NCBI GenBank assembly: GCA_020426515.1
Contig: JAGQPW010000034.1
Coordinates: 4,373 to 43,426, forward strand
Source of the DNA: Planctomycetaceae bacterium
Lineage (GTDB): Bacteria > Planctomycetota > Planctomycetia > Planctomycetales > Planctomycetaceae
DNA: 39,054 nucleotides
Direction: 5' to 3'
The notes under the pieces are model-generated. The model worked only from the letters and a program-made list of their open reading frames with translations, was not told the origin of the DNA and searched no databases. Below are positions 1 to 39,054 of the stretch, in pieces. A program made the translations under genes and the position numbers. Each line of letters begins with the position of its first letter. Position 1 is the stretch's first letter.

Positions 1-741
<741 letters not shown>

Positions 742-744
742 GGA

Positions 745-981
745 TTAGCCATTCTCCCGAGCCCGGATGTACTCGATCGCGTCGCCAACCGACTTGATCT
801 TTTCCTGGTCTTCATCTGCGATGGCCACGCCAAATGACTCTTCAAACTTCATCCCGAGTTCAACGAGATCGAGTGAGTCCGCGTGGAGGTCATCGATGAG
901 TGAGCTTTCCGCCTTGATTTCGTCGGCAGAGACACTCAGCTGCTCGCTCACAATGGCGATGACTTTTTCTTCAAGCGACAC
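745..981 (-). CDS. acpP: Acyl carrier protein
   Basis: This small acidic protein carries acyl chains on a phosphopantetheine arm during fatty acid synthesis. From the GTG start it has 78 residues, the usual family length. It contains the motif [10 protein letters not shown], in which Ser36 is the expected phosphopantetheine attachment site. The reading frame stays open upstream for 52 more codons from an ATG at 1137. The GTG at 981 is preferred because a GAAGGAG ribosome binding site lies just before it and the protein then begins exactly like other ACPs. It sits directly upstream of fabF, the classic arrangement. Confidence 0.95.
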
Positions 982-1548
982 GACTTGCTCCTTCTTCCGC
1001 TCCGTCGAGCGTGTGAAATCTCTGAATTCCGCCTGGTGAGTGGTTGCTCGGCCGGACGGCTGGATTTGAGGGGGAAATCCCGAATCTTGCAAGACGACTT
1101 GGGAGAAGTTCTTCCAAGTTGGCTGACGCGATTCCACTGACTCTCGGATGAGACGTGTTTTGTTGTGTTATCAACGACTTTTGAACACGAAATACCCAAG
1201 AGAATCTCCACCTGAAGGCGGAGACCGCCGGAAGATATAACGGCTTTCCGACAACGTGTAAACGCCAATGGACGGGGAAAAACAGGGAACCGGCAGCTCT
1301 TGTCTTCGGTGGGCCGCGATGCGTTTGCGAATTGAAGCAGGTCGTTGCGAGGCTGGATGGGAGGGGCGGGCAGAAAACAGTGGGGAATCACTCGGTTACA
1401 AGGGGGGGATGGCACTGGTAGAATGCTTTGCAAAGGAATGCGATTGGGGCAGATTTGTCGGGATGTGAGTCGCTTCACAGAAGGATTGGCTGCCCCGCCG
1501 GTATGGTTTCGATCTGTTCACCCGGTCCTGTTTTCTGGAGTTCAATCG
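982..1548. other. Divergent intergenic region acpP / arsM
   Basis: This 567-base gap separates two genes read in opposite directions. Besides the candidate acpP promoter it holds a short imperfect hairpin near 1207-1224. Frames remain open through parts of it, but none gives a protein with recognisable features. I see no further gene here. Confidence 0.6.
1234..1262 (-). promoter_or_regulatory. Candidate promoter of acpP-fabF
   Basis: Reading leftward there is a TTTACA box (1257-1262) and a TATATC box (1234-1239) separated by 17 bases. This resembles a housekeeping sigma promoter. It would give acpP a leader of roughly 240 bases. The call rests only on motif and spacing. Confidence 0.4.
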
Positions 1549-2724
1549 ATGTCTGAGCAACTGCCTGTCCTGTCACGCGAATCGAGTGTGCGGGAGCGAT
1601 ATGGGGCGGCATCGCAGCGTCCAGAAGCAGCATTGTGCTGCCCGGTCGAATACTCGCGCGATCTGCTGGAAAAGATTCCGCAGGAAATTATCGAAAAGGA
1701 CTATGGCTGTGGTGACCCGTCACCTTACGTACGCCCGGGAGATACGGTGCTCGATCTGGGATCAGGCGGGGGAAAGCTGTGTTACATTGCCTCTCAGGTA
1801 GTGGGCCCGCAGGGGCGAGTGATTGGTGTGGACTGTAACTCGCAGATGCTGTCGCTGGCACGCAAGTATCAGGCGGAAATGGCGCAGCGGCTGGGGTATG
1901 CGAACACAGAATTTCGCTGTGGGATGATTCAGGATCTGCAGCTCGATCTTGAACTGCTTGCTGAACGGACCGCTGAGCTGGAGACGACTGGGGTCGACCG
2001 CTGGCTGCAGCAACGCGATCTGGAACAGGCGTTGCGGGACGAGTCTCCGCTGATTGCATCGGACAGTGTGGACTGTGTCGTCTCGAATTGTGTGCTCAAT
2101 CTGGTTCGTCCTGAGGACCGACGACAGCTGTTCCGAGAGATCTTTCGAGTCCTGAAGCGAGGCGGTCGTGCCGCGATCAGTGACATTGTTTCCGATGAAC
2201 CTGTGCCTGCGCATCTGCAGGGAGATGGACATCTCTGGTCCGGTTGCATCTCCGGGGCCTGGCAGGAGGCCGAGTTTCTGGCCGAGTTTGAACGGGCCGG
2301 GTTCCATGGGATGCAGATTGCCAAGTATCAGTCCGATCCGTGGCAGGTCGTCGAGGGGATCGAGTTTCGATCAGTGACTGTGGTGGCCTGGAAAGGAAAA
2401 GAGGGGCCATGCCTGGAACGGAATCAGGCCGTCATTTATCGCGGTCCATTCAGTGCTGTGGAAGATGATGATGGGCACCGATTTGCACGCGGACAGCGGA
2501 CCGCAGTGTGTGACAAGTTGTTCAATCTGTTGCAGCAAGCACCGTACGCGGAACAGTTCCTCGCTGTCTCTCCGCTTTCTGAAGTTCCATTGGAACTGGC
2601 CAGACCGTATACGTGTAATGGACGGATTCGCAGTCCGCGCGAAACAAAAGGGCAGGGCTACGATCTGACGAGTCTGATTGCCGAATCTGGTGGTGAATGC
2701 TGCAGCACGGAAGGCTGCTGCTGA
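1549..2724 (+). CDS. arsM: ArsM-type arsenite S-adenosylmethionine methyltransferase
   Basis: This protein is predicted to methylate trivalent arsenic using S-adenosylmethionine in the cytoplasm. The 391-residue protein has the SAM-binding motif DLGSGGG at 69-75. It also has three cysteines in ArsM-like contexts: YGCGDP (Cys54), SNCVLNLV (Cys181) and SGCISGA (Cys233). A C-terminal domain with the block GPFSAVEDDDGHRF matches that of long ArsM/AS3MT proteins. The chain ends in a cysteine-rich tail, GECCSTEGCC. The ATG at 1549 has a GGAG nine bases upstream; a longer in-frame extension to 1345 has no support. An insertion between about residues 128 and 168 lengthens the gap between the first two cysteines. 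No other ars gene is nearby, so it acts as an orphan detoxification gene. Confidence 0.85.
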   Translation: MSEQLPVLSRESSVRERYGAASQRPEAALCCPVEYSRDLLEKIPQEIIEKDYGCGDPSPYVRPGDTVLDLGSGGGKLCYIASQVVGPQGRVIGVDCNSQMLSLARKYQAEMAQRLGYANTEFRCGMIQDLQLDLELLAERTAELETTGVDRWLQQRDLEQALRDESPLIASDSVDCVVSNCVLNLVRPEDRRQLFREIFRVLKRGGRAAISDIVSDEPVPAHLQGDGHLWSGCISGAWQEAEFLAEFERAGFHGMQIAKYQSDPWQVVEGIEFRSVTVVAWKGKEGPCLERNQAVIYRGPFSAVEDDDGHRFARGQRTAVCDKLFNLLQQAPYAEQFLAVSPLSEVPLELARPYTCNGRIRSPRETKGQGYDLTSLIAESGGECCSTEGCC

Positions 2725-2745
2725 AGCGTGGCGGTGGCCCCAATT

Positions 2746-3879
2746 TTAACGCCAGCCGAGTGCCCGGATGGATTCACCGGGAGCATGCTCGCCGAAGCAA
2801 ATTCCCAATGCTCTTGCGGCTTGAATCGCTGATCCATCGCGTGGGACCTGGGAGAGCTTTCCCACGGCTACGCGAATGGGGACGCTGCTGATTTCCGGAG
2901 GATGGTAGCAGACCATTTCGCCGAATCGTCGTTGCACAACCAGCCGCACGGCATGGGCTCCATATTGTGTGGCGAGCATGCGGTCGAAATATGTGGGAGG
3001 TCCTCCGCGCTGCAGGTGGCCAAGCACCACAGAGCGAACTTCCCGCTGCAGGCGATGTTCGATTTCCCGGGCGACCACGTCGCCGATTCCGCCGAGATGA
3101 ACCTGAGCCATGGCCGGACCGGAAGGCTCTCCAATAGTCACCAGGTTGCCTCCGGGAAGTTGGGCTCCCTCGGCAACGACCACGATTGAGAATCGCTTGC
3201 CATCCCGGTCCCGTTCCTCGATTTTCCGGCAGACGTTTTCGAACGTCCACGGGATTTCCGGAAGGAGGATGACGCTCGCTCCGCCCGAAATACCGGCGTG
3301 CAGGGCGATCCAGCCAGCGTGACGGCCCATAACTTCGACCACCATCACCCGTTCATGACTGATTGCCGTGGTGTACAGTCGATCGATGGCGTCGGTCGCA
3401 CAGGCCACGGCACTGTCGAATCCGAACGAGAAGGCCGTTGAGGAGAGGTCGTTGTCGATCGTTTTGGGAACACCAACCACCGGCAGCCCGGCTTCTTCAA
3501 ACTGTTCGGCGACGGCCAGTGATCCATCGCCTCCAACACAGATCAGTGCTTCCAGTCGCAGGTCTTTGTAGGTCTGTCGAACCTTGTCGATCAACCTGGG
3601 ATCAAGGTCAATTCGCTCAGATACGCCACGACGAGCACTGAAGTGGCCCTTGTTGGTTGAGCCGAGAATGGTTCCACCACGCGCAATGATGCCGAGCGTG
3701 TTCTTGCGATCCAGGAACATGTAGTCCGGAGGATCGATCAGGCCTTCGTAGCCACGTTTGAATCCAACGACTTCGTATCCAAAGCGAGTGGACGCTTTGA
3801 CCACACTGCGGATGACGGCATTCAACCCAGGGCAGTCCCCGCCGGAAGTCAAAATTCCAACACGTGGCAGTTCACTCAC
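2746..3879 (-). CDS. pfkA: 6-phosphofructokinase, group III (mixed-substrate) type
   Basis: This enzyme phosphorylates fructose 6-phosphate in glycolysis. The 377-residue protein has GGDCPG at 13-18, GGDGS at 116-120, PKTIDND at 138-144 with the catalytic Asp142, and MGRHAGW at 184-190. At the two positions that separate ATP and pyrophosphate enzymes it has Gly119 (E. coli Gly104) and Lys139 (E. coli Gly124). That combination belongs to the mixed-substrate group, so the phosphoryl donor cannot be settled from sequence. The start is taken as the second of two adjacent GTG codons because AGGAG lies seven bases before it. It converges on arsM with a 21-base gap. Confidence 0.9.
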   Translation of the reverse strand: MSELPRVGILTSGGDCPGLNAVIRSVVKASTRFGYEVVGFKRGYEGLIDPPDYMFLDRKNTLGIIARGGTILGSTNKGHFSARRGVSERIDLDPRLIDKVRQTYKDLRLEALICVGGDGSLAVAEQFEEAGLPVVGVPKTIDNDLSSTAFSFGFDSAVACATDAIDRLYTTAISHERVMVVEVMGRHAGWIALHAGISGGASVILLPEIPWTFENVCRKIEERDRDGKRFSIVVVAEGAQLPGGNLVTIGEPSGPAMAQVHLGGIGDVVAREIEHRLQREVRSVVLGHLQRGGPPTYFDRMLATQYGAHAVRLVVQRRFGEMVCYHPPEISSVPIRVAVGKLSQVPRDGSAIQAARALGICFGEHAPGESIRALGWR

Positions 3880-3971
3880 CACTGCACTCCTGAAGATGGG
3901 CCAAAAGAATACGGACCGAATGGAACCGTGAGGGGGAGGCGTTCGAATCAAGAAGACCAGTTCGCCGAATT

Positions 3972-3999
3972 CGCGGTCGGAGAATTTCTCCTGACCGCG
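3972..3999 (-). terminator. Hairpin downstream of the sulfatase gene
   Basis: A near-perfect inverted repeat (arm CGCGGTCGGAGAA, with one bulged base opposite) lies about 80 bases past the sulfatase stop. No T tract follows it, so it may be a terminator, an RNA-stabilising hairpin, or part of the pfkA upstream region. Confidence 0.4.
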
Positions 4000-4077
4000 A
4001 TTCTATCCAGCGCACACCGGAACGCACTGGCCATTTTTCAGGAATTGGCGACGAATATTGCCGCGAGGCTGGTCAGG

Positions 4078-5655
4078 TTACTGGGCATTCTTGTTGATGG
4101 GTTCATCGACAACCAAGGCCTTGGGGAAGTTGGCAGCCTTGTCTCCGCCCATTTTCTGCCAGCGCTTGTTCTGCGAGCCGCCACTCGGCTGATTCATCGG
4201 GATGTCCATTCCGCCCGCTTCGCCCAGCATCTTGTACAACTGGTTTTCCATTGCCTTGGCGATCTTCTGGTGCTGAGGATCGTAGATCAGATTGCGGGTT
4301 TCTCCCGGGTCGGCCTGCAGATCGTACAGTTCGTCGGTATCCCACAGCCCGTAATACGTGATGTACTTGTAGCGGTCGCCGCGTAAAGCGAACTGCGTGG
4401 GTGTTTGCGGGAAGTTCTTTTCCCAGTAGTACACGTACAGGAAATGATCGCGCCAGGGCATGTCACCCTTGTTCGGCAGGTCGAGGAAGCTTTGGCCATC
4501 CATGTATTCCGGAGTGGTGATTCCAGCGGCCTGCATGATGGTGGGACCGATGTCGATATTGCCGATCACCTGCTCAACGACCTGTCCCCCCTCGTACAGC
4601 TCCGGGCACTGCATCATCATCGGAACACGAATGGAGGGTTCGTAGGCGACGCGCTTGTCGATCAGGCCATGCTCACCCCACATGAAGCCGTTGTCGCCCA
4701 TGTAGATGACCAGCGTTTCGTCGTGGATTCCCAGTTCCTTGAGGGTCGCCAGCACGGTGCCGACACTGTCGTCGACCGCGAGAATTGATTCGCAGTAGCG
4801 GCGGTACAGCCAGTCCAGACCGGCGTCGCTGTGGTAGGAGAAATCGATGCCGTGCCAGCTGTTCCTCTGATCGCGAACCCAGCGCGGTGCGTTGTTTTCG
4901 GCAGTGATCCCTTCGCCGCGCGGCAGGTTGAGCTTCACGTCGGCATAGCGGCCTTCGTGGCGCTTCGCCGGCGTGAAATTGGCGTGCACGGCCTTGTGGG
5001 ACAAATACAGGAAGAAGGGGCGGTCTTTGTCACGCTGCTTCATCCAGTCGACGGCGTACCCGGTCAGCTCATCGGTGATGTAGCCCTTCTGTGGTACTCG
5101 TTCTCCGTTCACATTCAACGTGTACCGGGGGCCGGGAGAGAGGTAGTTCCCCTGGCCGCGAAAGCTGATCCAGTGGTCGAATCCGGGACGTGGCTCATCG
5201 GTGTCGCCGCCCATGTGCCACTTGCCGATGAATGCGGTCTGGTAACCGGCCCGTTGCAGGTATCGCGGGAAAAACACGGTCCCATCGGGGACCAGCCGGT
5301 TGTTGTCGATCACGCGATGTTTGTGCGTATAGAGCCCCGTCAGAATCGATGCCCGACTGGGGGAACAGAGTGAGGTTGTCACAAAGGCGTTCTTCAGGTG
5401 GACGCCGTTCGCAGCCAGTGAGTCGAGGTGCGGCGTTTCCAGGAAAGGGTGGCCCATGAAGCCCATTGCGTCGTAGCGATGATCGTCCGTCAGGATGAAA
5501 ATCACGTTGCGTGGTTTGGCGCCGGGGATCGACTGCACAGCAGCGAGTTCGCCCTGACGGGCAATGTCCGCCGCCGGACACACAACGGCCAGATATCCGA
5601 GGCAGAACAGAGACAGGCCAATGGGCCGCAGGGGCTTGGGCAACGCAAGAGTCAT
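4078..5655 (-). CDS. Secreted sulfatase (arylsulfatase family)
   Basis: This protein is predicted to hydrolyse sulfate esters, probably on sulfated polysaccharides, after export. The 525-residue protein starts with a hydrophobic signal segment (about residues 1-28). It has the metal-binding pair DD at 57-58. The formylglycine signature CSPSR lies at 97-101, where Cys97 would be oxidised to the catalytic formylglycine. GKWHMGG and a later MGDNGFMWGEHG block supply further catalytic and metal residues. The ATG at 5655 has AAGGAA nine bases upstream; an earlier in-frame ATG at 5685 would add ten residues before the signal segment. Planctomycetes carry many such genes. The exact substrate cannot be read from sequence. 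Confidence 0.92.
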   Translation of the reverse strand: MTLALPKPLRPIGLSLFCLGYLAVVCPAADIARQGELAAVQSIPGAKPRNVIFILTDDHRYDAMGFMGHPFLETPHLDSLAANGVHLKNAFVTTSLCSPSRASILTGLYTHKHRVIDNNRLVPDGTVFFPRYLQRAGYQTAFIGKWHMGGDTDEPRPGFDHWISFRGQGNYLSPGPRYTLNVNGERVPQKGYITDELTGYAVDWMKQRDKDRPFFLYLSHKAVHANFTPAKRHEGRYADVKLNLPRGEGITAENNAPRWVRDQRNSWHGIDFSYHSDAGLDWLYRRYCESILAVDDSVGTVLATLKELGIHDETLVIYMGDNGFMWGEHGLIDKRVAYEPSIRVPMMMQCPELYEGGQVVEQVIGNIDIGPTIMQAAGITTPEYMDGQSFLDLPNKGDMPWRDHFLYVYYWEKNFPQTPTQFALRGDRYKYITYYGLWDTDELYDLQADPGETRNLIYDPQHQKIAKAMENQLYKMLGEAGGMDIPMNQPSGGSQNKRWQKMGGDKAANFPKALVVDEPINKNAQ

Positions 5656-5849
5656 GAGCGGGAATTCCTTCGTGCGTGATTGCAATTTGGCAATCCGAAT
5701 CGGATGAAAATCTGCAAGGCAACTTAACGCAATTCACAAAGACGCGAAAGCAATCGAGGAAGGGGGCCGACCGTCTTGAATCGCACTGCTGCCCGGTCTA
5801 CGCTTCTTGTGAAAGCTTCCAATGATCACTTGTCCCGAGACCTCGGACG

Positions 5850-8123
5850 ATGCAATTTGCACTGCAGATTACGATTGCGGTTCTGGTGTCGTTCGCGGGC
5901 ACTGTGCTCGCTGTAGCCGAGATGGAAGATCCGAGTGGTTCTCCCCTGGGGGCGTTCTCGATCCCCGTTTCGCTGGCGACGTTGCTGCTGGTTGACCGCA
6001 AGCGGCTGATCGCCCTGCCGGAAGCGGGGGCCACGTTGCTGGGAGCCCTGGCATTCTTGCTGGCTGCTGCCGAGTTTACCTCAGGCGGAATCGAATCCCG
6101 GCTGCTCGCGGCCAGTCACCTGCTGGTGTATTTGACCTGGATCTTCCTGCTACAGAAGAAAGCCTCGCGGCAATACTGGTGGATTCACGCGCTGGCTGTA
6201 CTGCAGCTTGCGGTCTCGTCCGTGCTGACGTCGAAGCCCTGGTTCGGACTGGCGGTGGTGGTGTTTGCGTTTCTGGGCAGCTGGAGCATGGCGCTGTTCC
6301 TGGTTGTGCGTACTGTTGAGCCCGCACTCAATCGTGAACGCTGGAAAGTCGACGACACGGCGCAGTCCGTTGGGCAAGCGATCGTCGGGCTCGCGTATGA
6401 TCGTGGTCATCACTTGATCAATTGGCGGTTCGTGGGCAATTCGATGGCGCTGTCCGTGGCGGGACTGCTTGTCAGCGTGGTGTTCTTTCTGTTTACACCG
6501 CGGATCTGGATGACCAATTCGAGCATCGCCAGCGACCTGCGAGGCGGACGAGGGGGCACGTCCGGTTTTTCGGAAACGGTGCGGCTGGGGGATATGGGCT
6601 CGGTGCTGGAGAGCAAGGAGCCCGCGATCGAAGTGACCGTCTTCAACATGCTCGAACAGCGGGATTTCACGAAGGACGAAACGTTCCGCTTCATGGGAGA
6701 TGAACCGCTGTTTCGTGGAGCCGTTCTGGAAGAGTATTCCAATGGAGCCTGGCGACGAAGCGACTTTGAAGATGACTACTCCCTCCCTCCATTCAGCGAA
6801 TTGCCACAGCCGTTTCAGCAGTTTTGCCCGGTGAAACAGCACATGAAGCTGTATCCGATGGCGTCGGAAATACTGCCCGCCTTTGGAACGGTCTTAACTG
6901 TTGATGCAGGTGACAAGCTGTTCCCGGTGCGTCGCGAGTTCCATTCGGGGGAACTGCTGCACAAACGAAACTTCGGTTGGGGCACGCTGGATTACTGGGT
7001 CTACGAATATCCCAATGATCCCCGCGACACGCATCGATTGCTGGGGATTCGAGCCGATTCGGGTGCCGTGCTCCAGTACATGCGGTCCATGATGGAACTG
7101 CCCGACAATCTGCGGCGGCTCAAATTTCGAGCTGAGGAATTGACGCGTGACGAACGGACCGAGTCCGGAGCGGCCCGCGTGATTCAGTCGTACTTGCAGG
7201 AGTCGGGAGAGTTCACGTACTCATTGAATCTGTCGATTGATGATCCAACGATTGATCCGGTTGAGGATTTCCTGTTCAACCGGAAGCAGGGGCACTGTGA
7301 GTATTATGCGTCGGCCATGGCACTGATGCTACGATCGATCAGTATTCCGGCTCGAGTTGTGACAGGTTTCAAAGGGGGATCGTGGGACGATTCGCGAAAG
7401 GCCTACGTGGTGCAGCAACTGCATGCCCATGCCTGGGTCGAAGCGTTCGTCGATCGACGCTGGAGAACGTTTGATCCCACGCCGGCAGCTCGGAATGAGT
7501 CGGTATTGCTCCAGCAGGGGGAGGCGCCGTTGACTCCGAGTTTCGGGGCGACATATCGCACCTTGTGGTCGCAGGGTGTCGCGATGAACATGCAGCAGCA
7601 GCGAGATCTCCTGTACGCTCCCGTTCTGCGCGCGGCCTCGGATATTGGAAGCCTGCTGAAGGATCCACTCGAATCCATCCTGAACCCGGGTGGCTCCTCG
7701 GAGCTTGGGGGCAGCAGTCTGGTTCTGAATGGCGTGATCGCCGTTGTGGTGCTCCTGATCATTGTCGCTGGACTCGCGTTCGGGATTCGCTGGCTGTTGC
7801 GGTTTTCGCCGCGCTGGCGGCTGGGCCGAAAAGCTCAGCTGACGCGAACGCGTGTGGAGTTCTTCGAGAAGTTTCAGGCCATTCTTCGGCGGCATGGGCT
7901 GCAACGGGAACCACAGCAAACCCCCGTAGAATTTGCGGAAGACGTGGTGCTGCAACTGAATCCTGTTCTGCAGGCCGCAGGGCTCGATGGCTGGCCGCGC
8001 GACCTGGCCCAGCGTTTCTACGATGTCCGTTTTGGGCACCACGATGTTTCGCCTCAGGAACTGGCATTGCTCAATACGAAGCTGGTTGAGTTAGAGCAGT
8101 GTTTAAGCCAAAAACGCTCGTAG
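5850..8123 (+). CDS. TgpA-like membrane transglutaminase-domain protein
   Basis: This is a 757-residue inner-membrane protein with a papain-like transglutaminase core. Roughly the first 220 residues hold several membrane segments, like the DUF3488 part of TgpA proteins. The core contains GHCEYYASAMALMLRS with Cys483, HAWVEAF with His527 and TFDPTP with Asp542, so the catalytic triad is intact. A further membrane segment near residues 630-650 precedes a DUF4129-like tail of about 100 residues. In many bacteria such genes follow moxR and DUF58 genes, but here it stands alone. The natural substrate of this family is poorly known. The ATG at 5850 has only a weak ribosome binding site, so the start is moderately certain. 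Confidence 0.88.
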   Translation: MQFALQITIAVLVSFAGTVLAVAEMEDPSGSPLGAFSIPVSLATLLLVDRKRLIALPEAGATLLGALAFLLAAAEFTSGGIESRLLAASHLLVYLTWIFLLQKKASRQYWWIHALAVLQLAVSSVLTSKPWFGLAVVVFAFLGSWSMALFLVVRTVEPALNRERWKVDDTAQSVGQAIVGLAYDRGHHLINWRFVGNSMALSVAGLLVSVVFFLFTPRIWMTNSSIASDLRGGRGGTSGFSETVRLGDMGSVLESKEPAIEVTVFNMLEQRDFTKDETFRFMGDEPLFRGAVLEEYSNGAWRRSDFEDDYSLPPFSELPQPFQQFCPVKQHMKLYPMASEILPAFGTVLTVDAGDKLFPVRREFHSGELLHKRNFGWGTLDYWVYEYPNDPRDTHRLLGIRADSGAVLQYMRSMMELPDNLRRLKFRAEELTRDERTESGAARVIQSYLQESGEFTYSLNLSIDDPTIDPVEDFLFNRKQGHCEYYASAMALMLRSISIPARVVTGFKGGSWDDSRKAYVVQQLHAHAWVEAFVDRRWRTFDPTPAARNESVLLQQGEAPLTPSFGATYRTLWSQGVAMNMQQQRDLLYAPVLRAASDIGSLLKDPLESILNPGGSSELGGSSLVLNGVIAVVVLLIIVAGLAFGIRWLLRFSPRWRLGRKAQLTRTRVEFFEKFQAILRRHGLQREPQQTPVEFAEDVVLQLNPVLQAAGLDGWPRDLAQRFYDVRFGHHDVSPQELALLNTKLVELEQCLSQKRS

Positions 8124-8302
8124 GCTTCGCCACGAGAGGTGTGCCACAAACGTGTCTGTGACGCGAATTGGCTATTCCCCGTGCCCGCGCCGCGTTACAA
8201 TTCTTGCGACTTTCCAGATTCTCCCGCCCCGGTTCTCCGGACACGAGATTGGGTCGATACGTTTGCATCGGCTCGACAAGGAACTAACAAAGGACTCCCT
8301 CC

Positions 8303-9508
8303 ATGCGACGCCACTCCTGGTTGCTGTTGACGGCTTTTGCCTGCGCAGCCCCGGCACTGCTTTGTGCTCAAGACGCTCCCCCGGTTACTGGTGAAAAGAC
8401 GGCAGAGCCTGCTGCGGCGCCGGATCCGTTTGCGGTTCCCGAGGGTACCGATTCAACGGTCATGCGTTTGTTCCTCAATCGCATTGCACGTACACCTCCC
8501 ACCGAACGGACCCGAGAAGGCGTCCTCGAACACTTTCACAAGATGGGAGTGGCACTGGATGACGTGCTCGCTCGCGACGTCGAAACAGAAGTGTTCCTGG
8601 TAGCCACCGAACTGCGGTTCAGCGTGCTGGACTTGATGGATCGCTTCGAAGATGAAGCCGCCCCAAAGATGCGTGAAGCTCTGATGGGTAAGCTGCAGAA
8701 GGACGAGCGTCCGGAAGTGAAGCAGTTGGTTGCCCGGCTGGAACTGGAGCAGCAGATTGCCGGACTGGGCGATCTGCCCGGTGAAGAGCGAATGGCACTG
8801 GTGCAGCGCGTTGCAGCGATGATTCAGAATGCGGGGAAAGAAGACGACATGGCCCTGCAGCAGTCCATTAACATGGCGATGAGTACCTCGGAAGTCCTGG
8901 AAGGGATTGAAGACTACCCTCGTGCTGCTGCGGCCGCCAAGTTGTTTGCCAAGTATCTGGGGGCCCGTCAGGACCCTCGACTCGAACGCATGGTGGCCAA
9001 TCTGGAGGCCAACTCTCGTCGCCTGGAACTTCCGGGAAATGCAATGGAGGTCAAAGGGACCACCGTGGATGGTGAGAAGTTCGACCTCAAAAGTCTCGAA
9101 GGCAAGGTGGTTCTCGTCGACTTCTGGGCGACCTGGTGCGGTCCCTGTCGAGCAGAACTGCCCAATGTGAAGCGGATGTACAAGGCCTATCACGACAAAG
9201 GTTTTGAAGTCGTGGGCATCAGTCTCGACGAAAGCCGCGACGATCTGGAAGCATTCCTGGAACAGCAGGAAATTCCCTGGGTAACTCTGTTTGCTGAGTC
9301 CGAAGGAAACATGGGCTGGAACAATCCCATCGCCCGATACTACGGCATCAGCGGAATTCCCGCCGTAATCCTGATCAATCAGGAAGGGAAGGTGGTGTCC
9401 CTGTCTGCCCGCGGTCCGGAACTTCCCGCTCTGCTGGAGAAGTTGCTGGGCCCGGTTGAACTGCCGCCTGAGGCCGGACTGCAGCTGTCACCTCCAAAGA
9501 GTGAGTAG
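8303..9508 (+). CDS. TlpA-family thioredoxin-like exported protein
   Basis: This is a periplasmic disulfide oxidoreductase-like protein of 401 residues. A signal peptide (about 1-22, ending near LLCAQD) is followed by a helical region of about 220 residues that I do not recognise. A C-terminal TlpA/ResA-like thioredoxin fold follows, with the active site WCGPC at 278-282 and the cis-proline segment GISGIPAVILI. An AAGGA sequence lies eight bases before the ATG. The gene is monocistronic, ending in a strong terminator. The helical N-terminal part looks specific to planctomycete-type TlpA proteins, and its role is unknown. Confidence 0.9.
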   Translation: MRRHSWLLLTAFACAAPALLCAQDAPPVTGEKTAEPAAAPDPFAVPEGTDSTVMRLFLNRIARTPPTERTREGVLEHFHKMGVALDDVLARDVETEVFLVATELRFSVLDLMDRFEDEAAPKMREALMGKLQKDERPEVKQLVARLELEQQIAGLGDLPGEERMALVQRVAAMIQNAGKEDDMALQQSINMAMSTSEVLEGIEDYPRAAAAAKLFAKYLGARQDPRLERMVANLEANSRRLELPGNAMEVKGTTVDGEKFDLKSLEGKVVLVDFWATWCGPCRAELPNVKRMYKAYHDKGFEVVGISLDESRDDLEAFLEQQEIPWVTLFAESEGNMGWNNPIARYYGISGIPAVILINQEGKVVSLSARGPELPALLEKLLGPVELPPEAGLQLSPPKSE

Positions 9509-9541
9509 TCCAACTGCGATCAACTGATCGACTCAATGCAA

Positions 9542-9582
9542 GAGGGAGGCAGACCAGACGGTCTGCCTCCCTCGTTTTGTTT
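9542..9582 (+). terminator. Rho-independent terminator of the TlpA-like gene
   Basis: A perfect 14-base-pair stem (arm GAGGGAGGCAGACC, loop AGAC) is followed by GTTTTGTTT. It lies 33 bases past the stop codon. The opposite gene ends at 9606, so it also separates the two convergent genes. Confidence 0.93.
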
Positions 9583-9605
9583 CCAGTTTCCGTGGCCAGT
9601 GTTAG

Positions 9606-10346
9606 TCAGTCCTGCTTCAGGTTCTTGTGAATCTCCGTCAGCAGTTCTTCCACTCTTGCCATGCGTTCCTCGATCTGTGTCAGCCTGGAGTGAACGTCCG
9701 GCAACACATTCATTCCTTGGGGTGATTCGGGCTGCAACAAAATTCCGGGAGCATTAAGGCCACCCAGGGCCTGTTCCTGCAGCGAGTCGGTCAGATCCTT
9801 GAGCATGAACTCCAGTTCGTGATGCTGCATTGCTTTCAGTTCTTTTCCTTGAACCGGCGTGACTTTTCCGGTCTGTTTCTTCCCCTGATGCACCCACGTG
9901 ATGTCGATGGCCTGGCCTTCCGATTGCTGCACCAGCCGCTGCAAATCCATGGGCGACTTCACCGTTTCTTCGCCGATCTGGATGATGATGTCGTGCTGTT
10001 GAATGCCCGCTTGGGCGGCCGGGCTATCTTCAAATGTTCGACCGATGATGACGCCCTGTCCCGGTTCGAGCCCCAGGTGTTCGGCAATTCCTTCGGGAAG
10101 TTCCCGAGCAACGACCCCAATCGCGGCCCGGTTTGGCCAGGCCGGTCCGAGAGGATCACTCCCAGTCTGTCCGGAGCCATCCGTCAGACTGGAGGCATCG
10201 ATGAGATGTTCCTTCCCATCCGGACCAATGATCACGATCTTCGGCGAAAGGTTTGAAGCGGGAGATGGAGCCTGAGACCATGCCGGCACGGTCGACGCAA
10301 TGGTCATGCAAAGGCACAACAACGGATAGGCAGAAGATGGGGACAT
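9606..10346 (-). CDS. Exported PDZ-domain protein
   Basis: This 246-residue protein is predicted to act outside the cytoplasmic membrane as a binding or scaffolding protein. It has a signal peptide (about 1-26, ending in PAWSQA). One PDZ domain (roughly 80-165) includes the AAIGVVARELPEGIAEHLGL and DSPAAQAGIQQHDII segments. The C-terminal helix has the heptad-like pattern SRLTQIEERMARVEELL and is probably a coiled coil. No protease domain is attached. The ATG at 10346 has CGGAG eight bases upstream. It is the third gene of a leftward run after the sigma and anti-sigma-like genes, so it may be a target or sensor of that switch. Confidence 0.82.
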   Translation of the reverse strand: MSPSSAYPLLCLCMTIASTVPAWSQAPSPASNLSPKIVIIGPDGKEHLIDASSLTDGSGQTGSDPLGPAWPNRAAIGVVARELPEGIAEHLGLEPGQGVIIGRTFEDSPAAQAGIQQHDIIIQIGEETVKSPMDLQRLVQQSEGQAIDITWVHQGKKQTGKVTPVQGKELKAMQHHELEFMLKDLTDSLQEQALGGLNAPGILLQPESPQGMNVLPDVHSRLTQIEERMARVEELLTEIHKNLKQD

Positions 10347-10468
10347 GGAACACTCCGGGGATAAAGGACACCGGACTCCGTGTCGCGGTGTGATTGCGAA
10401 CTCGCTACGTTCGAGCAACAAACTTCGGGTGGCTCGAAATGTCTTGTTTCAACGGGCGAAACGTCCGA

Positions 10469-11182
10469 CTACTGGACCGCGTACCGCACGTGGACGGCAT
10501 CCCGTGGGACCAACGCCTTCTGCCCATTGTTGAGTGGCACGACGTAGTACTGACGTTTCTCATCAACCAGGTAACCCTGGTTCTCCAGGCGAGCACGCAC
10601 ATTTGCGGGGACACGTCCCTGAGGCTGTTGCAGCCACTGCAACGGGACATCGGTTCCTTCAAATACCGGCACGTTCACGGGGACATCACTCGACCAGGGC
10701 GGCGCCAGGTCAACTTCAGCAACTGGCATCATCCCGACCGTCGAATCGGTGGCCAAGACGGGCGAGGCACCAGCACTTGGTGTTGCAGGCTGTGCAGGCA
10801 GATTCCGAGTCGGCTGGTGGACGGCGATGGGCTGATCCACTGGAGCAGGTCCCTGCGTTAAATTCATGGTGGCGAAACCCAATCCGACACCAAGTAAAGT
10901 CGACAGGCTCATGCCGGTCAGCAACTGCCAGTTCGAGCGGCGGGGAGGGACCAAGGACGCCGAAGCAGCGACTGGCAGTTCCTGAACCGGACTTGTACGG
11001 TCGAGATGCTGCAGTGAAGCGCACCGGAACAGCCGGTCTTCCAGAAAGGCCAGTGCCAGTGTTCGCCAACCGGTTCCTGTCTCCTGTCGATCGAGACTGT
11101 GGAGCAGAGTGGTTTCCGCAGTGCCATCCAGTTCGCCGTCAACGCAGCGCTGAATCAGGATATGATCGGGTGTGTCAGGCAT
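10469..11182 (-). CDS. Putative anti-sigma factor, single membrane span
   Basis: This 237-residue protein has a cytoplasmic N-terminal part beginning DHILIQRCVDGELDGTAE, typical of planctomycete anti-sigma proteins. One membrane segment lies at about residues 88-108 (LLTGMSLSTLLGVGLGF), followed by a proline-rich outer domain. It lacks the HxxxCxxC zinc motif of ZAS anti-sigma factors. The role is inferred from its position directly after the ECF sigma gene. The ATG at 11182 is chosen; a TTG at 11200, two bases after the sigma stop, would add six residues and suggests translational coupling. Ribosome binding sites are weak for both. Confidence 0.7.
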   Translation of the reverse strand: MPDTPDHILIQRCVDGELDGTAETTLLHSLDRQETGTGWRTLALAFLEDRLFRCASLQHLDRTSPVQELPVAASASLVPPRRSNWQLLTGMSLSTLLGVGLGFATMNLTQGPAPVDQPIAVHQPTRNLPAQPATPSAGASPVLATDSTVGMMPVAEVDLAPPWSSDVPVNVPVFEGTDVPLQWLQQPQGRVPANVRARLENQGYLVDEKRQYYVVPLNNGQKALVPRDAVHVRYAVQ

Positions 11183-11201
11183 AACTCGATTCTCGGGCAA
11201 C

Positions 11202-11762
11202 TCAGGTTGCTTCGACGCCTGCTGAAGTCAACATGCGTCGCATTCGCTGCCGTACTTTCAGCAGCCGATGTTCAATAACGTGTTCGGTGACACCCAGCCG
11301 TTTGGCCAGATCACGATACGTCCAGTTTTCGGTGTATTTCAAAATCAGGATCTCGCGATCCAGTTCAGGCAGCTGAGCCAGCGCATCGCGGACGGAGTTC
11401 AATCGTTCCGATTCCAGCAGCCAGTCTAAAGGCGTTGAATCCGGTTCCTGGTTGACCGGGCCGGTCTGGATGAGTTCATTCTCAAACCGCCTCCGCCGTC
11501 CACGTGTTCTTCGATAAAAGAGGCACTGACGGACGGCCACGCGGTACAGCCACGGAGCCATGCGTTCGGGATCCGTGGGGAGATTGTTGGACTTGGTCGC
11601 TGCCAAGCCCACCTCCTGCAGAACATCCTCTACCGGAGCCGCCTCTCCCAGCCGATGCCGAATGACAGTGCGCAGCCAGGGGCCGTGTTTCAACAACGCA
11701 GCCTCCCAGTCGACTTTCGATCGACCCGCATCCGTCGCGGTGGTGGGCTGCATGTCAGTCAT
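11202..11762 (-). CDS. ECF-type RNA polymerase sigma factor
   Basis: This is an extracytoplasmic-function sigma factor of 186 residues. Region 2 is represented by APVEDVLQEVGLAA and APWLYRVAVRQCLFYRR, an acidic linker follows, and region 4 is LPELDREILILKYTENWTY followed by the helix-turn-helix RDLAKRLGVTEHVIEHRLL. It should direct polymerase to a small regulon controlled by the membrane protein encoded next. The start is uncertain: ATG at 11762 is preferred, but ATG at 11753 and a TTG at 11822 are in frame and none has a strong ribosome binding site. The gene lies 154 bases downstream of coaB on the same strand. Confidence 0.88.
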   Translation of the reverse strand: MTDMQPTTATDAGRSKVDWEAALLKHGPWLRTVIRHRLGEAAPVEDVLQEVGLAATKSNNLPTDPERMAPWLYRVAVRQCLFYRRTRGRRRRFENELIQTGPVNQEPDSTPLDWLLESERLNSVRDALAQLPELDREILILKYTENWTYRDLAKRLGVTEHVIEHRLLKVRQRMRRMLTSAGVEAT

Positions 11763-11916
11763 GTCATCAGAATAGTTACCGCATGCCGGTCTGTCCGGAC
11801 GCAATTCTGGAAGATTCGTCAAGAATCTTTCGGAAACCGGGAGGGCGTGATGACGTCTTCACCGGGATGTCCTCGCAGTTTGAATCTCAAGTGCTGAAGT
11901 CACTTACGGCGATGGG

Positions 11917-12540
11917 CTAACGTGCCGCGTGGGTATCCAGCCATTCGATGAGATCGGCGGCCACCATCGACTTGGGGCCTTGCCAGTGGGCGACGGTTTC
12001 GCCGGATGCCGCGATGAATTCGACGGAGTTGGATTCCGAGCCAATCGCCTGCGGCCCGTTAAGGACGATCCAGTCGCAGTTCTTTTTTCGCAGCTTCTGC
12101 AGCGCATTCTCACGAGGGTTCTGTGCTTCCAATGCAAAACCGACGACCCAGCGATGGTCCTTGCTGGCGCCGAGTTCGGCCAGAACATCATCGGTTTCAA
12201 TCATTTCGAGCGTCACCGGACCACCGACTTTGGAGATCTTTCCTTCGATCCGCGTGTGAGGCTTGTAGTCGCACACGGCGGCAGCGGCGATGACGCCATC
12301 ACAATCGGGAAACAGTCGAACGGCTTCGTCTCGCATTTGTGCCGTTGTCATGACGGAGTGAAACTCGCAGCCGACCGGCGGGGCGATTTCCACCGGACCA
12401 CTGATGAGCACGACTTCCCAGCCGCGGGCCACGGCCGCCTGAACAATGGCATACCCCATTCGACCACTGCTGGCGTTGGAGAGGTAGCGAACATCGTCCA
12501 GGTACTCCCGAGTCGGGCCGGCGGTGACAAGCAATCGCAT
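11917..12540 (-). CDS. coaB: Phosphopantothenate-cysteine ligase, stand-alone CoaB domain
   Basis: This protein joins cysteine to 4'-phosphopantothenate, a step of coenzyme A synthesis. The 207 residues cover only the CoaB half of the usual CoaBC fusion. It begins RLLVTAGPTREYLDDVRYLSN, then has SSGRMGYAIVQAA, the AAAVCDY block and the lysine-rich IEGKISKVGG region. The CoaC flavin decarboxylase half is absent and not found in the window, so it must be encoded elsewhere if present. The ATG at 12540 has GGGAG six bases upstream. The cysteine it uses links it loosely to the sulfur genes further right, but there is no operon evidence. Confidence 0.9.
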   Translation of the reverse strand: MRLLVTAGPTREYLDDVRYLSNASSGRMGYAIVQAAVARGWEVVLISGPVEIAPPVGCEFHSVMTTAQMRDEAVRLFPDCDGVIAAAAVCDYKPHTRIEGKISKVGGPVTLEMIETDDVLAELGASKDHRWVVGFALEAQNPRENALQKLRKKNCDWIVLNGPQAIGSESNSVEFIAASGETVAHWQGPKSMVAADLIEWLDTHAAR

Positions 12541-12772
12541 CAAGATCTCCCGGGCACGAAGGCGGTCCAGAATTCGAATTTCAGTCTGTTGGTCGTGGGA
12601 CGAACGCCAGGATTCTCTCAATCTGGCGGCGTAAGTCCAGATGCCATGGCGTTTTCACAAAAAAAGAAAGCTGAGGGCTCGCCCTCTGGCAATCCACCTA
12701 GAATAATGGACGAAGCCAGCTGAGGGAGCAGCGGCTCGAAAGTTTCCCGACTTCAACCTGTGGTCCAGCCCT

Positions 12773-13507
12773 ATGACCATGCGCCTGCTGACTGCTCTCC
12801 CCGTGTACAATGAGGAGACACACGTGATCGAAGTTCTCCAGCGGGTTCGTCAGTGGTGTGACGATATTCTGGTGGTGGACGACGGTTCCAGTGACCGGAC
12901 CCCGTTGCTGCTCGCCGAGATGGAAGGCATCGACGTCATTCGCCACGAGCCCAACCGGGGATACGGCGGGGCGCTCTGCTCTGCGTTTCAGTACGCCATC
13001 GACAACAATTACGACGTGCTCGTGACCATTGACTGCGATGGACAGCACGAACCGCAACTGATTCCGGAACTGGCCGCTGCGGTGTTTCCGGAGGATGAGG
13101 CCCCGATTGACATCGTTTCCGGCAGCCGGTATCTCAGCAAATTCTCTGGAGACAGCCTGCCACCGGAGGAACGGCGCAGGATTAACATGGAGGTCAATCG
13201 CCGTCTGGAGAAGTGCTTTGGTCTCAAACTGACAGACTCGTTCTGCGGCTTCAAAGCCTATCGCGTCGAGGCTCTCAAGAAGTTTGATATCACTGAATTC
13301 GGATACGCCATGCCCTTACAGCTGTGGGTGCAGGCGGTGCGGCATCGCATGCGAATCCGAGAATTCCCTGTGCCGCTGATTTACCTGGACGAAAGCCGCT
13401 CGTTCGGAGGCTCGCTGGATGATGCGAATCTCCGGCTTGCGTATTACGACGAAGTGCTCAAACGGGAAATGGAAAACCAGCAGGTTCCCTGCGGTTCAGT
13501 CGGCTGA
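12773..13507 (+). CDS. Family 2 glycosyltransferase (DPM1/polyprenyl-phosphate type)
   Basis: This 244-residue GT-A fold enzyme is expected to move a sugar from a nucleotide donor to a polyprenyl phosphate or similar acceptor at the inner face of the membrane. Motifs are TALPVYNEE near the start, VVDDGSSDRT, and TIDCDGQHEPQLIPEL with the metal-binding acidic residues. A later GFKAYRVEALKKF block is typical of DPM1-like proteins. No membrane anchor follows, unlike the longer polyprenyl glycosyltransferases. ATG codons at 12773 and 12779 are both possible; neither has a clear ribosome binding site. Its 3' end is 13 bases from the convergent trpA gene. Confidence 0.88.
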   Translation: MTMRLLTALPVYNEETHVIEVLQRVRQWCDDILVVDDGSSDRTPLLLAEMEGIDVIRHEPNRGYGGALCSAFQYAIDNNYDVLVTIDCDGQHEPQLIPELAAAVFPEDEAPIDIVSGSRYLSKFSGDSLPPEERRRINMEVNRRLEKCFGLKLTDSFCGFKAYRVEALKKFDITEFGYAMPLQLWVQAVRHRMRIREFPVPLIYLDESRSFGGSLDDANLRLAYYDEVLKREMENQQVPCGSVG

Positions 13508-13520
13508 GACGCGCGTTCTG

Positions 13521-14342
13521 CTAGGCCGACGCTCCATGCGTCGCAGCCACCATGGCGTTCGACAGGTCGCGGACTTCCTGCATCGCGGCGGCCTGCTGTT
13601 CTGGGTGATCGGTCAGTTGTTGCAGGTGTTTCACAATTCCGGAACCAACGATCACACCATCAGCCAGTTCGCGGAGCGGGTCGACATGTTCCGGCTTGCT
13701 GATTCCGAAACCGACGGCCAGCGGGAGGCCGGTCTCTTCTCGCAGCCAGCGCAGCTGTTCGAACAGGCTGCTGGCAATGGTGTCGCGCGTTCCGGTCGTT
13801 CCGGCGACGGCGATGCAGTACACGAAACCGGAGCAGCTCTTGAGAATCTGGCGAACCCGTTCACGAGGGGTTGTCGGGGCAACCAGCTGAATCAGGTCCA
13901 GACCGGCGGCCTGGACCTTGGCAAACAATTCGCCCGCTTCGTCACCCGGCAGGTCGGGCACAATGAGTCCGCTGAATCCGACGTCTTTGCACTGCTGCAG
14001 AAACGATTCGGTTCCAATGCGGAATATGATGGCGAAGGAGACCATCGCCAGCAGTGGTGGCAATTCGTCCGTGGGGAGTTCGCGAATGCCGTCGAAGATC
14101 TGGTGAACTGTCAGATGCTTGTTCAGTGCCCGCGTGTAGGAGGACTGAATGACGGGACCGTCGGCAATGGGGTCGCTGTAGGGAAATCCAATTTCGATCA
14201 GGTCGACGCCCGTGCTGCCGAGAGTGCGGATCAGCTCTTGAGTGGCGGCCATATCGGGATCGCCAGCGGTGACGAAGGGCATGAAGGCCATCTGGTGTGC
14301 CTGCCGCAAGTCCGCAAAAGTCTGCTCAATCCGCGTTGCCAA
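13521..14342 (-). CDS. trpA: Tryptophan synthase alpha subunit
   Basis: This subunit cleaves indole-3-glycerol phosphate to indole, which the beta subunit joins to serine. The 273-residue protein has MPFVTAGDPD, VDLIEIGFPYSDPIADGP with catalytic Glu50 and Asp61, and the phosphate-binding GFGISKPEHV and GVIVGSGIV segments. The start is taken as TTG at 14342 because the protein then begins ATRIEQTFADLR like its relatives and a GGGA lies seven bases upstream. The frame is open for 52 more codons without resemblance to anything. No trpB is adjacent in the window, so the tryptophan genes are dispersed here. Confidence 0.93.
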   Translation of the reverse strand: MATRIEQTFADLRQAHQMAFMPFVTAGDPDMAATQELIRTLGSTGVDLIEIGFPYSDPIADGPVIQSSYTRALNKHLTVHQIFDGIRELPTDELPPLLAMVSFAIIFRIGTESFLQQCKDVGFSGLIVPDLPGDEAGELFAKVQAAGLDLIQLVAPTTPRERVRQILKSCSGFVYCIAVAGTTGTRDTIASSLFEQLRWLREETGLPLAVGFGISKPEHVDPLRELADGVIVGSGIVKHLQQLTDHPEQQAAAMQEVRDLSNAMVAATHGASA

Positions 14343-14533
14343 GGTGATATCCCTGAATTTCTGGTAGGAAGTGTTTGGACGCCTCAAAATACCGAGTCGT
14401 CGCTGTGTCTTGAAGTCGTGGAGTTTGCGTATCCGTCGTGATGGAGTCAACCGGGCCGGAGATTTGTCCGGTCTGAATTCTCTTCGCTGGGGTTTCAACT
14501 GGCTGAGGGAATTGCCAAACTGACCAAGGACAG

Positions 14534-16576
14534 ATGCGTCCCCTCAATCCGGAAACTGGCCGCAGGCGATTTTCGATGCAAATGCCGAGCTACTCACGTG
14601 ACATCCCAGGCTTACAGCGGCACGCAGCCCGGGCTTTGTGTTCGTTGTGTGTCTTTTTGTTCACTGGGTTGGCTGCGGCCCAGGACGAATCGCTGGCCGC
14701 GTTGGAAGAACGGAGCTTTCAACAGGCGGTAGCTGCTGCTGATCCCTCGATTGTTCGGATCGAAACCGTTGGCGGCATGGATCTCGTCGGCGAAGTGCTG
14801 ACGGCGACCGGACCGACAACTGGCGTGATCGTCTCCGAAGATGGTTACATTATCACCAGTCGATTCAACTTCGTCTCCCATCCCGCCACGGTGGTCGTGA
14901 CGGTGTCCGATGAGCGGAAGTTCGCGGCCAAAATCGTGGCCGAAGATTTCTCCCGCATGCTCACTCTGTTGAAGATTGACGCCGCAGAGCTGAAGCCGCT
15001 GCCCGCAGTGACGCCCGATGATGTGGAGGTTGGACAGTGGGCACTGGCCCTGGGGCGGACGTTTGATCCGCTGTTTCCCAATATGTCGGTCGGCATCGTA
15101 AGTGCCGTTCGTCGACTGTCTGGGCGGGCGACGCAAACGGATGCCAAGGTCTCTCCCCTTAACTACGGTGGGCCGTTGATCGACCTCACGGGGCGGGGAA
15201 TTGGCATTCTGGTGCCGCTGTCGCCACAAGGTAAGGACGAGACGGCCGGGGTTGAGTGGTACGACGGGGGAATCGGGTTCGCCATTCCACTGCACGATGT
15301 GTACGCCGCGTTACCCCGGATGCAGGCCGGGGAGTCGCTGCATCGCGGGTTACTTGGAATTGGCTTTGCCGAAGATGGCCCGCTCGCGGGAGCCGCGAAA
15401 ATCGCGACCGTGCGGCCTGAGTCGCCCGCGGACCGCGCTGGCATTCAGGTCGGGGATATTGTGACGCAGATTGATGGCGTCGATGTGCCGCGTATTCCTC
15501 TGCTGAAGCGGGCACTCGGACCTCGCTATGCCGGAGACACTGTCGCACTGAAGGTCAAACGGGGTGATCAGGAACTCCCGTTCTCCATCACGCTGGCGGC
15601 CGAACTGAAGGCGTATTCATTTCCCTGGCTGGGCATTCTTCCGGTGCGTGAACTCCTGAATTCACCACAACCTGGTGTTGGCGTCCGGGTTGTCATTCCG
15701 GAAACACCCGCTGCCAAAGGGGGGCTGCAAACCGGAGATGTGATCACGTCCGTAAAAGGTGAGGCCGTCAACAGTCTGGCTGAGCTTCGCAATGCCTTGC
15801 GGGCCTTTGAACCGAATGATGATTGCGAGTTGAACATCCAGCGTGGTGATGCCGCGGTAAAAATCTCTGTCACGTTGGGAACGTTGCCTGATCAGATTCC
15901 GGCCGAAGTGCGGCCTGTCGCGACGCCTCGATTGCCGGAAGCAGCAACGCGGCCCGCCGTTGGTCGATTGAGTGAGACTCTGGCCGGGCGGGAACTGAAG
16001 TATTGGGCATATGTCCCGGAGAACTCTCATCCTGAAGTGCCTCTCGGTTTGCTGCTGTGGCTGCATCCGGCGGGCGATTCCATGGAAGCGGAAGTTTTTC
16101 GTCTGATGCGTGAGCACTGTGATCGGCGAGGCATTCTGCTGGTGGGGCCTCAGGCCGGGGACATTGCCGGTTGGACTGCCGACGATCTCGAACCCATTCT
16201 GGATCTGGTCAAGCTGATCCAGGAGAAGTACCAGATTGACCCGGCACGAATTGCGGCCTGCGGTCATGGGGATGGGGTGTCGATCGCGACTCAGCTGATT
16301 CTGAAAGATCGCGAGCGATTCCGTGGCCTTGTGGCCTCCAGCGGTGTCTATCGCGGTCGGATGCCGGACAACGATCCCGATGAACGGCTGGAAATTCTGC
16401 TCACTCAATTTGAACTGGATGGTGCGGCTCCGATTATGGGACGCCTCCTGGCCGTCTTGAAACAGATGAAGTATCCCGTCGTCCAGCAGACACTGGCTGG
16501 CGATGAAACTGCGGGACTCACAGCGGATTGGGCAGAACTGGTTGCCCGCTGGTTTGATGTCCTCGATCGGACATGA
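14534..16576 (+). CDS. HtrA-like pseudoprotease with two PDZ domains and alpha/beta-hydrolase-like domain
   Basis: This is an exported protein of up to 680 residues with a signal segment near 33-50. Residues about 65-250 follow the HtrA/DegP trypsin fold, but all three catalytic positions look changed. The His position reads SRFNF (Asn near 112), the Asp position reads SRMLTLL (Met near 142), and the Ser position reads NYGG instead of NSGG (Tyr211). Two PDZ domains follow, near 270-355 and 365-455. The C-terminal part (about 475-680) looks like an alpha/beta hydrolase with LLLWLHPAG. Its nucleophile elbow is GHGDG at 577-581, with Gly where Ser is expected. It is probably a binding or sensing protein. 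The ATG at 14534 has AAGGA only three bases upstream; 14576 is an alternative start. Confidence 0.78.
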   Translation: MRPLNPETGRRRFSMQMPSYSRDIPGLQRHAARALCSLCVFLFTGLAAAQDESLAALEERSFQQAVAAADPSIVRIETVGGMDLVGEVLTATGPTTGVIVSEDGYIITSRFNFVSHPATVVVTVSDERKFAAKIVAEDFSRMLTLLKIDAAELKPLPAVTPDDVEVGQWALALGRTFDPLFPNMSVGIVSAVRRLSGRATQTDAKVSPLNYGGPLIDLTGRGIGILVPLSPQGKDETAGVEWYDGGIGFAIPLHDVYAALPRMQAGESLHRGLLGIGFAEDGPLAGAAKIATVRPESPADRAGIQVGDIVTQIDGVDVPRIPLLKRALGPRYAGDTVALKVKRGDQELPFSITLAAELKAYSFPWLGILPVRELLNSPQPGVGVRVVIPETPAAKGGLQTGDVITSVKGEAVNSLAELRNALRAFEPNDDCELNIQRGDAAVKISVTLGTLPDQIPAEVRPVATPRLPEAATRPAVGRLSETLAGRELKYWAYVPENSHPEVPLGLLLWLHPAGDSMEAEVFRLMREHCDRRGILLVGPQAGDIAGWTADDLEPILDLVKLIQEKYQIDPARIAACGHGDGVSIATQLILKDRERFRGLVASSGVYRGRMPDNDPDERLEILLTQFELDGAAPIMGRLLAVLKQMKYPVVQQTLAGDETAGLTADWAELVARWFDVLDRT

Positions 16577-16647
16577 TCCTCCCGCTGACGTCAGTGTACT
16601 CCCGTTTCGAATGACTTACCCATTGCTGCTCCAAGGAGACTCGCAAC

Positions 16648-17112
16648 GTGCAACGTGTTGTATCCCACCCCATTCGCCGCAATTCGTCCCGCCGCGGCTT
16701 CACTCTGCTGGAACTGCTGATCGTGCTCGCAATCATTGGCGTGATTGCCGCCATGGTGATTCCACGATTCCTCGGCCAGCAGAAGAACGCAACCATCAAG
16801 GCTGCGCAAGCCAGTATTCATGGATTGGAGGAAGCGCTGAAACTGTACGCCGTCGACCACGATGCGGAGTTCCCTCAAGGGAATCAGGATTCCCTGATGC
16901 TGCTGATTCAGCCCACAGATCGGGATGGCAAGGCAATGGAGCCTTACCTGGAAAAGATTCCACGCGACCCGTGGGGGGAACAGTTCTATTATGAGTATCC
17001 CAACACCAAGGCCAACACCACCAAACCAGCCATCTGGTCCTCTGGGCCGAATCGTCAGAATGACAATGGCAGTGGCGATGACATCAACAACTGGGCTGAC
17101 CTGGGACTGTAA
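16648..17112 (+). CDS. gspG: Type II secretion major pseudopilin GspG
   Basis: This 154-residue pseudopilin would form the short periplasmic pilus of a type II secretion system. It has a prepilin site RRG followed by FTLLELLIVLAIIGVIAAMV, with the Glu at +5 needed for assembly. The C-terminal half has IPRDPWGEQFYYEYP and NNWADLGL, typical of GspG. The start is GTG at 16648 with AAGGAG nine bases upstream. It is followed without a gap by a second pseudopilin gene (TAAATG), so they are one transcript. No gspD, E or F lies in the window. Confidence 0.92.
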   Translation: MQRVVSHPIRRNSSRRGFTLLELLIVLAIIGVIAAMVIPRFLGQQKNATIKAAQASIHGLEEALKLYAVDHDAEFPQGNQDSLMLLIQPTDRDGKAMEPYLEKIPRDPWGEQFYYEYPNTKANTTKPAIWSSGPNRQNDNGSGDDINNWADLGL

Positions 17113-17835
17113 ATGACTCCCTGTGGCGGGAATCTGCTGGAGACGTTCAGACAGCGGAGTCCATCGCGGCTTCGCTGTCTGTCTGCGCACAAGACTCGCC
17201 CGGCGTTCACACTGCTGGAACTGTTGATCGCGCTGGCGATTATCGTTGTGCTGGTCGGCATTACGTGGCCTTCTGTCGGACGCTATCTGAGCGAGCAGAC
17301 GATCAAGACAAACGTCGAGCAGGTCCGCAGCACACTCTCCGGCGTGAGACACAAATCGCTGACGACGGGACTCATTTATCAGTTCCGGTACGAGCCGGGA
17401 GGGCAACGGTATCTGGTGTTGCCGTTTGAGCAGCTCGATCCGCAGTCAGCCGGCGGGACATCAAACGGTCAAACGGCCACCGTGGTCTCGGCAGCGAGCA
17501 CGACCTCGACAACGCTACCGGTTCTCAGCGGCAAGCTGGACGAGCGTTGTCACTTCGCTTCGTCGATGGATGCGACGCGCATGTTCGCCGCATCAAGTAT
17601 CTCGGCAGTGTCCGTGACCGAACGTCTGCCGGAAGAGTTGCTGCTGCTGTTGTCCGAAGGGCCGCAACTGGCACAGGTGCAGTGGTCGCCGCCGGTGCTG
17701 TTCTATCCCGATGGAACAGCCGACGATGCGGCGTTTTCAATTCTCGATGAGGGGATGCGGACGATGAACGTGCAGGTGCGTGGATTGACCGCCGTCGTTT
17801 CGGTGGGCTCCATGAGCCGCGGCGGTCGGGAGTGA
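17113..17835 (+). CDS. GspH-like minor pseudopilin
   Basis: This 240-residue prepilin-like protein has a leader of about 31 residues and then AFTLLELLIALAIIVVLVG, with Glu at +5 of the mature chain. The residue before the cleavage site is Ala, not the usual Gly; prepilin peptidases tolerate this less well, so processing may be slower. The rest (SEQTIKTNVEQVRSTLSGVR and beyond) resembles GspH/FimT minor pseudopilins. The ATG directly follows the gspG stop. It probably primes or caps the pseudopilus. Confidence 0.82.
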   Translation: MTPCGGNLLETFRQRSPSRLRCLSAHKTRPAFTLLELLIALAIIVVLVGITWPSVGRYLSEQTIKTNVEQVRSTLSGVRHKSLTTGLIYQFRYEPGGQRYLVLPFEQLDPQSAGGTSNGQTATVVSAASTTSTTLPVLSGKLDERCHFASSMDATRMFAASSISAVSVTERLPEELLLLLSEGPQLAQVQWSPPVLFYPDGTADDAAFSILDEGMRTMNVQVRGLTAVVSVGSMSRGGRE

Positions 17836-17938
17836 GCATTCTCTGTCGGGGCATGCTGAACTCGCCAGCGTTGCGTTGGCGGTGCTGGAATGGCATGCTG
17901 ACAGCCGTCCCACGTCCTGCGTTTCGATCGCCTTCATC

Positions 17939-20110
17939 ATGCTCTCTTGTCGACGATATTCTCTCGATGTTCGTTCGGTCTCATCGCCGACCTCGCAACC
18001 GAGGTGTCGCTCCCGAGGGCTCGGCCTGATATGTGGCGGCTGGCTGTGCCTGGTTACCTCAATTCTTCCGGCACAGGATGTTGGTCCGGGGTCGCTTTCA
18101 CTTGTTCCTCGCTGGGATACGGTTCGAACACACGCTCCTCGGTACTTCGAAGCCCACCTGCAGTGGCCGTTGCGAACACTGCTGGAAGGCGAATTGGAAC
18201 TGGAATGCTTCGTCGGTCCGGAATTGCAGTGCCGTTACACCAGCTACGAAACCGCACTGTCTGAAAACGGAATGACATTGTCGGTGGTCGTGCCGCCTCC
18301 CGTGTTGAATCGGGAGACCGACAACTATGTGGTTCGGGCGCATTTTCGAGGCACCGATCGGACGATCTATCTTGATGAGCACTTTGCCGTGGCCCCGGTC
18401 CGGTGGAAGCGGACGAGTGTGATTGGAATGATCGAGGATCGGTCGGGCTCAGTCCCGGCTGGAATGGTCGAGACGAATGGAGATGCCAGCGATTTCTTTC
18501 GTTCGCTGCAGTTGGAAGAATTCATGCCGCGTCCAGGACGAAGTCGGGGCACGTCTTCGGTCTGGTCGATGTCGCCAGAGCAGGAGTTGTCGCTCCTGCG
18601 AGGCTGGCAGCAGGTTGTGACCAACGTTCCTCCAGCCGACGTTCCGACCGATCCGTTGCAGTTGCTCGCGTTCGATATCCTGATGGCTTCCAGTGAGCAG
18701 TTGGGCAAGCTCAGCCCCGGGCAGCGAGACGCCCTGCGCTTGTGGACTCAGGGGGGCGGCAGTCTGGCGGTATCCATTACCGGGAAGGTTTCGAAGAGTC
18801 TTGAGCATTGGTTGAATCAGATTGCCGGCGGGCGTCGAGAGCAGCCGACCGTTTCCGTAGGTTCGCTGGGAGAGGTGACGCTGCTGCAGGAATCGACGGA
18901 CGTGCTGCATGCCTATCCCGGAGTGGGGCGGTCAGTGCTGGTGATGTCGCCCCCTGAAGTGGAGTCCAGGGATTGGCAGCAGGCCATGTTTCATCTGTGG
19001 AAGTTGCGATCCAGTCAGCAGGACAGCATTCAACGTCGCGGGCGGTTTCAGTTTGATGTTGATCAGGATTGGACGCGACACGACTCGTACGAGCCGCTTC
19101 CCTGGGACGTCACGTTTGATGCCAATGCCACAACTTTGACCAGTCTGCTGTTGCCTGAATCGGTGCAGGGGGTGCCGCTGTGGCTGGTGTGCAGTGTCCT
19201 GGCCGGATGCCTGCTGGTGGTGGTGCCTGGGGATTACTTCCTGCTGGGGCATTTTCGATTGCAGCGCTGGACGTGGCTGACTGTTCCACTCATTGCTCTG
19301 ATCAGCTCGTGGTTCATGATCGATACTGCGAACAGCTACATGGGCAGTCGGGACTTTGTGCAGACGCTCACGTACGTTGATCTCAATGCCGATGGCGAAC
19401 CGGTGCGCTCATCGCAGTTTCAGCTCTCCTTCCCGGCAACGAGTCGTGATGTGACCCGTGAGTATCAGGAAACTTTCGAAGTGGATCTTGGAGAAGGCCG
19501 CAGTGCGCAGTCGGCACTGGCTGATGATCCGGTCGACGCATTCGAAAGATCGGGAATCGGGCTGCAGAATGTGCAGGAGCGGTTGGCTGGCGCCGGCACT
19601 CCAGCTCTGGTGGCCCCAGCGGATGTGACGGAGTATTTCGGCACGGTCCCCAGCCTTTATTCGCTTCGTCGCCACGTGAATCAATGGACGCCGCGAGTCT
19701 CACGCATCACGCGATTTGGATTGCTGTCCGGACTTCCCGATGCGGCTCCTTCAGAAATTCGCGAACTGCAGTGGCCCGATCAGGGCAAGCTTGATCGGGA
19801 GACGGTTGTTGCTGAACTTGCTCAGGCCCATCCGGAGTCTGTTGTGCTCTGCTGGCAGCGGGGAGAATGGTCCATGCACCTGCCGTCGGAGGCCACTGAC
19901 CGGCTGAAGTCGATTGCGGAGCACGTGGCTGGGCAAACCCATCGTGATGATCGGGGTATGTTTCACATTGTGGCTCAAGTGTCCCCACAGGGAGGGCCGC
20001 TGACCGAAGATCTTGCGCTGGATACACAGCAACTTGTTGTTGTGCTGCTTCAAGCCGAAGCAGAGGGGAGCCAGTTCATTGCCTGGCGACGCCTGGTGGC
20101 AAGACATTGA
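17939..20110 (+). CDS. Unrecognised membrane protein, large periplasmic region
   Basis: This protein of about 723 residues has an N-terminal hydrophobic segment near 30-46 (LICGGWLCLVTSILPAQD). A long non-membrane region follows, then two membrane spans about 430-480 residues in (WLVCSVLAGCLLVVVPGDYF and LTVPLIALISSWFM), and a C-terminal domain of about 240 residues. I recognise no catalytic motif. A segment around LSPGQRDALRLWTQGGGSL resembles the glutamine-amidotransferase-like part of other planctomycete membrane proteins, but weakly. It follows the pseudopilin pair by about 100 bases on the same strand and may be cotranscribed. The start is uncertain: ATG at 17939 or TTG at 17876, neither with a good ribosome binding site. 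Confidence 0.68.
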   Translation: MLSCRRYSLDVRSVSSPTSQPRCRSRGLGLICGGWLCLVTSILPAQDVGPGSLSLVPRWDTVRTHAPRYFEAHLQWPLRTLLEGELELECFVGPELQCRYTSYETALSENGMTLSVVVPPPVLNRETDNYVVRAHFRGTDRTIYLDEHFAVAPVRWKRTSVIGMIEDRSGSVPAGMVETNGDASDFFRSLQLEEFMPRPGRSRGTSSVWSMSPEQELSLLRGWQQVVTNVPPADVPTDPLQLLAFDILMASSEQLGKLSPGQRDALRLWTQGGGSLAVSITGKVSKSLEHWLNQIAGGRREQPTVSVGSLGEVTLLQESTDVLHAYPGVGRSVLVMSPPEVESRDWQQAMFHLWKLRSSQQDSIQRRGRFQFDVDQDWTRHDSYEPLPWDVTFDANATTLTSLLLPESVQGVPLWLVCSVLAGCLLVVVPGDYFLLGHFRLQRWTWLTVPLIALISSWFMIDTANSYMGSRDFVQTLTYVDLNADGEPVRSSQFQLSFPATSRDVTREYQETFEVDLGEGRSAQSALADDPVDAFERSGIGLQNVQERLAGAGTPALVAPADVTEYFGTVPSLYSLRRHVNQWTPRVSRITRFGLLSGLPDAAPSEIRELQWPDQGKLDRETVVAELAQAHPESVVLCWQRGEWSMHLPSEATDRLKSIAEHVAGQTHRDDRGMFHIVAQVSPQGGPLTEDLALDTQQLVVVLLQAEAEGSQFIAWRRLVARH

Positions 20111-20351
20111 TTGCCTGACGGTCGACGAACGCCGGGATCGATCGACTGCATTCCATGATGATTCGCCGACTTAGGGAAATTGCTGAATTCTTGACATTTA
20201 GAGGGAGATTTCTGAGGAACTGCAGAATTCGAACGAATAAACTGCTGTTCATGGGTTGGCCTGGTTTGGATTCCGGTCACAGTTGGTACACTGACTGGGT
20301 ATCTCTCAATCGAGTGGGCCAACAATTTTTCTGGTAATCATGGAGGTAGTG

Positions 20352-20666
20352 ATGGTCGTAGAAAGCGTTCAATTGACGGCTGTTCATGACCCGGTTCCAG
20401 CGACATCGTCGACAGGTGTGTGTGGAGATCGCAATGCTCAACCTCATCGTCTGGAAACACAAATTCAACGCTGGTTGCTCATGCACTCCCAGCTGAAGTT
20501 TGTGTCCTTGGTTGTACGTGGAATTCCGGGAGGCATTTGCATCGAAGGTGTATTGGAGGGGCACGACTCCTTGAGTGAACTGGAGCGCATCCTGAAACAA
20601 TTGCCCGGAGTTGATCGGGTCATCAACAACGTGCGCTGCTGCCCATCCGGAGATTGTCACGACTGA
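20352..20666 (+). CDS. Small BON-domain-like protein
   Basis: This 104-residue protein has a BON-like alpha/beta segment at about 34-95 (LVVRGIPGGICIEGVLEG and LPGVDRVINNVR). BON domains commonly bind phospholipid or other membrane-associated ligands, often in exported proteins. No signal peptide is seen, so it may be cytoplasmic. The chain ends in RCCPSGDCHD, a cysteine cluster that could bind metal; this is an inference. The start at 20352 is well supported by GGAGG five bases upstream. A strong terminator follows, so it is a single-gene unit. Confidence 0.72.
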   Translation: MVVESVQLTAVHDPVPATSSTGVCGDRNAQPHRLETQIQRWLLMHSQLKFVSLVVRGIPGGICIEGVLEGHDSLSELERILKQLPGVDRVINNVRCCPSGDCHD

Positions 20667-20698
20667 CATTCGTGAATTCCTGAGACCTGTTAACGAAA

Positions 20699-20753
20699 CA
20701 CCCCCAATTTCGATTGCTGCCAGAAGGCAGCAAGGAAATTGGGGGTGCTTTTG
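20699..20753. terminator. Bidirectional nested terminator hairpin
   Basis: A 13-base-pair outer stem (arm CACCCCCAATTTC at 20699-20711, partner at 20735-20747) encloses an inner stem TTGCTGCC/GGCAGCAA. Rightward it is followed by CTTTTG, leftward by a T-rich stretch. It sits between convergent genes and can stop both. Confidence 0.88.
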
Positions 20754-20789
20754 TAACTGCCTTGGGGGGGGGAGGAGGCAGTTGCCTGT

Positions 20790-23700
20790 TTATGGTACCG
20801 GCGTACCGTTGACGCGGATTTGACCGGTCGTCGAGTTCGGCTGGAGGACTTCGAATGGCAGGAAGATGGAGAAGTTGGCCAGGGTTGCGGTGATCACGTT
20901 GTTGTCAGCAGTGCTGCTTCCCGAGAGGCCGATGATTCCCTGGTTGTTAGAGAAGTAGATACCGCGAGCGGTTCCCGCATTGGCGGCGAGTTCCATGCGG
21001 TTATTGCTGATGAACGCTCCTGTGCCATTCCCCAGTTCATTGAACAGAATACCGACGCTGGTCGTGGAAATAACTCCGGATGTGGGCAGGAATTCAATCA
21101 GGTTGCCGGAGATAAAGATGTCGTTGTTGACATCTTCAAATGTCAGCGACATTGCTGTGGAATCGATCGTGCTGAACTCGAAGCCGCTGCCCTGAATGAA
21201 GTTGCCCGTGGTGTCGAATCGCACATGGTCGCTGACTTCCAGAGCGGAAGTTGTTTCGAACGTCAGGTCGTAGCCGATCGTGTCAGAGGGACCTTGGAGA
21301 TTGGCAAAGGCATTTGCGACGACATTGTTCCGGCGGAAAGCGACATCGGCTTCTTCTGAAATTCTCATGAAAACGGCGGTCTGGGAGTCTGCACGTGTAG
21401 CTGCGGTTCCGGCCTGCAAGGTGAACAGAGTGTTGTGGATGGACGCATTGATGGTACCATCCCAGTCGAAGTGCGTGTTGCTCAGGTTCTGGCGGTTCGA
21501 CGAGAAAGTCTGACTCGGCAGCACGCTGGCAAATGGATCGGGGGTCCCGATCAGCACATCGAAGATGGTTTCCGCATCGATGTCACCCGCTCCGAGCGAG
21601 GGCAACGGATTGATGATGGCCCCTGTTGCGGGATCGATAAACGTGGGGATCAAACCGGCGGCAGTTGTGTCTCCGGAGTGGATGTAAATCATGTGATTGT
21701 TTGGTTCCGTACCCCCCGGCGTAATGGCTGCCCCGCCGTTATCCGTAACGTTGGTGCCCGAAATGATCAGGCCGTAGTTGAGGAGATCCTCGGGGTCGTC
21801 GATGTCACCATCGTCGTTGACGTCGAAGTATTTGATCGTCGCGGCCCATTCAATCTGGTTGTCCTGGCCAGTGCGGCCGTTGTTGTCAAAGGTTGAATTG
21901 AGCACCTGTGTGGTGACGACGTTGCGAACCAGCAGACCTTCCCGGGTGGAGTTGCTGATGTCCATCGTGTCCAGCGAGAGGAATGCGGACGATGAGTCGA
22001 TGTCGGCCAGCAACTGATCAGCCACGACACCGCGAAGGTTTCCGGTCAATTCCACACCGGCGAGCGACACCTGGTTCGTGTTGTGGAAGAGAGCTCCGGC
22101 CTGACTCATTCCGGAGATTGTTCCGCCGGAACCAAAGGTTGGTGTTGTGGACGCTGGTGTGCCGGATACCGAGAAAATACCGCGGCTGTCGAGAACGATA
22201 ATTCCGTAGTCGGATGCTGTGGCATCCACGCTGCTCAGGGTCACATCGTGGCCACCTAGTGTGGCTCCGGTTCCATCGAGGTAGCCGTTGTTCGTGACGA
22301 CGACACCGCGACCTCCAGTAACATCGATGATCCCGGCATTGACCGTCACATAGTCGTTGTTGCTCAAGATCAGACCAGTTGCACCGGCGACGGCATTATT
22401 CACGACCACATTCTGGAAGCTGACGACAGAGGGGCCGGGCAATGCGGCAGTCTGGGGACTGCGGTTGTTGATTGCGCGGATGGCGGCGACTCCTGCACCA
22501 CGCTGATCGTCCACGACGGCCGTTCCGAAGGCGATGGAGTTTGAGGCCCGATTGACATCAATCCCGATGAACGAAACGTTGTTGTCATTGCCCACGGTGG
22601 AAACCCCGCGGAAGTTGGCGGTTCCGTCAAAGTCTTCGACACGAATACCGACGTTGCCACGATTGCTGATCGAAATGCCGTTGAACGACAGTCTGAAGTC
22701 GGGGTCGGCAATGTTGTCGAACAACATCGAAACGCCTTGGGCATTGTCGACGCGAGTGATTCCGTTCACCTGGAACGCTCCCGTTGTGGCCCCTGAGTCA
22801 GCAATGTTGGAAATCAAAATCCCTTCGGCGGCACTGCCATCGATGGTCAGGTCCTGCCCGAACAGAGCCGCCCCAGCCTGAGAATCGAACAGCACGCCGG
22901 CTGCCGCAGTTCCCACACCCGCCACGGTGCCGTTGATGCTGACATCTCCCAGGAAAGTGGCTCGGCTGGCGACATTCACACTGGGGTTGCTTGGAATGGG
23001 GCCGCCTTCAGTAAAGCCAGTCATCCGAATTCCTTCGAAGTCGGTTGGTCGATTGGCAATGGTGACGGGGCCCTGTGCGGTGAAGCTGGCATTGGACCCG
23101 AGTGTGTTCAGGTCGATGCCGATTCCGTTGTTCCCGTCGATGTTGATGGCATTCTGGACGACGACCGCACCAGAGTGCTGGAAGACTTCCAGCGCGGCCC
23201 GCGCGGTGGTGCCGTTGGTCCCATTGAGTGTCATGTTGTCGAATGTGACCGTGGCCGTGGAGTTGCCCAGGGCCGTCCCACGTACCGAAACGCCCGTGCC
23301 TCCGTTGTCGATAATGTTCATCTGTCGGAAGAAGATCGAGCCGGCAGCATCCTCGATCAAGGTCGCGAAGCCGCTGGTATTGTCAATTCGGTTCACAGTG
23401 CCCGAAGAAGGTGTTCCGAAGGTGATGGAAGCGTTTCCGCCAGTTACGCGGAACGCGTCGCCGTCCGTATTGGCAATTTGAATTCCGTTGATGCTGAACA
23501 GACCTGATGCGTTGTTGAAGACCAGGCCATCGGCATTGGTTCCCAGCACGGTATCAATGAAGATCTGGTCAAGCCGACCGCCGGTGACAGAGTCGGCCAC
23601 GATGGCCGCTCCATCGGTCACGTTCGTAATCGTGAAACCGGAAAAGCGCGAGTTGTTGGCCATGGTCACGGCATCGCCGGTGACATTGGTGATGAGTGGG

Positions 23701-25082
23701 ATGTCTCCCACAGTGCCGGAGGCTGTCGGGAGCGGAATTTCCTGGCTGAGCCCGAAGACCGGCAGCGTCAGATTGGCTCCTTCGCCCAGCACGAGCACAT
23801 CGTCTCGCAGGACCACGTTTGGAGTAACGCCCGGGGGAAGTGTGCTGCCGTCAAACACGCTGTCCGAATGGACGAAGATGATGTCTGCGAATGGAGTCGC
23901 ATCGATCCCTTCCTGAATGTAGTTGAACGGGTTTTCGATGGTTCCATCGGGAGTGGTTTCGAGCGGTTCGCCGGGGACGTGTCGAACGTGGTAGACGAAG
24001 TACGCATCGCCGTTCAAGTCGCGGGCAATTTCGCGATCATTCAGGAAGCTCGAATCATCCGAGACGACTGTGCGATTCTTGCGGACCCAGCTGGCCAGGC
24101 GATTGTACTGACTCTGCCCGATGCGAGGCCGGGATTCCAGATCGTGCCAGTAGTTCACATCGGCACCGAAGATGATGTTGTTCCCGAACACATTGTCGCT
24201 GGTGAATTCCAGGTGCATGTGTCCGAGCCGATCCATGACATCGGCATCCATGCGCAACTTGTATCCCCAGGCGAATTCCCGATCCGGAGCCTGGTAGTGA
24301 TACCAGCCGGCGGAACCTTCGAGGTTCACGCTCTGAGCGACTTCGCCGGGGATTGGAATGCTGTACGTCTGGTCGAAACCAGTCATGGAAGTCGAGGTGA
24401 ACGACCGGCGCTGGAAGGTGATGTTGTTCCCTTCGAACATCTGAGAACCGGGCTCAAAAATTGTGCTTGTAATGTAATTGCGAGTTCCAAAGGGGATGTA
24501 CACGTTGGTACGGACGTCGAACCATTCCGATAGCCATTCGTGGGCCACCGAAACTTCTTCAAAGTTGACGCCGCGAGTATCGTCTCGCTGATAGTGGACG
24601 GACAGTCCGGCAACAGCGTTGGCATTAAAGAAGTAGTGCCGCAGACCAACACCGGCGCTGCCACCAAGGCCTCCGTTGTTGCCGAGGTTCACACGCAAAT
24701 CGCCGAACAGCATGGTCTCTTCGAGGAACATGTACGGCATCAGGTCCATGTAGGTGATCGAATCAGTTCGACCGACCGTTGGTCCTGCCTGATGACCGGC
24801 GCGTCCGAGAACACCAAAGCCTCCGACTCCTTGGCTGGTTGTCGTGGGACCACCTGCGACGGACCCCGATCGGTCCTGATTGGGTTGCAGCAGGTAGTAG
24901 TCGCTGGCAGGGCCGCTGGTTGCTGCGGAGGAAGGCTCCTGGTCGTCTGCCGACAGAGATGGCGCCCAGAGGGAGGCGACAAGGGCAGCCAGCGTCAACA
25001 GGAGGGTCAATCGCCGAGCAGAAATTTGTGGGCGAAGCGTCCCGAGGGAAACTTCATCCGTCGGGAGAAGGGCCTGATTCAT
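20790..25082 (-). CDS. Giant outer-membrane barrel plus beta-helix surface protein
   Basis: This is a predicted cell-surface protein of 1430 residues. A signal peptide (LLLTLAALVASLWAPSLSAD) is followed by a region of about 260 residues rich in alternating aromatic strands. It includes WFDVRTNVYIPFGTRNY and GYKLRMDADVMDRLGHMHLE, resembling the beta barrel of inverse autotransporters (intimin type). The remaining roughly 1000 residues are repetitive, rich in Asn, Gly, Thr and Val, and look like right-handed beta-helix. About 1085 residues in lies DVNDDGDIDDPEDLL, a dockerin-like calcium loop. The ATG at 25082 gives a normal signal peptide; upstream in-frame ATGs exist (25109, 25217) and its own ribosome binding site is weak. 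No partner transporter is nearby. Confidence 0.75.
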   Translation of the reverse strand: MNQALLPTDEVSLGTLRPQISARRLTLLLTLAALVASLWAPSLSADDQEPSSAATSGPASDYYLLQPNQDRSGSVAGGPTTTSQGVGGFGVLGRAGHQAGPTVGRTDSITYMDLMPYMFLEETMLFGDLRVNLGNNGGLGGSAGVGLRHYFFNANAVAGLSVHYQRDDTRGVNFEEVSVAHEWLSEWFDVRTNVYIPFGTRNYITSTIFEPGSQMFEGNNITFQRRSFTSTSMTGFDQTYSIPIPGEVAQSVNLEGSAGWYHYQAPDREFAWGYKLRMDADVMDRLGHMHLEFTSDNVFGNNIIFGADVNYWHDLESRPRIGQSQYNRLASWVRKNRTVVSDDSSFLNDREIARDLNGDAYFVYHVRHVPGEPLETTPDGTIENPFNYIQEGIDATPFADIIFVHSDSVFDGSTLPPGVTPNVVLRDDVLVLGEGANLTLPVFGLSQEIPLPTASGTVGDIPLITNVTGDAVTMANNSRFSGFTITNVTDGAAIVADSVTGGRLDQIFIDTVLGTNADGLVFNNASGLFSINGIQIANTDGDAFRVTGGNASITFGTPSSGTVNRIDNTSGFATLIEDAAGSIFFRQMNIIDNGGTGVSVRGTALGNSTATVTFDNMTLNGTNGTTARAALEVFQHSGAVVVQNAINIDGNNGIGIDLNTLGSNASFTAQGPVTIANRPTDFEGIRMTGFTEGGPIPSNPSVNVASRATFLGDVSINGTVAGVGTAAAGVLFDSQAGAALFGQDLTIDGSAAEGILISNIADSGATTGAFQVNGITRVDNAQGVSMLFDNIADPDFRLSFNGISISNRGNVGIRVEDFDGTANFRGVSTVGNDNNVSFIGIDVNRASNSIAFGTAVVDDQRGAGVAAIRAINNRSPQTAALPGPSVVSFQNVVVNNAVAGATGLILSNNDYVTVNAGIIDVTGGRGVVVTNNGYLDGTGATLGGHDVTLSSVDATASDYGIIVLDSRGIFSVSGTPASTTPTFGSGGTISGMSQAGALFHNTNQVSLAGVELTGNLRGVVADQLLADIDSSSAFLSLDTMDISNSTREGLLVRNVVTTQVLNSTFDNNGRTGQDNQIEWAATIKYFDVNDDGDIDDPEDLLNYGLIISGTNVTDNGGAAITPGGTEPNNHMIYIHSGDTTAAGLIPTFIDPATGAIINPLPSLGAGDIDAETIFDVLIGTPDPFASVLPSQTFSSNRQNLSNTHFDWDGTINASIHNTLFTLQAGTAATRADSQTAVFMRISEEADVAFRRNNVVANAFANLQGPSDTIGYDLTFETTSALEVSDHVRFDTTGNFIQGSGFEFSTIDSTAMSLTFEDVNNDIFISGNLIEFLPTSGVISTTSVGILFNELGNGTGAFISNNRMELAANAGTARGIYFSNNQGIIGLSGSSTADNNVITATLANFSIFLPFEVLQPNSTTGQIRVNGTPVP

Positions 25083-25454
25083 GTTCGTCTCGAAGGAGGG
25101 CCGAGGAAGCATGGGATCGCCTGTCACATTCCAACCCCGAGTTTCCGCGGTTCGACAGTTTGCAGAGACCAAGCGCCGAGATCTCTGTTGAGCTGTGAAT
25201 GGAAGGGAAGACTTCATGTTGGAAACCGGGTCAGAACAGGATGTTCTTGTGAGGCGGACTCCGGGTGAGCTGAAAGCTCTTGTCCGAAGCGCAAACTGAG
25301 GTGTGAAAACGTGACGTGGAGAGATAGGAACTCGGACCGTAGCGGAAGCGATTTTGCGGGCAAAGATGAGCTTGCGGTCAAACTCCACTCAAGTTGAGGG
25401 GAAAATGACCTCAAATGGACCGTGATTTCGGTCCGGTTTTGCGTTGCAAGTGTC
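25083..25454. other. Upstream region of the giant surface protein
   Basis: This 372-base gap lies between the start of the surface protein and the end of the homocysteine methyltransferase gene, both leftward. The surface-protein frame stays open through most of it, to 25388, but the implied residues look random. It should hold the surface protein's promoter, which I could not place. No other gene is seen. Confidence 0.5.
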
Positions 25455-26330
25455 TTACGGCAAGAGAGATATGTGCTGAGGCGTGGTTCCGCAGCAACCG
25501 CCAATCAGACGTATTCCGACAGCTTTCCAGGCGTTCGCGTATTCGGCGTAAACTGCCGGATTCTGGGCGTCGGTTTGGGTCCATGAACCATCTGCGAGCA
25601 TTCGACCTGTGTTGGCGTAGGCTCCGGTCACCACTTCCGGTGGGATTCTCAGTGATGCGAATGCCGGAAGAACTTCCGAGGCCGGAATGCAGTTGAGCAG
25701 CACTCCGCGAACTCCCAGCTGCGTCACCGCGTCCATCGCGTCTTGCAAGGATTCCCCCGACAAGAGTTGGGGAGAAACCTGCGATGATGGTGTGTGCTTC
25801 AGCGTAAAGCTGGTGAGAACAGGGAGTTTTGTGCACATGGCCGCGCGAGTCGCCGCAACCGCTTCGCGAATCGTGACCTGCGTTTCGATCAGGATCAGGT
25901 CGACGCCAGCGGCTGCAAGGTTTTCCGCATGCAGCAGATGCTCGCGTTCAAGGCTTCGCAGTTCGGGGGTCAGCTCTGGAGAGTAGCAATCCTCGAGTGG
26001 CGCAATTGACCCGGCGACAAACCGGTCGGAACCGGCAGCCTGACGGGCCAGCTGGACTGCGTGATGCGTCAGATCCGCGGCCTGGAATTCCCAACCTGCG
26101 GAACGCAGATTACGGGCGTGCGTTCGAAAGGTGTTGGCGGTTACGATTTCTGCACCAGCGGCGACGTAGTCCCGATGGATTTCCAGCAGGAGTTCAGAGG
26201 CGTCCACAATCGCTGCTGCCGACCAGGCGGGCGAAGCGAGGGCGAACCCGCGGCGGGTGAGTTCTGTCCCTGTAGCACCGTCCAGACGCAAGATCTGTGG
26301 CGATTGCAGCCGGTCCTCGAATTTTGACAT
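25455..26330 (-). CDS. Homocysteine S-methyltransferase family protein
   Basis: This 291-residue zinc-dependent methyltransferase is predicted to transfer a methyl group to homocysteine (from S-methylmethionine, betaine or a similar donor). It begins with LRLDGATGTELTRRG and has GAEIVTANTFRTH. The zinc ligands are in VLLNCIP and the terminal GGCCGTTP, matching the three cysteines of the family. It is a stand-alone domain with no cobalamin-binding part, so it is not MetH. The ATG at 26330 has only a weak ribosome binding site. It is divergent from the sulfite/nitrite reductase gene across 184 bases, which groups sulfur metabolism functions here. Confidence 0.86.
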   Translation of the reverse strand: MSKFEDRLQSPQILRLDGATGTELTRRGFALASPAWSAAAIVDASELLLEIHRDYVAAGAEIVTANTFRTHARNLRSAGWEFQAADLTHHAVQLARQAAGSDRFVAGSIAPLEDCYSPELTPELRSLEREHLLHAENLAAAGVDLILIETQVTIREAVAATRAAMCTKLPVLTSFTLKHTPSSQVSPQLLSGESLQDAMDAVTQLGVRGVLLNCIPASEVLPAFASLRIPPEVVTGAYANTGRMLADGSWTQTDAQNPAVYAEYANAWKAVGIRLIGGCCGTTPQHISLLP

Positions 26331-26397
26331 TCCCGTCGCTCAACCCGACTTGTGGACAAATTGGAAACTCTCCATGATCTCGGCTCCGTGATCCCCC

Positions 26398-26427
26398 TTG
26401 GGGGCCGCTCCGGAATTCCCTTACAAT
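26398..26427 (+). promoter_or_regulatory. Candidate promoter of the sulfite/nitrite reductase gene
   Basis: A TTGGGG box and a TACAAT box are separated by 18 bases, about 90 bases upstream of the reductase start. The -10 box is good and the -35 box is poor. Support is motif only. Confidence 0.3.
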
Positions 26428-26514
26428 ATACGAAACTGGCTTGTGTCGCAGGGATGGCCTTCGCTGGCCCGCCAGTGGAAATTTGACGCCAGGCGATCAA
26501 CGTAGGATGCTGAT

Positions 26515-28188
26515 ATGTCAGAAACTGAACTGAGCAAAGTCGAAGGAATCAAAGAAGCGAGTCGCCAACTCCGAGGGTCCATTGCCGAATCACTGCGTGA
26601 AGGTGGGGATCAGTTTAGTGACGATGACTGCCAATTGATCAAGTTTCACGGCTCCTACCAGCAGGACGACCGTGATGTCCGCAAGGAAGGCAAAGTCTAC
26701 AGTTTCATGGTCCGCAGCCGCATTCCCGGCGGCAAACTGTCCGCAGCACAGTTTCTGGCCGAGTTGGACATCTGCGACAAGTACGCCAACGGCACGTTGC
26801 GTGTGACAGATCGTCAGTCCTTTCAGTTGCATGGCGTCGTAAAAGGGGATCTGCGGGAAACCATTCGCGGCATCAACGAAGCCAAGCTGAGTACCGTCTC
26901 GGCCTGTGGTGATGTCTGCCGCAACGTGATGTGCTGCCCGGCCCCGATCAACGGAAACCCGGTTCGCAAGCAACTGCAGGAGTTGTGCGACAAACTGGCC
27001 GATCACGTGCGGCCCAAGTCGACCGCCTACTACGAAATCTGGCTGAAGGATGGCGACCAAAGCGAAAAGGTCCATGAGGCTCTTGTCGAGGAACCTCTCT
27101 ACGGCAATACCTATCTGCCGCGAAAATTCAAGATTGCGGTCACGCTGCCCGAAGACAACTGCATCGACATTTACGCGAATGACCTCGGCTTTCTGGCAGT
27201 CGTGGAAGGGGAGCAGATTGTCGGGTACAACGTGCTGGTTGGCGGCAGCATGGGCATGACACCTGCCAAGAAGGACACCTTCCCCGCTGTGTCGCATCGT
27301 CTGACCTACGTGACTCCAGATCAGGTGATTGCCATCACCGAAGCAATCATCAAAGTGCAGCGGGATTTTGGCAATCGGCAGGACCGCAAACTGGCCCGCA
27401 TGAAGTACCTGATTGCGAACTGGGGATTGGAGAAGTTCAAGGCCAAGGTGGAAGAGTACTTTGGTGGACCGCTCCCCGAACCACATCCGACCGACGTGAC
27501 CGACGTCGATGATCACCTCGGCTGGCACGATCAGGGAGACGGCAAGCTGTTTCTCGGGATCAATATCGAGAACGGTCGGATTAAGGATGAAGGTGAACTG
27601 CGAATCAAGACCTGCCTGCGGACGCTGCTGGCCAAGTATCCCGTGAATGTTCGCCTGACCGCACTCCAGAGCGTGCTGCTGTGCGATCTCGATCCCGCCT
27701 GGAAGGCGGACATCGAAGCGACCATGAAAGAGCATGGTATGGCTCTGGCGGAAGACTTGACGCTGGCCCGTCGTTATTCCATTTCCTGTCCGGCACTCCC
27801 CACCTGCGGCCTGGCCGTAACCGAGGCTGAACGCGTGATGCCGTCCATCATGGACGATATCGAAGCGGTCATGGACGCCAACGGGTTGAGTGGAGAACGT
27901 ATTGCCATTCATATGACGGGATGTCCCAATGGATGTGCCCGTCCCTACTCGCAGGACATTGGCCTCGTGGGCAAGGCCCGCAACAAGTACACACTGTACC
28001 TGGGGGGGAACACGCTGGGCCGCCGCATCGCATTCATCTACCAGGACATGGTTCCCGAGGGTGAGATCGGGGCGCGTCTGTCTCCGTTGTTCAAGTATTT
28101 CAAGTCGGATCGCCAGGCCGGCGAATCGTTTGGTGACTTCTGCGACCGTGTCGGGCTGGATGCGCTCACTGCGGCTGGCCAGAGCTAA
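26515..28188 (+). CDS. Siroheme sulfite/nitrite reductase (ferredoxin type)
   Basis: This 557-residue enzyme reduces sulfite to sulfide, or nitrite to ammonia, with six electrons, probably from ferredoxin. It has the duplicated reductase fold. The siroheme/[4Fe-4S] ligands are in CPALPTC (Cys425, Cys431) and TGCPNGC (Cys470, Cys474). The [13 protein letters not shown] segment supplies substrate and siroheme contacts. The [16 protein letters not shown] context is closer to assimilatory sulfite reductases than to plant nitrite reductases. The neighbouring homocysteine methyltransferase also favours sulfite, but the substrate is an inference. AGGA lies seven bases before the ATG. bioA follows after 29 bases on the same strand. 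Confidence 0.88.
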
Positions 28189-28217
28189 ACCGCAGAGACA
28201 CGGGAAGACTCAAGACC

Positions 28218-29573
28218 ATGCTTCGTCAGTGGGACAATGACCACGTCTGGCATCCGTTTACCCCGATGTCGGCCTATCGCGAAGAGCTTGCGCCCATTAT
28301 TGAACAGGGCGACGGGTTCGACCTGATCGATGTCGAGGGGCGGCGGTACCTCGATGGCATCTCCTCCTTGTGGTGCAACGTCCACGGTCACCGGGTTCCG
28401 GAGATTGATGAAGCCATTCGGGCTCAGCTGGATCGCGTGAGTCACTCCACGCTGCTGGGGTTGTCGTCGGTGCCATCCATTGAACTGGCCCGGAAACTGG
28501 TGGAAATTGTTCCACCCGGACTGACCCGGGTCTTCTACTCCGACAGTGGCGCAACTTCCGTGGAGGTGGCGCTCAAGCTGGCGTACCAGTATCAGCAGCA
28601 AAAGCCCAACCCGGAGCCGCAACGGAACCGGTTCGTCACGGTGAGTGGCGCTTATCATGGCGATACGATTGGTTCGGTCAGTCTCGGGAGCATCGCGCTC
28701 TTCCATCAGGTGTATGGAAAGCTGCTGTTCGAAACAATGTCCGTCCCCTCGCCAGTTGCATTGCGTGTTCCGGAAGGACATACGCAGGAATCTTATCTGG
28801 AGTACTGTTTCGACGAGCTGGAACGCACACTGCGGTCACATGCCGATGAAGTTGCCGCAGTCATCGTCGAACCTCTGGTGCAGGGGGCAGCGGGAATTCT
28901 GGTCCATCCACCGGGGTACCTGCGTCGCGTTCGGGAACTGACGCAGGAACTCGGAATTCTGTTGATTGCCGATGAAGTCGCCGTGGGATTCGGGCGAACC
29001 GGGACGATGTTCGCCTGTGAGCAGGAGCAGGTGGTGCCCGACCTGATGTGCGTCGCCAAGGGCATTACCGGGGGATATCTGCCACTTGCGGCCACGCTGG
29101 CGACGGAGGAAATCTACAGCGCCTTTCTTGCTCCACCAGCCGCAGGCAAGACCTTCTTTCACGGGCATACTTACACCGGGAATCCGCTGGGCTGTGCAGC
29201 GGCGTTGGCGTCGCTACAGCTGTTTCGCGATCGGGATGTGCTCGCGAATATTCAGCGCAATGCCGAATTGCTCACCCGGCAACTCGCTGTACTCAAGGAT
29301 CATCCGCAGGTCGCCGAAGTGCGACAGCGCGGCATTATGGTGGGGATTGAACTCGTCCGTGATCGCGAGACGCTGGAGCCGTATCCCGCAGAGTTCCGCA
29401 CGGGACACCAGGTCACACTGGCGGCCCGGGAACGTGGACTGATTATTCGCCCGCTGGGGGATGTGATTGTCCTCATGCCAGCACCCGCGATGCCTGCGGC
29501 ACTGGTACAGCGGCTGTGCGACGGGGCAATTGAATCCATTGAGCATGTCTCGGGCCAACTCGCGGCAAGATGA
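28218..29573 (+). CDS. bioA: Adenosylmethionine-8-amino-7-oxononanoate aminotransferase
   Basis: This pyridoxal-phosphate enzyme of biotin synthesis aminates 8-amino-7-oxononanoate using S-adenosylmethionine. The 451-residue protein has [12 protein letters not shown] at the start, typical of BioA, then [25 protein letters not shown] and [13 protein letters not shown]. The cofactor lysine is Lys281 in [13 protein letters not shown]. It probably shares a transcript with the reductase gene 29 bases upstream. No other bio gene is in the window. The length and motifs are as expected for the family. Confidence 0.93.
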
Positions 29574-29603
29574 ACTGCTCGTGATGTGATCCGGCCGGTA
29601 ACC

Positions 29604-29637
29604 GTGCTGGCTCAAGGAATAGCGACCGAGCCAGCAC
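29604..29637 (+). terminator. Hairpin downstream of bioA
   Basis: A perfect 10-base-pair stem (GTGCTGGCTC with GAGCCAGCAC) has a 14-base loop and lies about 30 bases after the bioA stop. No T tract follows, so it may be a weak terminator or a 3' stabilising hairpin. Confidence 0.5.
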
Positions 29638-29720
29638 AATTCTGCAGAATCGCGATTTGACTTTGACTTTTCGCGACGTAGGTTTGATGCAGAAATGTTT
29701 GTGTAGACTGGGCGCGATAC

Positions 29721-29909
29721 ATGAAATCACTGGCGAAGATTCTGGAACTGGTGTGCGAAGAAGACGGCCCTACGGCTGTTGAGTACGCCGTGTTGCTGGC
29801 TTCCATTATCATCGTCTGCATGGGATCCATTTACGCTCTGTCGGACGCCACCATTGGTGTGTGGAATCGTAATACCGATGCGCTCCGCGACCATCAGTTC
29901 ATGGAATAG
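29721..29909 (+). CDS. Flp/Fap-type type IVb pilin, orphan
   Basis: This 62-residue pilin precursor belongs to the Flp family used by tight-adherence (Tad) systems. Its leader ends in EEDG, and the mature chain starts PTAVEYAVLLASIIIV, with the Glu-Tyr pair characteristic of Flp pilins, followed by one hydrophobic helix. No tad/cpa assembly gene is in the window, so assembly would depend on genes elsewhere. The ribosome binding site is weak. The size is normal for the family. Confidence 0.85.
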   Translation: MKSLAKILELVCEEDGPTAVEYAVLLASIIIVCMGSIYALSDATIGVWNRNTDALRDHQFME

Positions 29910-29927
29910 GCGGCCATGCGAGGCCGC
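29910..29927. terminator. Short hairpin between convergent genes
   Basis: A 6-base-pair GC stem (GCGGCC/GGCCGC, loop ATGCGA) lies exactly between the Flp pilin stop and the MOSC gene end. No T tract is present. It is terminator-like only. Confidence 0.35.
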
Positions 29928-29933
29928 TGATGT

Positions 29934-30433
29934 TCAGGTCTCGCTTGGTTGAACCCGGACTTGGTCCCCGCAACGAATCATTCCTGTTTGAATAACACGA
30001 GCCGTGATTCCGCCATGCCCGCGCATCGCGTTGAATCCGCCCTGTCCCAGGTTTTCTTCCATGCGTCCACACGGGACACAATGGCCCGTGAACTCCAGTA
30101 CCGCGTCCCCAATGACGAAGCGGCGGTCCTTGAGGGCTAACAGATTGATGCCTGAGACGACAATGTTGCGACGCAGGACTTCAGGCTCAATGGTGGCTTT
30201 GCCGACCAGACTGGCGACCACGGGCAGATGCTCCGCCTGAATCAATGTGACCTGCCGCGTCCCGCCGGGCCGCCTTGTTGAATGATGGTCGCCGCGCAGG
30301 CCGGTCCCACTTCGCAAAGGACCTCGGCCACAGCGACAATTGGTCCTCGTGGCCGGGTGGTCAGGCCAATCCAGCGCACTTCCCCAACCTGTGGCAGTGC
30401 ATCGAACAGCGTGGAAAGGTTGTCACTGGCCAT
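29934..30433 (-). pseudogene. MOSC-domain protein gene with a one-base frameshift
   Basis: Two overlapping frames together make one MOSC-domain protein. The first frame, starting at ATG 30433 behind a GGAGG site, gives QVGEVRWIGLTTRPRGP and runs into VAEVLCEVG. The second frame continues with TGLRGDHHSTRR, QVTLIQAEHLPVVASLVG, LRRNIVVSGINLLALKDR and GHCVPCGRMEE (conserved Cys), and ends at 29934. The break is at a run of three C on the plus strand (30306-30308), where one more base would join the frames without loss. MOSC proteins handle sulfur or molybdenum-cofactor ligands. It is either a very recent pseudogene or a sequencing error in a short homopolymer. Confidence 0.78.
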
Positions 30434-30450
30434 GTGCCCTCCAGTCAATG

Positions 30451-30484
30451 CAAAAGGGGAGCCTGCCAATCGAGCAGACTCCCC
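30451..30484 (-). terminator. Rho-independent terminator of the TPR gene
   Basis: Read leftward, GGGGAG plus a second short stem pairs with CTCCCC across a 7-base loop with one mismatch, and TTTTG follows. It lies 27 bases past the TPR stop and just before the MOSC start. Confidence 0.85.
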
Positions 30485-30510
30485 GTGGGAAATGCAGTGG
30501 TCGGTGCAGG

Positions 30511-31923
30511 CTAGTTTGTTGAAGCTGTGGCCGACAGCGCCAGAATGGCACCACGGTAGGCCGACAACTTGCTGATCTTGCGCTGAGCCGCCTGCTGAAA
30601 ATAGCCTCGGGCATCAGCCGGGCGATTGCGTCGCATCATTTCCAGTCCCATGAAGTAGTAGGCTTCACACGTCTGGGCTTCGCGGGCTTTGGCATCGTTG
30701 GGATGGATCGCTGCGATCAGTCCGGATTCGTCAACCCGTCCCCCCTGATACAGGATCAGGTTGTCGACCCAGTCTCGCTTCGCTTCTTCCTTGGACAGCG
30801 TCTCACGATACAGTTCCTGCGTGATTGTTCCGCAACGAACTTCGGCGGCCAGCCGCCAGGGCAGCAGGAAGCGGGCATTGGGGTCGAGTTCCATGGCCTT
30901 GGAAAAGGACATGTTGGCTCCCACATACTCACCGGCGAAGAACTGGGCGAATCCGAGATCTGCATAGGATGAAGCGCTGGTCGGGGCGGCCTGCACAATC
31001 TGGTTGAAGTCCTGCAGGCCGTCGGCAGTGCGTCCCATGTTCATGCGGCACTGGCCGCGGAGGCTCAGCGCTCCGGTGTGCTTCGGATCGATTGTCAAAG
31101 CCTGCGTCAGCACTGCGTCGGCCGCCTGCCAGTTTCCGGCTTCCATCATGGCGAATCCGCGGTTGATGTGTGCTTCGGTAAACTCGGGGTTCAGCTCAAC
31201 GGCCTTGGAAAAGTCTGCCAAAGCCTGCTGGTGCTGGCCGACACCCAGCAGGTACATGCCCCGGTTGTTGTACACGATGGCATCGTTCGGGAAGACCTGA
31301 ATGACGGCAGTATAGGCCGCGATGGCTTCGGCCGGTGTCTTGGATTTGGCGGCAATTTCCGCCCGCAACATATGAGCGGCGGCATGCTGAGCATCGATCT
31401 TCAGTGCCTGCTGGAGGTCCGCCTCGGCGTTGATGTAGTCCTTCAACTGTACTTGGGCGTGCGCCCGCTGATACAGCAGATTGGCTCGTTCATCGTCGGC
31501 GAGATCCTCTCGCTCCAGAACCGAGTCAGCCACTTGGCGCGCTGTTTGGGCGTGAGTCGTCTTTCCTTCCACGCCAGTCAGATAGCTCATACCGTAAATG
31601 TACGGCAGGTAGTAATCGGCAACACCGGTTCCTTCGTGGCGAATGGCTTCGCGGGAATCGGCAATTCCCAGACGGATCAGTTCGACGTTGCTGGCAGAAA
31701 TCCCGACTTCAATCCGGGCGCTCCCACGCAGGTACAGGGCCACGTGATCGGTCGGTTCGCTCTTCAGAATCTGGTCGGCCAGTTGAATGGTCTTCCCAAA
31801 ATCCCGAACCCGGTAGGCCTCGTCTGCCTGACGCTTGATCGTATCCAGGGGGGTGCCCTGGCCAAAACCGGTCGTGCTGAGGGCCACGACCGCCAGCATG
31901 ATGTATGTTCCTCGCAACAACAT
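30511..31923 (-). CDS. Exported tetratricopeptide-repeat protein
   Basis: This 470-residue protein has a signal peptide (MLLRGTYIMLAVVALSTTGF, cleavage near GQGT). TPR units run through most of the chain; clear ones include ANLLYQRAHAQVQLKDYINA, IVYNNRGMYLLGVGQHQQAL and EAHINRGFAMMEAGNWQAAD. TPRs mediate protein-protein contacts, here probably in the periplasm. The ATG at 31923 is secure: AGGAGA lies about seven bases upstream. The frame is open for 207 more codons upstream but reads as random sequence. No partner is suggested by the neighbours. Confidence 0.88.
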   Translation of the reverse strand: MLLRGTYIMLAVVALSTTGFGQGTPLDTIKRQADEAYRVRDFGKTIQLADQILKSEPTDHVALYLRGSARIEVGISASNVELIRLGIADSREAIRHEGTGVADYYLPYIYGMSYLTGVEGKTTHAQTARQVADSVLEREDLADDERANLLYQRAHAQVQLKDYINAEADLQQALKIDAQHAAAHMLRAEIAAKSKTPAEAIAAYTAVIQVFPNDAIVYNNRGMYLLGVGQHQQALADFSKAVELNPEFTEAHINRGFAMMEAGNWQAADAVLTQALTIDPKHTGALSLRGQCRMNMGRTADGLQDFNQIVQAAPTSASSYADLGFAQFFAGEYVGANMSFSKAMELDPNARFLLPWRLAAEVRCGTITQELYRETLSKEEAKRDWVDNLILYQGGRVDESGLIAAIHPNDAKAREAQTCEAYYFMGLEMMRRNRPADARGYFQQAAQRKISKLSAYRGAILALSATASTN

Positions 31924-32757
31924 CCGTGTTTCTCCTGATTGACTCTCAGGCCACCCGGAGGACTTCTGCGGGGTGACTCGACAATCCCTGTTGAACAATT
32001 GGTCAATCACCAGCAAATCGACATCCCGTCGAAAATTCACTGCTGAATAGGGGCTGGTATCGGATTTCAAATTCTGGAGCAAGAGCAATTCCCGAGATTG
32101 CCCCGGTTCCGGTTGGTCAATCGCGAGCCGGAACGCAGAAGAAAAGCCGAAAAGCCGAGGAAAAACGTTGTGGTCCCGGGATATCAGCAGGCAGGGCCAA
32201 ACGGCCCCGGGGGAGAGATTTCCGATCGGGAGTGTGCAGGCACTGCGTGACACGCGTCTTTGCAGTCCACCCGAACGAACGCCAGTGGAGGGCTGACGCA
32301 GCTGATTCACCTTGCTGCCAAACGCTGGTGACTTCGGCATAGCGATTCCACGATACAGGCAATGCATGCCTTTCGAGCCAGACGTCCTCGCCACAGAGAA
32401 GGCTCGGGCTAGACCAACGCCTCGATGCACAACGTATCTGGGACCCCTAACGTAACGCCATCTTGCGCAACTCCGAATCCCAACATGGTCGCCATGAGCG
32501 AGTGAATGAGGCACACCGCGAGAACGCAGCCAACCCCAAATCAAAGCTCACCCGCACGCAGTGAAATGGTCGCACACGGACCAGAATACCGCCGCGAAAC
32601 GCAGGGAAAACGCGATTTCTCGAAGGGGTGGCCTTACAGCCGGCCTGAAATCAACTGCGAGTGTAGTCGGCTGTGCGGCCGGCCTCGATTCTTGGTTTCG
32701 CTGCGTCTGGCTGTCGAGTCGCTTCCGGCTCAATAGCCTCTTTCAGGAAGATCGAGA
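31924..32757. other. Gene-poor boundary between core and accessory region
   Basis: This 834-base gap separates the leftward TPR gene from the first rightward accessory gene. The left part should hold the TPR promoter. I could not recognise a protein, tRNA or repeat. From about 32,640 the hexamer GCCGGC begins to recur as in the accessory region, so the junction probably lies inside this gap. No attachment site can be proven because the other element end is outside the window. Confidence 0.5.
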
Positions 32758-33048
32758 ATGGTTGCAGGAAATAACGAACAGCCAAACATTTTGCTCACCC
32801 GGATTGCGGTATCCCTGGAGCGAATCGCGGAAGCGATGAACAGCAACGGCAAACGGGCGAATTGTACGCGGGAAGAACGCGCGTTACTCGCCCTGGCCGG
32901 CCAGCAAAAGCCGACACTTACCAGCGTTGCGAAAGCGGCCGGCGTCGATCGGCGAACACTGAAGAAGCTGCCGAAGTTCATGGCGGCGCTCGACCTCGCC
33001 AACGGAGGGCAGCCACGCCGGGTAAAGTTCAGCGATTGCACGGAATGA
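32758..33048 (+). CDS. Small helix-turn-helix protein
   Basis: This 96-residue protein has a likely helix-turn-helix near residues 54-72 (LTSVAKAAGVDRRTLKKL). The basic N-terminal half includes LLTRIAVSLERIAEAM, probably a dimerising helix. It could be a regulator or recombination accessory factor of the element. AGGAAG lies seven bases before the ATG. It is the first gene of the accessory region. The family is not recognised beyond the DNA-binding motif. Confidence 0.68.
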   Translation: MVAGNNEQPNILLTRIAVSLERIAEAMNSNGKRANCTREERALLALAGQQKPTLTSVAKAAGVDRRTLKKLPKFMAALDLANGGQPRRVKFSDCTE

Positions 33049-33114
33049 GGTTTTCATTCACGTCGGTGGGACACGTTTCACAACGGCCAATGGCCACAAC
33101 CAAGGAAAAGCACT

Positions 33115-33306
33115 GTGATTGACGAACGAATCTGTTACACGTTGAAAGAATTTAAGAAGCAAACAGGAATGGGCGACGTCGGTGTCCGTGGATGCTTTAA
33201 GGCTGGCTTGCCATCGCATCACATCGGGCGGCAATCCTTCATTCTCGGCGCGGACTGGATCGCTTTTGTGCGCGGCGAACTCAAGGAGCCGGCCAAGAAG
33301 AAATGA
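33115..33306 (+). CDS. Small excisionase-like DNA-binding protein
   Basis: This 63-residue protein resembles excisionase/MerR-like winged helices, with YTLKEFKKQTGMGDVGVR followed by the wing-like HHIGRQSFILGADWIAFV. Proteins of this size and shape often control excision or early promoters in mobile elements. The start is GTG at 33115 with AAGGAA about eight bases upstream. It lies 66 bases after the previous gene on the same strand. No integrase is adjacent. Confidence 0.68.
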   Translation: MIDERICYTLKEFKKQTGMGDVGVRGCFKAGLPSHHIGRQSFILGADWIAFVRGELKEPAKKK

Positions 33307-33630
33307 CCGTTCAGCCGCGGTCGTGAACTCGGTAGAGCCCTGGAGCCGGCTGTCGGCTTCGGGGCTCCTTTGCTTGCGATGGTCCTTGCTATCTCCTGGT
33401 AACGCCGTAGTCGGCGTTGACCGTCTCTCCGGTTGTAGTACACCCGTATTTCAGCCGACGATTGCGTCGGACTCTTGTCGGCGCCTGCTGGATTGAAGCG
33501 AAATTCAGGCGATCTGTTTCGCGATTTCATTGCATCTGGCAATGTTGAAGTCACTTACGGTGTTCGATTCAAGGGATTCCAGTTCCACTATCTGGCAGTG
33601 ACGTTAAAATGCCAGTAACCCTTGGGAACC
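33307..33630 (+). other. Structured intergenic region with several hairpins
   Basis: This 324-base gap holds no credible protein but several stems. One is GGAGCC/GGCTCC at 33342-33368, followed by TTTGCTT, so possibly a terminator. A second is a perfect 7-base-pair stem AACGCCG/CGGCGTT at 33401-33418. A third is CCGACG/CGTCGG at 33455-33470, whose left arm can instead pair with GTCGGC at 33477-33482. It may encode a small RNA or a leader for the next gene; this is inference. Confidence 0.4.
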
Positions 33631-35511
33631 ATGACTGCGCAAGAACTCTTCAATCAACTGAACCAACTCGACGAGCACGTGCGAGTGGAGGCGAAAAGAG
33701 CCTCAGAGGTCGGGGCATCCGTTCTTGAAACGGTTTGCTCGCTCTCGAATGAGCCTGGGCTTGGGGGCGGCTGGATTCTACTTGGGGTCGCAAAGAAAGG
33801 GGGAGTCTTGTTCCCTGGGTTTGGCACATACGAAGTTGTTGGTGTCGATGATCCGGATAAAGTCAGCGCCGATCTCGCAAGCAAGTGTGCCAGTGAATTC
33901 AATCAGATGATTCGTCCGAAAATAGAGCCGGCAACCATCAACAACAAGACCGTGCTTTCAGTTTTTGTGCCTGAACTTCCTGATTCACAGAAGCCAGTCT
34001 TCCTGAAAAAGCGTGGTCTGCCAAGGGGGGCCTACAGGCGAATTGGGAGTTCAGATCAACACTGCACGGAAGATGATCTGACTACCTTCTATCAGTCGCG
34101 TCAGGGTGAGACTTTTGACGGCGGGATCGTCAGTGGAGCGAACCTGACTCACATTGATCCGGCAGCAGTCAGGGAATACAGAAAAAGCCGAGCCGAGATC
34201 AACCCCGATGCTGAGGAGTTGAGATGGGATGACGCAGAACTCATGGAAGCGCTTGGAGCCGCTAAAGTTAGTGACGGGGGACTTACACCAACTGTCGCGG
34301 GCATCCTCCTTTTTGGTACATCTGCCGCATTGCGTCGGTTCTTCCCGATGACCCGAGTGGACTACATCCGTGTTCCCGGTCGCGAATGGGTTAAAGACCC
34401 CGACCACCGATTCGACACGGTAGAGATTCGGTCACCTTTGATTCGAGCCGTACGGAGAGCGTTCAGTGCCGTTTTCGACGACCTGCCCAAAGCTTTCGCG
34501 CTTCCGCCCGGACAAGTCGAAAGAACAGACGACCCAGCCATCCCTAGTCGTGTTATCCGGGAAGCTATCGTGAACGCAGTGATGCACAGGTCATACCGGG
34601 TCAGCGGCCCAATCCAGATCATCCGTTATCAAAACAGGCTCGAAATCAGGAATCCGGGTCACTCCCTTAAATCAGAGGATCGCTTGGGTGACCCCGGATC
34701 AATTCTAAGGAATCCCCTGGTCGCCGCCGCTCTCCATGAAACAAATTTGGCTGAAACCAAGGGGAGTGGTATTCGCGTAATGCGGGAGTTGATGGATCAA
34801 GTGGGCCTGACGCCGCCTACATTTGAATCCGATCGCGATGGCGATCAATTCATTGTGACGATGCTTTTTCACCACTTCCTGTCCCCTGAAGACTGGGAGT
34901 GGCTGCGGAGGTTTTCTGAGCACGCACTGTCCGACGAGGAGGCACGTGCGCTCGTCTTTGTTCGTGAAACGGGGGCAATCAACAACCTTGCGTATCGAGA
35001 CTTGAACAAAGTGGACACTCTTAACGCAAGTAGCCATCTTCGCCGTCTCCGTGACCGTGGCTTACTGGAGATGAGAGGAAAGGGAGCCGAGACGTATTAC
35101 GTTCCAACTCATGACCTACTCTTGGGGTGGCCGGCTTCAACGCATGGTAATTCAGGTAACCTTGCGGGCAAATCCGGTAACCTCACTGGCAAATCCGGTA
35201 ACCTTGCGGGCAAATCCGGTAACCTCACTGAAAGTGAGCGTCAGGGCAATTCCTTGCTGGCTGATTTGTCTGAGGAGATCGCCTCCATAGGGAGAAAGAC
35301 GGACAAAGATACACTAATGGGCTTGATCTGTAAGGTCTGTGCTCGTAATGAGATGAGCACGTCCGAGTTGGCGAACTTGTTTCGAAAGACCCGTCAACAC
35401 ATGCTCGATTTCTACCTGACACCACTTGTCCATGAAGGTAGGCTTGTGATGACGATTCCCGACACCCCCCATCACCCTGAACAAAAGTACAGGGCGTCCG
35501 ATTTGATTTGA
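33631..35511 (+). CDS. Schlafen/AlbA_2-type ATP-binding protein
   Basis: This is a 626-residue protein of the COG2865-like family. An N-terminal AlbA_2 (Schlafen-like) domain, about residues 1-130, contains GGGWILLGV and KKRGLPRGAYRRIGS. A GHKL-type ATP-binding domain has VIREAIVNAVMH (Asn315) and GSGIRVMREL (Gly378). A winged-helix segment (NASSHLRRLRDRGLLEM) and a C-terminal winged-helix-like part (STSELANLFRKTRQHML) follow. Between them a linker of alternating GNLAGKS and GNLTGKS units is encoded by 21-base repeats. Such proteins are often called transcriptional regulators, and some belong to phage-defence loci. Here it may serve the element or protect it. The ATG at 33631 has only GGGA nearby. 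Confidence 0.82.
   Translation: MTAQELFNQLNQLDEHVRVEAKRASEVGASVLETVCSLSNEPGLGGGWILLGVAKKGGVLFPGFGTYEVVGVDDPDKVSADLASKCASEFNQMIRPKIEPATINNKTVLSVFVPELPDSQKPVFLKKRGLPRGAYRRIGSSDQHCTEDDLTTFYQSRQGETFDGGIVSGANLTHIDPAAVREYRKSRAEINPDAEELRWDDAELMEALGAAKVSDGGLTPTVAGILLFGTSAALRRFFPMTRVDYIRVPGREWVKDPDHRFDTVEIRSPLIRAVRRAFSAVFDDLPKAFALPPGQVERTDDPAIPSRVIREAIVNAVMHRSYRVSGPIQIIRYQNRLEIRNPGHSLKSEDRLGDPGSILRNPLVAAALHETNLAETKGSGIRVMRELMDQVGLTPPTFESDRDGDQFIVTMLFHHFLSPEDWEWLRRFSEHALSDEEARALVFVRETGAINNLAYRDLNKVDTLNASSHLRRLRDRGLLEMRGKGAETYYVPTHDLLLGWPASTHGNSGNLAGKSGNLTGKSGNLAGKSGNLTESERQGNSLLADLSEEIASIGRKTDKDTLMGLICKVCARNEMSTSELANLFRKTRQHMLDFYLTPLVHEGRLVMTIPDTPHHPEQKYRASDLI
35146..35230 (+). repeat. In-frame 21-base tandem repeat
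   Basis: Three complete 21-base units start with GGTAAC at 35155, 35176 and 35197, and a partial one starts at 35218. Units alternate between CTTGCGGGC and CTCACTGGC centres, so the true period is 42 bases. The array encodes a flexible Gly/Asn/Lys/Ser linker and could change length by slippage without a frameshift. Confidence 0.95.
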
Positions 35512-36210
35512 GGTGTTCCAAACCCGCCTCAGTGGTTTTCGTGCCTGGACTTCAGCCGGCGTAAAAATCAAAACGGCTCATTGAAATCTCAATTGAATTG
35601 GAAAACTGAGACGCCCACGGCCGGCCAGAATTCAAAGTTCAAGTTGATTTCAGTAGTCGCGTTTGAAATCTGGCGACGCTGCAAGTTGAGAAAGAGAATA
35701 GAGATAGAGTAAGTATATATATTGATTTCTATTTTCATTCTCTTCACGTTCCTCTCTCTTCTCGCCCCCTTGCCTCCCCTTCCTGCGGATTCCTGTATGC
35801 CCCCCGTTGATTTCAAGAACTCTCAAAAGACGCAATGTCTCCTGCTCGCGCTTGCGATCCCCCCTTGGCTTTTGGCCGCCCTCGCCGGACGCAAAGGTAC
35901 TTCCTGTAAGTGTTTAAAGAACAGAGCAACGGAAGCCCGCCATTGCGTAGGTTTTTATACATTCCGACGGCGCCGGCTTCGCGGGGTGTCGTCAGTGTGA
36001 TATCTCAAGGCTATTTCTGAGCCAATTTCGCCGGATTTCATCGGTTTCCAACCGTGCTTCACTGTCTGCGAGCCCGTTTCGGCTTACTTCACTGGGGTTG
36101 GCTGGATTATTTCGGAAATCTCAAGGGATTTCTGGCCTGATTTGTAAAAAAACAGGCCATGTCGCCAGTGATTATAGATGGCGACTGTTTTTTCGAATCA
36201 GCGAGGATGA
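35512..36210. other. Gene-free region with purine/pyrimidine switch
   Basis: This 699-base gap contains a purine-rich tract (35685-35713), an AT-rich core (TATATATATTGA near 35714-35725) and a long pyrimidine tract (35727-35783). Frames of 60-90 codons cross it, but their residues simply mirror the low-complexity bases, so I call no gene. Two hairpins lie at its right end. Possible roles are a replication origin, a transcription boundary or a recombination scar. Confidence 0.5.
36134..36193 (+). terminator. Tandem hairpins ending in a terminator before the tail-module genes
   Basis: A first stem GGCCTG/CAGGCC (36134-36158) has an A-rich loop. A second stem GTCGCCA/TGGCGAC (36161-36185, 11-base loop) is followed by TGTTTTTTC. 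The T run ends only 17 bases before the next start codon. This placement suggests either an attenuator in the leader or a terminator insulating the tail-module operon. Confidence 0.72.
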
Positions 36211-36522
36211 ATGACTGAGTCAATGGTGTGCGGCCCTGGGTTCTTCCAGCGGCCATTCTCGGCGCAGGAGGTGGCCGACCTTTTGGGCATCGGTGTCGAG
36301 GCGGTACACGCTGGAGCTCGCGACGGACAGATACCGTCAATTTTGATCGGTCGAAAAAAGCGACTGTTTCCCAGACTGCTGATTGCCAAGTTGCTTGACG
36401 GCCGCTTCCATCAACCGGCCGCGACTCCAGAGCCCACCAACCATCCCGGCGGCGACGGCGGCGTGATTTTCTCCAATCCTGAAGCTCCACAGAACGCGGG
36501 GTTGAATGCCGGCAGTAATTAA
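36211..36522 (+). CDS. Excisionase/MerR-like helix-turn-helix protein
   Basis: This 103-residue protein has an excisionase-like DNA-binding domain near 12-62 (FSAQEVADLLGIGVEAV, then IPSILIGRKKRLFPRLL). Its proline- and glycine-rich tail lacks motifs. It is the first gene after the attenuator-like hairpins and overlaps the protease gene by 17 bases, so it probably leads the operon. GAGGA lies three bases before the ATG at 36211, which is close; ATG at 36223 is an alternative. It may regulate the tail module rather than excision. Confidence 0.7.
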   Translation: MTESMVCGPGFFQRPFSAQEVADLLGIGVEAVHAGARDGQIPSILIGRKKRLFPRLLIAKLLDGRFHQPAATPEPTNHPGGDGGVIFSNPEAPQNAGLNAGSN

Positions 36523-37222
36523 CATCGAAGGACCGATCACCGAACTCACGCCGGTTGCGATCCGCGAAGCCCTGGCGGCTGAACCTGCCGGCGACATCGT
36601 CGTGAATTTGAATAGTCAAGGCGGTAACGCGTTCGCCGGCTTCGCGGCCTTCAATCTGTTGAAGCAATCCGGCCGGCCCGTCGTGGTCAACGTGCTGGGC
36701 GTCGCGGCTTCCGCGGCGGCTCCGATCCTGGCTGCGGCCCGGACGGTTACGGCTGCGAAGAACGCGTCGATCATGATCCATGAGCCGTCAATTCAGACCA
36801 ACGGCGACGCGACGGCACACGCCAACAATTCGAAGCTCTTGTCCGGGCTCCGCGACTCTTTCGTTGAATCGCTCGCGGCCAAGATGAACTGGACTCCCGA
36901 CAAGATTTCGTCAGCACTCAAGGCGACGACTTGGTTTACCGCTTCAGAAGCTCACGCCGCGGGACTGGTCAACGAAATTATCGATACGGCGGCAATTCCA
37001 CTGGCATGTTCTGCGGTGGAATTCGATGTCCCTTTCGCGGCGGCTGGGCTTCTGAAGCCGGCGATAACCGGCCTGGACGCCTTATTCACGCCGCGACGAT
37101 CGCCCGTCGCGAAAGTGATTCTGTCGGCAAGTGTCGCGACTGAGTTCAAGCCGACCGTAACAACCGCCAGCGATGAAGATGCCCCGGAGGCGTTCGCCGC
37201 GATGTTCACGCCGCTGAAGTGA
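36506..37222 (+). CDS. ClpP-like phage maturation protease
   Basis: This 238-residue protein of the ClpP/S14 fold is of the kind used by phages to process capsid proteins. It has the substrate-groove strand IVVNLNSQGGNAFAG, the nucleophile segment GVAASAAAPILAA (Ser69) and IMIHEPS (His92). In TTWFTASEAHAAGLVNEI, the position of the catalytic acid reads Thr (141 or 142) where Asp or Glu is usual. Activity is therefore uncertain, though Ser-His dyads can work. The alignment is mine by eye. The C-terminal 70 residues are not recognised. It overlaps the gene before it. Confidence 0.82.
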   Translation: MPAVINIEGPITELTPVAIREALAAEPAGDIVVNLNSQGGNAFAGFAAFNLLKQSGRPVVVNVLGVAASAAAPILAAARTVTAAKNASIMIHEPSIQTNGDATAHANNSKLLSGLRDSFVESLAAKMNWTPDKISSALKATTWFTASEAHAAGLVNEIIDTAAIPLACSAVEFDVPFAAAGLLKPAITGLDALFTPRRSPVAKVILSASVATEFKPTVTTASDEDAPEAFAAMFTPLK

Positions 37223-37263
37223 TCGGCCGGTTCACTCTCCAAAAAATCTCAAACAAGGAATTA

Positions 37264-37719
37264 ATGCCAACCACATTTTTCACGGACCTCGCCGGCCGCG
37301 AATGGGACACACGATTCCGATTCTCCAACGTCCGCAACATCGCCAAATCCACCGGCGTGACACTTCCCGACTTAATCCATCCCGGCTCTGAATCGTTAGG
37401 CCTGATTGCGGATCAAGCCACGTTTTTTGACGTCTTATGGCTTCTACTGGCCCAGCAAGCCACGGCAACCGGCGTCGATGAAAACTCGTTCGCCGAAGCG
37501 ATGGACGGAGCGACATTTGAAGCCGCCTTCGACGCCCTTGTCGAAGCTGCGATTCTGCACGCTCCTGCTCATCAGACGGCGAGACTTCGCGCAGCAGTCA
37601 CCGAAGTCCGAAAGGCTCAAGAACTGGGGCTTCAACTCGCATGCGATCTGGTCTCTCAATCACTGGCTGACGTTGAAGCCAAGTTCGCTGCACTCCAACC
37701 ACGAATTTCGGGAGGTTAA
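37264..37719 (+). CDS. Small tail-assembly-chaperone-like protein
   Basis: This 151-residue protein begins with FFTDLAGREWDTRFRF and VRNIAKSTGVTLPDL, a pattern seen in proteins that precede the tape measure gene in tailed phages. The rest is helical and acidic. The role as a tail chaperone is inferred mainly from position: it overlaps the tape measure gene as TAATG. AAGGA lies four bases before the ATG at 37264. I saw no slippery site for the frameshift that lengthens some tail chaperones. Confidence 0.62.
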   Translation: MPTTFFTDLAGREWDTRFRFSNVRNIAKSTGVTLPDLIHPGSESLGLIADQATFFDVLWLLLAQQATATGVDENSFAEAMDGATFEAAFDALVEAAILHAPAHQTARLRAAVTEVRKAQELGLQLACDLVSQSLADVEAKFAALQPRISGG

Positions 37720-39054
37720 TGCCATCGAAACGAAGTCTAGAAGCCGGTAAAGCGCACGTCGCGTTGTGGCTCGACGATTCCGCGTTGAAACGCGGTTTGA
37801 AAGGGCTGCAAAGCCGTTTCCAGACGCTCGCGAATACGTCGAAGGTTTACGGGACGGCGTTCGCGACGGCCGGCGCTGTCATAGCGGCCCCCTACATCTA
37901 CGCAACCCGGGTGTTGGCGAACTATGACGACGCAATCCGGGCAACTGCCGCGGTCTCGCAAGCCGACCCGGCTGGATTCGCTCGCCTGGACAAGCTTGCC
38001 CGCGAGTTGGGAGCGTCGACCAGTTACACGGCGGCCGAAGTCGCAAACCTGATGACGGAACTGGCTCGCGCCGGTTTCAACGTTCCTCAGATCGAGGACA
38101 TGACCGGAAGCGTCCTGGCCCTGGCTCGCGCTACCGGAACCGATGCCGCAATCTCTGCCGGCATCATGGCGGCCACAATCCGCCAATACGGATTGGAAGC
38201 CGAAGACGCCGCGAGGGTGTCAGACCTGCTGACGGCGGCCGCTAATAGCTCATTCAACACGGTCGAGGGTTTGGGCGAGTCGCTGAAATACGCCGGCCCG
38301 ATTGCGGCTCAATTGAACATGAGCCTGGAAGACACGCTCGCCGTTCTCGGTGCGCTCGGCAATGCCGGGATTCAGGGGAGCGAAGCCGGGACGGCTGTTC
38401 GCCGCTTGTCCGTCATTACGGCGACCGAAGCCGATTCGATGGCGAAGATTTTCGGCGTTTCGTTCCGCGACATGAACGGCGAGGCGTTGCCGCTGATCGA
38501 CACCATGAGCCGCATTTCCGAAAGTATGCAAGGCGATTCAGCCGGCACGCAAGCGGAAAAACTGAATCAGGTTTTCGGCTTGCTCGGTATTACGTCATCG
38601 GCCGTTCTGTCGTCGTCTATTTCGTCCGTCGAAAAGCTCCGCGAAGTTCTCGCGAACGCGAGCGGAACAGCACAGCGAACCGCGTCCGAAATGGATGCCG
38701 GAATTGGCGGATCACTGCGGATTTTGTTGTCTGGGATCGAAGGCGTAACGCTCGCGTTTGCGGACGCGTTCGCGCCGGAACTGCAACAGGTCATCAAGTG
38801 GCTGACGACTGTTGCCGGCTCCGCTCGCGAATTCGCGACCGAAAACAAGGCGCTGATTCTGTCCGTTGCTGGCGCTGCCGCTGGGCTCGCGACACTGGCC
38901 GGCGGTTTGGCCGGCTTCGGAATGGTTTCTTCGGGGCTCGCGTCTCTGCTGGCAATTGCGTCGGCCTTGTCCGGCCCGCTTGTCGCTGTTGGCGCGGCCC
39001 TGGCTTCGGTGTACGCGGCGTCGCAACTCCTGAAGGAAAACCTGCCGGCCCTGG
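37719..39054 (+). CDS. Phage tail tape measure protein, TP901 type (partial)
   Basis: This protein would set tail length and fill the tail tube. The first 445 residues are visible; the gene continues past the right edge. It has a basic start, a region with YDDAIRATAAVSQADPAGF and LARELGASTSYTAAEVANLM, and then LARATGTDAAISAGIMAATI, the core of the TP901 family. The later GPIAAQLNMSLEDTLAVLGAL and GIQGSEAGTAVRRLS are also typical. From about residue 375 it becomes Ala/Gly-rich and hydrophobic. The ATG overlaps the previous stop, and GGAGG lies three bases upstream. Confidence 0.93.
   Translation, partial: MPSKRSLEAGKAHVALWLDDSALKRGLKGLQSRFQTLANTSKVYGTAFATAGAVIAAPYIYATRVLANYDDAIRATAAVSQADPAGFARLDKLARELGASTSYTAAEVANLMTELARAGFNVPQIEDMTGSVLALARATGTDAAISAGIMAATIRQYGLEAEDAARVSDLLTAAANSSFNTVEGLGESLKYAGPIAAQLNMSLEDTLAVLGALGNAGIQGSEAGTAVRRLSVITATEADSMAKIFGVSFRDMNGEALPLIDTMSRISESMQGDSAGTQAEKLNQVFGLLGITSSAVLSSSISSVEKLREVLANASGTAQRTASEMDAGIGGSLRILLSGIEGVTLAFADAFAPELQQVIKWLTTVAGSAREFATENKALILSVAGAAAGLATLAGGLAGFGMVSSGLASLLAIASALSGPLVAVGAALASVYAASQLLKENLPAL

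Follow-up and report, generated by a model that had tools for sequence, protein, structure and literature searches.

A ClpP-like protease gene next to tail assembly chaperone and tape measure genes at a planctomycete contig end: possible left part of a satellite-like island

The operon at the contig end and its left flank

The window, i.e., the whole stretch of DNA analysed here (39,054 nucleotides, G000:C277:4373-43426), extends to the point at which contig G000:C277 stops, position 43426, within a gene for a tape measure protein (TMP), and the sequence to the right of this gene is not readable. Its final 2.8 kb are filled by four intact, open ORFs on the same strand, encoding an HTH regulator, a ClpP-like protease, a tail assembly chaperone (TAC), and the TMP. 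These and the features to their left are, in positions of the window:

32758..33048, + strand: protein of 96 aa that probably marks where the element begins on the left; an ORF whose sole, weak match is a 122-aa protein encoded close to the G013 prophage end (7.9e-7)
33115..33306, + strand: 63-aa HTH-like (AlpA/excisionase-like) protein; an ORF with no Pfam or PHROG match
33631..35511, + strand: AlbA_2 / HATPase_c_4 / Fic-like C protein of 626 aa (Pfam); a longer TTG start at 33622 is possible
35512..36210, no strand: AT-richer spacer of 699 nt (GC 0.49) without a convincing gene
36211..36522, + strand: HTH_17 regulator of 103 aa (Pfam HTH_17 at 3.6e-5, slightly under the curated cut-off; phrog_66 excisionase/regulator, 7e-4)
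36506..37222, + strand: ClpP-like (S14) protease of the head-maturation type, 238 aa (CLP_protease, 1.9e-26; phrog_94 head maturation protease, 2.8e-41)
37264..37719, + strand: TAC, 151 aa from ATG (homologs in relatives that likewise precede the TMP; model with a weak fold match)
37719..39053, + strand: N-terminal 445 residues of the TMP, cut by the contig end (PhageMin_Tail, 1e-44; phrog_1533, 1.6e-70)

The HTH and ClpP genes overlap by 17 nt, the TAC and TMP genes overlap in the motif TAATG, and the start of the TAC gene is preceded by AAGGA, a ribosome-binding-like motif; judged by their sequence, the four ORFs appear to be translationally coupled. The order regulator, ClpP-like protease, small chaperone-like protein, and tape measure, as given in the first-pass annotation, is upheld by the ORFs, the Pfam/PHROG matches, homology, and the predicted model. 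The same annotation placed the protease 41 bases from the next gene, with no room for degraded copies between them, and the distance is confirmed: the protease stop at 37222 and the TAC ATG at 37264 leave a gap of 41 nt. No head, neck, or tube gene was found upstream of TAC-TMP in the window with Pfam/PHROG and relative-based profiles, and searches of its spacers for remnants of head genes or an integrase gave only chance-level matches. In the readable part of the element, which ends inside the TMP gene, integrase, primase, small terminase (TerS), capsid, portal, and large terminase (TerL) genes are all absent.

Within the left flank, the 63-aa and 96-aa proteins have a mobile-element flavour, and host-like genes lie further left. 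A comparison of 32341-32760 with the sequence beyond 33300 gave no attachment-site repeat of 14 nt or longer. The AlbA_2 gene contains a 21-nt tandem repeat at 35145-35228, translated into alternating GNLAGKS and GNLTGKS.

In the ClpP-like protease the catalytic residues S69 and H92 are invariant (alignment A2), and the third catalytic position is occupied by Asn (GLVNEI); some homologs have Asp there, and the column is variable among the phage homologs. The nearest relative, 38% identical, is the protease of a G121-type prophage. The genome and viral collections searched contain no relative above about 41%, and the sequenced phages yielded one weak partial match.

The 151-aa protein has no match in Pfam or PHROG, nor in the PDB by either sequence or fold searches. 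It has homologs in dozens of planctomycete prophages, where they are encoded directly ahead of the TMP, and its predicted model (pLDDT 92.7) weakly resembles viral tail assembly chaperones (Foldseek against BFVD; best probability 0.97-1.0, with E values of 0.008-0.3 and none below 0.001). Homology, position, and this weak fold similarity together identify it as a tail assembly chaperone. Nine homologs of the TAC are encoded on a single chromosome, G516:C1, a number that points to many prophages or elements there. The TMP is nearest to that of the G013 prophage (46%), in which no ClpP-type protease was found; its relatives at 42-51% identity come from G013, IMG/VR contigs, and named planctomycetes, and Rhodopirellula, Stieleria, Roseiconus, and Pirellula are among the TMP relatives, names which suggest that the host belongs to the Pirellulaceae. 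The protease and the TMP thus have different nearest relatives, a G121-type and the G013 prophage, respectively, and both of these are ordinary prophages.

Gene order in the window, in prophages, and in the same genome

The ClpP gene was called in 57 of the 80 viral relatives examined, and in 54 of these 57 loci a portal and/or capsid gene lies no more than two genes away. In the window the protease gene adjoins those of the HTH regulator and the TAC, not portal and major capsid genes as in the head module of the HK97/lambda type. Among the 119 TMP loci counted, i.e., those with at least three readable co-directional upstream genes, a tube gene lies at most four genes upstream of the TMP in 104, with the reservation that the genes of the relatives were called by a simple codon-usage caller, making short genes approximate, and that the profiles built for the analysis may have overlooked portal or tube genes that are divergent. 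A ClpP gene lies within the same distance in only two of the 119, the window and contig G017:C198. In relatives with a readable upstream region, neck and tube genes precede TAC-TMP, and terminase, portal, and capsid genes precede those where the locus reaches so far. Judging from the neighbourhoods of the relatives compared, the usual neighbours are therefore absent on both sides of the protease gene and to the left of TAC-TMP, and the order found in the window is exceptional, not a common variant. The absence of head-completion, capsid, and tail-tube genes between protease and TMP, pointed out in the first-pass annotation, is accordingly confirmed.

G017:C198, a 6.4-kb contig of another genome of the same family, is open at both ends and carries ClpP, then TAC and TMP genes, with no head or tube genes between them. 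It differs from the window in that the interval also contains a second TAC-like gene and one for a 191-aa protein, and its TMP is only about 23% identical. The two tail-chaperone-like genes stand in tandem before the TMP gene, at 3134-3938 (L068). The expectation that other planctomycete genomes would share the order is thus borne out by a comparable arrangement in this contig and by no other relative.

The planctomycete prophages of the G013 and G005 types encode TMPs and TACs homologous to those of the window. Unlike the window, they carry TerL, portal, capsid, neck, and tube genes before TAC-TMP, and the ClpP-like protease gene that the G005 prophage also possesses is located between portal and capsid genes. 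The possibility that close relatives would turn out to be ordinary prophages therefore holds for ClpP and TMP taken singly, but none of these relatives has the order of the window. In G005:C1 the whole prophage occurs twice in tandem, at about 193300-260000 (L024-L027), the copies being 36168 nt apart; each contains an integrase of its own, a complete head module, and a complete tail module. Elsewhere, in L067 (G158:C285) and L071 (G159:C94), a 224-aa ClpP-like protease is encoded near an integrase; it belongs to a small, conserved group of genes that includes neither portal nor capsid.

The other phage genes of the genome under study lie on three short contigs, with TerL and the portal start on C57, neck genes on C168, and the TMP end with tail genes on C121 (L131, L170, and L132). 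They constitute an ordinary prophage of the G117/G120 type, to which C168 is about 88% identical at three genes and the TMP end on C121 75% identical. A 380-aa gene on the opposite strand lies between two of its neck genes. C121 was considered as the right half of the TMP of the window and rejected: it belongs to this second prophage, since its TMP end is 75% identical to the G117 TMP and the TMP of the window only 31%. On account of the latter value, the window probably represents a second element, different from this prophage. The queries used revealed no second terminase, portal, or capsid gene elsewhere in the genome, and nine of the integrase contigs of the genome contain nothing joinable as the right half of the element.

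Tape measure islands in related planctomycetes and known satellites

A survey of 170 genomes of the order for PF10145 gave 31 places. When their surroundings were read, 19 proved to be recognisable prophages, three were ambiguous, and nine, the window included, had no TerL, portal, neck, or tube gene in the stretch read. Other searches added further headless loci, namely G021:C299, G049:C57, G112:C953, and G017:C198. About ten small islands, mostly with an integrase, carry a TMP gene and have no large terminase, portal, neck, or tube gene that could be recognised, and some of them add TerS, a primase, an AlpA-type regulator, a capsid protein, or a protease. The fuller ones are found within the same family, in G061 (two), G121, G021 (two), G034, and G170; those of G112, G113, and, at the class level, G049 are less complete. 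Going by gene content, they appear to be small elements of satellite type.

The island at about 4276409-4301076 of G061:C1 encodes a primase, an excisionase-type HTH protein, an integrase, a TMP of 1117 aa, and TerS. The two islands of this single-contig genome (L352 and L353) have TMPs of the same length and different flanking genes. In G121:C1 the island at 2513198-2529304, with host genes on both sides, comprises genes for a primase, a capsid protein (PF25209), an S49 head protease, a TMP, an AlbA_2 protein, and an integrase. The G021:C91 island has integrase, primase, capsid, and TMP genes, and G034:C48 and G170:C143 carry the same TMP island in two species. G025:C2 is only a weak island, its TMP having come from the PF10145 survey and been missed by the filtered scan. 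True remnants also occur in the family, in G063 and G068; in the former (L158, G063:C1, 11667-13777) a shortened TAC and TMP lie beside a resolvase and the nuo operon, with no other phage gene.

The TMP of the window is closest to prophage and not to island TMPs, and G017:C198 is the only island locus in which ClpP accompanies TAC-TMP. Shared with G113 and G121 is the AlbA_2 gene: a homolog of the protein is encoded on the TMP contig of G113 (6.2e-15) and another AlbA_2 protein in the TMP island of G121. The HTH proteins of the window show weak similarity to those of the G121 and G061 islands (E 0.006 and 0.016), and the only match of the 63-aa protein among the compared loci is a weak one, to a 69-aa protein of the G121 island (E 0.006). 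The suggested kinship of window and islands thus rests on a shared logic, the AlbA_2 gene, and weak HTH similarity, not on close homology.

A satellite with its own tape measure is a kind of element already described, in 2026. In Vibrio cholerae, PLE satellites bring a TAC and a TMP of their own, to which PLE11 adds a baseplate hub; in PLE11 particles the satellite TMP is combined with helper tube and capsid, and deletion of tmp lowers transfer by 96-99.9% (PMC12987554). PLEs were called the first satellites known to place their own tape measure in chimeric tails, and putative tmp genes were noted in some other satellites, including some cf-PICIs (PMC12987554, Extended Data Fig. 10). With TAC and TMP genes and no tube genes beside them, PLE1, PLE4, and PLE11 are the closest characterised parallel to the window; they are mobile elements, as the locus in the window may be, and share their hosts with tailed phages (PMC12987554). 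The likeness concerns the mode of action suggested by the gene set, not sequence homology. PLEs differ in having a baseplate hub, in being bound to phage ICP1, and in having been demonstrated experimentally (PMC12987554), and the window in its ClpP-like protease, in having no integrase in view, and in belonging to another phylum.

Like cf-PICIs, the planctomycete loci would be small elements with late virion genes, as in the G121 island with its capsid, protease, and TMP genes, whereas the readable part of the window contains no capsid, terminase, integrase, or primase gene. The TMP islands also resemble PICIs, including helper-embedded ones (PMC10111431), in their AlpA-type regulator, primase, integrase, and TerS; the resemblance is best in G061, where integrase, excisionase-type HTH, primase, and TerS, the PICI set, are all present. 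Against this set the window has only its weak HTH/AlpA-like genes and neither integrase nor primase in the readable part. It is known that PICIs can acquire late genes; those they carry are usually for capsid rather than tape measure proteins (PMC10111431). The open-licence literature searched yielded no report of tape measure satellites in Planctomycetota, of such varied gene combinations, or of a ClpP-like protease among the genes.

Possible origins of the locus

Our preferred reading, held at even odds, takes the locus for the left portion of a satellite-like island, truncated here, that carries TAC and TMP genes. It is favoured by the rarity of ClpP-TAC-TMP without head, neck, or tube genes, confined to the window and G017:C198 against 104 of 119 loci with a tube gene; by the four intact, overlapping ORFs with their AAGGA motif, compared with the shortened TAC and TMP of the G063 remnant; and by the different prophages to which ClpP and TMP are nearest. 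Also in favour are the headless TMP islands of the same family with integrase and primase, AlpA-type HTH, TerS, capsid, or protease, the AlbA_2 gene common to G113 and G121 with the weakly similar HTH proteins of G121 and G061, the PLE precedent of a TAC and TMP set without tube that builds chimeric tails (PMC12987554), and the separate prophage of the genome, which could in principle serve the element as helper. Of the three readings offered in the first-pass annotation, the satellite-like one is the best supported, through the islands of related genomes that carry integrase, primase, an AlpA-type regulator, or TerS; the evidence speaks neither for nor against a domesticated element. Counting against it are the lack of integrase, primase, and TerS in the readable part, the greater proximity of the TMP to prophage than to island TMPs, the pairing of ClpP with TAC-TMP in no island but the 6.4-kb contig G017:C198, the weakness of the HTH similarity, and the Asn at the Asp position of the protease.

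Some of the same facts suit an eroded or rearranged prophage, in which deletions on both sides of the protease (terminase and portal on one, capsid, neck, and tube on the other) left protease-TAC-TMP by chance; we consider this possible, at clearly less than balanced probability. For both TMP and ClpP the closest relatives lie in ordinary prophages, the 96-aa gene likewise has a prophage relative, an integrase is lacking from the readable part, and the G063 and G068 remnants attest to such erosion in the family. Yet both junctions would have to fall exactly between complete genes, in a tightly packed operon in which every ORF is open and whose spacers bear no head-gene traces, and ClpP and TAC/TMP are nearest to different relatives. 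A misjoin, with the ClpP end from one phage and TAC-TMP from another, is improbable. The metagenome assembly is fragmented into 530 contigs, one of which breaks inside the TMP gene, and the other prophage is split over three; GC3 falls from 0.71 in ClpP to 0.56 in TAC, but returns to 0.70 in the adjacent TMP, so the step does not mark a change of source. Moreover, no repeat of useful length was found at the junction within the 9 kb searched, no 15-mer is common to C57, C121, and the window at the relevant ends, and a comparable order recurs in G017:C198. As for the capsidless tail-like (tailocin-like) device of the first-pass annotation, tail genes without capsid genes would suit it, but the tube gene, constantly placed ahead of TAC in relatives, is missing as well, a head protease is encoded, the readable part, which ends inside the TMP gene, shows neither a sheath nor a baseplate gene, and no TMP relative found belongs to such a device; this idea is left unsupported and very improbable.

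If the locus is part of a satellite-like island, the element would supply its own TMP, TAC, and head-type protease, and a helper phage would provide capsid, portal, terminase, and tail tube. By analogy with PLE, induction of the helper would lead to expression of the HTH-ClpP-TAC-TMP operon; the satellite TAC may then hold the satellite TMP while the tube subunits of the helper assemble around it into chimeric tails of a length set by the satellite. The ClpP-like protease might process scaffold, capsid, or TMP in the particles with satellite DNA.

More broadly, it is tentatively proposed, at not quite balanced probability, that Pirellulaceae carry a widespread and hitherto undescribed kind of satellite with its own TMP as the common late gene and TAC, protease, capsid, or TerS in varied combinations. 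The window would then represent a member in which a ClpP-like head protease accompanies TAC-TMP, and which could influence the maturation of a helper's heads as well as the length of its tails. The combination of ClpP-like protease, TAC, and TMP, if true, would extend the repertoire of genes known from satellites. The islands in the single-contig genomes G061 and G121 are suitable for testing satellite control of tail length and helper exclusion. If the islands are satellites, tail piracy extends to a phylum with few studied phage systems.
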